Assembly: GCA_004293915.1 (NCBI GenBank)
Contig: RDZG01000070.1
Location: forward strand, 1 to 54,476
Direction of reading: 5' to 3'
From: Bacteroidota bacterium
Lineage (GTDB): Bacteria > Bacteroidota > Bacteroidia > Cytophagales > UBA9547
DNA length: 54,476 nucleotides
In this document: piece by piece, positions 1 through 54,476 of the stretch
Position numbering within the stretch: position 1 is the first letter of the stretch
Layout: every line of letters starts with the position of its first letter
Notes under the pieces: generated by a model
The model's database searches: none
The model's input: only the letters and a program-made list of their open reading frames with translations
Told to the model about the DNA's origin: nothing
Position numbers and translations under genes: made by a program

Positions 1-101
1 CGTGCATTCGTGGCAAATATTAAGTTAGAATGATTTTCATCCTGTTCATTATTGCAATATATTAAAGTTATATTTTGTTGTAAATTTCAAAACATAGCCT
101 T
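1..101. repeat. Partial copy of a dispersed ~130-bp palindromic repeat
   Basis: The first 101 bases match 3749-3849 closely, from the segment CGTGCATTCGTGGC through a shared end around AAACATAGCCTT, with a few substitutions and small indels. Only the right half of the palindrome seen at 3717-3762 is present, because the window begins inside it. The copy ends exactly where an antitoxin remnant begins, so the repeat or a rearrangement at it probably removed the antitoxin's N-terminus. This is read directly from the sequence; mobility is an inference. Confidence 0.75.
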
Positions 102-257
102 AAAAAAGAAAATTCGGTTAAAGAAATAGAACAAATTATTCAAAACCAACACTTCACTTCTCCTAAAGCTGGTAGCACTAAGAAATACTATGGTGCTTTA
201 AAAAGAGGATTAGACGGGTTGGAATACCAAAAAAAGCTACGAAATGAGTTGCAATAA
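99..257 (+). pseudogene. Antitoxin remnant, C-terminal part only
   Basis: An open frame from 99 to the stop at 255-257 encodes about 52 residues ending GALKRGLDGLEYQKKLRNELQ-stop. No start codon exists before it; the frame runs into the dispersed repeat. It overlaps the start of the downstream PIN-domain gene by 14 bases, the usual layout of a type II antitoxin-toxin operon. The sequence resembles short antitoxins found upstream of VapC toxins in Bacteroidota, but I recognise only the arrangement and general character, not a named family. The DNA-binding N-terminus is missing, so it is presumably non-functional. Confidence 0.6.
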
Positions 258-626
258 TAATTTTTTGGTTGATACGATATTCTAATTTATTGCATAGAAG
301 AACGCCACGAGGTTTATACCTATCAAGATGCCACTTTTTGGATTTCAGATATTACTCAAATCGAGCTTTTGGGTGTAAAAAACATTTCTAAAGAAGTGAA
401 TTTAATTTGCTCAAACCTTATTGATGCTTGTATTTTGGTAAATATTAATGAAAAAATAAAGGAAATTGCAATAAAATTGAAACAAAAATATAGCATAAAA
501 ATTCCTGATGCTTTGATTGCTGCAACAGCAATATATTTACAATTTCCTATATTAACAGCAGATAAAGGGTTTGAGAAAATTGAAGAAGTAGATTTAATTT
601 TGATTGAAATCCAATCTGTAAAATAA
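244..626 (+). pseudogene. vapC: VapC-family PIN-domain toxin, frameshifted
   Basis: An ATG at 244 opens a frame reading MSCNNNFLVDT, which meets a stop at 283. The remainder continues in the next frame from about 277 (ILIYCIEERHEV...) to the stop at 624-626. Restoring one G near 276-277 gives the VapC start VDTDILIY. The PIN-domain acidic residues are visible across both parts: D in VDTD, E in TQIELLG, D in PDALIAATA and D in TADKGF. VapC toxins are Mg2+-dependent RNases, often cutting initiator tRNA. The gene is about 127 codons if repaired. Loss of the antitoxin's N-terminus next door fits relaxed selection; a sequencing error is the alternative. Confidence 0.8.
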
Positions 627-640
627 AATTTAAACTTCAA

Positions 641-666
641 AAAAAAGCTTTATATAGCTTTTTTAA
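641..666 (+). terminator. Rho-independent terminator after vapC remnant
   Basis: A hairpin with arms AAAAAAGCT (641-649) and AGCTTTTTT (656-664) lies 15 bases after the vapC stop and ends in a T-run. The stem is AT-rich and so only moderately strong. Confidence 0.5.
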
Positions 667-703
667 AAAAAAGCCTTGCATTAATTTAAAGCAAGACCTT
701 TTT
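664..703 (-). terminator. Terminator of the LysM gene
   Basis: Read on the minus strand, GGTCTTGC (from 698) and GCAAGGC form a stem with one bulged position and an AT-rich loop, followed by a run of eight T. It lies just beyond the stop of the LysM gene at 717. Confidence 0.6.
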
Positions 704-716
704 TTAAAATCAAAAA

Positions 717-1184
717 TTATAATACTGGAATACGCAAAACCTGACCTGGATAAATTTTATCTACATGTTTCAACATCGGTTTATTGGCTTCAAAAATAGC
801 TTCGTATTTCATCGGATCGCCATAAACAGCTTTCGATATTTTAGAAAGTGTGTCGCCACTTACCACAGTATGGTATTTTGCTTCTGGTTTTGGAGCAGAT
901 ACAATCATGTTGTTATCCACTTTTGCTACACCTTCAACATTTCCTACTGTCAAAGCAATTTTTTCGCTATGTTCTTGCTCTGCCACTTCGCCACCAAGCA
1001 ATACAGTGCTATCGCCAGTAACTTTGATATCTAATTTTTTAAATGGAATGTTCATCAATTGAACATGTTTTACCAATGCAGAAGCTCTTACTTGAGCTTT
1101 GGCTTCGGGTGTTGGTGCTTTTTTTTCATCATCGCCACCAAAAATTTTTTCGCCTGCTGATTTTACAAAATCTAATAGTCCCAT
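717..1184 (-). CDS. lysM: BON and LysM domain protein (Kbp/YgaU family)
   Basis: The 155-residue protein begins MGLLDFVKSAGEKIFG and matches the E. coli YgaU/Kbp architecture nearly end to end. It has an N-terminal amphipathic segment, a BON domain (about 35-95, VTGDSTVLLGGEV...VGNVEGVAKVDN) and a C-terminal LysM domain (about 104-155, YHTVVSGDTLSKISK...KIYPGQVLRIP). E. coli Kbp is a soluble K+-binding protein of about 149 residues. There is no signal peptide, which agrees with a cytoplasmic role. LysM normally binds peptidoglycan, but in this family its role is structural. The gene is monocistronic, with its own terminator. K+ binding here is inferred from the family, not shown by residues I can name. 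Confidence 0.85.
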   Translation of the reverse strand: MGLLDFVKSAGEKIFGGDDEKKAPTPEAKAQVRASALVKHVQLMNIPFKKLDIKVTGDSTVLLGGEVAEQEHSEKIALTVGNVEGVAKVDNNMIVSAPKPEAKYHTVVSGDTLSKISKAVYGDPMKYEAIFEANKPMLKHVDKIYPGQVLRIPVL

Positions 1185-1280
1185 AATGTTGTTTAGTTAA
1201 TTAATGTTATTTTTTGTGAAAGATAAATATCTGTTTTGAATAAATAAACATAAGATTTAAAAATATTTTTTCAAAAAATG

Positions 1281-1310
1281 TTTGAATGTCATATTTATTC
1301 ACTTTATTTG
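1281..1310 (+). promoter_or_regulatory. Promoter of the cold-shock gene
   Basis: A TTTG (-33) at 1281-1284 is separated by 18 bases from TTTATTTG at 1303-1310, a one-mismatch form of the Bacteroidota -7 element TAnnTTTG. The cold-shock ATG follows 19 bases later. Confidence 0.45.
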
Positions 1311-1329
1311 TTAAAATTTAAAATAAATA

Positions 1330-1524
1330 ATGCAAACAGGTAAAGTAAAGTTTTTTAATTCTACCAAAGGTTTTGGTTTTATTAAACCGGATGATTCAAG
1401 TGAAGACATCTTTGTTCACATGTCAGGACTAGTTAGTCCACAAATTCGTGAGAACGACAGCGTAAAATTCAATGTAGAAAGAGGTAAAAAAGGCCTTAAT
1501 GCAGTTAACGTAGAATTAGTATAG
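1330..1524 (+). CDS. Cold-shock protein (CspA family)
   Basis: This 64-residue protein is a single cold-shock domain: MQTGKVKFFN start, RNP1 motif KGFGFI (about 15-20), RNP2 motif DIFVHMSGL (about 27-35) and the terminal motif KKGLNAVNVEL. Such proteins bind single-stranded RNA and DNA and melt RNA secondary structure, at low temperature or constitutively. The length is standard for the family. It is transcribed away from lysM and towards dnaG, with which it shares a bidirectional terminator. A second family member lies at 7160-7351; the two differ enough not to be a recent duplication. Confidence 0.93.
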   Translation: MQTGKVKFFNSTKGFGFIKPDDSSEDIFVHMSGLVSPQIRENDSVKFNVERGKKGLNAVNVELV

Positions 1525-1542
1525 TTTAAACATATACATCGC

Positions 1543-1577
1543 AAAAAAAAGTCGAAAGTAATTTCGACTTTTTTTTT
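1543..1577. terminator. Bidirectional terminator between csp and dnaG
   Basis: Arms AAAAAAAAGTCGAAA and TTTCGACTTTTTTTTT surround a GTAA loop. The stem is flanked by A-run and T-run, so it works in both directions: it ends the cold-shock gene (+) and dnaG (-), whose stop is at 1595. Confidence 0.85.
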
Positions 1578-1594
1578 GTATTAAATCTTCAGAA

Positions 1595-3529
1595 CTACCC
1601 ACTTATTACTATCCCAAGTTCCTTAGCATAAATCTGTAAATATTTTTTTAGTTCGATATTTTCGTCTAATAAAGCATTTATTTCTTCGGTTTCTGCATCG
1701 CTTAATTTATTTAATTTCAATTGATTATCTCTATTTCGCTTTTTGAATTTTTCAAAGTTCAATCTAGCCAACGATTTATTCATCAAAATCATTTTGTCAT
1801 TATCTTTTGGCGTAATATAAATTTGGTATTTATCGTACCACAAATTGCTTAATTCATGTTTTGATGTCAAAATATTGATTAACCGTTCTTCAATAGTTAC
1901 ATCAGGATATTTCATAAAATAATCTAGCGTAGGAAGTTGGTTTTGTGCCAATTCTAGTTTGAAAATTTCAATAATTTTAGCATAAATGGGGTCTTCAAAA
2001 GTAATATTTTGCAAATACGAAAACATAATTTGAATCAAGGTTTGTTCTTCGATTTGCACATCAGCATATTCGAGCAAAATGCGAATGATTTCACGTTCGG
2101 CAATTTCGTTGCTATCTGTACGAGCAAAAACATCCGTAACTATTTTATTTTCAATATCTATATGTAAGGTTTCTTCTAGGTTTTGAGCCTTTTCTTGTTG
2201 TTTTTTTGCTTCGCCAAGTTTTATTTTATTATATTCTGAAACTATTACTTGTTCGTCAATCTCGAGTAATTGGCTGCATTTTCTAAAATATAATGAACGC
2301 TGAATTTCATCTTTTATTTTAGCTATAGAATTTATGATTTCATGTATTACTTCTCCTTTTTTTAGTGGGTCGTTTGCCGAATCTTGCAACAAAACTTCGG
2401 TTTTGAAAGTAATAAAATCTTTTGCATTTTTAGTAAGATATTCTATAAAAGCTGTTGCACCAACTTTGTTTACAAAACTATCGGGGTCATCGCCATCTGG
2501 AAAAACTAATACTTTGATATTCAGTCCACTATCTAATAGCATATCTGTTCCTCTTATGGCAGCTTTTATACCTGCTTTGTCGCCATCATATAGCACTATA
2601 ACATTTTTTGTATATCGAGCTATTAGCTTGATTTGCCCCTCAGTTAGCGATGTTCCCGAACTAGCAACAGCATTTGTTATGCCAGCTTGATAGAGCGAAA
2701 GCACATCCATATACCCCTCCACAAGCAAGCAATTATCTTGATTTCTAATGCTTTGCTTTGCCTGAAAAAGTCCATAAAGCACTTGGTTTTTTACATAAAG
2801 TTCGGTTTCGGGGGAGTTGATGTATTTGGCAGTGCCTTTGTCGCTACCCAAAATTCTACCTGCTAAGGCTATGGTTTTTCCAGTTATATTATGAATTGGA
2901 AACATGACCCGATTGCGAAAAAAATCGAATTTTTTGCCATTTTCTGAAATTTTTATGACTCCAGCTTTAGCCAGCAAATCTTGGTTAAATTGTTTTGTAA
3001 TCGGTTCGTTTAGCAATCCATCCCAAGAATCTAGTGCAAAACCAAGCTCAAATTCTGCAATTGTTTTGTCGTTTAATCCTCGCTCTATAAAATAGCTTTT
3101 CCCAATTGCCATTCCATCTGGATGGCTTAATAAAATATTTTTATAATAATTTTTGGTGTGTTCTAAAATAATAAATAACGAATCTTTTTCGGATTGAGCT
3201 TCTTTTTCTGCATCCGAAAATTCGGTTTTATCATATTGAACTTCTATGGCATATTTTTTTGCAAGGTATTTTAAAGCTTCAACATAAGTAAGTTTATCAA
3301 CTTCCATCACAAACTTTAGGGCATCGCCACCTTTGCCTGTTGAAAAACATTTGAAAATGCCTTTCGATGGCGAAACATAAAAAGAAGGTGTTTTTTCGTT
3401 TGTAAAAGGCGAAAGGGCAGCATAATTTGCACCCCGTTTTTTGAGCGACACAAAATCTCCTACAACTTCCACTATATCAGCGGCTTGCAATATTTGATTG
3501 ATAGAATCTTGTGTGATGCGCATGTACAA
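1595..3529 (-). CDS. dnaG: DNA primase DnaG
   Basis: The 644-residue primase lays RNA primers for chromosome replication, working with the DnaB helicase. Order: N-terminal zinc-ribbon-like domain (about 5-100; SPFTNEKTPSFYVSPSKG), catalytic core with TOPRIM domain (CLLVEGYMD near 270 and VLYDGDKAGIKA near 315), and a C-terminal helicase-interaction region. The usual CHC2 zinc ligands are absent: positions normally Cys and His read S and T in SPFT, and CFST replaces the CxxC pair. I recall this as a trait of Bacteroidota primases. Two starts are close together, ATG at 3529 (MYMRITQ) and ATG at 3523 (MRITQ); the second fits the family better. The first 36 codons recur as a decayed copy at 6009-6117. 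Confidence 0.95.
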   Translation of the reverse strand: MYMRITQDSINQILQAADIVEVVGDFVSLKKRGANYAALSPFTNEKTPSFYVSPSKGIFKCFSTGKGGDALKFVMEVDKLTYVEALKYLAKKYAIEVQYDKTEFSDAEKEAQSEKDSLFIILEHTKNYYKNILLSHPDGMAIGKSYFIERGLNDKTIAEFELGFALDSWDGLLNEPITKQFNQDLLAKAGVIKISENGKKFDFFRNRVMFPIHNITGKTIALAGRILGSDKGTAKYINSPETELYVKNQVLYGLFQAKQSIRNQDNCLLVEGYMDVLSLYQAGITNAVASSGTSLTEGQIKLIARYTKNVIVLYDGDKAGIKAAIRGTDMLLDSGLNIKVLVFPDGDDPDSFVNKVGATAFIEYLTKNAKDFITFKTEVLLQDSANDPLKKGEVIHEIINSIAKIKDEIQRSLYFRKCSQLLEIDEQVIVSEYNKIKLGEAKKQQEKAQNLEETLHIDIENKIVTDVFARTDSNEIAEREIIRILLEYADVQIEEQTLIQIMFSYLQNITFEDPIYAKIIEIFKLELAQNQLPTLDYFMKYPDVTIEERLINILTSKHELSNLWYDKYQIYITPKDNDKMILMNKSLARLNFEKFKKRNRDNQLKLNKLSDAETEEINALLDENIELKKYLQIYAKELGIVISG

Positions 3530-3603
3530 AACTAATCAAAAACAGCTTGAAAACTCAATCTAAATTTAATTTTTCAACCAATTGTGAAACAAAATAAGGA
3601 GCT
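3421..3603. repeat. Left direct repeat flanking inserted T9SS gene; carries a detached oxidoreductase tail
   Basis: These 183 bases match 6009-6191 with 8 mismatches and no gaps. The left copy contains the functional 5' end of dnaG, the dnaG upstream gap, and (3555-3603, minus strand) an orphan tail of the FAD oxidoreductase encoding APYFVSQLVEKLNLD-stop, preceded at once by a stop codon. In the ancestral order the oxidoreductase therefore lay directly upstream of dnaG. About 2.4 kb now separates the two copies. Confidence 0.9.
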
Positions 3604-3664
3604 TAGCTTTGGAAATTATTTAATTTGGCTATATTCTAAATTAAACAACATTTGTTAAATTCCT

Positions 3665-3706
3665 AATTGGATTTGAAGATACAAGTTCAAATCCAATTTT
3701 TTTCTA
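3665..3706 (+). terminator. Orphan plus-strand terminator
   Basis: Perfect 13-base arms AATTGGATTTGAA and TTCAAATCCAATT enclose an 8-base loop and run into seven T. No plus-strand gene precedes it, so it was probably carried in with the inserted segment and belonged to a gene that is not retained. Confidence 0.7.
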
Positions 3707-3716
3707 TTATTTTTTT

Positions 3717-3849
3717 GCCACGAATTCACTAATTTTTAGTGTTTTTTTCGTGCATTCGTGGCAAATATTTAATTAAATTGATTTCATCCTATCATTATTG
3801 CAATGTTTTAAAGTTAAATTTTGTTGTAAATTTCAAAACATAGCCTTTA
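3717..3849. repeat. Palindromic dispersed repeat, complete copy
   Basis: The left part is a long inverted repeat: GCCACGAATTCAC (3717-3729) pairs with GTGCATTCGTGGC (3750-3762) with one mismatch, and an inner ACTAA/TTAGT pair is nested inside. A tail to about 3849 is shared with 1-101. The structure is REP- or MITE-like. A RAYT transposase remnant at 54324-54461 is the kind of enzyme that mobilises such palindromes, but no direct link is shown. Confidence 0.7.
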
Positions 3850-4038
3850 ATTTCAAATATATTATTTTAATAATGTTATAGGTTCATTTACTTATAATCA
3901 CAATTTTGCCCTCATAATCTTGAAAAAACATAGTTACCTTTTTTGATTTTGATTTATAAATAATAGAATTTACTTGTTTTGCAAGTGAATAGAAATAACA
4001 TAAACCAAAAAATAAATAAAAACAGAAAATAACACAAC

Positions 4039-5739
4039 ATGAAATTAAAATTATTATTACTGATATTAGTGTCCTTTAATCTTATTGCACAAACAAATAT
4101 CTTAACTGGAAATGTGTCAGGCAATTGGTCTTTGTCTGGGTCTCCTTATTTAATTCAAGGCAATATACTTATTCCTGATGGTTCAACATTAATAATTGAA
4201 GCAGGAGTAGTTGTTGAATTTCAAGGTAAATTTAAACTGTTTTGTAATGGAACTATTCTTGCAAATGGAAATCCACAACAATCAATATTATTTACTGTTC
4301 CTAACTCAAGTACTTCTATAGGTTGGTTAGGTATTAGATTTGAGGATACTCCGATAACAAATTCTCAATCTATTCTAAAGTATTGTACTTTTCAATATGG
4401 AAGAGCTGATCAACAAAATAATGATTTGGGAGGTGGAATTTATTTTAAAAACTATTCAAATTGTAATATTGAAAATTGTTCATTTTTATATAATTATGCA
4501 TTAAATGGTGGAGGGGCTATTTTGTGTAAAAACTCTTCACCAATAATAAAAAGCTCTACTTTCGATGAAAATTCCTCTGGTAATGGTGGAAATTGTCTTG
4601 AATCAGAAAATTCAACTTCTCTAATTGATGGCAATATCTTTAAAAAAGGCGGAATATATTGTTATAATTCAGATTTAATTATCAAAAATAATTCTTTTAA
4701 AAACAGTAATAGTCAAGGTGGTATTACTTGTTTTGGCGATAATTGGAATGGTGGAAAAATACCTCAATTAATAATTTCTAATAATATTTTTGATAATAAT
4801 GTAAATGAAAATGGGGCAGGTGGAGGTGCTATACTATTACATAATGCTTTAGCAATAATTAAAAATAATATTTTTAAAAATAATTCAACAAAATTTGGAG
4901 GAGGAGCTATTTCATTATTCAGAAATAATAATTTAAACACTTTAATGAACAGTAATATTGTAAATAATTTATTTTATAATAATTTGTCAGGGGGAGTAAC
5001 TACAGGCATAACTGTCGGAGGAGGTGCAATTGTTTGTTTGAATTCTTCTCCAAAGATCACAAACAATACTATTTGTAATAATAATACTACTTTTTTGGGA
5101 GGTGCAATTTTTTGTGATTCAAATTCTGATCCAAATTTTTACAATAACATTATTTTTAACAATACAAAAAATGGTTCTGAAATTGACAATATTTATTTAT
5201 CAGATAATAATAGTGACCCCAATTTTTATTATAATAATTTACAAGGAGGTATAAATGGAATTAATACTAATGGAAATCCATATACAGGTGTTTTTAATAA
5301 TAATTTTAATTTAAACCCAAACTTTGTAGATGTAACTACTGGAAATTATTTACTTTCATCAAATTCCCCATGTATAAATACAGGTAAACCTGACACTACA
5401 GGATTAAATATCCCTACAATAGATTTGGTAAATAATCAAAGAATATTTGAAAATATTATTGATTTAGGCTGTTATGAATCTCAAGAAATTTTATCAGTTG
5501 AAGACGTAAATATCAGTAGCAAATTAACTTTATATCCTAATCCAGTAAAAAATATATTAAATTTTAATACTACAGAAATTATTACAAAAATTGAAATTTA
5601 TAATATTTTAGGAATTTTAATCTATTCAAAGATAATAAAAGATAACTATGTGGATTTAAGCAATATATTAGTCGGTAATTATTTCATTAAACTATATAGT
5701 GAAAATAGCACTCTACATGCTAAATTATATAAAGAATGA
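4039..5739 (+). CDS. Secreted parallel beta-helix protein with T9SS sorting domain
   Basis: A 566-residue exported protein. Signal peptide MKLKLLLLILVSFNLIAQ; then a right-handed parallel beta-helix (about 20-470) with repeated asparagine-rich turns such as NNIFKNNST and GGGAI; an insert typical of these proteins (SPCINTGKPD...DLGCYES, about 450-485); and a C-terminal type A T9SS sorting domain (about 498-566, LYPNPVKNILNF...). It should be exported by Sec, cross the outer membrane by T9SS, and be anchored or released. Beta-helix proteins of this kind often act on or bind polysaccharides, but no catalytic residues are recognisable. It is the only gene of a segment inserted between duplicated dnaG/oxidoreductase boundary sequence. 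Confidence 0.85.
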   Translation: MKLKLLLLILVSFNLIAQTNILTGNVSGNWSLSGSPYLIQGNILIPDGSTLIIEAGVVVEFQGKFKLFCNGTILANGNPQQSILFTVPNSSTSIGWLGIRFEDTPITNSQSILKYCTFQYGRADQQNNDLGGGIYFKNYSNCNIENCSFLYNYALNGGGAILCKNSSPIIKSSTFDENSSGNGGNCLESENSTSLIDGNIFKKGGIYCYNSDLIIKNNSFKNSNSQGGITCFGDNWNGGKIPQLIISNNIFDNNVNENGAGGGAILLHNALAIIKNNIFKNNSTKFGGGAISLFRNNNLNTLMNSNIVNNLFYNNLSGGVTTGITVGGGAIVCLNSSPKITNNTICNNNTTFLGGAIFCDSNSDPNFYNNIIFNNTKNGSEIDNIYLSDNNSDPNFYYNNLQGGINGINTNGNPYTGVFNNNFNLNPNFVDVTTGNYLLSSNSPCINTGKPDTTGLNIPTIDLVNNQRIFENIIDLGCYESQEILSVEDVNISSKLTLYPNPVKNILNFNTTEIITKIEIYNILGILIYSKIIKDNYVDLSNILVGNYFIKLYSENSTLHAKLYKE

Positions 5740-6142
5740 AATCTGTCAAAAGTTTTTTTGTAAAATAAAATGGTGTTATAATGTAATAATATTTTGTGAT
5801 ATCAATTGTTATAGTAAAAAATGTTATTCGTGGTTTATATACACATAGTTTATGTTTGGCAAAATCAAAAAAATAAAGTTGAAAAATTTACTTTTTTGAT
5901 TATAAAACATAATTTACAAGATTACACCTAAGCCAAAATCAAAACCAATTTCTTTATAAATCAAAATGTATTTTTCACTCAACTAGTCTTTCTGCTCAGA
6001 TATAGATACATAATTTGCCCCACGTTTTTTGAGCGAAACAAAATATCATACAACTTCCACTATATCAGCGGTTTGCAATATTTGATTGATAGAATCTTGT
6101 GCGATGCGCATGTACAAAACTAATCAAAAACAGCTTGATAAC
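5740..6142. other. Intergenic region with AT-rich spacer and dnaG-head copy
   Basis: No gene is seen here. The first 270 bases are AT-rich spacer without a clear terminator hairpin. From 6009 the right direct repeat begins; it contains a decayed copy of the first 36 codons of dnaG (minus strand) with an internal TGA, followed by the true tail of the oxidoreductase. Confidence 0.65.
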
Positions 6143-6191
6143 TCAATCTAAATTTAATTTTTCAACCAATTGTGAAACAAAATAAGGAGCT
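6009..6191. repeat. Right direct repeat; decayed dnaG head plus intact oxidoreductase tail
   Basis: This is the second copy of the 183-bp repeat at 3421-3603. The dnaG portion (minus strand, 6117 down to 6009) has seven differences from functional dnaG. Three are synonymous (GTG/GTT, CGG/CGT, GGT/GGG), one creates a stop (GGA to TGA) and three change residues. The oxidoreductase tail (6143-6191) is identical to the orphan copy. The synonymous changes suggest that the two copies diverged as coding alleles before this one decayed. Confidence 0.9.
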
Positions 6192-7099
6192 AAACTAACT
6201 GCTTTGGAGCCAAAGCCATTGATTATAAAATTGTTTTTTTGGGTTTCATGTTCAAAAACAAAAGGTCTACGGTCTTTGGTTGCAGGTCTGATTCCGAATT
6301 TAATGTCCTTAATTTGATATGGACTTTTTAAAAATGTTTTAAGTTTTTCTTCGAGTTCGGCAATGCCATTTTGTGTGATTTTGGGTTCTAAATCGTGATG
6401 ATGATAGGTTGAGCCAACTCGCTGATAATGATTTGTTTGTAAAATAAAAACCGATTTATTTACAATATAGTTTGTGTTATAATCTTCGATTTCGACATCT
6501 AAAATTTCGCCTTTATTTAATTGCCAAGCCAAATCTTTCCAAAGTGGATTTTGTGCAGCGTGCGCTCCTTCGCAAAATATGTTTATTTCTCCAATATGAT
6601 TTTTTGGATCAAATAATTCGGACTTTATATTATCTTTAAATATTTGCTTTGATTTTTCTAAAAACAGATTAATATCAACCCAACCAGAATGATTTATTTT
6701 TAATCCGCCATTCGGACAATCAATATTTGTTGTATCAGATTTTGATATAATTTCAATCCAATTTTTGTATTCAATTTCTGCCGATTTTCCCATCCAATAG
6801 TTTTGTTCTGCCAAATCGTGGAAAGGTTTAAAAATGGGTGTTTTATGTAAAAAATAAATACCATAATCAGCCTCTATTTCTGAATAGAGTTGGAGCAAAA
6901 ACGGGAAAATTTCGTCTGCCAACCACGTTTTAACCATTCTTTTTCCTGTTATAGGATTAAAAATACCAGCCGCAACTTTTGACGAACTTGCCAAATCGGC
7001 TTCAAAAATAGTGATTTGAACATTCTTTTTTTTGGCTAACAGAAATGCCAAAACACTTCCTACTAATCCAAAGCCAATAATGTTTATTTTTTTTGTCAT
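6143..7099 (-). CDS. FAD-dependent amine oxidoreductase (DAO family)
   Basis: About 318 residues from the ATG at 7099 (MTKKINIIGFGLVGS). A longer frame from 7126 adds nine residues without family character. The N-terminus has the Rossmann FAD motif GFGLVGS (GxGxxG) followed about 20 residues later by the acidic IFEAD. SSKVAAGIFNPITGKRMVKTW and the C-terminal FGIRPATKDRRPFV...NGFGSKAVSLAP are typical of D-amino-acid-oxidase/glycine-oxidase-like enzymes, and also resemble the oxidase half of MnmC. The substrate is not evident. It is soluble, with no signal peptide. Its 3' end is duplicated at 3555-3603, showing it once abutted dnaG. Confidence 0.85.
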   Translation of the reverse strand: MTKKINIIGFGLVGSVLAFLLAKKKNVQITIFEADLASSSKVAAGIFNPITGKRMVKTWLADEIFPFLLQLYSEIEADYGIYFLHKTPIFKPFHDLAEQNYWMGKSAEIEYKNWIEIISKSDTTNIDCPNGGLKINHSGWVDINLFLEKSKQIFKDNIKSELFDPKNHIGEINIFCEGAHAAQNPLWKDLAWQLNKGEILDVEIEDYNTNYIVNKSVFILQTNHYQRVGSTYHHHDLEPKITQNGIAELEEKLKTFLKSPYQIKDIKFGIRPATKDRRPFVFEHETQKNNFIINGFGSKAVSLAPYFVSQLVEKLNLD

Positions 7100-7159
7100 T
7101 CTAGCCACGAATGTACAAAAAAACATAAATCACGTGTGTAAAATTTTATACACAAAAAA

Positions 7160-7351
7160 TTAAACTTTTTTTACATTTACTGCATTCACTCCTTTTTTTC
7201 CTTCTTTCAACTCGAAAGTAACTTTGTCGTTTTGTTTGATTTTATCTATCAAACCTGTTGCATGTACAAAATATTCTTTCTGACCTTCGTCTTCTTTAAC
7301 AAATCCATAGCCTTTTGTTTCATTGAAAAACTTAATTATTCCAGTACTCAT
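7160..7351 (-). CDS. Cold-shock protein (CspA family)
   Basis: A 63-residue cold-shock domain from the ATG at 7351 (MSTGIIKFFNETKGYGFV); an in-frame ATG two codons upstream would add MN. RNP1 reads KGYGFV and RNP2 reads EYFVHATGL, where many members have DIFVH. It ends in KKGVNAVNVKKV. It probably binds single-stranded RNA. It lies 52 bases downstream of the oxidoreductase start region on the same strand, and whether it has its own promoter is unclear. Confidence 0.92.
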   Translation of the reverse strand: MSTGIIKFFNETKGYGFVKEDEGQKEYFVHATGLIDKIKQNDKVTFELKEGKKGVNAVNVKKV

Positions 7352-7423
7352 GTTCAATCTAATTGTTTATTATAATTTAAATTTAGATTAAAAAAATCAG
7401 ATATGCAAAAAAAAAATACTTTT

Positions 7424-9007
7424 TTATGCTTTATAAATATCTAGTTTGAGCGAAATATCTTTCAAATTTGTTTCCAATTCTTTTGTGTTGGATATAATTC
7501 TTTCAATTACATCTTTTTTTTCTTCTTCAGTAACTAACAAATTCAATTCCAATAAGTTACCTAATCCAAGAATTCTGCAAATAGGAGCTCTCAAAACATG
7601 TGCATGCATAAAAGCAAATTCAGAAAGTTGCATATTTTTTTCTACTAACTTTGCTGTTCGGGCATCTATTCTGGCTTCAAGACCTTTGTTAATTGCTTCA
7701 ATTTCGTTGCGTTGTGCTTTAATAGTTTGTTCTGCAATGATATGTTGGTTGGAAACATAAGCCAACGACACAAGCTCTGCTGCTGAGCGTAAAAAATTTA
7801 TGTCTTCTTGTTTCCATTCTTTTGCATCAATTTGGTTTTCGCACGAAAGTACACCTTTTAACACTCCATAAACATAAATTGGAATATCAATATTTGAAAT
7901 AATATTGTTTGGAATAAAATAATTGTTTAAAAATATTTTCGATTCTTCACTTTCAAAAACATTATTGTTTACAAGCATCTCTTCGGTTTCGAGCAGTTTA
8001 TAATATTCGTGATAATTTTCAATCTCGAAAAAAAGTCCGTTTTCGTGAGTTTTATCTGTTTTTATAAATAAATCTTTACATGTGATTGTTGTTTTGGTTT
8101 CGTTATAAAACCAAACACTAGTTCTTGAACAATTTATTGCATTGCAAATTAGTTGGGTAAATTCTTCAACAGATTCTTGTAAGTTGCCTAGTTTTATAGA
8201 GTCTAGTTTGGCTAGTTGCGTGATAATTTTAGTGTAATTTATGATTTTTTGATTTATGATAGAGAGTTCATTTTTTCGTTCTTCTAATGTTTCATTTTGA
8301 TTTATAATGGTTTCGAGCAAAACTGTCATTTCTTCTTGCTTTTGCTCTTCGTTTTGAAGAATTATGGCTAATGAGCTGTTTTTTTCATTAAGATTAATAT
8401 TTAATTCGCTTAGCTTTTTGTCTGAATGTTCAATTATTTTTTTGTAGGCATAAATCAATCCATAAGAAATAGAAATTACTAATAAATAAGAATTTATCAT
8501 TAAAATATCATCCCAAAAAGTGAAACTTGAAAACAAAAACACATTTTGATTGTATGGACCGAAAAAATATAGGTATTGGGCAATTGTTACCATTATCCAA
8601 AAAGTAATATATTGCCAAGTTGTGCAAACAATTGCTATTAATGGAATTAAAAACAAAAATTGAAATTGGTTGCTATATATACCTCCAGTATCATGAATTT
8701 TTAAATGAATTAAAATGCTTGATATTCCGAGCGAAAGATTTACTAAAAGGTTTAAATAGTTGTATTTTTTAATAAATAATAAACCTAAAAGTACTGCAAT
8801 GCATCCAAAAAAATCTAGTGCTGCAATTTTATATTGTCTGTCAATCAAATATAAAATCGCCATTTCCAAATATGAAATACTTGCTAAAATTGCTGCCAAT
8901 ATCGACATTTGATAACGCAACAAATTTGCCGAATCGAATCCAAAATCTCGATTTGGCAAACAAAATATTTGAATTTCGTTTTGTACAGTGTTAAGAAACT
9001 TTTTCAT
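7424..9007 (-). CDS. Membrane sensor with GAF and DHp domains but no ATPase domain
   Basis: The 527-residue protein starts with about six membrane helices (35-190), then a coiled coil (about 190-265), a GAF domain (about 275-430; SRTSVWFYNE, VLSCENQIDAKEW), a second helix, and a DHp-type segment (about 461-527). The DHp contains FAFMHAHVLRAP, the divergent Bacteroidota phospho-acceptor motif with candidate His near 470. It stops right after the second DHp helix, with no N, G1 or G2 boxes of a HATPase domain. The stop is followed by an AT-rich spacer without coding similarity, so this looks like the natural end. It may be a phosphotransfer or dimerisation partner for a kinase elsewhere. Confidence 0.8.
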   Translation of the reverse strand: MKKFLNTVQNEIQIFCLPNRDFGFDSANLLRYQMSILAAILASISYLEMAILYLIDRQYKIAALDFFGCIAVLLGLLFIKKYNYLNLLVNLSLGISSILIHLKIHDTGGIYSNQFQFLFLIPLIAIVCTTWQYITFWIMVTIAQYLYFFGPYNQNVFLFSSFTFWDDILMINSYLLVISISYGLIYAYKKIIEHSDKKLSELNINLNEKNSSLAIILQNEEQKQEEMTVLLETIINQNETLEERKNELSIINQKIINYTKIITQLAKLDSIKLGNLQESVEEFTQLICNAINCSRTSVWFYNETKTTITCKDLFIKTDKTHENGLFFEIENYHEYYKLLETEEMLVNNNVFESEESKIFLNNYFIPNNIISNIDIPIYVYGVLKGVLSCENQIDAKEWKQEDINFLRSAAELVSLAYVSNQHIIAEQTIKAQRNEIEAINKGLEARIDARTAKLVEKNMQLSEFAFMHAHVLRAPICRILGLGNLLELNLLVTEEEKKDVIERIISNTKELETNLKDISLKLDIYKA

Positions 9008-9104
9008 ATTTTGGATAAAAATACAAAGTATATTTGTTTTAATATTGCTTGTTACCTAAAAATATGTAAAAAAGTTCGTTTTTTGCATTTTAAAATTCTT
9101 AAAA

Positions 9105-9986
9105 ATGATATTATTAGATGGAAAAAAACTTTCAGAAGAAATTTTAAATGAAATTTCTCAAGAAGTTTTAGAAAGAAAGAATAAAAATAAAAAAATACCA
9201 CATTTGGCTGCAATTTTGGTCGGAAATGATGGTGCTAGCGAAACTTATGTGGCAAGTAAGGTGAAAAATTGCGAAAAAGTTGGATTCGATTCTACTCTGA
9301 TTCGGTATGAATCATCGGTTTCTGAATCTGAATTGTTGCAAAAAATATATGAACTTAATTTGTCAAAAGATATTGATGGATTTATAGTACAATTGCCATT
9401 GCCAAAACATATTGACGAAAAAAAAATAACCGAAGCGATATTGCCAAACAAAGATGTTGATGGTTTTCATCCCATGAATGTTGGGTATTTGGCTTTGGGA
9501 ATTCCTGCTTTTGTATCTGCAACGCCAAACGGTGTGATGGAAATGTTGAAAAGATATAATATTGAAACCGAAGGTAAGAATTGTGTAGTTTTAGGTCGAA
9601 GCAATATTGTTGGTTCGCCAATGGCAATGTTGATGTCGAAAAACACTAATCCCGGAAATGCCACAGTTACCATTTGCCATAGCAAAACCCAAAATTTAAA
9701 AGAAATTACATCAAAAGCAGATATTTTAATTGTTGCCATTGGCAAGCCAGAATTTATTTCGGCTGATATGGTTAAGGCAGGTGCTGTTGTGGTAGATGTT
9801 GGCATTCACAGAATAGCAGACGAAACCAAAAAATCGGGTTTTAGATTGGTTGGCGATGTTAAATTTGACGAAGTAGCATCAAAATCTAGCTATATAACTC
9901 CTGTGCCAGGTGGTGTTGGATTGATGACCATTTGTTCGCTCTTGCAAAATACACTAAAAGCTGTTAAAAATAAGTATGATGTCTAA
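9105..9986 (+). CDS. folD: Bifunctional methylenetetrahydrofolate dehydrogenase/cyclohydrolase FolD
   Basis: At 293 residues it is of normal FolD length. FolD interconverts 5,10-methylene-, methenyl- and 10-formyl-tetrahydrofolate with NADP+. Visible motifs are the active-site [13 protein letters not shown] (Tyr and Lys near 45-51), [23 protein letters not shown], the NADP-site [17 protein letters not shown] (about 160-176) and [11 protein letters not shown] near the C-terminus. Start ATG at 9105 gives the standard [13 protein letters not shown]. It overlaps queE by 11 bases, so the two are translationally coupled. A possible -7 element TATATTTG lies at 9029-9036. Confidence 0.95.
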
Positions 9987-10587
9987 TGATGTTTTGCCTG
10001 TTATGGAACATTTTTATACCATTCAAGGCGAAGGTGCTTTTGCTGGCTATGCAGCTTATTTTATTCGTTTAGGTGGATGCGATGTTGGCTGCCATTGGTG
10101 CGATGTAAAAGATAGTTGGGATGCCGAAAAACATCCCAAAATTGAAGTAAAGCAATTGGTAGAATATGTAAAACAGAGTAAAGCAAAAATTGCTGTAATC
10201 ACTGGTGGAGAGCCACTTATGCATGATTTAGATTTGCTTACTACTCAATTATTAGCACAAGGAATACGTACACATATTGAAACTTCGGGTGCTTATCCGC
10301 TCACTGGCGAATGGGATTGGATCACTCTTTCTCCTAAAAAATTTAAACCCGCAATCGATTCGATTTTTAAGCAATGCAACGAACTAAAAGTTATTGTTTT
10401 TAATAAATCGGACTTTGAATTTGCTATAGCTTGTGCTAAAAAAACAAATTCGAACAACACAAAACTTCTTTTGCAAGCCGAATGGGACAAAAAATCAGAA
10501 ATGTATCCACAAATAGTTGAATTTGTAAAAAATAATCCTGTTTGGAACATCAGTGTACAAACACATAAATACCTAAATATACCTTAA
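9976..10587 (+). CDS. queE: 7-carboxy-7-deazaguanine synthase QueE
   Basis: A 203-residue radical-SAM enzyme that converts 6-carboxy-tetrahydropterin to 7-carboxy-7-deazaguanine, a step towards queuosine in tRNA. The substrate loop [12 protein letters not shown] is followed by the cluster motif CDVGCHWCD (CxxxCxxC, about 33-40), then [10 protein letters not shown] (about 75-84) and HIETSG. The shortened radical-SAM fold of about 200 residues is typical of QueE. Adjacent ATGs at 9976 and 9979 cannot be separated. It overlaps folD, and the thioesterase gene starts eight bases downstream, so the three form an operon. Other queuosine genes are not in the window. Confidence 0.93.
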
Positions 10588-10594
10588 TTTAACT

Positions 10595-11011
10595 ATGTTT
10601 TCGACCGAAATTCAAATCAGAGTACGCTATGCCGAAACCGATCAGATGGGCTATGTCTATTATGGAAATTATGCTACCTATTTTGAAGTTGCACGTGTAG
10701 AATCGCTCCGAAATTTGGGAATGAGTTACAAAGCACTAGAAGAATCTGGAATTATGCTTCCAGTATTAGAATATAAATGTAAATATCTAAAACCAGCAAA
10801 ATATGATGATTTGTTGCGAATAAAAGTAGTTATTAAGTCTATTCCTACGGTAAGAATTTATTTTGAATACGAAGTTTATAATGATGCAAACGAACTTTTG
10901 TCCGTTGCCGATACAACTTTGGTTTTTATAAATGCCAAAACCATGCGTCCATGTGCAGCACCAGCATTGTTTTTGTCTTCGTTAGAAAAATATTTTAAAC
11001 ATAATCAATAA
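10595..11011 (+). CDS. Acyl-CoA thioesterase, 4HBT hot-dog fold (YbgC/FadM-like)
   Basis: A 138-residue single hot-dog domain with the family signature VRYAETDQMGYVYYGNYATYFE (about 9-30), in which the catalytic Asp of the YbgC-type D-x-M-x-x-(V/H) motif is visible in TDQMG. Such proteins hydrolyse short or medium acyl-CoAs or 4-hydroxybenzoyl-CoA. Here Tyr occupies the position that is often His in the VVYHxNY motif (YVYYGNY). It is the last gene of the folD-queE operon. The substrate cannot be inferred. Confidence 0.88.
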   Translation: MFSTEIQIRVRYAETDQMGYVYYGNYATYFEVARVESLRNLGMSYKALEESGIMLPVLEYKCKYLKPAKYDDLLRIKVVIKSIPTVRIYFEYEVYNDANELLSVADTTLVFINAKTMRPCAAPALFLSSLEKYFKHNQ

Positions 11012-11026
11012 AAAACAAGAAATAGT

Positions 11027-11056
11027 TTTGGTATTAAAATAATCTTTATACTTTTG
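11027..11056 (+). promoter_or_regulatory. Promoter of tRNA-Asp
   Basis: TTTG at 11027-11030 and TACTTTTG at 11049-11056, a perfect TAnnTTTG, are spaced by 18 bases. Transcription should start about 11063, giving a leader of about 78 bases before the tRNA. That leader contains a small hairpin, TTTCAAC-TGTT-GTTGAAA (11102-11119), possibly a processing signal. Confidence 0.7.
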
Positions 11057-11140
11057 CACTCCCAAATCGGTAACACGGTTAGGTAATCCCAATAAATGTT
11101 GTTTCAACTGTTGTTGAAATGGCGAAAGCAAACAAATATT

Positions 11141-11214
11141 GGTTCGGTAGTTCAGTTGGTTAGAATACATGCCTGTCACGCATGGGGTCGCGGGTTCGAA
11201 TCCCGTCCGAACCG
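11141..11214 (+). tRNA. tRNA-Asp (anticodon GTC)
   Basis: A full cloverleaf can be drawn. Acceptor arms GGTTCGG (11141-11147) and CCGAACC (11207-11213), with discriminator G at 11214; a D-loop with AGTTGG; anticodon loop CTGTCAC with GTC at 11175-11177; and T-loop GGTTCGAATCC. The 3' CCA is not encoded (CAA follows). GTC reads aspartate codons GAC and GAU. A GUC tRNA is the usual substrate of queuosine modification at the wobble G, so its place next to queE is fitting, though probably coincidental. Confidence 0.97.
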
Positions 11215-11274
11215 CAATAAGTATTGATTATCAGATAGTTATCTATCTTGATTTACAAAACATTGACAAAATCT

Positions 11275-11304
11275 AAGCCTTGCTATATTAGTAAGGCTTT
11301 TTTG
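11275..11304 (+). terminator. Terminator after tRNA-Asp
   Basis: Arms AAGCCTT (11275-11281) and AAGGCTT (11293-11299) close a loop of 11 bases and run into T's. A second smaller hairpin, AGATAG-TTAT-CTATCT, lies between the tRNA and this terminator (11233-11248). Confidence 0.75.
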
Positions 11305-11324
11305 TTTTTATAATTTTCTTAACT

Positions 11325-11356
11325 GTTGTTACATTAAAGTTGTAGTATTATATTTG
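11325..11356 (+). promoter_or_regulatory. Promoter of the truncated secreted-protein gene
   Basis: GTTG at 11325-11328 and a perfect -7 element TATATTTG at 11349-11356 are 20 bases apart. The ATG at 11375 follows after 18 bases. The promoter looks intact although the gene it serves is cut short. Confidence 0.65.
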
Positions 11357-11374
11357 TAAAAAAAATATAACACT

Positions 11375-11617
11375 ATGAAAAGATTCTGCTCAACTATCAC
11401 ATTACTTTTAATAACAACTTTTTTTTCTTTTGCTCAAAATATACCTACGATTGGTACTGTTACTTCAAATGTTATTTTAACAAATACGACCGATAATTAT
11501 ATCATTGTTGGTAATATCACAGATGGAGATATAGGTGTGGTTCAATCGGTTACTGTAACAGCTAATTCTTCGAACAATACTATTTTAAGTATCACGGGAA
11601 TAGATTTTTTTCTATAA
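11375..11617 (+). CDS. Short secreted protein, probably truncated
   Basis: An 80-residue product with a clear signal peptide (MKRFCSTITLLLITTFFSFAQ), then about 60 residues of Thr/Asn/Val-rich beta-type sequence resembling one Ig-like or cadherin-like repeat (VTVTANSSNNTILSITG). It stops abruptly (GIDFFL-stop) with no sorting domain. The usual protein of this look in Bacteroidota is several hundred residues long and ends in a T9SS domain, so this is probably the 5' stub of a larger gene whose remainder was lost when the defence island arrived. No 3' remnant was found after the island. Confidence 0.55.
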   Translation: MKRFCSTITLLLITTFFSFAQNIPTIGTVTSNVILTNTTDNYIIVGNITDGDIGVVQSVTVTANSSNNTILSITGIDFFL

Positions 11618-11714
11618 TCATTTATGTAAAATATTAATTCGTAAATTTAAGACTAAAAAAAATATTTTTGTTTGATTTTAAATTTCAATCAACTTGTATT
11701 AAATCTTTCAAATA

Positions 11715-12968
11715 ATGATAGATCAAGAGGACTTATATCAATATTTACTGAAAGAACAATGGAAAGAAATAATTGACATTTTATATCAAGAGAAAGAGAA
11801 TATAAAAAACGACACATTATTAAGTTTTGCCTCTAAGACATTTGAAACTGAATTTTTAAGCAAACTGAAAAATTATGACAATTCAAGGTCGGATATTACC
11901 GAATATTTGGAAACGCTTTATATATTGCATCAAGGAAAGTTTTACACTTTGTCTGACGACAATTATAAATTTTTAGTTCTTGAAATTATAAATAGAAAAA
12001 GCCTTAGTCAAGCGTATGGCTATGCGACAATTTTTCCAAATGAAGATATTTGCAAAAAAATAATTTCAGAATACAAATTTCAGAAGGTCAAGGAAGAAGG
12101 GTATAAATTAAAAGAACCAAAAATGTTACCAAAAAATTGGGTTGAAATATATAATAGACTTTTTGAAGTAATTAATAAACAAGGCGACACAGCAACATAT
12201 TTTTCAGGTCCAAGATTTATTGACACAGTAAGACAATATGAACCATATTTTCCAGACTATCCTCAATTTATAAACCAAAGAAATATAGAAGGGAAAAGCA
12301 CAAGTAGGAAAATATTCTATTACGATATTTTGTTAGGACTTTCGGAAAATGTAAGACAACAAGTAATTAGTCGCATTTTAGAAATAGTCAGACCTTTTGA
12401 GGAGGAAAAAGTAACACAAATCGAGAATGTGTTAGAAAATAGACAATCAACTTTTAAAGAACCTAATCCTTCTAATTCGGACGTTAAAAAACCAATAGTT
12501 TTCATATCTTATTCGTGGGACAATGAAGAACATAAAAAGTGGGTTTTAAGTTTAGCAGACAAGCTTTGCGTTGACGGAATAGACGTAATCTTAGATAGAT
12601 ACTATTTAAAGCCAGGAACAAATTTGCCACAATTTGTTGAGCAAAATTTAGACAAAGCTGATAGAATAATAATCATATTCACACAGAATTACAAACTCAA
12701 AGCAGACAAACGAACAGGTGGTGTTGGTTATGAATATTCGATTATGAATGTTGAATTGTATAAAAACCAAACCTCTAACGAAAAAGTAATTCCAATTTTA
12801 AGACAAGGCTCAACTGAAGAAAGTATTCCAACTTTTATGCAGCAGTTTATACATATAGACACAAGAAATGATGATAACTTTGAAAATAGTTATAAAGACT
12901 TGATAAGAGAAATATATAACGAACCAGAAATTCAAAAACCAAAAATTGGAGTAAAACCTATATTTTGA
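11715..12968 (+). CDS. TIR-domain protein with uncharacterised N-terminal domain
   Basis: A 417-residue soluble protein. Residues 1 to about 255 are helical and charged and match no domain I can name. Residues about 260-400 form a TIR/SEFIR-type domain: FISYSWDNEEHKKWV at 263, GIDVILDRYYLKPG, ADRIIIIFTQNY and GVGYEYSIM, with Glu340 at the position of the TIR NADase catalytic glutamate. Bacterial TIR proteins commonly deplete NAD+ or make signalling nucleotides in anti-phage defence. It precedes an MmeI-like restriction-modification gene by 112 bases. The N-terminal part may sense infection. It could instead belong to a defence type in which the partner is the neighbouring enzyme. Confidence 0.75.
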   Translation: MIDQEDLYQYLLKEQWKEIIDILYQEKENIKNDTLLSFASKTFETEFLSKLKNYDNSRSDITEYLETLYILHQGKFYTLSDDNYKFLVLEIINRKSLSQAYGYATIFPNEDICKKIISEYKFQKVKEEGYKLKEPKMLPKNWVEIYNRLFEVINKQGDTATYFSGPRFIDTVRQYEPYFPDYPQFINQRNIEGKSTSRKIFYYDILLGLSENVRQQVISRILEIVRPFEEEKVTQIENVLENRQSTFKEPNPSNSDVKKPIVFISYSWDNEEHKKWVLSLADKLCVDGIDVILDRYYLKPGTNLPQFVEQNLDKADRIIIIFTQNYKLKADKRTGGVGYEYSIMNVELYKNQTSNEKVIPILRQGSTEESIPTFMQQFIHIDTRNDDNFENSYKDLIREIYNEPEIQKPKIGVKPIF

Positions 12969-13080
12969 TAAAACAAAAATAACATAATTGGTCATCTGCT
13001 CATTAAATTTTAATTTACTGAAATGGCTACGATAAATTATAATCAATTTAAAACTATCTTTATTCAAATTATTGATACAA

Positions 13081-15828
13081 ATGGCTCTTAGTTGGAACGA
13101 AATAAAAGAAAACGCTCAACGATTCTCTAAAGAATGGGAAAAAGACACAAGCGAAGATGCCGAAGCTAAATCATTTATGGATGAGTTTTTCGCTGTATTT
13201 GGAGTATCACGCAGACGAATTGCAACTTTCGAGGAAAGTGTAAAAAAGAATGATGGTAAACAGGGCTTTATTGACCTCCTTTGGAAGGGTGTAATATTGA
13301 TTGAGTTCAAGTCAAGAGGTAGAGACTTAGACAAAGCACACAAACAAGCAATTGATTATTTCCCTGGTCTTAAAGATGCTGATTTACCTAAATACATTTT
13401 AGTATCTGATTTTGAACGTTTTAAACTATTTGATTTAGACGAAAACACATCTATAGAGTTTAAATTAAATGAATTTGTACAAAACGTACAACACTTTGGA
13501 TTTATAGCAGGCTATCAAAAAAAGATTTACAAGGAGCAAGACCCTGTAAACATCAAAGCAGCTGATTTAATGGGTAAACTCCATGACCGCCTCAAAGAAA
13601 TAGGCTACGATGGACACCCATTAGAAGTGTATTTAGTGCGCCTTTTGTTTTGCTTATTTGCTGAAGATACTTCTATTTTCGAAAAACAACTTTTTCAAGA
13701 TTTCATTGACCAACGAACAAACGAAGACGGAAGCGATTTAGCGGCTCGATTGCAAGAACTTTTTCAGGTCCTGAATACTCCTCCCGAAAAACGCTTTAAA
13801 AATATTGATGAGCAGCTGAACGCATTTCCATATGTAAACGGCAAACTTTTTGAAGAAATATTGCCTTCGGCTTCATTTGACAAAGCAATGCGTACCGCTT
13901 TGCTTGAATGCTGTTACCTCGATTGGGGAAAGATTTCTCCAGCTATTTTTGGTTCAATGTTCCAAAGTGTAATGAACCCTCAGGAACGTAGAAACTTAGG
14001 AGCACATTACACCAGTGAAAAGAACATACTAAAGCTAATTAAACCCCTGTTTTTAGATGATTTATACACTGAATTTGAAACCATCAAAACCAACAAAAAC
14101 AGACTAAACGAATTTCATAAAAAATTAGGCTCACTAAAATTCTTAGACCCTGCCTGTGGCTGTGGCAATTTCTTAGTCATTACCTACAGAGAATTACGTT
14201 TGTTGGAGATAGAAATATTGAGAGCACTGAACAAGTCTGGACAATTGGCTATGGATGTTCGAGAAATCATTTGGCTCGATGTGGATATGATGTACGGCAT
14301 TGAATATGAAGAATTCCCTGCACGTATTGCCGAAGTAGCAATGTGGCTAATGGATCACCAAATGAATATGCTCATAAGCAATGAATTTGGTCAGTATTTT
14401 GCCCGTTTGCCTTTGAAAAAGGCTGCTAAAATTGTTCATTGTGACGCCTTAGAAACTGACTGGGAAAACATTGTTTCTAAAAACGACCTTTCTTTTATTC
14501 TTGGTAATCCGCCTTTCATTGGTTCTAAAATAATGAAGCAAAATCAACGGGACCAACTTGTAAAACAGTTCGACAATGCAGACGGTAGCGGAGTTTTGGA
14601 CTATGTAACGGGTTGGTATATCAAAGCCGCCAAATATATTCAAGGTACTAAAATAAAAGTGGCATTTGTTTCCACTAATTCCATTGTGCAAGGCGAACAA
14701 ACGAGCATTCTTTGGGGACAAATGCTGAATAAATACAAAATCAAAATTCATTTTGCTCACCGAACTTTTAAATGGAGCAATGAAGCAAAAGGAAATGCAG
14801 CTGTTTATTGTGTGATAGTGGGTTTTGCCAACTACGATACGAATAATAAGAGCATTTTTGAATATGAAGGCAGTAAAGGCGAAGCTCACGAAATAAAAGC
14901 AAAAAACATCAATCCTTATTTGGTAGATGCAAAAGATGTTTTTATCAGTAAGAGGAGAACGTCTATCTGTAATGTGCCTAAGATAGTTTTTGGAAATATG
15001 CCAAATGATGGAGGTCATTTACTTTTTAATAATGAAGAAAAGAAAATATTTGTTCAAAATGAACCACAAGCGGAAAAATATTTCAAACCCATTATTTCAG
15101 CTTATGAGTTTTTAAACGGTGAAAAAAGGTGGTGTTTATGGCTTGTAAATTGTGAACCCTCAGAATTAAAAAACATGCCTGAAGTTTTAAAAAAAATACA
15201 TGCAGTAAAGGCGTATCGTTTAGCAAGTAATCGTGAAGCTACTCAAAAATTAGCTAAAACACCTGCTCTTTTCGGAGAAATAAGGCAACCATCGGGGAAA
15301 TATATTCTAATTCCTCGAGTAAGTTCGGAAAATAGAAATTACATACCGATGGGGTTTTTTGATGATACTATTATTGTGAGTGATACTTGTTTATCGGTAA
15401 ATAGTACAGCTAATCTTTTTCATTTTGGTATCTTGTCCTCCCAATTGCACATGGCTTGGGTTAATGCGGTATGTGGTAGATTAGAAAGTCGTTACAGATA
15501 TTCCAATGAAATTGTTTACAACAACTACCCATGGCCTAATAATCCAAACGAAAAACAAGTAAAAGCCATTGAAACAGCAGCTCAAAAAGTATTAGAAGCA
15601 AGACTAGAATTTCCTAAAAGTTCTTTAGCTGATTTATATGACCCACTAACAATGCCGCCATCTTTGGTAAAAGCTCATAACGACTTAGACAAAGCCGTAG
15701 ATTTAGCCTATAGGCAACAACCGTTCACAAGCGAAGCAAATAGAATGGTATTCCTATTTGAATTATATGAACAATACACAGCTGATTTGTTTACTAAGGT
15801 GAAGGAGAAGAAAAGTAAAAAGCGGTAA
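13081..15828 (+). CDS. MmeI-like type IIL restriction-modification enzyme
   Basis: A 915-residue single-chain enzyme from ATG 13081 (MALSWNEI), close to the 919 residues of MmeI. Order: N-terminal PD-(D/E)XK nuclease with D65, E75 and K77 (FIDLLWKG...IEFKSRG), helical linker (about 160-300), N6-adenine methyltransferase with SAM motif LDPACGCGNF (D356) and catalytic GNPPF (N476), then target-recognition and C-terminal domains (about 610-915; ASNREATQKL, GRLESRYRYS). MmeI enzymes recognise an asymmetric site, methylate one strand, and cut about 20 bases away. A frame from TTG 13072 exists but the ATG gives the family start. Intact and probably functional. It lies with a TIR gene in a small defence island. 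Confidence 0.88.
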   Translation: MALSWNEIKENAQRFSKEWEKDTSEDAEAKSFMDEFFAVFGVSRRRIATFEESVKKNDGKQGFIDLLWKGVILIEFKSRGRDLDKAHKQAIDYFPGLKDADLPKYILVSDFERFKLFDLDENTSIEFKLNEFVQNVQHFGFIAGYQKKIYKEQDPVNIKAADLMGKLHDRLKEIGYDGHPLEVYLVRLLFCLFAEDTSIFEKQLFQDFIDQRTNEDGSDLAARLQELFQVLNTPPEKRFKNIDEQLNAFPYVNGKLFEEILPSASFDKAMRTALLECCYLDWGKISPAIFGSMFQSVMNPQERRNLGAHYTSEKNILKLIKPLFLDDLYTEFETIKTNKNRLNEFHKKLGSLKFLDPACGCGNFLVITYRELRLLEIEILRALNKSGQLAMDVREIIWLDVDMMYGIEYEEFPARIAEVAMWLMDHQMNMLISNEFGQYFARLPLKKAAKIVHCDALETDWENIVSKNDLSFILGNPPFIGSKIMKQNQRDQLVKQFDNADGSGVLDYVTGWYIKAAKYIQGTKIKVAFVSTNSIVQGEQTSILWGQMLNKYKIKIHFAHRTFKWSNEAKGNAAVYCVIVGFANYDTNNKSIFEYEGSKGEAHEIKAKNINPYLVDAKDVFISKRRTSICNVPKIVFGNMPNDGGHLLFNNEEKKIFVQNEPQAEKYFKPIISAYEFLNGEKRWCLWLVNCEPSELKNMPEVLKKIHAVKAYRLASNREATQKLAKTPALFGEIRQPSGKYILIPRVSSENRNYIPMGFFDDTIIVSDTCLSVNSTANLFHFGILSSQLHMAWVNAVCGRLESRYRYSNEIVYNNYPWPNNPNEKQVKAIETAAQKVLEARLEFPKSSLADLYDPLTMPPSLVKAHNDLDKAVDLAYRQQPFTSEANRMVFLFELYEQYTADLFTKVKEKKSKKR

Positions 15829-15836
15829 ATTAAACC

Positions 15837-16616
15837 CTACAAATCAACCATCGACAATAGTTTTTGAATTTCACTATTGTCGATGGATGTATTTCCCATT
15901 TTCAAATAGCGAAGTCCTGTAACATTGCTGCAAAATACCAAATCTGCTGAATTTAATATTTCAGGTTTCCAAGTTCCAATTTCTAGTTTTGTGTTATTTT
16001 TTTTGGCTTGATTAATAATGTGTTCTCGCATCACTCCAGCAATACAACCAGTTGATAATGAGGGTGTAAAAAGCGTGTTTTCTTTCATCCAAAACAAATT
16101 TGAGGCAGCACATTCTGCCAAAAAACCATCGGAAGAAAGCAAAATAATTTCGCCTAAATTGCGTTCTTTTTTTTCGATACTTGCCAAAATATAGAGCAAA
16201 GCATTGCAGGTTTTGAGTGCCGAAAGTGGCGAAAAACTAAGCGAAATGCTTTTTGCAAAATCAGTTTCTAATTGTTCGATTTGAGTTTGTTTTACAAACG
16301 GTGTAACTTCTATAAAAAGTTCGGTACGGTTTGATAAGGGAGTGTATAATCCACCATCCGTCCGCCAAAGTTGTATCCTGATTCTATAGTTTTTTGATTG
16401 GTCAGGAATTTGATTTAAGATTTGGCTTTCTAAGTCAGCTAACAAATTTTGACAATCAAATTTTAAAATTTCAATCCCTTTTTTTAGTCGTTCGATATGA
16501 TAATGCCATAAGTTTAAAGAATTATTTTCAAAAATTATGGTTTCAAAAATACCATCTCCATAGCGAAAAGCTCTGTTTTGAGTAAAAAACGAATCATTAT
16601 TTGGTAAAATTTCCAT
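15837..16616 (-). CDS. Aminotransferase class IV (aminodeoxychorismate lyase-like)
   Basis: A 259-residue fold-type IV PLP enzyme. The start MEILPNNDSFFTQNRAFRYGDGIFET carries the typical RAFRYGDG(I/V)FET element. The PLP lysine is in SALKTCNALLYILA (about 140), and FLAECAASNLFW with TGCIAGVMRE matches the cofactor-binding loops. Length and motifs suit PabC (4-amino-4-deoxychorismate lyase, folate pathway), but branched-chain or D-amino-acid aminotransferases share them. No pabA or pabB is present. It converges with the MmeI gene (8-base gap) and lies downstream of a terminator that ends the superoxide dismutase transcript. Confidence 0.78.
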   Translation of the reverse strand: MEILPNNDSFFTQNRAFRYGDGIFETIIFENNSLNLWHYHIERLKKGIEILKFDCQNLLADLESQILNQIPDQSKNYRIRIQLWRTDGGLYTPLSNRTELFIEVTPFVKQTQIEQLETDFAKSISLSFSPLSALKTCNALLYILASIEKKERNLGEIILLSSDGFLAECAASNLFWMKENTLFTPSLSTGCIAGVMREHIINQAKKNNTKLEIGTWKPEILNSADLVFCSNVTGLRYLKMGNTSIDNSEIQKLLSMVDL

Positions 16617-16629
16617 TTAAAAAAGATTG

Positions 16630-16664
16630 AAAAAACAAAAACCCTTTCGTGTTGAAAGGGCTTT
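16630..16664 (-). terminator. Terminator of the superoxide dismutase gene
   Basis: Arms CCCTTTC (16642-16648) and GAAAGGG (16654-16660) with a 5-base loop are followed on the minus strand by a T-rich tract. It lies 15 bases past the sod stop and just before the aminotransferase start. Confidence 0.75.
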
Positions 16665-16678
16665 TGTGTTGAGGAAGA

Positions 16679-17284
16679 TTATTTCGCAGCTTTATAAAGT
16701 TCTGCCACTTTTACCCAGCTCACTACATTCCAAAATGCAGCAATATAATCGGGACGTTTATTTTGATATTTTAAATAATAAGCATGTTCCCAAACATCGA
16801 GTCCTAAAATTGGTGTACCTTTCACATCAGCAACATCCATAAGTGGATTGTCTTGATTTGGAGTCGAACTGATTGCCAATTCGCCATTTGCAACCACCAG
16901 CCAAGCCCAGCCAGAGCCAAATCTGCCAACACCTGCTTTAGCAAATTCTTCTTTGAATGTATCAAAAGAGCCAAATTTTTTATCGATAGCTGCTGCCAAA
17001 TCTCCCGTTGGTTTTCCACCCGAATTTGGTGCCAAAACTGTCCAAAAAAGCGAGTGATTATAATGTCCACCGCCATTGTTGCGAACTGGAGCAGGGTATT
17101 TACTGATATTTTTGCAAATTTCTTCAATCGAAAGATTTTCTTCAGGTTTGCCAGCAACTGCATTATTTAGGTTTGTAACATACGCATTGTGGTGGCGACC
17201 GTGATGAATTTCCATTGTCATTTTGTCGAAATGTGGTTCGAGTGCATCTACTGCATAAGGCAGAGCAGGAAGTGTAAAAGCCAT
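16679..17284 (-). CDS. sod: Superoxide dismutase, Fe/Mn family
   Basis: A 201-residue enzyme that dismutates superoxide to O2 and H2O2. Metal ligands are visible: His in [13 protein letters not shown] (about 27), His in NHSLFW (about 78), and Asp and His in [18 protein letters not shown] (about 160-165). [10 protein letters not shown] and TPNQDNPLM (Gln in the second half) resemble manganese or cambialistic forms more than strict iron enzymes. Complete from ATG 17284, without signal peptide, so cytoplasmic. It has its own promoter and terminator. Confidence 0.95.
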
Positions 17285-17313
17285 AAAATTAAGTATTTAG
17301 ATTTTTGATGAAA

Positions 17314-17343
17314 CGAATATACAACTGTAAATTATGTTACAAA
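17314..17343 (-). promoter_or_regulatory. Promoter of sod
   Basis: On the minus strand TTTG (17343-17340) is followed after 18 bases by TATATTCG (17321-17314), one mismatch from TAnnTTTG. The sod ATG is 29 bases further on. Confidence 0.5.
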
Positions 17344-17431
17344 GTTATTTTTATTCTTAGATTTTAAAATATTTGATTTGAAATAATTGTTCCAAAACCG
17401 ATTTCAAGTATTATTTAAACATAATTTTTAG

Positions 17432-17439
17432 TACGTTTG
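17432..17439 (+). promoter_or_regulatory. -7 element of the glycosyltransferase gene
   Basis: TACGTTTG is a perfect TAnnTTTG match ten bases before the ATG at 17450. Transcription would start only about 4-6 bases before the start codon, giving a nearly leaderless mRNA. No clear TTTG lies at -33. Confidence 0.45.
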
Positions 17440-17449
17440 AGTTTAGATT

Positions 17450-18499
17450 ATGAAAATAGCCATTGATGTTTCGGGTTTGCGTTCTAAAAAACTAACGGGT
17501 GTTGGGACATACACTGTTAATTTGATTAAATCGTTGCAAAACGATTTTGATTCAAGTGTTAATGGCGTTTTTCGCATTTCAAGATTTAAACACCAAGAAA
17601 TAATTAAAAAAAATAGTGGTCTTGAAAACATAAAACCAATTATCCCATTTGTAATCCCGCAATGCGATGTGTTTCATGGTCCAGATTTTTGGATTCCAAA
17701 GTTTGGTAAATTTAAAAAAGTAGTTACAATTCATGATTTAGCCGTTTATCACGAAGATTTATACGAGCCCAATGCTGCAAAATATTATCAAAATAGATAC
17801 GAAAATACATTGCTTGAACATAATCCTGATCATATAATTGTTGATACAGAATTCATCAAAAACGAATTTTTGAATCGTTTTCCACGTTTTGAAAATAAAA
17901 TTTCTGCCATTTCATTGGGTGTAAATCATTTTAATTTTACTTTTAAGTCGCCTCCACTATTTGATTTTCCATACATTGTTTGTTTAGGTACAATTGAAAA
18001 GCGAAAAAATATTTCAAATTTATATCGTGCATTTCAGCTTTTGAAGCAAAAAAATAAAGAAATAAAACTCATATTGATTGGCGGAATGGGGTTTTTAGAT
18101 ACCGAACTTTCTCAAATTGTTTCAGAAATAAAACAAGATAGCCGAGTGATTCTAACAGGATATTTAGAAGAAAATAAAGCACAAAATATACTTTCAAATG
18201 CGTTAATTAGCGTGTATCCATCTCTTTATGAGGGTTTTGGATTTCCAATTTTGGAGCCAATGGTTTATGGTGTGCCTGTGATTACATCTAATTTTGGTTC
18301 GATGTGCGAAGTGGCATCCAATGCGGCTTTAGTTTGCGACACCACCCAAATTGATGTTTTAGCTCAAAATATTGAATATTTACTTGAAAATGAATCTGTT
18401 AGAAATGATTTTATCCAAAAAGGATTTGAAAGAACAAAATTTTTGACTTGGCAAAAATGTGCAGAGCAAACTAAAAAAGTCTATCAATTGGTATGTTAG
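17450..18499 (+). CDS. Glycosyltransferase family 4
   Basis: A 349-residue GT-B enzyme starting MKIAIDVSGLRSKKLTGVGTYTVNL, the N-terminal glycine-rich loop of GT4. Acceptor half includes TIHDLAVYHEDLY. The donor half has GTIEKRKNISNLYRAF, the RVILTGYL segment and the E-x7-E motif YEGFGFPILEP (about 262-272). It transfers a sugar from a nucleotide donor to an unidentified acceptor; the HDL..H pattern is common in mannosyltransferases. Its last 29 codons (from 18404) are duplicated at 19871-19957, beyond an inserted nuclease gene, so the 3' end here could be either the original or a substituted one. Both versions end in a valid stop. Confidence 0.88.
   Translation: MKIAIDVSGLRSKKLTGVGTYTVNLIKSLQNDFDSSVNGVFRISRFKHQEIIKKNSGLENIKPIIPFVIPQCDVFHGPDFWIPKFGKFKKVVTIHDLAVYHEDLYEPNAAKYYQNRYENTLLEHNPDHIIVDTEFIKNEFLNRFPRFENKISAISLGVNHFNFTFKSPPLFDFPYIVCLGTIEKRKNISNLYRAFQLLKQKNKEIKLILIGGMGFLDTELSQIVSEIKQDSRVILTGYLEENKAQNILSNALISVYPSLYEGFGFPILEPMVYGVPVITSNFGSMCEVASNAALVCDTTQIDVLAQNIEYLLENESVRNDFIQKGFERTKFLTWQKCAEQTKKVYQLVC
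18404..18490. repeat. Left direct repeat (GT4 gene 3' end)
   Basis: These 87 bases match 19871-19957 with four mismatches. As codons they encode NDFIQKGFERTKFLTWQKC and onward to KVYQL. Three of the four changes are synonymous and one is Phe/Leu. The two copies enclose the DUF1016 gene and a RhuM-like fragment. Confidence 0.92.
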
Positions 18500-18652
18500 C
18501 AAATAAATTAAGCCATATTTTGCCTTATGAAATTATTTTTGCATAATTTATATTACAAAATTTAAGTAACTATGTAAAAAAAATATCCTTTAAGTTAAAT
18601 ACTACCTATCCAAAAGAAGTGGCAATATTTTAAAATTATATTTATTTTAAAA

Positions 18653-19684
18653 ATGGCAGATAAAAATCAAAATAACGTCATAGTAACTCCCGAAAATGCC
18701 TTACTTACTGAGTTATCTCAGCTCATTGAGCAAAGTCAGCAGCAGGTTGTTTCGCAAGCCAATAGCACCCTTACATTGCTTTTTTGGCATATTGGTAACC
18801 GCATCAATAAAGAAATACTACAAAATAAACGAGCAGATTATGGCAAACAGATTGTGTCGATACTGTCTACACAATTGAAAGAAAAATATGGCAGAAATTT
18901 TGAGTTGGGAAACCTAAGAAGGATGTTGCAGTTTGCCGAGCTATTTTCTGATTTGCAAATTGTCGCGACACTGTCGCGACAATTGAGTTGGTCTCATTTT
19001 AGAGAATTAATTCCAATAAAAAGCCAAGAGGCAAGGATTTTTTATGCCCAAACATCTGCAACCCAAACATTAGGCGTAAGAGAATTGCGCAAACAAATTA
19101 GCACCAAAACCTTTGAACGCAGCAGCATAGCCAATTTACAAAACACCAGTAATCACCCAGCCATACATAACACTTTTAAAGATCCTTACTTTTTAGATTT
19201 CTTAGGGCTGCAAAACACTTATTTAGAAAAGGATTTAGAAGCTGCTATTTTACGTGAATTAGAAGCCTTTATATTAGAGTTGGGCAAAGGCTTTGCCTTT
19301 GTAGAACGCCAAAAGCGTATGATAATAGATGGCGAAGATTTTCATTTAGACCTGCTTTTTTATCACCGAAATTTAAAACGATTAGTAGCCATAGAACTAA
19401 AGTTGGGCAAGTTTGAAGCCGAACATAAAGGACAAATGGAATTGTATTTAAAATGGCTCGATAAGCACGAAAAGGCAGCAGGGGAGTTGCCACCAGTAGG
19501 CTTAATTCTATGTGCCGAAAGCAGCAGGGAGCAAATAGAATTATTGGAAATGCACAAAGACGGCATAATGGTAGCCGAATACTGGACAGAACTACCACCC
19601 AAAAAACAATTAGAAAAAAAGATACACAGCATTTTAATAGAAGCCAAAGAAAGGATAGAAAGGAATAAAATGATTAATGGTTAA
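18653..19684 (+). CDS. DUF1016 / YhcG-type PD-(D/E)XK nuclease
   Basis: A 343-residue protein with the two domains of this family. The N-terminal DUF1016_N helical region (about 15-170) has LTLLFWHIGNRINKEIL and LSRQLSWSHFRELIPI. The C-terminal nuclease domain (about 180-343) shows D233, E248 and K250 in FHLDLLFYHR...VAIELKLGKF, and YLKWLDKHEK. Family members occur near restriction systems and in phage-related regions; the function is unproven and thought to involve DNA cleavage or branched DNA. The gene is the main cargo of a segment flanked by copies of the GT4 gene's 3' end. Neighbours are not related in function. Confidence 0.88.
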   Translation: MADKNQNNVIVTPENALLTELSQLIEQSQQQVVSQANSTLTLLFWHIGNRINKEILQNKRADYGKQIVSILSTQLKEKYGRNFELGNLRRMLQFAELFSDLQIVATLSRQLSWSHFRELIPIKSQEARIFYAQTSATQTLGVRELRKQISTKTFERSSIANLQNTSNHPAIHNTFKDPYFLDFLGLQNTYLEKDLEAAILRELEAFILELGKGFAFVERQKRMIIDGEDFHLDLLFYHRNLKRLVAIELKLGKFEAEHKGQMELYLKWLDKHEKAAGELPPVGLILCAESSREQIELLEMHKDGIMVAEYWTELPPKKQLEKKIHSILIEAKERIERNKMING

Positions 19685-19707
19685 TTGTAATTTTTAATTG
19701 GCTTACT

Positions 19708-19868
19708 CAAAAGGCAAAGGCAGAACTGTTTGGGGTAAAAGTGCCAGTCATTAGCAAATATTTAACCAATATTTTTGAACCAAAGAGTTAGAAGAAAATT
19801 TTGCTATTTCCATTTTGAAATAACTGCTTTGATGGCAAAAACCAAAAAACAAGCTATTAAATGCTAAT
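19708..19868 (+). pseudogene. RhuM-family DNA-binding remnant
   Basis: A frame at 19708 reads QKAKAELFGVKVPVISKYLTNIFE and then stops. A shifted frame continues KELEENFAISILK. This is the helix-turn-helix-like N-terminal motif of RhuM-type virulence proteins (consensus like LAELFGVxxxTISxHLxNIF...GEL). RhuM genes often accompany restriction genes and DUF1016 nucleases. The start and C-terminal domain are absent and at least one frameshift is present. Confidence 0.6.
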
Positions 19869-19870
19869 TC

Positions 19871-19957
19871 AATGATTTTATTCAAAAAGGATTTGAAAGA
19901 ACAAAATTATTGACTTGGCAAAAATGTGCAGAGCAAACTAAAAAAGTATATCAGTTG
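19871..19957. repeat. Right direct repeat (second GT4 3' end)
   Basis: Second copy of 18404-18490. It continues in frame to QLIY-stop (TAA at 19964-19966), so it too encodes a complete GT4 C-terminus, differing slightly from the functional gene's QLVC-stop. Downstream sequence is unrelated to that after the left copy. Confidence 0.92.
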
Positions 19958-20039
19958 ATTTATTAATTTTTAAAAGTTCATTTTATAAAATTTAATAAGT
20001 TTAATTTTTAAATATTTATTAAATAAAAATAAAAATTTA

Positions 20040-20069
20040 TTGTTTATTAATAAATATTTATTATATTTG
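20040..20069 (+). promoter_or_regulatory. Promoter of the DUF2975-HTH operon
   Basis: TTG at 20040-20042 and a perfect -7 element TATATTTG at 20062-20069 are spaced by 19 bases. The predicted transcript begins near 20076, which places the start codon at ATG 20082 and rules out an upstream in-frame start at 20040. Confidence 0.65.
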
Positions 20070-20081
20070 TCAAAACAAGCC

Positions 20082-20738
20082 ATGAAAAATCTCACTTTAA
20101 TTATTTGCAAAATCATAAAAGCAATTTACTATCTTTCTATTGGTTGCTTTCTTTTATTAACTATTTTTGGAATACTGACTCTAACAAATTTGATTTCTAC
20201 AAATGATGGAGACCATAAATTTATTCTTGATTATAAATTAAACAAAGCCATTGTAATAAATCAAAATGGTAAAAATTATTCTGAATTAGAAAATTTTAAG
20301 GTTTTTGATAGCCAAATCATTATTGAAAAAGTTAAAGTATCCTATAATTTAAAAAACCAAACTAATTTAGGTTTACTATTAATTTTCTTTGCATTCATTG
20401 TTTATGGAACAGTTATACTTATTTTAAAATCACTATTAAGAATTCTTTACCAAATTAAAAACAACGATCCTTTTAGTTTGAGTACAATTAAAGATATTCG
20501 TTTAATTGGATTTATTATATTATTTATTACACCGCTTTCTATAATCATTGATTTTTGTGTGAAATTCATATTAATAGATGTTATCTTAGACAATAACTTT
20601 TCTATTTTCCATAATTTTGTATATCATTTTGATTTGCTATTCTTAAATTCAATTTTTCCAGGATTAATAATTTTAATACTGGCTGAAGTTTTTAAATCAG
20701 GTTTTGAACTAAAGAAAGAACAAGAGCTAACTATCTAA
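20082..20738 (+). CDS. DUF2975 membrane protein
   Basis: About 218 residues from ATG 20082 (MKNLTLIICKI). Four membrane helices are visible: about 10-35 (AIYYLSIGCFLLLTIFGI), 100-125 (LGLLLIFFAFIVYGTVIL), 145-175 (IRLIGFIILFITPLSIII) and 190-215. Residues YQIKNNDPFSLSTIKDIR between helices two and three are the conserved cytoplasmic motif (NPFxxxxxxxIR). A loop of about 50 residues after helix one faces outward. The function is unknown; these proteins almost always precede a small HTH regulator, as here (5-base gap), and are thought to sense a membrane signal for it. Confidence 0.85.
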   Translation: MKNLTLIICKIIKAIYYLSIGCFLLLTIFGILTLTNLISTNDGDHKFILDYKLNKAIVINQNGKNYSELENFKVFDSQIIIEKVKVSYNLKNQTNLGLLLIFFAFIVYGTVILILKSLLRILYQIKNNDPFSLSTIKDIRLIGFIILFITPLSIIIDFCVKFILIDVILDNNFSIFHNFVYHFDLLFLNSIFPGLIILILAEVFKSGFELKKEQELTI

Positions 20739-20743
20739 TAATC

Positions 20744-20950
20744 ATGGCAATAATTGTAAATATTGATGTTATGTTGGCAAAACGAAAAATGGCATCAAAA
20801 GAATTAGCAGAAAAAATAGATATTACACTTGCAAATCTTTCGATTTTAAAAACTGGAAAAGCAAAAGCTATTCGTTTTTCAACTCTTGAAGCCATTTGCA
20901 GTTATTTAGAATGCCAACCTGGCGACATTCTTGAATTTAAAAAAGATTAA
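20744..20950 (+). CDS. Small Cro/CI-type HTH regulator (YozG-like)
   Basis: A 68-residue single-domain regulator: MAIIVNIDVMLAKRKMASKELAEKIDIT..., with the recognition helix in NLSILKTGKAKAIRFSTLE and the closing motif LECQPGDILEF. Such proteins bind operators as dimers, and the partner is the DUF2975 protein just upstream in the same transcript. The target is likely the operon's own promoter, by analogy with similar pairs; no operator could be defined. Confidence 0.9.
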   Translation: MAIIVNIDVMLAKRKMASKELAEKIDITLANLSILKTGKAKAIRFSTLEAICSYLECQPGDILEFKKD

Positions 20951-20998
20951 GCTAACATCTATTTCAAACTTATTTGTAAACTTGCATCAATAATTGAT

Positions 20999-21925
20999 AT
21001 GCAGGTATTTACAGACTTAAATAAAGTTGATTTCAAAAATTGTGTTGCCACAATTGGTATTTTTGATGGCGTACATTTGGCTCATCAAATGTTGTTGCAA
21101 AGACTTAGAAATGAAGCCAATAAATCGCATTCTCAGTCTGTGGTAATTACTTTTTCGCCTCATCCACGAAAAGTTTTGCAGCCTGAAATTGATTTGAAAC
21201 TTTTATCTACTCAGTCTGAAAAATATCAACTTCTCAAACAAACGGGTTGTGTAGATGCTATTGTAGAAATAAATTTTACAACAGCCTTTTCAACCATTTC
21301 TGCAAACGAATTTTGTTTAGAAATTTTGCAAAAAAAGCTCCATGTTTCGACTTTGATTTTGGGCTACGATCACCACTTTGGTAACAAAAGAGAAGGCAAT
21401 ATTCGGTATTTCGACTCGCATCGTTTCGATTTTAATGTAATTGAAATTGAAAAACAAATGATTGATAATTTGGCTATTAACTCAAGCACAATCAGAAATG
21501 AGTTGCTTTTTGGAAAATTAAAAAATGCCAATTTGCTTTTGGGCAGAAATTACACCTTTTCAGGTATTGTGGTCCAAGGCAATAAATTGGGCAGAACGAT
21601 TGGCTTCCCAACTGCCAACATAATGCCAACTGAAACCTCAAAATTGATTCCTCAAAATGGGGTTTATGCTGTAAAAATAAAAATAGAAACATTTGATAAT
21701 CAAATATTTAATGGCATGTTAAATATTGGTTTTCGACCAACAGTTGATGGTTCTAAGCTAACAATAGAAGCCCATGTTTTTGATTTTGATGCTGATATAT
21801 ATTCTAAAAACATTAGCATAGAATTAGTAGAAAAAATAAGAGAAGAAATAAAATTTGATTCTATAGCATCGTTAAAAAATCAATTACAAAAAGATAAAAA
21901 TGCAATTTTGGCATTGTTGAGTTAG
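20999..21925 (+). CDS. ribF: Bifunctional riboflavin kinase / FAD synthetase RibF
   Basis: A 308-residue enzyme that phosphorylates riboflavin to FMN and adenylates it to FAD. The N-terminal nucleotidyltransferase domain (1 to about 180) has [33 protein letters not shown] and [10 protein letters not shown]. The C-terminal kinase domain (about 185-305) has [19 protein letters not shown] and [13 protein letters not shown]. Length and order are standard. It is on the same strand as obgE, 68 bases upstream. Confidence 0.95.
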
Positions 21926-21960
21926 TTTTTAATTATTCCTCATTTTTACGTTCAAAATGT

Positions 21961-21968
21961 TATCTTTG
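21961..21968 (+). promoter_or_regulatory. -7 element of obgE
   Basis: TATCTTTG, a perfect TAnnTTTG, lies 25 bases before the obgE ATG. A good TTTG is not seen about 19 bases upstream (only a T-run), so the promoter is tentative. Confidence 0.45.
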
Positions 21969-21993
21969 CCATCCAAAAAAATGCAAAGCATCT

Positions 21994-22983
21994 ATGTCTA
22001 ACCCCAATTTTATTGATTATGTAAAGATTTTTTGCCGTTCGGGCAATGGAGGACCTGGTTCTATGCATTTTAGAAGAGAAAAAGCTGCCGAATTTGGAGG
22101 TCCCGATGGTGGAGATGGAGGAAGAGGCGGGCATATTATTTTGCGAGGTAACAAACAAATGTGGACTTTATTGCATTTAAAATATCGCAAACATATTCAT
22201 GCAAAAGATGGACAAGGAGGTATGGCGGCACGCATGCATGGTGCCGATGCTGATGATATTTACTTAGATGTTCCATTGGGGACTGTTGTTAAAAATGCTG
22301 AAACGTTAGAAACGATTTTGGAAATAACCGAACATGGACAAGAGTCTATTTTGATGAAAGGTGGAAAAGGAGGACATGGCAATGATTATTTTAAAACTTC
22401 TACTAATCAAGCACCTCGCTATGCTCAACCAGGCATTCCTTGCCAAGAAGCTTGGGTAATAATGGAGTTGAAAGTTTTGGCTGATGTAGGTTTGGTTGGG
22501 TTTCCAAATGCAGGAAAATCAACTTTATTATCTGTTGTTTCGGCTGCAAAACCTGAAATTGCAGATTATCCATTTACAACCTTAGTACCCAATTTAGGAG
22601 TAGTTAGTTACAGAAACGGACTTTCGTTTGTGATGGCGGATATTCCTGGAATTATAGAAGGTGCTGCCGAAGGAAAAGGACTTGGTGTGCGTTTTTTGCG
22701 ACATATTGAACGAAATTCGATGTTGCTTTTTTTGATTGCTGCCGATAGTAAAGATATTGTAAAAGAATATAAAATTTTAGAAAAAGAACTCAAAAAATAC
22801 AATCCAGAATTATTACGAAAACAACGCATTTTAGCAATTTCAAAATCGGATATGCTTGACGATGAGCTTGTTGCAGAAATAAAACAAACCTTACCAAAAA
22901 AAGTACCACATATTTTTATTTCATCCATTACAAACCAAAATATTGATGCACTTAAAGATATGATTTGGAAAGAATTGAATTAA
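21994..22983 (+). CDS. obgE: GTPase ObgE/CgtA
   Basis: A 329-residue essential GTPase involved in 50S ribosome maturation and stringent control. It has the glycine-rich Obg fold (1 to about 158; [22 protein letters not shown] with repeated GG-G turns), then the G domain: G1 GFPNAGKST (about 166), G2 TTLVPN, G3 [16 protein letters not shown] (about 210) and G4-like ISKSDML near 289. The variable C-terminal domain of Bacillus or E. coli Obg is absent, as in many Bacteroidota. Confidence 0.96.
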
Positions 22984-22990
22984 GTTTCAA

Positions 22991-23908
22991 TTATTTTATC
23001 TTCCCCAAAATTTCAAAAAGTTTAGGATAAAAAATACCTTCTTGCTCATACATAGGATAGTGTCCACAGGCATTTATCCACGAAATTTGAGTTTTTGGCA
23101 TTAAATTTTTTAGTTCATAAGTTACAAAAGCTAGTGGGTCTTGTTTTCCACAAATCGCAAAAATTGGTCTGGTAAACAAAGGTAATTTTGAAGTTAAATC
23201 TAGTTTAGTTTTTTTTAAATCAAGCAACATCAAATCCATTGTTTTTTCATTTAAAGTTGCAGCCGAAAGTTTAAAAGAAATTTCATCTACTTTATTAATA
23301 TTATAAATATTTGTAAAATTCATCAGTTTTCTTTTTTCTAACGAATCCATAAATGACATTTTTCCTAGTTTTTCTTTTGTAAGTAATGAATCTAACATCT
23401 GCCATTCGGCATGTCCATATCGAGTTAAACGATTGAGCCTCAGTGTGTACCAAAAATTATCATTTGGGTTGAAAGACGAAGTTCCTATCAAAATCAGAGC
23501 TTTTACTTTTTCAGGCGAAACACAAGCAAAACTCATTGCTAACAATCCACCCCAAGAATGTCCATAAAATATAGCCTCTTTTAGTTTTAAATGATGTAAT
23601 AATTTTGTTAAATCATTATGATATGATTTGATATTGATGGTTGTAGAATCAAAAGGAGAGGGAATAGAGCGACCAGTTCCTCGCTGCTCTAACACAATAC
23701 ATCTGTATTTTTTGCTCAAATTTGTGGCTATTTCTAGTTCTTTTTCTGCCGAAAATCCTGGTCCGCCACTAAGCATAATTATAGGTTTCCCTTTTCCAAA
23801 TTCATGAAAATAGATATAACCATTTTTGTGTTTTATAGAATCTGTTTTTTGGGCAATGGCTGATAAGCCAGTTAAAATACTCAAAAATATGAAAACCAAT
23901 TTCAACAT
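22991..23908 (-). CDS. Exported alpha/beta hydrolase (proline iminopeptidase-like)
   Basis: A 305-residue protein with signal peptide MLKLVFIFLSILTGLSAIAQ, then an alpha/beta hydrolase domain: oxyanion HGGPG-like MLSGGPGFSAE (about 45), LEQRGTGRS (about 75), nucleophile elbow GHSWGG (about 117), acid CGKQDPLAF (about 254) and His in CGHYPMYE (about 286). The GGPG and DQRGxGxS pattern is typical of peptidase family S33 (prolyl aminopeptidases), but substrates vary widely. It should act in the periplasm or at the surface. It converges with obgE (8-base gap). Confidence 0.82.
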   Translation of the reverse strand: MLKLVFIFLSILTGLSAIAQKTDSIKHKNGYIYFHEFGKGKPIIMLSGGPGFSAEKELEIATNLSKKYRCIVLEQRGTGRSIPSPFDSTTINIKSYHNDLTKLLHHLKLKEAIFYGHSWGGLLAMSFACVSPEKVKALILIGTSSFNPNDNFWYTLRLNRLTRYGHAEWQMLDSLLTKEKLGKMSFMDSLEKRKLMNFTNIYNINKVDEISFKLSAATLNEKTMDLMLLDLKKTKLDLTSKLPLFTRPIFAICGKQDPLAFVTYELKNLMPKTQISWINACGHYPMYEQEGIFYPKLFEILGKIK

Positions 23909-24089
23909 ATCTTGTGGGTTGTGATTTTAGCGTTCTAATATAATACTATTTATTTTAATGTAATATTTATTTTAAAATATAACATACCAAAATGACTAAA
24001 AACAAAATATCTTTTCTTTTTAAGGAACAATAATTTGGAATTTTGAGTTTTAAATCATAACTTGCAATAGTTTGAATCTTTTAGAAAAT

Positions 24090-24476
24090 ATGACAGCAGC
24101 TATAACAGAAGGCATAAAAATTAGTGTAAATACAGAATATCAACCTGAATATTCAAATCCATTCAATTTACATTATGTGTTTGCTTATAAAATTTTGATA
24201 GAAAATAATAGTGAGCATACTGTTCAGTTGTTGCGCAGAAAATGGTTTATTTACGATTCTGATGGCAGCATTAGAGAAGTTGAGGGTGAGGGAGTTGTGG
24301 GGCAACAACCGATACTAGAACCTGGCGAAGTTCATCAATATGTTTCTGGATGCAATTTAAAATCTTCGATGGGCAAAATGAAAGGTTTTTATACAATGGA
24401 GCGAACTATGGACAGCAAAACTTTTAATGTTACAATCCCAGAATTTACACTTATTCCCCCTTTTAAACTCAATTAG
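24090..24476 (+). CDS. apaG: ApaG protein
   Basis: A 128-residue fibronectin-III-like protein from ATG 24090 (MTAAITEGIKISV), exactly the usual length; a TTG at 24072 would add six residues. The conserved core is EYSNPFNLHYVFAYKILIEN, LLRRKWFIYDSDG, VEGEGVVGQQPILEPGE, YVSGCNLKSSMGKMKGFYTM. The Salmonella protein (CorD) was linked to Co2+ resistance and Mg2+ efflux; related domains occur in eukaryotic F-box proteins. Three bases separate it from the next gene, suggesting co-transcription. Confidence 0.93.
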   Translation: MTAAITEGIKISVNTEYQPEYSNPFNLHYVFAYKILIENNSEHTVQLLRRKWFIYDSDGSIREVEGEGVVGQQPILEPGEVHQYVSGCNLKSSMGKMKGFYTMERTMDSKTFNVTIPEFTLIPPFKLN

Positions 24477-24479
24477 TAG

Positions 24480-25244
24480 TTGAAAATTTTTTCTTTTTTA
24501 AAATATTATTTAATAGCAAAAAACGAGCATGCTATTCATGCTCCATTTCTTTATAATTTATATTGCTATTTAAAAAAAGATTGTTTGGTAGATTTCAATC
24601 ATATCGAAACCATTAGAAATCAATTACTTAACAACAATACTATCATAGATTTAGACGAAATTGGCATGGGTTCCAAAGTTTTGCACACAAAAAAACGCAA
24701 GATTTCGAGTATTGCCAAAACATCGCTTTCAACTCAAAAATATTCAATTTTACATCATAAATTAATTCAATATTTCAAACCCAAAACAATTGTTGAGCTA
24801 GGTACTTCGTTTGGAATCAATACATTATATCTTGCAAATGCCAATCCAGATGCTGTGGTTTATACTTTTGAAGGCTCAAAAAAAATAGCAGAAATTGCAA
24901 AAAATAATTTTATTGCTAGAAAAAATATTACATTAATAGAAGGCAATTTTGATGTTACTTTAGAAAAAACATTGAATCATTTTGCTGAAAAAGTTGATTA
25001 TGTTTTTATAGATGGCAACCATGCATTAGAACCTACATTGCATTATTTTGAACTTATTTTGCACTTTTCTAATGAAAAAACCATCTTTATTTTTGATGAT
25101 ATTCATTGGTCTGACGAAATGGAAATGGCTTGGAAGCAAATAAAAATGCATACAAACGTAACATTATCAGTCGATTTGCTGTATCTAGGTATAGTATTCG
25201 TTTCAAAAAAACTTTCTAAACAGCATTTTGTATTAAAGTATTAA
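24480..25244 (+). CDS. Class I SAM-dependent methyltransferase
   Basis: A 254-residue protein with a TTG start directly after apaG (MKIFSFLKYYLIAKNEHAIHAPFLYNLY). This N-terminal segment is conserved in a Bacteroidota family. SAM motif I reads IVELGTSFGINTLYLA (about 104), motif II VYTFEGSKKIAE, and VDYVFIDGNHALEPTLHYFE (about 175) resembles O-methyltransferase family 3. The substrate is unknown. No ATG precedes in frame close enough, so the TTG start is likely but not proven. Confidence 0.8.
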   Translation: MKIFSFLKYYLIAKNEHAIHAPFLYNLYCYLKKDCLVDFNHIETIRNQLLNNNTIIDLDEIGMGSKVLHTKKRKISSIAKTSLSTQKYSILHHKLIQYFKPKTIVELGTSFGINTLYLANANPDAVVYTFEGSKKIAEIAKNNFIARKNITLIEGNFDVTLEKTLNHFAEKVDYVFIDGNHALEPTLHYFELILHFSNEKTIFIFDDIHWSDEMEMAWKQIKMHTNVTLSVDLLYLGIVFVSKKLSKQHFVLKY

Positions 25245-25260
25245 TTTTTTTATACTTTTG
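25227..25260 (+). promoter_or_regulatory. Promoter of the coiled-coil protein gene
   Basis: A perfect -7 element TACTTTTG (25253-25260) lies 26 bases before the ATG. A TTTG at 25227-25230 is 22 bases upstream of it, longer than the usual 18-20, so the -33 part is doubtful. Confidence 0.4.
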
Positions 25261-25286
25261 CAATTAATAATTACGTAAATATATAT

Positions 25287-26210
25287 ATGTCATCTACTAC
25301 AGAAAAAGACAATAGCTCAGGAAAAAAGTTTTTACTACTTGGTATTGTAATTGTTTTATTACTTATAAATGCCATACAATTTTATCTTCAAACAAAAAGT
25401 AAACAAGAAATACAAGAAAAAATTGTTGTAATTGAAAATAAAGATGCCGAAATAAAAGTTTATGGCTACAAATTGGATTCCATTGGTAACGAACTGCAAA
25501 CGAGATATGATGAAATTGCAAAATTAGGTGGCGATACGGCTTCTATGGGTGAGTTGATTAGAAAATTGAAAATCGAAAAACGCTCTTTAGCATCTGCAAA
25601 AATGAATATCGAATCAAAATATAATTCTATAAAATCGAAGTATGATGAAGTAATGAATAATAAAGATGGCGAGATTTCTACGTTGCGTGAGGAAAGAGAT
25701 TCGTTATTTAGAGAAAATAATACACTCAAAAGAGCTCAAGTAAGTTTAAATGATTCGGTTGTAGAATTGAAAGTTAAACGCGATGAGCTATCAAAGCAAG
25801 TTGCATTAGCATCGGTACTTAAAGCTGCAAATGTCAAAATAATTTATATTTCTACTAAAGACAAAGAGGTTACAGATTTAGAGTATAAAGCAAAAAAGCT
25901 TTCAAAACTTAAAATCATGTTTGATGTGATTGAAAATAAAGTAGCAAAAATTGAAACTAAAACGTTCTATATCAGAGTAATAGAACCAGATGGCGCAGCT
26001 TTGTATAATACATCTAACGGTGGAGGTTCTTTTCAGCTCGAAGGTAAAGAAGTATTCTTTTCTCAAAAACAAGAGATTTTATACGATCAAACTCAAAAAA
26101 CCGTAACTTGTATTTATAATAAAGGTGCTGCATATAAACCTGGTAAGCATCAATTAGAAGTCTATTGCGAAGGTGGAATTATCGGTAGAGGAACATTTAC
26201 TTTACTTTAA
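25287..26210 (+). CDS. Membrane-anchored coiled-coil protein, unknown function
   Basis: A 307-residue protein with one N-terminal membrane helix (about 14-33, FLLLGIVIVLLLINAIQFYL), a long periplasmic coiled coil (about 35-175, rich in E/K heptads such as RKLKIEKRSLASAKMNIESK), and a C-terminal beta-type domain (about 200-307; KLKIMFDVIENKVA, FYIRVIEPDGAAL, PGKHQLEVYCEGG). I know similar hypothetical proteins in Bacteroidota, but no role. The topology, helix then coil then domain, suggests a periplasmic spacer or scaffold between inner membrane and envelope. Confidence 0.75.
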   Translation: MSSTTEKDNSSGKKFLLLGIVIVLLLINAIQFYLQTKSKQEIQEKIVVIENKDAEIKVYGYKLDSIGNELQTRYDEIAKLGGDTASMGELIRKLKIEKRSLASAKMNIESKYNSIKSKYDEVMNNKDGEISTLREERDSLFRENNTLKRAQVSLNDSVVELKVKRDELSKQVALASVLKAANVKIIYISTKDKEVTDLEYKAKKLSKLKIMFDVIENKVAKIETKTFYIRVIEPDGAALYNTSNGGGSFQLEGKEVFFSQKQEILYDQTQKTVTCIYNKGAAYKPGKHQLEVYCEGGIIGRGTFTLL

Positions 26211-26406
26211 TTATAGTAATATTCTAATATTCTTCTTTAACTTTTTTTCTATTGAGATTAAAATTTCCTTAATTTTTTATATTTTTTGAAATATTTTTTT
26301 CTTTTTATAACATATAATTATTAATATTATCCATAATTTCCATATTGTTGATAAAAAAATAGCATAATTATACTATTACTATTAATATTTATATTATTCC
26401 AAGATT

Positions 26407-27705
26407 ATGATAAAAACTAAACTAAAAGTATTAATGCTCGGTTGGGAATTTCCACCAATTATCAATGGAGGTTTAGGCGTTGCTTGTTTTGGCATTACAA
26501 AAGCGTTAAGTAATCATGTAGATATTTCACTTATCTTACCAAAATCAGATCCTAATTTTGTTGTTCAAAACGTAGATACAATTGGTTTGAATCATTTTGA
26601 TATTGAAAATATTAAAGTTAAAACTAGTGAATATGAATTTTTAGAAGATGTAAATTATGTGGATTCTAATTTTTTGCCCTATCACACTTTAAGTTCAGAA
26701 AGTTTAGAAACTAAATATGAATCAACAGATTACACATCAATTAAAAGCAAAATCAGATCAGAATTAGAAGTATTCAATACCAACGATTTATACGATGGAG
26801 CTATTGGCGAAAGAGTATATAATTTCTCTAAAATTGCAACTTTAATAGCATTAAATAGGGATTTTGATATTATTCATGCACACGATTGGATGACATTTGT
26901 GGCAGGAATGGAAATAAAAGCTGCAACAGGTAAACCACTTGTTTTGCATGTGCATTCGCTCGAAGCTGATAGAAATTCGCCAGAATGCAAAGGTTGGGTA
27001 TATCAAATTGAACGTAAAGCAATGGAATATGCCGATGTTATAATTCCTGTTAGTTTTTATACTGGGCAAATTATTCAAACGCATTATGGCATTTCTGAAG
27101 ACAAAATCAAGCCAGTACATAATGGAATCGAGCAAGTGCAAGCATTTAGAAGCGAAAGTTCGTTGCCCGAAAAAGTGGTGTTATTTTTAGGTCGAATTAC
27201 TGTACAAAAAGGTCCAGAATATTTCTTTGAAACCGCTTCAAAAGTACTTGAATTTATGCCAAATACTCGCTTTGTTATGGCGGGTACAGGTAATATGCTT
27301 AAAGGAATGATTGAAATGGGTGCATATAAACAAATAGGAAATCGTTTTCATTTTACTGGATTTCTTACTCCTGAAAAAGTTCGTCAATTATATTCGATTG
27401 CCGATGTATATGTGATGCCTTCGGTTTCTGAACCATTTGGACTTTCGGCACTCGAAGCGGCTCAATTTGGAATACCTGTTGTGCTTTCTAAACAATCTGG
27501 TGTGGCAGAAGTTTTGCCAAGTGCTTTAAAAGCCGACTATTGGGATATTGATAAAATGGCAAGCAATATTATTTCGGTTTTAAAGTACAAAGGTTTGCGT
27601 GATCAATTGGTAAAAGATGCCTATCAAGATTTGGCAAAAATAAATTGGGATTACACAGCACAAAATATCGTGAACATTTATAATCACGACATTGTTAAAA
27701 ACTAG
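26407..27705 (+). CDS. GT4 glycosyltransferase, glycogen-synthase-like
   Basis: A 432-residue GT-B enzyme beginning LKVLMLGWEFPPIINGGLGVACFG, the N-terminal loop seen in glycogen or starch synthase-like GT4 and GT5 enzymes. HAHDWMTF (about 158-165) and LHVHSLEADR follow. The donor domain has VVLFLGRITVQKGPEYFFE (about 258) and E-x7-E in SEPFGLSALEAA (about 341-352). With the GH57 enzyme 56 bases downstream it makes a pair common in Bacteroidota and probably serves storage alpha-glucan metabolism. About 195 AT-rich bases precede it without a clear promoter. Confidence 0.87.
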   Translation: MIKTKLKVLMLGWEFPPIINGGLGVACFGITKALSNHVDISLILPKSDPNFVVQNVDTIGLNHFDIENIKVKTSEYEFLEDVNYVDSNFLPYHTLSSESLETKYESTDYTSIKSKIRSELEVFNTNDLYDGAIGERVYNFSKIATLIALNRDFDIIHAHDWMTFVAGMEIKAATGKPLVLHVHSLEADRNSPECKGWVYQIERKAMEYADVIIPVSFYTGQIIQTHYGISEDKIKPVHNGIEQVQAFRSESSLPEKVVLFLGRITVQKGPEYFFETASKVLEFMPNTRFVMAGTGNMLKGMIEMGAYKQIGNRFHFTGFLTPEKVRQLYSIADVYVMPSVSEPFGLSALEAAQFGIPVVLSKQSGVAEVLPSALKADYWDIDKMASNIISVLKYKGLRDQLVKDAYQDLAKINWDYTAQNIVNIYNHDIVKN

Positions 27706-27761
27706 ATTGAGTTTTTTCGAAAACTATTTGCTTGTTTTATTGTTAAAATACCAAAATAGCA

Positions 27762-28952
27762 ATGGCTAAAATTTGCCTTTATTTCCAGCTTCATCAGCCA
27801 TACCGTTTAAACGAATATAGTTTTTTTCAGATTGGTAAACATAATTCATATTTTAATGATGAGTTTAATGCCGATATTTTAAATAAAATTGCTTTTAATT
27901 GTTATTTAAAAACCAACGAACTTTTACTTAAATTGATTGAAAAATACGGCAGTAAAATTCAATTAAATTTTGGATTGAGTGGCACTGTGATTTCGCAATT
28001 CGAGAATTATAATCCTACCGTGATTGAATCGTTCAATAAATTAGCTAAAACTGGTTGCGTAGATTTTCTCTCCGAAACTTATTTTCATTCGTTAGCCTCG
28101 TTATACAATTTTGATGAATTTGAATTTCAAGTAAAAAAACATGCGGGAAAAATCGAATCGTTATTTGATATAAAACCAACCATTTTTAGAAATACAGAGT
28201 TGATTTTCAGGAATGATATTGCAGAAAAAATTTATAATCTGGGATTTAAAGCAGTTTTAACAGAAGGAATCGAACGAAAAACTAATCAAAATTCGGTTAA
28301 TCAAATTTATCAAACCAACCAATTATTACCCGTTTTTTTACGAAATTATAATCTTTCGGACGACATAGCTTTTCGATTTTCAGACCCTAAATCTGAACTT
28401 TTTCCTATCACAGCCACAAAAATTATTAAAAAAATTAAGACTAATTTATTACCAGCAGAAATTATTACAATTGGTATGGATTACGAAACTTTTGGCGAAC
28501 ATTTTGATGATAATACAACAATATTTAAGTTTTTAGAATCATTTATTTCAACAGTTATAGAAGACAATACACTTCAATTTTCTACATTTAAAGCTATAGA
28601 CTTTGAGAAAAATACAGAAAAACCACTTTTCAATTCTGAAGAAATTATTTCGTGGGCAGATACAGAAAAAGATGGGTCGGCTTGGCTTGGAAATTCGATG
28701 CAATACGAAGCGCTTTCTAAAATTTACGAATTAAATACGTTGATAAAGCATGTTAAAAATCCTGAAATAGTTGAAACGTGGCGTAAACTCCAAATTTCTG
28801 ACCATTTTTATTATATGAGTACAAAATATTTTTCGGATGGAGATGTACATAGCTATTTTTCGCATTACAAAACCCCATACGATGCTTATATCAACTATAT
28901 GAATATTCTTTCAGATTTTGAAATTTTAGTAAAAAAAGAGTTGAGCAAATAG
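27762..28952 (+). CDS. Glycoside hydrolase family 57 (alpha-amylase-like)
   Basis: A 396-residue GH57 enzyme. The start ICLYFQLHQPYRL contains the family HQP motif (about 9-11). LSETYFHSLASL follows. The catalytic nucleophile candidate is E146 in FRNTELIF, and the acid/base D240 in MDYETFGEHF. WADTEKDGSAWLGNSMQYEA is the conserved C-terminal block. GH57 enzymes hydrolyse or branch alpha-glucans such as glycogen. It has no signal peptide, so it is cytoplasmic. Paired with the glycogen-synthase-like gene upstream, and convergent with the GT2 gene (6-base gap). Confidence 0.9.
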   Translation: MAKICLYFQLHQPYRLNEYSFFQIGKHNSYFNDEFNADILNKIAFNCYLKTNELLLKLIEKYGSKIQLNFGLSGTVISQFENYNPTVIESFNKLAKTGCVDFLSETYFHSLASLYNFDEFEFQVKKHAGKIESLFDIKPTIFRNTELIFRNDIAEKIYNLGFKAVLTEGIERKTNQNSVNQIYQTNQLLPVFLRNYNLSDDIAFRFSDPKSELFPITATKIIKKIKTNLLPAEIITIGMDYETFGEHFDDNTTIFKFLESFISTVIEDNTLQFSTFKAIDFEKNTEKPLFNSEEIISWADTEKDGSAWLGNSMQYEALSKIYELNTLIKHVKNPEIVETWRKLQISDHFYYMSTKYFSDGDVHSYFSHYKTPYDAYINYMNILSDFEILVKKELSK

Positions 28953-28958
28953 ATTATA

Positions 28959-29936
28959 TTACTTTTTTCTTTTAAAATAATAATCCCAAACAATATTCTT
29001 TTCAGACAAAACACTAACTTTATTTGAGTAATATTTTCGTTTTTTTTGTAGCGAAATGACACTTGAATAATAAGCAAAATGAGCTTTTATAATTGCCAAA
29101 AAATCATGAAAATTACCCTTTAATAAAAATATAAGTCCTGCTGCTCCATCTGTACATAAACGCAAAAAAATTAAAAACAAAAAATAACGTTGAGGCAAAT
29201 TTTTGTGCAATAAATATAATCCATTTCTAAAGTTAAGAAACGTTTTTTTAGGATTAGATTTGTGTAAAGTTCCTCCACCCACATGATAAACTTTGCTTTG
29301 AGGGAAATACCAAATTTCAAAGCCTAAATGTTGGGCTCTCCAACAAAGGTCGATTTCTTCCATGTGTGCAAAAAAATCTTCATCAAAACCGTTTAATTGC
29401 CAAAAAACTTCTGATTTTATAAACATACACGCACCAGTTGCCCATGCAATTTTTATTGGATTATTATATTGCTGGTTGTCAATTTCTAAGGTTTCAAAAA
29501 CCCTGCCATTGCAAAATGGATAGCCCAAATTATCTAAAAATCCACCAGCTGCACCTGCATATTCAAACTTGTTTTGGGCATTAAAATCTAAAATTTTAGG
29601 TTGAGAAATGGCTATAATTGGATTTTTTTCCATTTCTGCAATTGGCAAAAGCCAATCTTGAGTAACTTCAACATCGTTATTTAATAAAACATAATAATCC
29701 GCTTTAATAGACTGTAAACCAGTGTTATATCCACCACAAAAGCCTAAATTTTGCTGATTTTTTATTGTTGTTATTTCAGGATAATTAGAGTTTAGAAATA
29801 AAATAGAATCATCTGTTGAGTCGTTGTCTATAATATAGATTTTAGCTTCTTGAGAATGTGCAACCACTGATGGCAAAAATTGCTTCAAAAATCGAAGCCC
29901 ATTCCAGTTTAAAATTACTACTGCTATTGTCGGCAC
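28959..29936 (-). CDS. Glycosyltransferase family 2 (rhamnosyltransferase-like)
   Basis: A 325-residue GT-A enzyme starting MPTIAVVILNWNGLRFLKQFLP. IDNDSTDDSILFL (about 35-47), the DxD region LLNNDVEVTQDWL (about 84-96), ATGACMFIKSEVF and GFDEDFFAHMEEIDLCWRA (about 183-201) are typical of the WbbL-type GT2 group acting in cell-surface polysaccharide synthesis. A C-terminal hydrophobic part (about 240-275) may attach it to the membrane. It is in an operon with the GSCFA gene (3-base gap). The acceptor is unknown. Confidence 0.9.
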   Translation of the reverse strand: MPTIAVVILNWNGLRFLKQFLPSVVAHSQEAKIYIIDNDSTDDSILFLNSNYPEITTIKNQQNLGFCGGYNTGLQSIKADYYVLLNNDVEVTQDWLLPIAEMEKNPIIAISQPKILDFNAQNKFEYAGAAGGFLDNLGYPFCNGRVFETLEIDNQQYNNPIKIAWATGACMFIKSEVFWQLNGFDEDFFAHMEEIDLCWRAQHLGFEIWYFPQSKVYHVGGGTLHKSNPKKTFLNFRNGLYLLHKNLPQRYFLFLIFLRLCTDGAAGLIFLLKGNFHDFLAIIKAHFAYYSSVISLQKKRKYYSNKVSVLSEKNIVWDYYFKRKK

Positions 29937-29939
29937 TTT

Positions 29940-30902
29940 TTAAATAAGTTGAGATTGTATCAGTTTTGTTTCGTTTGAAACATCAAAATAGGTTTCAAAA
30001 ATAGCTAATTGTTTTAATACATTGCTCAAAAATTGTTGATGCGATGTACTTTTTGGATTAAACGAACGATGGTTAATAGATGTCAATGTTTGTTGCCATT
30101 TTGAAATTAACGTATTGGTATCATTTGAAAAATAACTTGCGGCAAATTTTTCCCAAATATATTCAATGGCTTGTTGGGTTGGATGCAGCATATCTTTTTC
30201 ATAAAATCGATAATCTCGCAAGTCGTCAATCATGATTTCAAAGGCTGGAAAATAAGTACAATTAGCCCGCTTTTCTGTAATTTGTTGGCAAGCCAATCTC
30301 AAAATTGATTTGCTTACATTATTTAGTTCGATAGTATCTTTAATATGCCTAACAGGACTCACTGTAAAAATAAACCTACAGTTTGGGTTTGTTTTTTCGA
30401 TAGATTGGTACATAAAATCTACGGCTTCCGTAATTTCATTTATTGCTAACAATCTCTTTGTGAAATATTTAGCTGGAAGTTTATGGCAATTTGCAACTAT
30501 TTTTTTATCAAGTGTTTCATATACAAATGCTGAACCAAAAGTAATGATGATTACATCCGTTTTTTTTAAAAATGCTGTTTGTATGTGTTGAATTTCTTTG
30601 ATTTTAGTTAAAAGTAAATTTTTGCTTGTAGCATTTATTTCGCTGTGGCAATCAAAGGAATACCAAATCTCATCTCTTTCAATCACATTTTCTGCATCGA
30701 AATAAAATGAGTTGCAAAGCGAGTTGCAAATCGAAATGGGATTATATAAAATTCCAAACGGATTTTGAGCGATTTTAAATTTATTTTGATTTAATACATT
30801 ACCTATATTTTCAGCAAAACATGAACCAACACTCAAAATGTTTGAATGATGCGAAATGTCAAAATTACCTTTTGGAATGTTTATTTCTGTTCTGAAAATC
30901 AT
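29940..30902 (-). CDS. GSCFA-domain protein
   Basis: About 320 residues from ATG 30902 (MIFRTEINIPKGNFDISHHSNILSVGSCFAENIG), which carries the name motif GSCFA at the expected place; a frame from 30920 adds six residues unlike the family. Further motifs are NPFGILYNPISI, ITFGSAFVYE, FTVSPVRHIKD and the C-terminal DMLHPTQQAIEYIWEKF (His of an SGNH-like triad). GSCFA proteins have an SGNH-hydrolase/acyltransferase-like fold and occur in Bacteroidota next to cell-wall and polysaccharide genes. The reaction is unknown. It is the first gene of a two-gene operon with the GT2 enzyme. Confidence 0.9.
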   Translation of the reverse strand: MIFRTEINIPKGNFDISHHSNILSVGSCFAENIGNVLNQNKFKIAQNPFGILYNPISICNSLCNSFYFDAENVIERDEIWYSFDCHSEINATSKNLLLTKIKEIQHIQTAFLKKTDVIIITFGSAFVYETLDKKIVANCHKLPAKYFTKRLLAINEITEAVDFMYQSIEKTNPNCRFIFTVSPVRHIKDTIELNNVSKSILRLACQQITEKRANCTYFPAFEIMIDDLRDYRFYEKDMLHPTQQAIEYIWEKFAASYFSNDTNTLISKWQQTLTSINHRSFNPKSTSHQQFLSNVLKQLAIFETYFDVSNETKLIQSQLI

Positions 30903-30948
30903 AATTGCACTTTTATGCAATATATCTTATTTTTAAAAAATAGGCATA

Positions 30949-30980
30949 AAAAAACCTCTAAATTGCTTTAGAGGTTTTTT
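30949..30980 (-). terminator. Terminator of the small lipoprotein gene
   Basis: Perfect 8-base arms CCTCTAAA (30955-30962) and TTTAGAGG (30967-30974) around TTGC, flanked by A-run and T-run, so it can function in both directions. It lies just after the stop of the gene at 30989. Confidence 0.88.
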
Positions 30981-30988
30981 GAAAAAGT

Positions 30989-31210
30989 TTATTTTTTCTC
31001 AGTAAGTGTACAACCATTTACTCCAATTGAGAAAAATGGCACTTTACCAGTTGAACCATAACAATCTGATTCTGCGTCACTTTCAGACTTTTCAGTAATC
31101 ACCTTATTTTGTGATGTATTTACACAATCGCAACTCCAATTTTTTTTAGACGAACAAGATGCTAATACTGAAACAGCAGCTACAGAAGCAATAAGAATTA
31201 ATTTTTTCAT
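30989..31210 (-). CDS. Small cysteine-rich lipoprotein
   Basis: 73 residues from ATG 31210 (MKKLILIASVAAVSVLASCSSKK); 11 upstream codons in frame do not look coding. A lipoprotein signal ends at Cys19 (VLASC). The mature part has paired cysteines (WSCDCVN, SDCYGS, NGC) and ends NGCTLTEKK. It is probably an outer-membrane-attached periplasmic protein with disulfides. No family is recognised. Confidence 0.7.
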   Translation of the reverse strand: MKKLILIASVAAVSVLASCSSKKNWSCDCVNTSQNKVITEKSESDAESDCYGSTGKVPFFSIGVNGCTLTEKK

Positions 31211-31325
31211 TTTGTTTTTTTGTTTTGAGTTAATAATACACAATTATATTAAGATAATTTTAATAAAAAAACATATCTAATATTTTTTATTAAAAAAATA
31301 TTACCAATCAAGTTATTTAGAATAA

Positions 31326-32159
31326 TTATATACCTAGGCTAGATTTTAATAAAGTGTATTCATCGTTTGCAGGTGTTTTATCAATAGAACATCCTACTTC
31401 TGTGGCTTTTTTATTTATAATTTCAACACGGTTTCCAGGGTCGGGGTGAGTACTCAAGATCACAGGAGTTGAGCTTCCGCCAGCAGCAACTATTTTTTCA
31501 AAAAACTTTGCTGCTGAGTTGCATGGATAATCTGTACCAGATAAATAATTCACAGAAGATTCATCGGCTTGAGTTTCGTGGCAACGGCTGTTTTTCAATC
31601 CACGTAATCCATCTGCAAGGGTTGCAAGTTGAGCTGCTGTGCCACTTCCTGCAATAATTTGAATCAACAATTGTGTACCGTAAGTATTTTGCATTGTACG
31701 TACAGAATGCCTCAAATCGGCATGTCCCATTTCGTGTCCTAATACTCCTGCAAGCTGGCTTTCATTATCCAAAACTTTTATAATTCCAGTATAGATATAA
31801 ATGTATCCTCCAGGTGTACAAAATGCATTTTGAGTTGCATCGTCTTTAATTATTCGCAAACGCCATGCAAACTCATCTTTGTTTTTTAATTTGCCAGAAT
31901 TAAGTATCTTATCTCTCATTTTGTATAAGATTCTGTATGGAACTGGATTTGAAGCGCTGTCTAATGTAGGATATTCTGCCTTGTTTCCATCAATTTCAGT
32001 AGCAACTTGAGCTCCAAGTTGCCTATCATCGTTTAGGGTAAATAAAACTATCGGTGGATCTGTACATCCAGAAACAGGATTATTAGGGTTATTGCTTCCA
32101 CAATTAGTTAAAGTTAAAATAGTAATAAATGTAGCTATTGTTATTATAGTTTTTTTCAT
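31326..32159 (-). CDS. M48-family metalloprotease lipoprotein
   Basis: A 277-residue lipoprotein (lipobox LTLTNC, Cys about 20). The zinc motif HEMGH (about 145-149, in GVLGHEMGHADLRHS) and the downstream Glu in CHETQADESSVNYL (about 195) identify peptidase family M48, as in the periplasmic BepA and LoiP proteases for outer-membrane protein quality control. NAFCTPGGYIYIYTGI upstream is the usual strand before the helix. No transmembrane helix or TPR domain. It follows the AsmA-like gene on the same strand (11-base gap), which suggests an envelope-maintenance operon. Confidence 0.92.
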   Translation of the reverse strand: MKKTIITIATFITILTLTNCGSNNPNNPVSGCTDPPIVLFTLNDDRQLGAQVATEIDGNKAEYPTLDSASNPVPYRILYKMRDKILNSGKLKNKDEFAWRLRIIKDDATQNAFCTPGGYIYIYTGIIKVLDNESQLAGVLGHEMGHADLRHSVRTMQNTYGTQLLIQIIAGSGTAAQLATLADGLRGLKNSRCHETQADESSVNYLSGTDYPCNSAAKFFEKIVAAGGSSTPVILSTHPDPGNRVEIINKKATEVGCSIDKTPANDEYTLLKSSLGI

Positions 32160-32170
32160 TTTTATAAGAT

Positions 32171-35062
32171 TTAGAAAGGTAATTTAATTTTGTTTTTTAA
32201 TAATTTTTCAGCTTCTTCTTTTGCTTTGTTTACACCTTGTTGTTTAAGTTTTTCGCCTTCTTGTCGGGCTTTTTCTTGCAAAGCATTTTTTACAATATCT
32301 TCGGGTTTGCCTTTGTCTGTAGATATTCCTCCAAGTTTTATTTGTGGATTATCATGTGTTCCAGTAACTTTCAGCGTAGCAAAAACTTTAGAAATTCCAG
32401 CATTTTGTCCGCCAAGTTGGCTCATCAAACCACTTAGGGCTTGTCCGGCAGCTGCTGCTGGAACTTCTGAAATTACATCCATGTCTAATGTTTTATCCAA
32501 ACCGCTACTTCCCACAATATTGAATCGATTGCTACCCATCATGATATCAAATGGTTTGAATTTTATTCTGCCATTTTCAATATCAAACAAAACTTTGGTA
32601 TTGTTAATATTTACTTCTTTTTGTGCTGATGTACCAGAACCTAAGTTTGCTACCCCATTTACTTTGTTTATAAAACCTGCATCTTTTAGTTTTGCATCGA
32701 AAGTTACTGCTAGACCATTTCCAAAAAGTGTTTTATATACAGGTTGGTAGCCTTTGGTTAAATCGCTGTTAATCTTGAAGTTAGTACTCATTTTCCCTTC
32801 AATTTTTTCGGCTATTGGGGCATATTTTTTTATACTTCCAAATGTTTTTACTGCTTCTTGAATGTCCACATTTTTCATATCTAAGTCATAATCAAACTTT
32901 GGATTTTTTGGGTCTTTGGTATTGTATGTACAATTTGTAAGAAAATGTCCGCCAATTAAATCGAAATTCCCATTATTTAGTTTAAAAATACCATCTTTAA
33001 TGGTAATAATACCCGTCATGTTTGTCATAGTCATGTTGGTATATAATACTTTTTCTAATTTAGATTTCATTGTAAAATCTATGTTTTGAGGCAATGGTGT
33101 TGGATCTTCAAGTGTTTCAGGTTGTTTTGGAGCATTAGGGTCATCGGCAGGTACCCATTCGTTTACATCAAAATTATTAGTAGAAAAATCTAAATCGCCT
33201 TTCAATACTTTATTCTGGAATGTATAAGCCATATAGTTGCTAAAAGTACCTTTAGCAGCAAAGTCGCTTTTACCCAAAAATCCGTTCATATTGATTACAG
33301 TAATTTTTTGTGGATCGAAAACCATAAGTGCATCAGTAAGTTTTATTCCCTGTGGCATAGATTTGCTCACAAATGAAAAGTTTGTAAATTTCATCGAACC
33401 GCTGGTTGGTAATTGGTCGTATTTTCCTGCTTTTAGAATCGACATTTTGCCACTAGTAGTTATATCAGTCAATATTTTACCACCCAATTTCATATCTTGC
33501 ATAGGATATATTTTACTGATTTTTTCCATATCCAAATTGCCTTTTACATTTGCAGAATAAGTATAATCATTAAAGTTTTGAACTTTAGCATTTGCCGTAA
33601 ATTTTTCGCCATCAAGCATCATATTATAGTTATCTAGTGTTGCAATCATGTCTTCCATTTTACCCGTTGCATTTTTAACAGTAGATGTAAAACTGATTTG
33701 CTCAAGTGGTGTGTTAGGCATTTTTAAAGTTTTTACAAAGCCATTTTGCATAGCCATATTTACATCTAACGTTGGTAATTGCGAAGCACTTTTATATATT
33801 CCTTTTACTTTTGCATCAACCGTAAACAAACCTTTTAATGTTAAACTATCCAGCGGGAAAATATCTGTAACTTCTGCTAAATCAAGTTTTGCTTTTACAA
33901 AACCATCTAAATCCATATTTTTTAATCCTTTAACAATCATTTTTGCATCAATAGGGTTTGAACCCATTTCAAAATGCAAGTTTTTTAGATTTACTAAGGT
34001 GTTATCAATCACACCATCTTTGTTTTCTACATTCAAATCTATATTAACATTTTTTACTGGAGTAGGTAGTTTGGGATATTGAAATTTTCCATCTTTTACC
34101 ATTAAATTCAAACCAAATGCAGGAAGTTTTTCTTTAAAATAAGTACCTTTTGCAAACCCATCAAATGCTAATGTGCCATCAGAGCTTAAGTCTTTAAAGC
34201 TTTCGGTGTACATTCCTGGTACAAGCGAAAGTATATTTTTAAAACTTGTTTCTTGTACTTTATATGTCAAATCCATATCGATGCTACTGTCTTTTTTCAT
34301 TTGCAACCAGCCATCAAATCCAAAAGCAAAATCATTAATTTTAATACTATTCTCTTTAAATGTGTATTTTGCATTCGCATTATCCATATTTAAAACCAAT
34401 TTCATATCGATTTTATTTTTGTTGAAATATCCAACTGAGTCGTATCTAACGGTAAGTGCATCAATATTGGTTTGGGTTTTTAAGTCCAATACATCAGCCG
34501 AAAAATCGCCTGAACCTGAGTGGTTTAGGTTTTTAATGTTGGCATAAGTGGGAGTTTTTTGGTCATCATAAATAATATTTCCGTTTAAAATTTCCCATTT
34601 TTTTATTGAAGTTTTGAAATCAGATTTTTCCGTAGGTTTTTGCGTTGTGGTATCTGTTGATGGTTTTGCAATATCATAATTTGCAGTGCCGTCAGCCAAA
34701 ACTTTTACTTTAATGGTTGGCTCGACAAGCGAAATTTTGTTTACAGTAATTCCTTTGCCCGAAAGTGCCGACATCACATCGACAGCAACCACAAATTCTT
34801 TGATATTTGCCAATGTATCACCTGCAAAAGGGGCATTATTAATGACCCCAAAATCGCCTAAAGTCAAACTCAAATTTGGAAAGTTTTTGAAAAAAGAAAG
34901 GCTGAATTTATCAAAATCGTAATATACTTTTGCGTTTATATTTTGCGCAATTGCTTCATCAACTTTTGCTTTTATTTTATCCTTGAAAAATAGGGGAGCC
35001 ACAGCCAATGCTACAACTACAAAAGCCAAAAATCCGCCAATTATTATAAGTGTTTTTTTCAT
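32171..35062 (-). CDS. AsmA-family envelope biogenesis protein
   Basis: A 963-residue protein with one N-terminal membrane helix (about 4-25, LIIIGGFLAFVVVALAVAPLFF), then a long periplasmic beta-rich body. AsmA signatures: FSLSFFKNFPNLSLTLGDFGV (about 48-68), VNKISLVEPTIKV, and a C-terminal DUF3971/AsmA_2-like part (about 700-930; GNFDLIGGHF, FKPFDIMMGSNRFNIVGSSGLD). AsmA-like proteins form long grooves thought to move phospholipids between membranes. The charged lysine-rich tail (QEKARQEGEKLKQQGV) is unusual but not unknown. Last genes of the operon lie downstream, with an 87-codon gene directly upstream. Confidence 0.88.
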   Translation of the reverse strand: MKKTLIIIGGFLAFVVVALAVAPLFFKDKIKAKVDEAIAQNINAKVYYDFDKFSLSFFKNFPNLSLTLGDFGVINNAPFAGDTLANIKEFVVAVDVMSALSGKGITVNKISLVEPTIKVKVLADGTANYDIAKPSTDTTTQKPTEKSDFKTSIKKWEILNGNIIYDDQKTPTYANIKNLNHSGSGDFSADVLDLKTQTNIDALTVRYDSVGYFNKNKIDMKLVLNMDNANAKYTFKENSIKINDFAFGFDGWLQMKKDSSIDMDLTYKVQETSFKNILSLVPGMYTESFKDLSSDGTLAFDGFAKGTYFKEKLPAFGLNLMVKDGKFQYPKLPTPVKNVNIDLNVENKDGVIDNTLVNLKNLHFEMGSNPIDAKMIVKGLKNMDLDGFVKAKLDLAEVTDIFPLDSLTLKGLFTVDAKVKGIYKSASQLPTLDVNMAMQNGFVKTLKMPNTPLEQISFTSTVKNATGKMEDMIATLDNYNMMLDGEKFTANAKVQNFNDYTYSANVKGNLDMEKISKIYPMQDMKLGGKILTDITTSGKMSILKAGKYDQLPTSGSMKFTNFSFVSKSMPQGIKLTDALMVFDPQKITVINMNGFLGKSDFAAKGTFSNYMAYTFQNKVLKGDLDFSTNNFDVNEWVPADDPNAPKQPETLEDPTPLPQNIDFTMKSKLEKVLYTNMTMTNMTGIITIKDGIFKLNNGNFDLIGGHFLTNCTYNTKDPKNPKFDYDLDMKNVDIQEAVKTFGSIKKYAPIAEKIEGKMSTNFKINSDLTKGYQPVYKTLFGNGLAVTFDAKLKDAGFINKVNGVANLGSGTSAQKEVNINNTKVLFDIENGRIKFKPFDIMMGSNRFNIVGSSGLDKTLDMDVISEVPAAAAGQALSGLMSQLGGQNAGISKVFATLKVTGTHDNPQIKLGGISTDKGKPEDIVKNALQEKARQEGEKLKQQGVNKAKEEAEKLLKNKIKLPF

Positions 35063-35070
35063 TTTAATTT

Positions 35071-35334
35071 TTAAGATGCTATGTTAAATACTTTGTTTTC
35101 TACTTTTCGTAATCTATTATCAATTTCGTGAACTCTTAAAAGTTCATCTGCCAATCGCATTACTGATATTCTTAATTCGCCAATTGCTGCGTTGGTTTTA
35201 ATGGCATGTTTTTCGAGTTTCTCTAATCTTTTGTCTAATGATTCAAATCTTTTATCTATAGAATCAAACTTTTGATTCGTGATTTTTGATTCATTTAATA
35301 AATCTAAAAGGATATTTACAATTTTTTCGTCCAT
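35071..35334 (-). CDS. Small coiled-coil protein
   Basis: 87 residues, almost all heptad-patterned: FDSIDKRFESLDKRLEKLEKHA, then VMRLADELLRVHEIDNRLRKVENKVF. It has no signal peptide or membrane helix. The tandem F-S-D-K-R repeats resemble short coiled-coil segments of many bacterial and phage proteins (for example Bdr-like or SlyX-like), and no function is assignable. It lies tightly between the DUF4197 and AsmA-like genes (11- and 8-base gaps), so it is co-transcribed with them. Confidence 0.75.
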   Translation of the reverse strand: MDEKIVNILLDLLNESKITNQKFDSIDKRFESLDKRLEKLEKHAIKTNAAIGELRISVMRLADELLRVHEIDNRLRKVENKVFNIAS

Positions 35335-35345
35335 GATTCTAGTTT

Positions 35346-36200
35346 TTAGAAGGGCCAGTTTTTTTTGTCAAATACTTTTTTAAGAATATCAGAAGTGCGG
35401 GCATTCAAATCTGTACGGATTATTTTTTCTTCATCTTTTACTTTTATAAATAAACCAGTTAATGCTTTTCTTGTTACATACTCGCCAAGCGATGAATTTG
35501 GCATACGTTCTACTTTTTTAGAAGCAAACATGTTGTAGCCACTTATCAGACTAGAAGTTACTGAATTGTCGAACATTTTGTTGTAGTTGCTTACAAAGGT
35601 TCCATAAATTTGGTTTGTAGATTGGCTTGCAACCAGTGGTTTATCTAAAGAAGCATTAATTTTTGGAGTATAAGCACCGATTAAACTATTGAAACTTTTT
35701 CCTCTTAAATAATTTGTAGCAGATGTATCTGTACCCATCAAAATATTTTTTGCATCTGTAATCGTCATTCCTAATACAGCATCTTTTACAATTGGTGCGG
35801 CAGTAGTTGCTGCATCTTCCGCTGCACGGTTCAGGCTAGTTATCAAATCCGTTTCATACGATTGCAAAAATTTATTATAATTATCTTGTCCAACCACAGC
35901 TTTTAAACTTTCTATTTTGCCACTTACTTCGGCAGGAAGCAAAATTTTCAATAAAGCATTTCCCAAATATCCATCCAAAGCAGATAGGTTTTTTACCGTT
36001 TTATCTGTACCAACATTTAGCGCTTCTTTTAATCCTGCCGAAATATCCGCTTCAGATAAAGTTGCAACAGAAGGAATAGAAGATGGAAGTTTAATTGAAG
36101 ACGGTAGTTTGATGGAAGGTAATTTTGACTTTTTCTTTTTGGTTTGTCCAAATGCTAAAAATGAAACTAAAGTAATAATTAATATAAGGTGCTTTTTCAT
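35346..36200 (-). CDS. DUF4197 protein
   Basis: A 284-residue exported protein: signal peptide MKKHLILIITLVSFLAFG, a low-complexity linker with three near-repeats (KLPSIKLPSSIKLPSSIPS, about 25-44), then the helical DUF4197 domain (about 47-284) with ISAGLKEALNVGTDKTV, AEDAATTAAPIVKDAVLGMT, MGTDTSATNYLRGKS and the terminal RTDILKKVF-like RTSDILKKVFD. The structure and role are unknown; members occur singly in Gram-negative envelopes. It starts the DUF4197, coiled-coil, AsmA-like, M48 protease series. Confidence 0.9.
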   Translation of the reverse strand: MKKHLILIITLVSFLAFGQTKKKKSKLPSIKLPSSIKLPSSIPSVATLSEADISAGLKEALNVGTDKTVKNLSALDGYLGNALLKILLPAEVSGKIESLKAVVGQDNYNKFLQSYETDLITSLNRAAEDAATTAAPIVKDAVLGMTITDAKNILMGTDTSATNYLRGKSFNSLIGAYTPKINASLDKPLVASQSTNQIYGTFVSNYNKMFDNSVTSSLISGYNMFASKKVERMPNSSLGEYVTRKALTGLFIKVKDEEKIIRTDLNARTSDILKKVFDKKNWPF

Positions 36201-36303
36201 GTTTTTAATTTTTTAAGATAAGCAAAGATATAAAATGACTTTTAATAAGGAATAAAAAATGATAATTTTTAGACGAAATTGAGTTTTTTGAGGTTGAATT
36301 TTT

Positions 36304-36684
36304 TCACGCAACACACTTTGCACATAAACCACTTACCATCAAATTAACCTCTTTTTGAATGTAATTTTTTGGTAAATTGAGCGATAATGTTGCATTTAAA
36401 CATTCAATAGTGTTGCAATTTGTGCATCTGAAATGAAAATGACTGTCGTGATGATGTCCTTGTTCGCAATCGTGGCAAAGGGCAAAATACGTTTTTCCTT
36501 CGTCTGACATTACTTTATGCAATATACCATCATCACAGAACGAATACAATATTCTATATATCGTAACTCTATCCATTTTGTCTTTTAAAATTTTTTCGAG
36601 TTCGTCTTGGCTCATGGCAGTTTTGTTCGCTTTCAAAACCGCTAATACTTCGTTTTTCGATGGTGTATTTCTTTTTTTTATCAT
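36304..36684 (-). CDS. Fur-family metalloregulator (probably zinc or iron)
   Basis: A 126-residue regulator. The winged helix (1 to about 75) has SQDELEKILKDKMDRVTIYRIL with the recognition helix DRVTIYR. The dimerisation domain has FALCHDCEQGHHHDSHFHFRCTNCNTIEC, with structural CxxC pairs CTNC (about 93) and CAKC near the C-terminus. The His-rich sensory loop (HHHDSHFHF) agrees with Zur or Fur. A TGCAA-N5-TTGCA palindrome lies seven bases upstream of its start codon, suggesting autoregulation, and the same box recurs before the lipoprotein-TonB receptor genes at 40.6 kb. Zinc is favoured by the histidine-rich candidate targets, but iron is not excluded. Confidence 0.88.
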   Translation of the reverse strand: MIKKRNTPSKNEVLAVLKANKTAMSQDELEKILKDKMDRVTIYRILYSFCDDGILHKVMSDEGKTYFALCHDCEQGHHHDSHFHFRCTNCNTIECLNATLSLNLPKNYIQKEVNLMVSGLCAKCVA

Positions 36685-36706
36685 TTTAATTGCAATTATG
36701 TTGCAT
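36683..36706. repeat. Left direct repeat at the methylase-nuclease island
   Basis: 24 bases are identical to 40564-40587. Weaker similarity (T-rich segment covering the regulator's first codons) extends about 12 bases further left. The two copies enclose the two-gene methylase-nuclease system, and each contains a full copy of the metalloregulator box. Confidence 0.8.
36691..36705. promoter_or_regulatory. Fur-family operator (box 1)
   Basis: TGCAA-TTATG-TTGCA is a perfect 5-5-5 inverted repeat. It lies just upstream of the Fur-family start codon and matches 40572-40586 exactly. Palindromes of this size are usual for Fur and Zur dimers. Confidence 0.65.
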
Positions 36707-36758
36707 AATACGATATTATTATTTAGTTGATATGAAAAAATATAATATTTAGCTTATA

Positions 36759-39700
36759 TTGCAAAAAAAAGTGAGTCCTAGTATCCAAAACATATTAAAT
36801 CAACTAGAATTAAAAGATTCCGAATCTCTTGTTTTTTTTCAAAAACAGGGCTGGAATACGCTTATTTCCAAGGAAACAGAGTATAAATTTGAAGTCATAA
36901 AGCCTACTGCTTTTTATGTTTTTAATAAACTTCCTTACATTTTATTTTTTGATCTTACCAACAATACAAATCCAGAAAAAGAAAAAGAAATTTATAAACA
37001 GGTGTGGTCTTTTGACCAAGCACCTGTTATTTTTATCATAAAAGGCAACGAAATTCAAGCATTTAATGCGTTTGAATTAGAAATAAATGGAATTTTAAAA
37101 GAAATAAATTTAGAAGAAGCCATAAAAGAATGTAGTTTTTGGAACTTACAAAGTGGAGCTACTTTAGAGTGGTTTTATACCAAATACCAAAAAGATTTAA
37201 CCAAAAAAAGGGTTAATCAACGCTTGTTCGATAATATTAAGCAAACTATTTCTTTGCTTGAAAATGAAAAACTAGACAGTCAAATTGCAAAAATACTGGT
37301 ACTAAGATTGATTTTTGTGCGGTATTTGATTGATAGAAATATAAAAATTGACACACAGTATATTTCAGGAGACACCATCTTAGACAGGCGAAAATCTTTT
37401 AGTAAACTACTCAAAAATCCTAAGGAATTAAAATCTTTTTTTGTTTACCTAGATGAACGATTTAATGGAGTCTTGTTCAAAGAAAACAATGATATAATTA
37501 CTCAAAATCAAGCAGATATTATTTCAAGTCTATTTGATCCTTCATTGGAAAATTCTCTTCTTAAAGATACTAATTATTGGTTTAATCTTTTTGACTTTGG
37601 TATTATTCCAGTTGAGTTGATTAGTGGTATTTATGAAACTTTGCTGGATCCATTAACCAAAGATGCCACTTCTGCGGTTTACACACCCCCTTTTTTGGTA
37701 GATTATATTCTTACCCAAACGGTAGATAAACATCTACAAAATAATATAACAGAATGTAAAATATTCGATCCAGCCATGGGTTCGGGAATTTTTTTGGTAC
37801 AAGCCTTTCGCAGAATAGTGGATGCAGAAATTGCTTTTAAAAATAAAAGTATAATTACGAAAGCTCGTTTAGCTGAAATAGCTGAAAATAATCTTTATGG
37901 GATAGATGTAAACGAAGAAGCGATAAAAGTAGCTTGTTTTTCAATTTATGTGGCTTTATTAGATTATTTAGAACCTGCAGATATAGATGACATCGACCAT
38001 AGATTTCCTACTTTGCAGGGTACGAATTTTTTTAAAGTTCATTTTTTTGATTTATCAAAAGAAAATATTTTACAAAAAATAAAGTCTAAAAAGCTGGATT
38101 TTATCCTAGGAAATCCACCATGGAGAAATAATGATAGCCCCGAACATTTAGATTGGTTGAAGAAAACCAAGTTTGATAAAATAGTAAGCGATAAACAAAT
38201 AGCACAATCCTACTTATTAAGAGTAAAAGATTTTGCTGAAAATTCACCTAAGATTGCCTTTATTGTAACAAGCAAAGTAGTTTACAATAACAAAGCAAAA
38301 AAGTTTAGAAAATTTTATTTAGAGAATAATAAACTTTCTGAATGTTTTGACTTATCTCCAGTTAGACATTTGGTATTTGAAGATGCTTCAAATCCTGCCA
38401 TGATCTTATTTTTTGAATCTACAATTGGCAATTTCAACCCTGAAAATGTCGTAAAACACATTTCTATAAAACAGAATAAATTTTTTAATAAATATTTTAA
38501 GACTATTGTAATAGAGAAATTTGACCAAAAGAAAATTCTGCAAAAGCATTTTCTAGAAAATGACTGGATGTTTAAAGTGGCTTTATATGGCAATACTTTA
38601 GATTATTTATTTTTGAGAAAGCAAATAAATTATGAGAGAATAAAAAGCATCTTAAAAAATAAAAAAATAAAATTTAGCAAAGGAATATTTAAAGGAACAC
38701 CTAAAAAGCATTTTGAAGAATTAATTGGAATGCCATATTTAATTAGAAAAGAGTTCAAAGATTATTACACTAATTATATTAATAGCTATAGTCTTATTAA
38801 CAACGAAACTTGTTTTTTAGAAGCTGGACGAACAATTGATTTATTCAAAGGAAAAAAAATAATTCTACAAAAAAGCATTTCTGAAAACTTTAAAATCTCT
38901 TTAATTGATTTTGATTGTATTTTTGATAGTACTGTCTATGGAATAAATTATAGCCATGAAAATACTAATTTTATAAGCATACATTTTTCATTTTTGTTAT
39001 CTAACTTTTATTTGTACTATCAGTTTCTTACTTCATCAAGTTTAGGTGTTTATATACCTGAAATTTATAAAGAGGAACATGTATCCTTTCCATACAAAGA
39101 ACCATCTGAATCTCAAAAACAAACTTTAATAGCTTTAGTAAACAAACTATTGCAGCCTTATCAAGATTTTTATGCTTCCTATCCAGATAGTACTTACTCA
39201 GGAGTACCTAATCCTGCTATTCTCAAAGAAATAAATGAAATCATTTATGAAATCTATGATGTAAGACCTTTTGAACGAGATTTGATAGACTATGTGCTGA
39301 ATGTATCAAGGTATCAGTTTCAGGATTCTAAGCAGGATTTGGTTTTTAAATTCAGTAAAAATGAAAATGATATTAGAAATCAAAAACAAGTATTAGAACA
39401 ATATATAGCTGTTTTTTTAGAGGATTTAACACAAATATATTACGATGAATATATAGAAATAGAAGTATATCAGCTAGAACATTTTATTGCCTTGAATTTT
39501 AAATTTGATGAATCTAAAACGGCAAAGCCATTTATAAATTGGGAAACGAAAGAAAAAACGGAGAATGATTTTTTTAAGAAAATGTCTAATCTATCTATCT
39601 CAAAGCTAACGAGTGCAACTGATTTAGAAAGTAATTTATTTATTCAAAAAGACATCAAAGGATTTGAGGAAAATTCATTCTATATCATCAAACCCAACGA

Positions 39701-39809
39701 ATACAAATGTTGGCTCAGAGCGATGGCTCGCTATGATGTGTCAGAAATAAAAGAAGCTATTCAAGCAGCAGAACTAGGTCGTATTAAATCTAAGAGTTTG
39801 CATGAATAG
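36759..39809 (+). CDS. Eco57I-type N6-adenine DNA methylase with specificity domain
   Basis: A 1016-residue protein with a TTG start (MQKKVSPSIQ; GTG at 36771 is an alternative). The N-terminal region (about 1-150) resembles a decayed type IIG/HsdR-like nuclease lobe (APVIFIIKGNEIQAFNAFE) but lacks a clear D-ExK. The methyltransferase has SAM motif IFDPAMGSGIF (D337), LYGIDVNEEAIKVA and catalytic GNPPW (N452). A large recognition-type region follows (about 560-860). The C-terminus (about 870-1016) is shared with its family. The downstream gene overlaps by 8 bases and carries the nuclease. The pair sits between two copies of a metalloregulator box. Confidence 0.82.
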   Translation: MQKKVSPSIQNILNQLELKDSESLVFFQKQGWNTLISKETEYKFEVIKPTAFYVFNKLPYILFFDLTNNTNPEKEKEIYKQVWSFDQAPVIFIIKGNEIQAFNAFELEINGILKEINLEEAIKECSFWNLQSGATLEWFYTKYQKDLTKKRVNQRLFDNIKQTISLLENEKLDSQIAKILVLRLIFVRYLIDRNIKIDTQYISGDTILDRRKSFSKLLKNPKELKSFFVYLDERFNGVLFKENNDIITQNQADIISSLFDPSLENSLLKDTNYWFNLFDFGIIPVELISGIYETLLDPLTKDATSAVYTPPFLVDYILTQTVDKHLQNNITECKIFDPAMGSGIFLVQAFRRIVDAEIAFKNKSIITKARLAEIAENNLYGIDVNEEAIKVACFSIYVALLDYLEPADIDDIDHRFPTLQGTNFFKVHFFDLSKENILQKIKSKKLDFILGNPPWRNNDSPEHLDWLKKTKFDKIVSDKQIAQSYLLRVKDFAENSPKIAFIVTSKVVYNNKAKKFRKFYLENNKLSECFDLSPVRHLVFEDASNPAMILFFESTIGNFNPENVVKHISIKQNKFFNKYFKTIVIEKFDQKKILQKHFLENDWMFKVALYGNTLDYLFLRKQINYERIKSILKNKKIKFSKGIFKGTPKKHFEELIGMPYLIRKEFKDYYTNYINSYSLINNETCFLEAGRTIDLFKGKKIILQKSISENFKISLIDFDCIFDSTVYGINYSHENTNFISIHFSFLLSNFYLYYQFLTSSSLGVYIPEIYKEEHVSFPYKEPSESQKQTLIALVNKLLQPYQDFYASYPDSTYSGVPNPAILKEINEIIYEIYDVRPFERDLIDYVLNVSRYQFQDSKQDLVFKFSKNENDIRNQKQVLEQYIAVFLEDLTQIYYDEYIEIEVYQLEHFIALNFKFDESKTAKPFINWETKEKTENDFFKKMSNLSISKLTSATDLESNLFIQKDIKGFEENSFYIIKPNEYKCWLRAMARYDVSEIKEAIQAAELGRIKSKSLHE

Positions 39810-40536
39810 TCAGAACGCATCCAATTTTAAAGCAAATTCGCTCGAAAAATCAACAAGGTTGAGAGTGAAATTAATTATGAAATACATCATTCATTGTTAT
39901 TTAATGATGGTTAAAGAGGGGAAAACATACTCATTTTCAGAAAAGGGAAAGCTAAAAAAAGAAGATTTTTTGAGAAATGGACTTGTTAATGATTATCTAA
40001 GTCAAAAGCCAAACAAAGATTATTTTAAAAATCATATTTCAGATGAACCTAAATTTGAAATATTTTTTCAAAAAGAAGAATTACAAGAATATGAAATTGG
40101 AGGAGTTAAACAAGAAGATTTTATCGATATTTCTGTAAAAGACTCCATATTATCAAGTTTGAGTGGTGAAATCTCAAATGATGAAATTCGATTAGCTGTT
40201 GAATGTAAAAGGGTCAAAAACAACAACGACTACTTGGAATACACCAAAGATATTCAGAAATTTGCAGATAGACCATATACTACATTTCGTTTACCTTATG
40301 AAGCACAAATTGCTTTTATTGAAAACGAACAACTAAATCCTGCCATAGTTTCAAAAGAAATTTGTTTAATATTGGAAAAAAGTCAGTCCATTCAAACCAC
40401 TCAAAATTTAATTCCTATAAAAATCCACGATAATTTCGAGGCAAGTTATCATTCAAGCCACAAGCGAAATCATTCAGAAAACATAGAATTTTCTATTACA
40501 CATTTGTTTTTTAATTATTTTGAAGTTGTCGTTTGA
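39802..40536 (+). CDS. PD-(D/E)XK nuclease partner of the methylase
   Basis: A 244-residue protein that overlaps the methylase stop, so the two are translationally coupled. A predicted nuclease core is visible: D109 (EDFIDISVKD) and E134-x-K136 (RLAVECKRV), followed by the family-like helix YTKDIQKFADRPYTTFRLPYEAQIAFIE. The N-terminal 50 residues are basic (STRLRVKLIMKYIIH) and the C-terminus is His/Asn-rich (ASYHSSHKRNHSEN). I do not recognise a named family. The context suggests it is the cleavage subunit of a restriction system whose methylation and recognition lie in the neighbour. Confidence 0.65.
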   Translation: MNSQNASNFKANSLEKSTRLRVKLIMKYIIHCYLMMVKEGKTYSFSEKGKLKKEDFLRNGLVNDYLSQKPNKDYFKNHISDEPKFEIFFQKEELQEYEIGGVKQEDFIDISVKDSILSSLSGEISNDEIRLAVECKRVKNNNDYLEYTKDIQKFADRPYTTFRLPYEAQIAFIENEQLNPAIVSKEICLILEKSQSIQTTQNLIPIKIHDNFEASYHSSHKRNHSENIEFSITHLFFNYFEVVV

Positions 40537-40563
40537 ATATTCTTATAATAAATCTTTTTCATT

Positions 40564-40587
40564 ATTTTAATTGCAATTATGTTGCAT
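40564..40587. repeat. Right direct repeat at the methylase-nuclease island
   Basis: Second copy of 36683-36706 (24 of 24 identical). Sequence to its left (TCTTTTTCATT) looks like a decayed version of the regulator's first codons, read on the minus strand as ATG followed by lysine codons. Confidence 0.8.
40572..40586. promoter_or_regulatory. Fur-family operator (box 2)
   Basis: TGCAA-TTATG-TTGCA, identical to box 1, lies 59 bases before the lipoprotein start. Together with box 3 it would let the Fur-family regulator control the lipoprotein and the TonB receptor. Confidence 0.65.
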
Positions 40588-40610
40588 TATTAAATTTGAT
40601 TGATTATTAT

Positions 40611-40625
40611 TGCAACAAATATGCA
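40611..40625. promoter_or_regulatory. Fur-family operator (box 3, one mismatch)
   Basis: TGCAA-CAAAT-ATGCA is the same 5-5-5 layout with one mismatched pair, centred 39 bases from box 2 (about four helical turns), 20 bases before the lipoprotein ATG. Confidence 0.55.
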
Positions 40626-40644
40626 ATAAATAAATCTGAAAATC

Positions 40645-41048
40645 ATGAAAATAATCTATTATTCATTAACTGCTCTAGCCATTTTAGGCTCATGCAGCAA
40701 AGCCGTTGATCCTAACGATAAAACAAAACCAGTGTTAGAAATAACCTCTACTAATCCAGTATTCAAACTTGAAGGCGATGAAAAAATAATTGAAGCTGCC
40801 AAAGGCTCAAGTTTTACTGTAAATGTAAAAATCACGAAAATTTTGATGGGCATAGCCACGCAAGAAAAGAAGGAACAAATTGGGCAACGTCAAAAATTGT
40901 TACACATACAGGCAAAGAGGCTACCCATAGCGAAACTTTTACGATTCCTTCTGATGCCACACTTGGCGAATATCATTGTGAAATGATTGTTTTAGACCAA
41001 AATGGAAATGAGTCGATAGAATATATACTAGCAGTAGAAGTAAAATAA
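40645..41048 (+). pseudogene. DUF4625-like lipoprotein, frameshifted
   Basis: The gene begins MKIIYYSLTALAILGSCSKAVD with lipobox LGSC, and reads on to about residue 65 (SSFTVNVKIT). There it is out of frame; the other frame gives NFDGHSHARKEG, THSETFTIPSDATLGEYHCE and LDQNGNESIEYILAVEVK-stop at 41046-41048. Adding one base near 40838 (ACG-AAAAT to ACGGAAAAT) restores a full protein of about 134 residues, similar to DUF4625 lipoproteins that occur beside TonB receptors. The histidines in GHSHAR and HSE could bind metal. With three Fur boxes nearby, a metal-uptake accessory role is likely. The frameshift may be real or a sequence error. Confidence 0.75.
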
Positions 41049-41091
41049 TATAAATTGCTTATTATTAAGTCTTTATGTTTTAAAAAACCCC

Positions 41092-41124
41092 AAACATCTC
41101 TCCAAAATTGGAGAGATGTTTTTT
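41092..41124 (+). terminator. Strong terminator or attenuator between lipoprotein and TonB receptor
   Basis: Perfect 14-base arms AAACATCTCTCCAA (41092-41105) and TTGGAGAGATGTTT (41108-41121) with a two-base AA spacer run into T's. It is the strongest hairpin seen in the window. It ends only about 12 bases before the likely TonB start, so read-through from the lipoprotein promoter would set receptor expression. Confidence 0.88.
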
Positions 41125-41135
41125 GTGTTTTTAAG

Positions 41136-43466
41136 TTGATTTTTTCTTTTTTTCTTTTTTTTAATAATTTCATTTTTGCTCAAAATTTAACTTTTAAAGG
41201 TAAAATTATGGATGAAAAATCTTTGCCTTTAGTCGGTGTAGTTGTAGAAATTCACGAAACAAATCAAGCTGTTTTGAGTAATAATGATGGTTTTTATGAA
41301 TTTAAAAATATTAAACCCGGTTCTTATCACATACATTGTAATATGATAGGATTTCATAGCGAATCCTTTCAAATCGAAATCAAAGAAAATACCAATTTTG
41401 ATGTTCAAATGCATGAATCGGCAAACGAATTGCACGAAGTTGTGATAGAATCTAATCTACAAAAACAATCCGAAAAGGAATCTTCCGTAGCAATAGAGCG
41501 AGTTGATAAAGAGTTTTTTCAGAAAAATACGGGCACAACTTTTATGGCTACACTCGAAAAATTACCTGGTGTAAGTTCTATAAATATGGGTGTTGGAATT
41601 TCAAAACCTGTCATTCGTGGTTTGAGTTTCAACAGAGTGGTAGTTTCAGATTATGGTATTAAGCAAGAAGGACAACAATGGGGTTCGGATCATGGTTTAG
41701 AAATTGATCAATATAATATTGATAATGTAGAAATTTTGAAAGGTCCGGCTTCGCTCATGTATGGTTCGGATGCAATGGCGGGTGTAGTTGCCATTACTCA
41801 TCCTAAAAATATGCCACAAAATACACATTCTGGGTATATTCAAACGATTTTAAGAACCAACAACGATACGTATGGACTAACTGCAAACGCCAAAGGCAAT
41901 GCAAAAGGAATAAATTATAAAATTCAACTGACTGGGTTAGATTATGCCGATTATAAAGTGCCAGCAAATAGTTTTGTATATCAAGGTTTTAGGTTTCCAA
42001 TCGTAGAAAACAGACTCAAAAACACGGCTGGAAACGAAAAACACGTCAATTTTACAGTTGGTATAAATAAAAATTGGGGCTATTCGCATTTTACAATTTC
42101 TAATTTTAATCAAAATGCAGGACTTTTTGCAGGTGCAATTGGCAGACCACAGTTTTATAAACTTACTAATGATGGCAATTGGAGAGACATAAATTTACCT
42201 TCGCAAAATATCAACCATTTTAAAGTAATAAATAATACAAATATTAAGCTAAAAAATAATTGGTTGGAGCTTGATTTTGGATATCAAAATAATTACAGAC
42301 AAGAAAACTCTTTGCCACATGCCCACGGGCAAGGTCCAGCAGCAGTTGGCACAAAAGCTGTTGCTTTTCAGTTGCAAACTTTGAGTTTGAATAGCCGATT
42401 TTATACTAAAAATTTTAAAATATTAGATGCCATTTTTGGTTTGCAAAGTAGTTTTCAAAACAATAAAATTAGCGGTTATGAATTTTTAATTCCTAATTTT
42501 AATTATTTTCAAATTGGAGCATTTGTGATTGAAAAATATAAAATCAATCCACAGCTTTTTGTAAATGCAGGTGCAAGAGTAGATTTTGCAGCTTTGCAAA
42601 CAAAATCTACGCAAGTTGCGGTGTATGATAATCCAAGAAATCCAATAAATTTCATTGGTTTTCAAACTCGAAACGAAGCACTTGATAAACTTTGGGCAAA
42701 TGTGTCATTTTCTACAGGTTTGTCCTATTTACCTAACGAATGGTTAAAATTAAAATTGAATATGGGCAAAAGTTATCGCAATCCAACGCCACAAGAACTT
42801 TCTGTAAATGGGGTGCATCATGGCACTTTTCGGCACGAAAAAGGTGATATAAACTTACTTCCAGAACATGGTTATCAGTTTGATTTGGGAGCTTTTATAG
42901 AATACAAAAAAGTGTATTTTTCGTTCACTCCATTTTTTAATTTCTTTGAAAACTACATTTATTTACGTCCTACGGCTCAATTTTCTACATTGCCCGATGG
43001 CAGACAAGTGTATCAATTTTCGCAATCGAGAGCCACACTTTGGGGTGGGGAAGTGGCGGTCGAATATAAACCTATTAAAAATATAAAATTGAGTTCAAAT
43101 GCAGAATATGTGTTTGCAACAAATTTGGATGCGAATTTACCATTGCCCATGATTCCGCCTTTTTGCTCTCAAAACGATGTAGAATACGAGTTTTTTAAAC
43201 CTTTCAATGGCTTTGTAAAATGGAATACCGCTTTTTATTCAGCCCAAAACCGCACAGATAGAAACGAACTCGAAACCGATGGGTATATGCTAAATCATCT
43301 TTCAATGGGTTTAAAACCTGCGTATAAAAAAATAAAGTTTAACTTGTATTTTCAAGTTCAAAATGTGTTTAATACACAATATTTCAATCATTTAAGCCGA
43401 TATAGATTTCTTGGGTTACCCGAAGCCGGCAGAAATTTTGTGATTACCCTTAAAGTTGGAATATAA
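41136..43466 (+). CDS. TonB-dependent outer-membrane receptor
   Basis: About 776 residues from a proposed TTG at 41136. The frame is open from 41055, but the earlier part only translates the terminator hairpin, and no in-frame ATG precedes the signal peptide IFSFFLFFNNFIFAQ. A carboxypeptidase-like domain follows (GKIMDEKSLPLVGVVVEI, about 20-95), then the plug (GVGISKPVIRGLSFNRVVV; GPASLMYGSDAMAGVV) and a 22-stranded barrel ending NFVITLKVGI. The loop LPHAHGQGPA is His-rich, as in zinc receptors such as ZnuD. Fur-family boxes upstream and the lipoprotein neighbour support metal or metallophore uptake; the substrate is inferred. Confidence 0.88.
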   Translation: MIFSFFLFFNNFIFAQNLTFKGKIMDEKSLPLVGVVVEIHETNQAVLSNNDGFYEFKNIKPGSYHIHCNMIGFHSESFQIEIKENTNFDVQMHESANELHEVVIESNLQKQSEKESSVAIERVDKEFFQKNTGTTFMATLEKLPGVSSINMGVGISKPVIRGLSFNRVVVSDYGIKQEGQQWGSDHGLEIDQYNIDNVEILKGPASLMYGSDAMAGVVAITHPKNMPQNTHSGYIQTILRTNNDTYGLTANAKGNAKGINYKIQLTGLDYADYKVPANSFVYQGFRFPIVENRLKNTAGNEKHVNFTVGINKNWGYSHFTISNFNQNAGLFAGAIGRPQFYKLTNDGNWRDINLPSQNINHFKVINNTNIKLKNNWLELDFGYQNNYRQENSLPHAHGQGPAAVGTKAVAFQLQTLSLNSRFYTKNFKILDAIFGLQSSFQNNKISGYEFLIPNFNYFQIGAFVIEKYKINPQLFVNAGARVDFAALQTKSTQVAVYDNPRNPINFIGFQTRNEALDKLWANVSFSTGLSYLPNEWLKLKLNMGKSYRNPTPQELSVNGVHHGTFRHEKGDINLLPEHGYQFDLGAFIEYKKVYFSFTPFFNFFENYIYLRPTAQFSTLPDGRQVYQFSQSRATLWGGEVAVEYKPIKNIKLSSNAEYVFATNLDANLPLPMIPPFCSQNDVEYEFFKPFNGFVKWNTAFYSAQNRTDRNELETDGYMLNHLSMGLKPAYKKIKFNLYFQVQNVFNTQYFNHLSRYRFLGLPEAGRNFVITLKVGI

Positions 43467-43475
43467 ACTTTATTT

Positions 43476-46400
43476 TTAATGTGAAATAATAAGTTTTTTA
43501 TACGTTTTATTGCCCAATGATTCAATTTGAATTATGTATAATCCATTTGGCAGATTAAATATATCTATTTGATTATCAGCTGTTTCTAAAACTTTGTAAC
43601 CTAAACTATTTATCAATCTAATATTTAAAATTGTGTAGTTTTTTGTTGAAACTGTAATTTTATCATTTGCTGGATTTGGGTTTATGATAATATAATCTTC
43701 ATTATTTTCAAATATACTTTGTGTTATGCAATTTATACTTGTAATCATACTAGCCGAACACTGATTTGGATTTGTTCCAATTACTGTATAAACACCAGTA
43801 ATCGAAGTAGTTAGAATAGGTTGAGTTGAGTTTGTATGTCTCCAAAGATACGTATTTGCACCCGAAACGGTAAGCGAAGCAATATTGTTTTCGCAAGAAT
43901 TTGTATTTCCAGCAATGGTTAAAACTGGCGTAGCAAACACCAAAACTTGAATCGGTTTAATATCAACAAAACCCACGCCTGTATTGGTAGTAACTTGTTT
44001 TCTGATATAATACGTACCTGCAACAGAAACCAAATTTGGAGCAGTTACACTAATGGTTGCACCCGCATTTTGCCAATAGGTAACCGTACCCACCAAGTTT
44101 TTGGTATCAACAAAAGAAGTAGTTAAATCAGCCGTCAATCCCGAGCAAATCGAGATTGGACCAGTAACCGACAAAGTTGGATAGGGAGGACAATTTACAC
44201 TCATAATCGTTGTAATAATAGTAGTCGAACACTGATTTTGGTTTGTGCCAATTACTGTATAAACACCAGTAATCGAAGTAGTTAGAATAGGTTGAGTTGA
44301 GTTTGTAGGTCTCCAAAGATAGGAACTTGCACCCGAAATCGTAAGCGATGCTAAGTTGTTATCGCAAGAATTTGTATTTCCAGCAACGGTTAAAACAGGC
44401 GTTGCAAACACCAAAACTTGAATAGGTTTAATATCTACAAAACCTACACCTGTATTGGTAGTAACTTGTTTTCTGATATAATATGTTCCCGCAACAGAAA
44501 CCAAATTTGGAGCAGTAACGCTAATGGTTGCCCCTGCATTTTGCCAATAAGTTACAGTACCCACCAAGTTTTTGGTATCAACAAACGAAGTAGTTAAATC
44601 GGCTGTTAATCCTGAGCAAATGGAGATTGGACCTGTAACCGACAAAGTTGGATAGGGAGGACAATTTACACTTGTTATCGTTGTAATCATACTAGCCGAA
44701 CACTGATTTGGATTTGTGCCAATTACTGTATAAACACCAGTAATCGAAGTAGTTAGAATAGGTTGAGTTGAGTTTGTAGGTCTCCAAAGATACGTACTTG
44801 CACCCGAAACGGTAAGCGAAGCAATACTGTTATCGCAAGAATTTGTATTTCCAGCAACAGTTAAAACAGGAGTTGCAAACACCAAAACTTGAATTGGTTT
44901 AATATCTACAAAACCTACACCTGTATTGGTAGTAACTTGTTTTCTGATATAATATGTTCCCGCAACAGAAACCATATTAGGAGCAGTAACGCTAATGGTT
45001 GCACCCGCATTTTGCCAATAAGTAACGGTACCGACTAAGTTTTTAGTATCAACAAACGAAGTAGTTAAATCGGCTGTTAATCCCGAGCAAATGGAGATTG
45101 GACCTGTAACCGACAACGTAGGATACGGAGGACAATTTACACTTGTTATCGTTGTAATCATACTAGCCGAACACTGATTTGGATTTGTGCCAATTACTGT
45201 ATAAACACCTGTAATCGAAGTAGTTAGAATAGGTTGAGTTGAGTTTGTAGGTCTCCAAAGATAGGCAATTGCACCCGAAACGGTAAGGGAAGCAATACTG
45301 TTATCGCAAGAATTTGTATTTCCTGTGAGTGTTAAAACAGGACTATTTTTTATAATCACATCTATTGGTTTTATGTCCATAAATCCTACACCTGAAGTTG
45401 TAACTTGTTTTCTGATATAATACGTACCCGCAAGAGAAACCAAATTTGGAGCAGTTACACTGATAGTTGCAGCAGCATTTTGCCAATAAGTAACAGTACC
45501 AACTAAGTTTTTGGTATCAACAAATGCTGTAGTTAAGTTTGCCGTTAGCCCAGAGCAAATAGTAATAGGACTCGTAACAGATAATACTGGAGGTATCAAC
45601 GTTGAACTTGTCGCTACTCTGGAATAAAAAGGTTGATAAACTCTGATTTCTTTTATAGGTGTATTTTTTGCACCTTTTGCATCTAGTTCTAAAATATGAT
45701 TGGCATTTGAAATTCCTTGTGCAAGTGTAGAAACTACTTCTATTGCTGTACCAGGAGCGGTAGATGGGATAAATGTATCTGTGTAAAATGCTTTTGCCTG
45801 CCAAGTTATTGTAAATCCCGCTGCTAATGGCAATGCCGAATAGGGGCCATTTCCAAACCAAAACTGTGCAGGATCTATCACAAATTGCCCAGAATTTGAA
45901 GTAAAAGTGCTTCCCGATGTCGCTAATCCTGAAGTAATATTTACACTTGCAGTTCCATCGCCACCCGTTCTTGTACCAGTAACGCTATAAGTAAAATTGC
46001 TTCCTGCATTGTAAGTCAAAAATCGTAATGTCCAATCTTGTGCTCTTAGTAGGGGAGATGTATTCGGGTTGAATTTCATAATCGCACCTTTTTGCCAAGG
46101 CCAATCATAAGAGTTATGTCTAAAAAGTGTATCATAAGTATCATTTGGTCGTGTAAACATCACAGAACCAGCAATAGAAGATGGTCTTTTTGAATCAATA
46201 AGTACAGATGCACTGTCCATATTTGCAACTGGACTTTCGTGCACAATATCTATTTTGTTTCCGTTAAAAGGCAATGTTATTTTCCCATTAATTGCAAAAA
46301 TATCTTTTCCAACAACATAACTTTTCATCAATCCAAATGTATCAGCTGTTATCCATTTATTTGGTCTATAATGTAAATAAGGCATATATAATTTCGACAT

Positions 46401-47057
46401 CAAAAACCACCCTCTGTTATTCAAATGCGTTCCATCTGGTGCTAGGTCTGTTTCGAGCAAACTATTATCTTGTAAATATTTAAACCAAGGCGTACGCATA
46501 TCGATTAACTCAATTCCATATTTAGTAGCAAGTTCTGAAAAATAGCGAGGTCCACCTGAATTTACATTTCCTGAATTTTTGTCGCCAGTACCTACATGAT
46601 GATTTTGCATGGCAATTTCAGCTGCAGTGTTTGTTCTGATATAATTCAAAATATTTTCGTATTCAGGACCTTGATCTCCACCCCAAGCATTCCAACCATA
46701 CACATCAAAAAGAATTAAATCTGGATAAAATGTTTTAATATCATACGCCATTGGGTTTTGCAAACATCCAGCCCAGCATCCTCCAATTGCACGATTTATC
46801 ATAATTATATTTGCATTTGGATACCTGATTTTGAGGTATTTACGAACCGAATCAGACCATTCTTGCTTGGCAATAGACTGTCCATAAACCATAATTTTGA
46901 CCGTGTTTTTTTTGGTTGGCGTACTCGTAGCCAAAAGTTTCATAGTTCGTTGCAAGTATTTTCCAAAATTAGAAGTATCTCTTGGTGCAGGAAGTGTAAA
47001 TTGTGCAAAAAGTGAAATGGAAAGAAATATAAAGCTAGAAAGTAATTTTTTTTTCAT
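43476..47057 (-). CDS. Giant secreted SGNH-hydrolase-like protein with tandem Ig-like repeats and T9SS domain
   Basis: 1193 residues: signal peptide MKKKLLSSFIFLSISLFAQ, SGNH/GDSL-type domain (about 45-235; VYGQSIAKQEWSD as block I, APDGTHLNNRGW as the Asp-x-x-His block V), a beta-rich carbohydrate-binding-like domain (about 240-490), then four Ig-like repeat units of about 157 residues (about 490-1105; TLSVTGPISICSGLTADLTT, TYYIRKQVTT, GVYTVIGTNPNQCS) and a T9SS type A sorting domain (about 1115-1193, IINPNPANDKITVS). It is exported to the cell surface. SGNH domains deacylate or de-esterify glycans. Repeat units are nearly identical in DNA. It converges with the TonB receptor (9-base gap). 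Confidence 0.85.
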   Translation of the reverse strand: MKKKLLSSFIFLSISLFAQFTLPAPRDTSNFGKYLQRTMKLLATSTPTKKNTVKIMVYGQSIAKQEWSDSVRKYLKIRYPNANIIMINRAIGGCWAGCLQNPMAYDIKTFYPDLILFDVYGWNAWGGDQGPEYENILNYIRTNTAAEIAMQNHHVGTGDKNSGNVNSGGPRYFSELATKYGIELIDMRTPWFKYLQDNSLLETDLAPDGTHLNNRGWFLMSKLYMPYLHYRPNKWITADTFGLMKSYVVGKDIFAINGKITLPFNGNKIDIVHESPVANMDSASVLIDSKRPSSIAGSVMFTRPNDTYDTLFRHNSYDWPWQKGAIMKFNPNTSPLLRAQDWTLRFLTYNAGSNFTYSVTGTRTGGDGTASVNITSGLATSGSTFTSNSGQFVIDPAQFWFGNGPYSALPLAAGFTITWQAKAFYTDTFIPSTAPGTAIEVVSTLAQGISNANHILELDAKGAKNTPIKEIRVYQPFYSRVATSSTLIPPVLSVTSPITICSGLTANLTTAFVDTKNLVGTVTYWQNAAATISVTAPNLVSLAGTYYIRKQVTTSGVGFMDIKPIDVIIKNSPVLTLTGNTNSCDNSIASLTVSGAIAYLWRPTNSTQPILTTSITGVYTVIGTNPNQCSASMITTITSVNCPPYPTLSVTGPISICSGLTADLTTSFVDTKNLVGTVTYWQNAGATISVTAPNMVSVAGTYYIRKQVTTNTGVGFVDIKPIQVLVFATPVLTVAGNTNSCDNSIASLTVSGASTYLWRPTNSTQPILTTSITGVYTVIGTNPNQCSASMITTITSVNCPPYPTLSVTGPISICSGLTADLTTSFVDTKNLVGTVTYWQNAGATISVTAPNLVSVAGTYYIRKQVTTNTGVGFVDIKPIQVLVFATPVLTVAGNTNSCDNNLASLTISGASSYLWRPTNSTQPILTTSITGVYTVIGTNQNQCSTTIITTIMSVNCPPYPTLSVTGPISICSGLTADLTTSFVDTKNLVGTVTYWQNAGATISVTAPNLVSVAGTYYIRKQVTTNTGVGFVDIKPIQVLVFATPVLTIAGNTNSCENNIASLTVSGANTYLWRHTNSTQPILTTSITGVYTVIGTNPNQCSASMITSINCITQSIFENNEDYIIINPNPANDKITVSTKNYTILNIRLINSLGYKVLETADNQIDIFNLPNGLYIIQIESLGNKTYKKLIISH
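43730..45600 (-). repeat. Four tandem coding repeats of 471 bp
   Basis: The marker GGACAATTTACAC and its surroundings recur at intervals of exactly 471 bases (for example segments beginning at 44170, 44641 and 45112). The two central units are nearly identical at DNA level, including synonymous positions; the outer units diverge more. This is the classic pattern of unequal crossing-over within a gene. Confidence 0.85.
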
Positions 47058-47209
47058 GTTGGATGTAAGTAGTATTACAAAAATACTATATAATCTTTTA
47101 ATATTTATATATTATATGATTAATTTCTTTACATGATTAATTTTATTCAAATTCAAAATGTTTGAAAATCTAAAATGATGCACATATAAAAAAGAATTCA
47201 AACTTAAAA

Positions 47210-47965
47210 TCAACTCAAAACTTTTTCGTTTTTGTCAAATTGAGTTATCCAAAAATTATTAAAGCCTTCGCCTATCACGATTTGCAAAAATTGGTTTTGA
47301 AGCAATTCGAGTATCGATAAAAAATTAAATATAATGGCAATTTTATCTGGCATATTAGTAATCACTTCCTCAAAAGATATTTTTTTTGATTTTGATACCA
47401 ATTCTAATATATAAGCTTTTTGATGTTCGATGGTGTATGGATATGGTACTACTTTATGGATGGGTTTGCTTAACTCGTTTTGGTGTTTTTCAACAATTCG
47501 CATATAGACTTTGAGCAATTTATAAAGATCTAAATCTTGTAATTCGGATTCAACATTGTTTCGTTCGCCAATAAGTTTGAGTTCGTCAGCAATGTTTCCA
47601 CGTTTTTCCATTTGCAAACGGTTCGATTCCATTTCAGCAAGAGTTTCGACCACCGATTTGTATTTTTTGTATTCTAATAAATGTTTGATTAATTCTTCTC
47701 GTGGGTCGATTTCGTTTCCAAGAACATCAATTTCGGGTCGAGGAAGCAACATTTTTGCTTTAATTTGCATCAAAGTGGCAGCTACCAAAATAAATTCGCT
47801 TGCTATTTCCAAATTCGTATCTCTAATGTGATGAATATATCCCAAAAAATCATCTGTTATTTTAGCAATTGGAATATCACGAATATCTAATTCATCACGT
47901 TCGATAAAGAACAAAAGCAAATCGAATGGACCTTGAAAAAGCGGTAATTTTATTTCGTATGACAT
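47210..47965 (-). CDS. scpA: Segregation and condensation protein A
   Basis: A 251-residue kleisin of the SMC condensin complex. The N-terminal SMC-binding part reads KLPLFQGPFDLLLFFIERDELDIRDIPIAKIT (1-35), then EFILVAATLMQIKAKMLLPRPE (about 57-78), typical of ScpA. The C-terminal winged helix (about 190-250) has ISFEEVITNMPDKIAIIFNFLSILELL. It bridges the SMC heads during chromosome segregation. ScpB is not within the window. It follows thiL by 19 bases on the same strand. Confidence 0.95.
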   Translation of the reverse strand: MSYEIKLPLFQGPFDLLLFFIERDELDIRDIPIAKITDDFLGYIHHIRDTNLEIASEFILVAATLMQIKAKMLLPRPEIDVLGNEIDPREELIKHLLEYKKYKSVVETLAEMESNRLQMEKRGNIADELKLIGERNNVESELQDLDLYKLLKVYMRIVEKHQNELSKPIHKVVPYPYTIEHQKAYILELVSKSKKISFEEVITNMPDKIAIIFNFLSILELLQNQFLQIVIGEGFNNFWITQFDKNEKVLS

Positions 47966-47984
47966 CTTTTTTATGTATTTTCAA

Positions 47985-49010
47985 CTAAAAATGTACCCAA
48001 CCTTGTGCCTCAATGGGTACGGTATTGCCATTTAAGGTTACCAAATTTACTCCTTTTTCTTTTTCGACCATGTAACCAATGGTAGAAATTTCTGGATTGT
48101 TTTTTATTTTTTCGTAATCTACTTGACTCACAGTAAAAAGCAATTCGTAATCTTCGCCACCATTGAGCATACAAGCACTCGAACTTAAATTGAGTTCCGA
48201 AATCGTTTCTAATGTGCGATTATCAAGTGGCAATTTGTCTTCAAAAATATGTGCTCCCAACTGCGATTGCGAACAAATATGCATCAACTCCGAAGCCAAT
48301 CCATCCGAAATATCAATCATCGAAGTTGGAATAAGTTTTTTCTCGTCAAACTCATGTACGATATCGAGCCTTGCTGTTGGTTTGAGCTGTCTGCCAACCA
48401 CATAATCTTTGTCGGTAAGTTGCGGTTGCATAGTTGGGTCTGCCATATAAACTTCTTTTTCTCTTCGCAACAATTGCAAACCAACATAAGCAGCACCCAA
48501 ATCGCCAGTTACACATATAATATCGCCTTTTTTAGCTGTACTTCGTTTCACTATTTTTTCGGAAGGGGCAACGCCAGTTACTGTAATTGAAATAATTAAA
48601 CCTTTTGGCGAAGCAGTGGTGTCGCCACCTACCAAATCGACTTTATAAGCCTCACAAGCAGCCAAAATGCCATCATACAACTCGTCAATTGCCTCGACCG
48701 AAAACCGATTACTTAGTGCTAAACATACTGTAATTTGTTTAGCTATGCCATTCATGGCAGCAATATCCGATACGTTTGTTGCCACAGCTTTGTAGCCCAA
48801 ATGCGACAAAGGCGTGTAAGCCAAATCAAAATGAATGCCCTCAACCATCATATCAGTAGAGAGTAATAACTTTTCGGAAGCATCAATAGAAATAACGGCA
48901 GCATCATCTCCAATGCCAAGTTCAGAAGAAGCGTTTTGTAGTTTTATTTTAGATTTTATATGATTGATAAGTCCAAACTCGCCTAGTTTTCCAATTTCGG
49001 TACGTTGCAT
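47985..49010 (-). CDS. thiL: Thiamine-monophosphate kinase
   Basis: About 341 residues from ATG 49010 (MQRTEIGKLGEFGLINHI); a TTG at 49028 would add six residues. ThiL phosphorylates thiamine monophosphate to the diphosphate cofactor. Visible motifs: GIGDDAAVISI (about 32-42, metal and substrate), STDMMVEGIHFD (about 52-63), NVSDIAAMNG (about 79-88), VGGDTTASPKG (about 126-136), CVTGDLGAAYVG, MIDISDGLASEL (about 215) and LNGGEDYELLFTV (about 263). All catalytic Asp clusters are present. Confidence 0.95.
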   Translation of the reverse strand: MQRTEIGKLGEFGLINHIKSKIKLQNASSELGIGDDAAVISIDASEKLLLSTDMMVEGIHFDLAYTPLSHLGYKAVATNVSDIAAMNGIAKQITVCLALSNRFSVEAIDELYDGILAACEAYKVDLVGGDTTASPKGLIISITVTGVAPSEKIVKRSTAKKGDIICVTGDLGAAYVGLQLLRREKEVYMADPTMQPQLTDKDYVVGRQLKPTARLDIVHEFDEKKLIPTSMIDISDGLASELMHICSQSQLGAHIFEDKLPLDNRTLETISELNLSSSACMLNGGEDYELLFTVSQVDYEKIKNNPEISTIGYMVEKEKGVNLVTLNGNTVPIEAQGWVHF

Positions 49011-49098
49011 AAATTCTTTTTTTTGCAAAGCTAAGCATTTGTAATGCTTTTCAAAAAGTAGGTTGAAATGATATTTATTTTATATTTCAATTATCCCT

Positions 49099-49162
49099 AA
49101 GCTGCTGTCTAGTCAGTGCAGCGATTGTAGAATTAGAAATAAAAATAATATTTATTGGTTTA
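49099..49162. repeat. Diverged repeat, left copy, beside the HEAT-like and hicAB genes
   Basis: GCTG-N-AGTCAGTGCAGCGATTGT and the following AT-rich stretch resemble 50739-50806 at roughly 70% over about 65 bases, in direct orientation; weaker similarity may extend further. The pair encloses the secreted protein at 49296 and the hicAB genes. The function is unknown; perhaps remnants of a mobile element or of a boundary duplication. Confidence 0.45.
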
Positions 49163-49295
49163 TTTTTGAAGATCAACATCAGAATTATTTTTCTTTCAAT
49201 ATGTCATCTGTACATTTTTAATTGCTGATTAAAGTTTTAAAAAGCTAGATGTTTAATTTTTGTTGGTTCTTTCGGATGCTTAAATTAGTAGTAAC

Positions 49296-50153
49296 TTAGT
49301 AAGTTTTTTTTTCAATTTCTGAAATATCAATATTGTTACTTTTGAGTAAATTCAAAAAACCTACTTTTGATTTTTCCCAACTTCTGTCATTTTTCATTTT
49401 AAAAATTATAGCTTTATTTACTTCATAATCTTTATATTTAATTAATTCTTGAAGTGCAGCGTAATATTCTTTTGTACCCAAAGTCTTAAATGTTGTTTGA
49501 TTTAGGTATTGAATTATTGCATCTTTAATATTTTTTGAATAATCTTCTTTATTCCATTTAGATAAATAAAAGATTGCTTCTTTGTTGCATTGTTCGAAGG
49601 CAAGTTTTGAAATTTGTGTTACACATGGTTGTTGATAGACCCTATTTTGTAAAGCAGCATTTATTAACATTCTATGTGGTTTTGGGCTAAATAAGGTGAT
49701 ACTATCAAATTGATACAATATTTTATCAGTAGACTTTTTAAAATCACCTATTTTATTTAAATATCTAAAATAGAGTTCACAAGAAATATAGTATTGTGAT
49801 TTTATACATCCACTATAAGTCTGAACTATTTTATCTTGTAAAATAAATTTTCTGAAAATTTCCATTAGGTTTGGATATGACTTTTCAACTAGAGCCCAAC
49901 TAGCGTAGCAAGCAACAACCGCATTTTTATTTTCTACTAATAGCATTAATTCTTCTATTGAAGCAATCTCTTTTAACAATTTAAAATTTTTGTAGTTTTC
50001 GCTTTCTCTGCCTTCCATTCCAATGTGCTCTTCTTGAAGCTCATTAATTTTAACTATACTATCAACAATATCTGTCAATTTTTTTGGTTGACCATTTAAA
50101 AAAATAGCATTTAAAAGTATTATTGAAAAAACTGTGTATTTTATTGGCTTCAT
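49296..50153 (-). CDS. Exported helical-repeat protein, unknown function
   Basis: 285 residues with signal peptide MKPIKYTVFSIILLNAIFLNG. The mature part is helical with HEAT-like spacing (LLVENKNAVVACYASWALVEK, about 75-95; NRVYQQPCVTQISKLAFEQCN; NKAIIFKMKNDRSWEKSKVGFLNLLKS at the end). A short segment resembles PBS lyase HEAT motifs. It is probably periplasmic. No catalytic motif is recognised. Flanked by intergenic sequence with a diverged repeat on both sides of the 49.1-50.8 kb region. Confidence 0.65.
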   Translation of the reverse strand: MKPIKYTVFSIILLNAIFLNGQPKKLTDIVDSIVKINELQEEHIGMEGRESENYKNFKLLKEIASIEELMLLVENKNAVVACYASWALVEKSYPNLMEIFRKFILQDKIVQTYSGCIKSQYYISCELYFRYLNKIGDFKKSTDKILYQFDSITLFSPKPHRMLINAALQNRVYQQPCVTQISKLAFEQCNKEAIFYLSKWNKEDYSKNIKDAIIQYLNQTTFKTLGTKEYYAALQELIKYKDYEVNKAIIFKMKNDRSWEKSKVGFLNLLKSNNIDISEIEKKTY

Positions 50154-50281
50154 ACGTTTTAATTAGTTTTTAAATAATATTTGTAAAGAAAATTCTAAAG
50201 TAAAATTATCAAATTTGATTTTTTTATTTTAAAAATCCGAACATGAGTATTCACTTATTATTCAATAATCAAATTACAATT

Positions 50282-50497
50282 TTATATTGCCAAACACATT
50301 ATTTCACTTTCGCTTTGCGATTGTGGGAAGGGCATATTTTCTTCTTTTAAACCTTCTAAATGAAAGGTTATGGCATCAAAAATATTTTTTTCAGCTATTT
50401 CTTTTGTACTTCCAGAGGCAACTACACCTGCCATATCAGGCAAATAGGCACTAAAACCCGTTTGCGTTTTTTCAAATACCACTAAATATTTTATCAT
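50282..50497 (-). CDS. hicB: HicB-family antitoxin
   Basis: A 71-residue protein with the HicB partial RNase-H-like fold: MIKYLVVFEKTQTGFSAYLPDMAGVVASGST (about 1-30), then AEKNIFDAITFHLEGLKEENMPFPQSQS, which matches the family's E-A-x-x-N/A-I-x-x-H-L-E-x-L motif. It is short; the C-terminal DNA-binding domain of many HicBs is absent. It overlaps hicA by four bases (toxin first, antitoxin second), as usual for this order. Confidence 0.85.
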   Translation of the reverse strand: MIKYLVVFEKTQTGFSAYLPDMAGVVASGSTKEIAEKNIFDAITFHLEGLKEENMPFPQSQSESEIMCLAI

Positions 50498-50688
50498 TTC
50501 AATTTTAAGTTAGCTTGTTTTAAAATACTGTTCAACGTGCCTAACGCAACTTCATCCGATAAATGATGAGCTGCAATAGTTACCAAACCTTGTTTTGTAG
50601 GATGTTTGTACTGTTTGTAACTCCCTTTTTGTCTTGCTACATACCATCCATCCGTTTCTATAAGCTTGATTACTTCTTTAAATTTCAT
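50494..50688 (-). CDS. hicA: HicA-family toxin, likely altered active site
   Basis: 64 residues matching the HicA double-stranded RNA-binding-like fold: MKFKEVIKLIETDGWYVARQKGSYKQYKHPTKQGLVTIAAHH, then SDEVALGTLNSILKQANLK. HicA cleaves mRNA and needs the histidine of the G-S-H motif. Here this motif reads GSY (about residues 22-24), so the catalytic His is replaced by Tyr; the His of YKHP remains. The toxin may be inactive or use another residue. It is the first gene of the hicAB operon. Confidence 0.82.
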   Translation of the reverse strand: MKFKEVIKLIETDGWYVARQKGSYKQYKHPTKQGLVTIAAHHLSDEVALGTLNSILKQANLKLK

Positions 50689-50738
50689 GTTTCGAATTTA
50701 ATAATAATGTTTTAAATATTTAATACAAATTCGTTACA

Positions 50739-50806
50739 CAGGCTGTATGACAAGTCAGTGAAGCGGTTGTCGAACTACAAACAATAACCGATATTTATCG
50801 ATTTAA
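50739..50806. repeat. Diverged repeat, right copy
   Basis: Segment GGCTGTATGACAAGTCAGTG and the following AT-rich stretch align with 49099-49162 in direct orientation. See the left copy. Confidence 0.45.
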
Positions 50807-50964
50807 AATACACTAAGTTCCAGTTTTTCTTTTCTAATGACATAGCAATTAATATACATTTGCGAGGATTAAAATCCGCTTTTCCTGTTCTTCGGCAATC
50901 GCTTAATTATCAAACAACCAGAATACATAAAGTATGCTTTCCAATTTTTTTGTTCATTAAAGTT

Positions 50965-51396
50965 TCATGTTTCAATACGAGTCCATTTCCATGCATAAAA
51001 GATGATTAGACAAAGTTGAACAACTTCTATAGCTGCAGCAAAATACATGTGTACCCACGCTTCTCCTACCAAATTAAATAACATGTAAGGAATAAAAACC
51101 GCAGCCACTATTATGTTTGTCAAACGATTTACTTTTGCTGGCAATGCAACTGAAAAGAATATCATAAGCACTGGAATAGCAACAAAAAACATGGCAAACA
51201 TTAAAAAAAATTGTGAAATATCAAATACAAACGCTTTGCCCGCTAATATATCTTTTATACAACCTGGCATATATAAATGAAAATAATCAACATAGATATA
51301 TAGAAACATAAAACTTGTCCATAGCATAGCGATTTTTATTTTTACATTGATTTTGATCTCTTCAAATGTATTTTGTGATGTTGTTTGAGTGTTCAT
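50965..51396 (-). CDS. DUF6326 membrane protein
   Basis: A 143-residue protein with four predicted membrane helices (about 22-40, 60-85, 90-112, 118-137). The start is hydrophilic (MNTQTTSQNTFEEIKINVKIKIAMLWTSFMFLYIYVDYFHLY); the conserved DYFxLYxPG motif reads DYFHLYMPGCI. This matches the small DUF6326 family. The function is unknown. It is last in a run of four genes on the same strand beginning with the Crp/Fnr regulator. Confidence 0.8.
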   Translation of the reverse strand: MNTQTTSQNTFEEIKINVKIKIAMLWTSFMFLYIYVDYFHLYMPGCIKDILAGKAFVFDISQFFLMFAMFFVAIPVLMIFFSVALPAKVNRLTNIIVAAVFIPYMLFNLVGEAWVHMYFAAAIEVVQLCLIIFYAWKWTRIET

Positions 51397-51483
51397 AAAT
51401 TGTAAATTTTATTTTTGATAAATAGAAAATGTAAAAGCTGAAACCAAGTTTCAAAGTAAATTCTAAGCCTTTTTTCTTTGAAA

Positions 51484-51855
51484 TTATCTTATAAATTCAA
51501 TTACTTGGGCACTCACTGTTATAGTTCTTTTGATATAAAAAGGAGCAAAACCACTAAAATGTTCTTCTGTCATTACGTTTATTATGGCTTTTGAGCCATT
51601 TACTAAATTGGCTTTTTTTATCATCGCTGAATACGCATTTTCATACAATTGCCTTTTGTTGATACCACCAATGGCAAAAACATAAGAAGCCTCAGAGCTT
51701 CCGCTTACTTGTTCAATCACTTTAAAATTATTCTCTTTTAAATGCACCTCAGTAGCGTTTTGATTGTGGTTTGTTACAAAGGCATGTCCAACGCCACAAG
51801 AATTAAGTATTGCCGTTAACAATACTAAAATAAAATACATGCTAATCTTTTTCAT
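51484..51855 (-). CDS. DUF6567 lipoprotein
   Basis: A 123-residue lipoprotein; the lipobox is in ILNSCGVGHAFVTNHNQNATEVHL (Cys about 20). The conserved part has KENNFKVIEQVSGSSEASYVFAIGGI and AYSAMIKKANLVNGSKAIINVMTEEH, characteristic of DUF6567. It is probably in the periplasm or on the outer membrane. The function is unknown. Located between the DUF6326 and beta-barrel genes. Confidence 0.8.
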   Translation of the reverse strand: MKKISMYFILVLLTAILNSCGVGHAFVTNHNQNATEVHLKENNFKVIEQVSGSSEASYVFAIGGINKRQLYENAYSAMIKKANLVNGSKAIINVMTEEHFSGFAPFYIKRTITVSAQVIEFIR

Positions 51856-51900
51856 TGTAGTAATATTTATTGGTTTATTATTGAGTTATTTATTATTGAA

Positions 51901-52524
51901 TTAAAAATTATATCCGAAATGAAGTCCGATTTCAGGGGTGTATTTAGACCATTTGTCATCTTTTTGTTTAAAACCATCGGGCATTTCAGTATGAATAGGT
52001 CGTCCAGCAATCCCAATTGAGGGCTGAATAAAAAATCTATCTTTGAAAAGTTTGAAATGATAGCCAACTCGAAAAGTGTTGAAAATATGGAATCCATTAT
52101 CTATCTTTTTACCGTTTTCGTTCACAAATATTTGCCACATAGGCATTACATGCACGGCTGCATAAAGACCTTTCCAAAAATACCTTTGATAGACAAGTGC
52201 AATACCAAACTCACGAATATATCCTAGATATTTTTCTTCCTTATCTGCATATTTTGAACTTAAAAATGGGTTAAGTCCTAGCGGCCAAGCATATTTCCAA
52301 GTAATAAGTTCGATTGAAATTACATCTTTTCCAGTAAGGCGATAACCTAAATTTAATTGAAAAAAATCGGGCTTCTCAACTGGCGATAAATTGCCTAATA
52401 AAAATAGGGTACTGCCCACAAAACACTTTTTATAAGTAGTGTCTGTTTTTGCATATTGTGCATTCACCTGTAAATTGCCTGCCAAAACAAAGGCAAGTCC
52501 AATTTGTAAAATTTTCTTTTGCAT
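51901..52524 (-). CDS. Predicted outer-membrane beta-barrel protein
   Basis: 207 residues with signal peptide MQKKILQIGLAFVLAGNLQVNAQ, then alternating aromatic strands (FFQLNLGYRLTGKDVISIELIT, FGIALVYQRYFWKGLYAAVHVM, RVGYHFKLFKDRFFIQPSIGI) and a final strand ending PEIGLHFGYNF with C-terminal Phe, as required by the BAM complex. I do not recognise a named family. Probably an eight-stranded barrel. Regulated with its neighbours, if at all, by the Crp/Fnr-type gene 80 bases upstream. Confidence 0.75.
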   Translation of the reverse strand: MQKKILQIGLAFVLAGNLQVNAQYAKTDTTYKKCFVGSTLFLLGNLSPVEKPDFFQLNLGYRLTGKDVISIELITWKYAWPLGLNPFLSSKYADKEEKYLGYIREFGIALVYQRYFWKGLYAAVHVMPMWQIFVNENGKKIDNGFHIFNTFRVGYHFKLFKDRFFIQPSIGIAGRPIHTEMPDGFKQKDDKWSKYTPEIGLHFGYNF

Positions 52525-52604
52525 ATCTTTTTAATGTTAAATGATAGTGCAAAAGTATGCCGTTGAAATGCTATAAATCGTTCACTTAAGTTAAGAAATA
52601 ATCT

Positions 52605-53186
52605 TTAATTTTTTTCTTTTTCAAAAATTCTTGCTCTTAGTCTGCTTAATGATTGGGGTTTTATACCAAGATAACTTGCTAATTGGTGTTGAGGCACACG
52701 TTGAATCAAATCAGGTCTGTTTTGAAGTAAGTTTAGGTATCGTTGTTCGGGAGAAGAGGTTTTAAACTCATCAAAATTGATTTGTTGTTTAGCCAAAAGT
52801 TCTTCGGATAATATTCTACACATGATTTCAAACTTAGGAAACTTGGCATTTATTTCAGCTCCCATATCAGGGTTTGAAACCGTAAGAATCGTATCTTCTA
52901 TACAACTTATAAAATATTCGGATGGAGCATTATTTATTGCACAATGGGGTGTTATACCTTCCATTTCTGTAAAAAAAGCGGTAGTTTTTTCATCTCCATC
53001 TATAATATAATACTTCCGAATACATCCTTTCAGAACAAAAAAGCTTTCTCGTGTTATTTGTCCTTCTTTGAGTAAAATTGTACCTTTTTTAACCGAGCGA
53101 AATAAGCCTAACGAAAGTAATGCGTTCTTCTCTTCTTCTGTCAGTGTAATGTATTTTGCTATAAAGTCAAATAGTATGTCTTGCAT
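52605..53186 (-). CDS. Crp/Fnr-family transcriptional regulator
   Basis: 193 residues: N-terminal cyclic-nucleotide-binding-like beta barrel (about 15-120; VKKGTILLKEGQITRESFFVLKGCIRKYY) and a C-terminal HTH (about 145-190; SSPEQRYLNLLQNRPDLIQRVPQHQLASYLGIKPQSLSRLRARI). The Bacteroidota subtype lacks cAMP-binding Arg/Glu residues, so the ligand is unknown. Genes downstream on the same strand (beta barrel, DUF6567, DUF6326) are probable targets. Confidence 0.92.
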   Translation of the reverse strand: MQDILFDFIAKYITLTEEEKNALLSLGLFRSVKKGTILLKEGQITRESFFVLKGCIRKYYIIDGDEKTTAFFTEMEGITPHCAINNAPSEYFISCIEDTILTVSNPDMGAEINAKFPKFEIMCRILSEELLAKQQINFDEFKTSSPEQRYLNLLQNRPDLIQRVPQHQLASYLGIKPQSLSRLRARIFEKEKN

Positions 53187-53363
53187 TGTTTTATATGATA
53201 GTCATTTCGACCTTGATTTCTATTCTTTATCAACAAATCTACATATTTAATTCAATAATTTGCTATATTTATCGGATAGAAAATTGAAGCTTGTTTGTCG
53301 AAAAAAAGACTGTTAATAATTTTCGCTTGACGGCTAAAAGTTTTAAATGTTTTAGGTGCTGGG

Positions 53364-53754
53364 CTACTTTTTAAGATGCTTTTTCATCTCGGTTAAATAG
53401 TTACTTGCAGTTGTAGCCTTTGATTCTGAAACAATATAATTGTTGTAACGAGCACTCATACAAGCGTCATGTAACCACCCTATAATAAGATGAACACGTA
53501 GGTAAATTGGTTTTTACAAGCTCTATAGTCGCTAAATGTTTGGATAATTTTTTATTCTTTTTTTTCAAGACCTTTCCGTAATATACATTGAAGTCAGTAT
53601 ATTTTTGTCCATTATCAGTTAATGGAAATAATTCATGCTGAACAAAGTGTAATGCAGAATAAAAAGCTGTCGTAACAACCCAGTCATTGAATTTTTTACT
53701 TGTTAGAAGAAATTTACAGGCTTCTTCGTTGTGAATAGCATGTTGTTTCTTCAT
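53364..53754 (-). pseudogene. HEPN-domain protein, frameshifted near its C-terminus
   Basis: The first 95 codons (MKKQHAIHNEEACKFLLTSKKFNDWVVTTAFYSALHFVQHELFP) are HEPN-like. The frame then stops at 53467, but the adjacent frame continues WLHDACMSARYNNYIVSESKATTASNYLTEMKKHLKK-stop at 53364-53366. Removing one G in the GGG near 53478 joins them into a protein of about 129 residues of normal HEPN length. HEPN domains are helical and often RNases or partners of nucleotidyltransferases; the Rx4-6H RNase motif is not visible. It overlaps the upstream gene by four bases. Confidence 0.7.
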
Positions 53755-54227
53755 TTGTTCATTTTATGCTTTAGATTAAACCCATCTGAACGAACATAAT
53801 TCTCATCAATTCCCTCTTCCGTGTCGCAGATTGATACTTGTATGTGATACAGGTCTTCATTTTCCTTATTTTCTAATTCAGAAATGAAATCGTAAATACT
53901 AAAAATCTTTTTGTCTATGAATTCAGATTGTGGTAGAACAATAAGAATAGCAAAATCATCAAACGAATTTATTTTAAGGTAAGCTGAAATAGGATTAAAT
54001 TTCTTTTTTCTTATAAAGTCTAAAATAGCAGTAGTGTTTTTGCCAGACTTGTTAATGTTGGAAACAAGTTTTTCTAAAATAAGTCGCTGGGCCTGTTCTA
54101 AGCCAGATTTTTGCCCCTTGAGATATGCGTCTATTACATGGTCGCTAGAAAATAACTTTTCTTTGGGAGAGGTAAATTCCCAATTTGCAGGAGCTAATAT
54201 TTCTTCAATTTCATTCATGTTTTTCAT
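53751..54227 (-). CDS. Unknown protein, partner of HEPN-domain gene
   Basis: About 158 residues from ATG 54227 (MKNMNEIEEILAPANWEFT; a second ATG lies at 54218). A longer frame from 54272 is unlikely since it crosses the probable promoter. The protein is acidic with two helices around VIDAYLKGQKSGLEQAQRLI and a strand pattern SFDDFAILIVLPQSEFID, then SDGFNLKHKMNK at the end. There is no GSxxD nucleotidyltransferase motif. It overlaps the HEPN gene (ATGA). A two-gene toxin-antitoxin or defence-like pair is possible but unproven. Confidence 0.6.
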   Translation of the reverse strand: MKNMNEIEEILAPANWEFTSPKEKLFSSDHVIDAYLKGQKSGLEQAQRLILEKLVSNINKSGKNTTAILDFIRKKKFNPISAYLKINSFDDFAILIVLPQSEFIDKKIFSIYDFISELENKENEDLYHIQVSICDTEEGIDENYVRSDGFNLKHKMNK

Positions 54228-54323
54228 TATTTTCCGTTGTACAAAGGTATATATTTTTATTGTCACGTACAATTGCCACTAACGTTTTTTTGTAGTTGGA
54301 AATAGTGTCAAAAAGATTGAATG

Positions 54324-54461
54324 TTTAAATTTAGCACTGTCCACGAAAATCCAATAAAAGCGGGAATTTGCAACACAATTGTTGATTACAAATATTCATC
54401 TGCAAAATATTATGAGTTGAATCAATCTGAATGGACATTTTTGTCTAGTTTATTTGAATAA
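54324..54461 (+). pseudogene. REP-associated tyrosine transposase (RAYT), C-terminal remnant
   Basis: A frame ending at 54459-54461 reads HENPIKAGICNTIVDYKYSSAKYY then WTFLSSLFE-stop. The NPxKAGI...DYxYSS pattern is the C-terminal signature of RAYT/IS200-like Y1 transposases. No catalytic HUH or Tyr part precedes it; the sequence to the left is non-coding. About 46 residues of an enzyme normally 150-230 long remain. It is close to the window edge. Confidence 0.75.
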
Positions 54462-54476
54462 TATTTGATTGATTTG

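Follow-up and report, generated by a model that had tools for sequence, protein, structure and literature searches.

The oxidoreductase-dnaG junction in the window studied here (the entire contig C74; 54,476 bases) is interrupted by a piece of DNA with a T9SS gene and is present, in direct orientation, on both sides of it. Very probably this is an insertion with long target duplication, in which the T9SS gene was placed at the junction and both neighbours were left whole. The junction looks like a clean insertion with a target duplication of ∼190 bp, and comparable scars, seen where this genome and that of a related species were sampled, look like the product of recurring transposase-free gene addition.

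The direct repeat measures 188 bp (3421-3608 and 6009-6196) with 95% identity. Over the first 183 bp, the two copies differ by 8 mismatches with no gaps, confirming what the sequence-only reading had reported across this junction, and the repeat extends to 3613 and 6208 with 2 additional mismatches and a 7-nt gap. Across the entire genome (3.85 Mb in 156 contigs), a search listed these two copies only, the second with E = 1.1e-80, a value that far excludes a chance match. Our recount also agreed with the earlier one for the dnaG part, which holds seven of the eight mismatches: three are synonymous, one creates a stop codon and three change an amino acid. Both target genes are intact, dnaG being open via copy 1 and the oxidoreductase gene via copy 2, and the stop codon lies in the unused dnaG fragment. 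As the live dnaG starts in copy 1 and the live oxidoreductase gene ends in copy 2, the junction must have been unbroken before the insertion, and no part of it was lost. The coordinates of these features are collected in Table 1, together with the loci discussed below.

Table 1. Features of the dnaG junction and of the second locus in the window, followed by target genes and cargo at loci elsewhere in this genome (G000) and in the congener G001
Feature	Start	End	Strand	Description
dnaG	1595	3529	-	DNA primase, 644 aa; open over full length
Target copy 1	3421	3613	.	Live dnaG 5′ end, intergenic gap and dead oxidoreductase 3′ fragment; 7-nt gap near right edge
Complete insert	3614	6008	.	2.4 kb between the target copies, including the MITE
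MITE	3627	3845	.	219 bp, ends GGCTAT..ATAGCC; 8-bp target duplication TTTAATTT at 3619-3626 and 3846-3853
Cargo gene	4039	5739	+	566-aa beta-helix protein with T9SS C-terminal sorting tail; Pfam Beta_helix and T9SS tail both over cut-off
Target copy 2	6009	6208	.	Dead dnaG 5′ fragment with stop codon, intergenic gap and live oxidoreductase 3′ end
Oxidoreductase gene	6143	7126	-	FAD-dependent oxidoreductase, DAO family, 327 aa; open over full length
Second locus, target gene	17450	18499	+	349-aa gene, 3′ end duplicated; glycosyltransferase-like by eye
Second locus, live target copy	18404	18498	.	95 bp; two copies genome-wide
Second locus, cargo	18653	19684	+	YhcG/DUF1016 PD-(D/E)XK nuclease; PADLOC candidate PDC-S02
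Second locus, dead target copy	19871	19965	.	93% identical
L144				187-aa gene end flanks Uma2 nuclease (PDC-S03)
L116				T9SS-type gene end flanks protein of PD-(D/E)XK 'transposase' family
L137 and L119				Inserts carry further T9SS proteins
L141				End of a gene that we take to be bshA-like flanks LuxR-type regulator and second gene
L211				Gene end (presumed threonylcarbamoyl-AMP synthase) flanks helix-turn-helix gene and others
L207				Gene end flanks DUF6934 protein
L128				Gene end flanks several genes; one scanned, no match
G001 L168				Gene end (presumably metH-like) flanks AAA ATPase (matches PD-T4-4_A) and gene without match
G001 L233				Fic protein; repeat ends 14 bases before gene's end
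G001 L171				Two loci: Zeta-toxin-like gene; 114-aa gene

The GC content of the insert is 20-26%, compared with 31-33% in its neighbours. Its beta-helix T9SS gene was upheld by the Pfam matches, whereas the 'orphan terminator' and the palindrome, which had been described as separate items, proved to be parts of one MITE: the terminator-like hairpin starts at ∼3667 and the palindrome arms lie at 3706-3732 and 3747-3773. With terminal inverted repeats and a short fixed target duplication, this MITE is a separate insertion nested in the insert, and it would have arrived independently of the cargo; we take it to resemble IS1595-type elements. About 40 copies of the family were listed (genome searches gave 42 and 43 matches, own and partial ones included, with 40 candidates scored). 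Near-complete ends were present in 24 rows; 10 of these have an exact duplication of at least 8 bp at their flanks and 8 have none, allowing an end shift of up to 3 bases and with rows L056 and L088 representing one copy. The contig itself starts within a partial copy of the 219-bp MITE (1-104).

We found no source gene for the T9SS cargo in its own genome or among the matches listed from 390 genomes of the order. Its own genome gave two other matches, both confined to the tail end of the gene. The search across the order matched the protein in 213 of the 390 genomes (at most three candidates were scored in nearly all of them), and all of the matches listed were partial, the longest covering ∼390 of the 566 residues at about 30% identity. 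A Pfam scan of the cargo gene gave no transposase match, and we rejected insertion of a transposon or IS element on this ground and because the duplication length differs between loci.

The arrangement is present twice in the window, where both the dnaG junction and the second locus have a gene flanked by a long direct duplication of an otherwise single-copy target. A first survey of 40 stretches plus the window (0.80 Mb) likewise found that short direct repeats, often gene ends, enclose genes at many places. For the systematic scan, repeat pairs in both orientations had to be 50-500 bp long, ≥80% identical, present in ≤3 copies in the sample and separated by 0.4-20 kb; the rule also demanded that one or more 70-aa ORFs lie between the copies and excluded paralogous coding pairs. 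In this genome (1.148 Mb, about 30%) it accepted 23 direct pairs and 0 inverted ones, and in G001 (0.476 Mb) 9 direct pairs and 0 inverted ones, giving 32 direct and 0 inverted pairs for the two together. No direct pair was accepted in the 0.696 Mb sampled from three more distant genomes: G006 (0.296 Mb) and G018 (0.200 Mb) gave 0 direct and 0 inverted pairs, and G013 (0.200 Mb) gave 0 direct and 1 inverted. With gaps of up to 20 kb allowed, no accepted pair was spaced 9-20 kb. Among the pairs rejected as multi-copy, the direct ones numbered 5 in G000, 18 in G001 and 4 in G006, and the inverted ones 1 in G000 and 2 in G001; one pair in G000 and one in G001 had no gene inside, and four in G001 were both coding.

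The 23 pairs of G000 were reduced to 16 loci by merging those at argC-mazG (2; gene names assumed), at the T9SS locus L116 (2) and at L143 (3), and by dropping L206, where two pairs come from repeated nucleotidyltransferase-like genes, and L214, where the single pair is a repeated gene head close to the end of a contig. One of these, L129, was then rejected as a target duplication, the genome-wide search having identified it as a dispersed repeat, which left 15. At L129 (13215-14788), an 89-bp non-coding repeat surrounds a DUF2806 gene and has 17 genome matches, including both flanks and also C145 and C66. In 10 of the 15 loci, two of them in the window, the repeat lies on the end of an open gene. 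In G001, the 9 pairs gave 6 loci, of which L155 and L172 share border sequence and were dropped, leaving 4. The L115 locus (AbiEii, AAA ATPase), at 80% in an earlier listing, failed the pair rule and was not counted.

The resulting strict set comprises 14 loci, 10 in G000 and 4 in G001. For 14 direct against 0 inverted loci, P = 1.2e-4; at the strict-set rate the controls should hold 6.0 loci (P(0) = 0.0025). Both values assume independent loci and were computed post-filtering. The stretches came from long or MITE-bearing contigs and are non-random, and the window was selected for its finding. Genome-wide copy number covered the two window repeats (2 of the 14 strict loci), L129 and the MITE. 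Given the dispersal of L129 and the shared borders of L155 and L172, the wide pair counts are inflated; the P values for the wider set used 22 and 16 loci, counted before the removal of these three.

Nine of the 14 strict loci could be grouped by cargo, six as nuclease-, toxin- or defence-like and three as T9SS. Among the 30 cargo proteins from loci other than the dnaG junction, some of which were later dropped, 24 had a Pfam match at E ≤0.001 and 6 had none, and PADLOC matched 8 (one weakly) of the 10 cargo proteins submitted, the other 2 being without a match. A type IIG restriction-methylase is present at L143, whose repeat is non-coding and which is outside the strict set. There, three copies of a 54-80 bp repeat divide two cargo blocks (478-9568), one with a RhuM protein and the other with the restriction-methylase, a Schlafen/AlbA-domain protein and a WYL regulator; the two blocks may stem from successive insertions at one site. 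At L119 (6748-15056) there is a displaced fragment of the genes that we take to be argC and mazG, with ∼330 bp missing mid-way and with parts that are 88% and 99% identical to the live copy.

No empty site for the insert was found at the dnaG-oxidoreductase pair of the congeners G001 and G002; the two genes are adjacent in neither, lying on different contigs with other neighbours. Empty sites were also not found at L141 (bshA-like) and L139 (penicillin-binding-protein), where the genes are present in both congeners and the neighbours within ∼1.5 kb on each side differ. In G002, a probable ATPase (by eye, from a GRRRVGKT motif; L239, 3-1436) adjoins the penicillin-binding-protein gene, and the G000 counterpart has a different insert. 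In this genus, conserved genes seem to change neighbours quickly.

Several other explanations, which are not mutually exclusive, were weighed against the insertion. The sequence-only reading had suggested Campbell-type or one-sided homologous recombination that carried in the cargo plus the donor's junction, one copy being a foreign allele. Such an exchange yields the same final layout and would fit with copies that differ at 8 of 183 bases, but the two dnaG heads proved to be sisters when the proposed tree was run. They group together with support 95/89 among 13 relatives (102 nt, 15 rows; the relatives are the 13 of 29 loci where the head motif was found), with branch lengths of 0 for the live and 0.077 for the dead copy, and are 93.1% identical to each other and ≤75.5% identical to any of the 13 relatives. 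Because both congeners lack the junction, a donor would need to be conspecific or an unsampled sister, and how cargo and junction were initially paired in that donor is left unexplained. The synonymous changes, which had been taken as a sign of a foreign allele, are weak as an argument: with substitution types kept, at least three synonymous changes out of seven have P = 0.135, which is not significant. Some positions do speak for a foreign allele. The dead copy has the base of both congeners at codon 30 of dnaG (counted from the ATG), that of congener L002 at codon 14 and that of congener L003 at codon 25, and the dead fragment at L141 retains an Asn present in both congeners; the live copy has the base of both congeners at codon 23 and that of L003 at codons 14 and 31. 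From the bases matching the dead copy and the L141 Asn, it follows that the live copies may have changed too, or that the copies differed at the start. Altogether we consider a foreign allele improbable. Campbell-type exchange is nevertheless possible for the spread of the insert between strains.

The rejection of a plain tandem duplication stands, since each copy serves a different intact gene, although not for the reason originally given, which was again the synonymous changes (P = 0.135). Nearby direct repeats would be expected had the region from the oxidoreductase tail to dnaG been duplicated in tandem over a greater length, then undergone deletion or decay and only later received the T9SS gene between the copies; of five comparisons at the edges of the insert, one was borderline, with 6 of 200 shuffles scoring as high. 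The five together (6, 9, 39, 49 and 50 of 200) gave no convincing dnaG or oxidoreductase remnant in the insert, and each other locus would need two independent rare events that put the cargo exactly between the copies every time, making this course very improbable. We give even less credence to a self-mobile element in the cargo, for example a PD-(D/E)XK enzyme, as the creator of the duplications. Some cargo does consist of PD-(D/E)XK nucleases, one in a family annotated as transposase (PF12784), but this was the only one of 31 cargo proteins to match a transposase family in Pfam, the T9SS gene did not, and neither a common end sequence nor a fixed duplication length was seen. An assembly artefact that joined two strain alleles of a single locus in one contig might come to mind for a genome in 156 contigs that was judged from the contigs alone. 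It is hardly credible here: with its stop codon, the dnaG part of copy 2 would not serve as a working allele of a gene that is essential, identity between the copies ranges from 80 to 99% over the loci examined, and the pattern is present in two genomes with the accepted pairs direct only.

For the insertion with long target duplication, we propose that a piece of DNA with the T9SS gene entered the oxidoreductase-dnaG junction and that ∼190 bp of the junction were thereby copied to both sides. In the joining step, a strand would switch template and copy the cargo, and would then return to the chromosome tens to hundreds of bases behind its exit, copying that stretch again. A switch with such a backward return gives a clean duplication of variable length without fixed ends; duplications across the loci range from 54 to 263 bp (the lower end being set by the cut-off), and no common end motif was apparent by eye at the loci. 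In our judgement, template switching has slightly less than an even chance of being the joining step. The same product would come from a staggered break that is filled in and then joined without Ku; we judge this route somewhat less likely than template switching, if still worth considering. Ku-dependent end joining at a staggered break was rejected, with Ku (PF02735) absent from all 6 genomes searched; among 14 control genomes it was found in 1 (Bacillus subtilis). Error-prone copying, of which clustered changes near the junctions might be a sign, was also considered; 8 changes are too few. Duplications at gene ends would persist since both neighbours stay intact, and the flanking repeats might then permit transfer of the cassette between strains, or its loss, via ordinary homologous recombination.

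The original description of insertion with long target duplication is reportedly that of Nobusato et al. 2000, Gene 259:99. A related process, homology-facilitated illegitimate recombination, need not duplicate the target. It integrates incoming DNA without a transposase, as here, but with homology at one end of that DNA (PMC3240628). Reports on Helicobacter pylori use the term 'insertion with long target duplication' for genes located between long, variable direct target duplications (PMC1643837, PMC3031569, PMC4978471), frequently linked to restriction-modification genes (PMC1643837). The loci described here share this structure and, at L143, the cargo of a type IIG restriction-methylase. 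The link to restriction-modification systems is frequent and no requirement, and the cargo at the dnaG junction is instead a T9SS beta-helix protein. The Helicobacter pylori type was reportedly found by comparing two strains, whereas ours was inferred without an empty-site strain; the cargo here is also broader (T9SS protein, YhcG, Uma2, Fic, AAA), and there are several loci per megabase, in another phylum. The differences thus lie in the range of cargo, the density and the lineage. Transposed genes in Arabidopsis (Woodhouse et al. 2010, PMC2869330) resemble our loci in being single genes between direct repeats that match the target and are mostly genic. They differ in that the organism is a plant, its authors prefer circle formation and re-insertion by homology, and some parent genes are identifiable there, whereas no source gene was found here. 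A literature search by title and abstract opening, with most subscription papers outside its coverage, showed, among the entries listed, no report of this insertion type in Bacteroidota.

It is still not well explained how genes that lack their own mobile element get into bacterial chromosomes, and this genome offers the scar of one such route, common enough for counting, dating and comparison. Its cargo reaches beyond restriction-modification systems, and from the flanking repeats one would predict that simple recombination can remove or exchange each cassette. We suggest, tentatively and with more doubt than conviction, that the genus has a Ku-independent, transposase-free route that repeatedly installs accessory genes at gene ends, with ∼1 detectable scar in every 100 kb, and that this route is one of the chief ways in which genes are gained and pass between strains there. 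If so, it would supply nucleases, toxin-like and defence genes and secreted T9SS proteins, with duplications of tens to hundreds of bases.

Elsewhere in the window, one ORF contains four tandem copies of a 471-bp unit (43733-45591), 75-94% alike to the first. A scan for Bacteroidota-type promoter motifs near dnaG gave two full motif matches.
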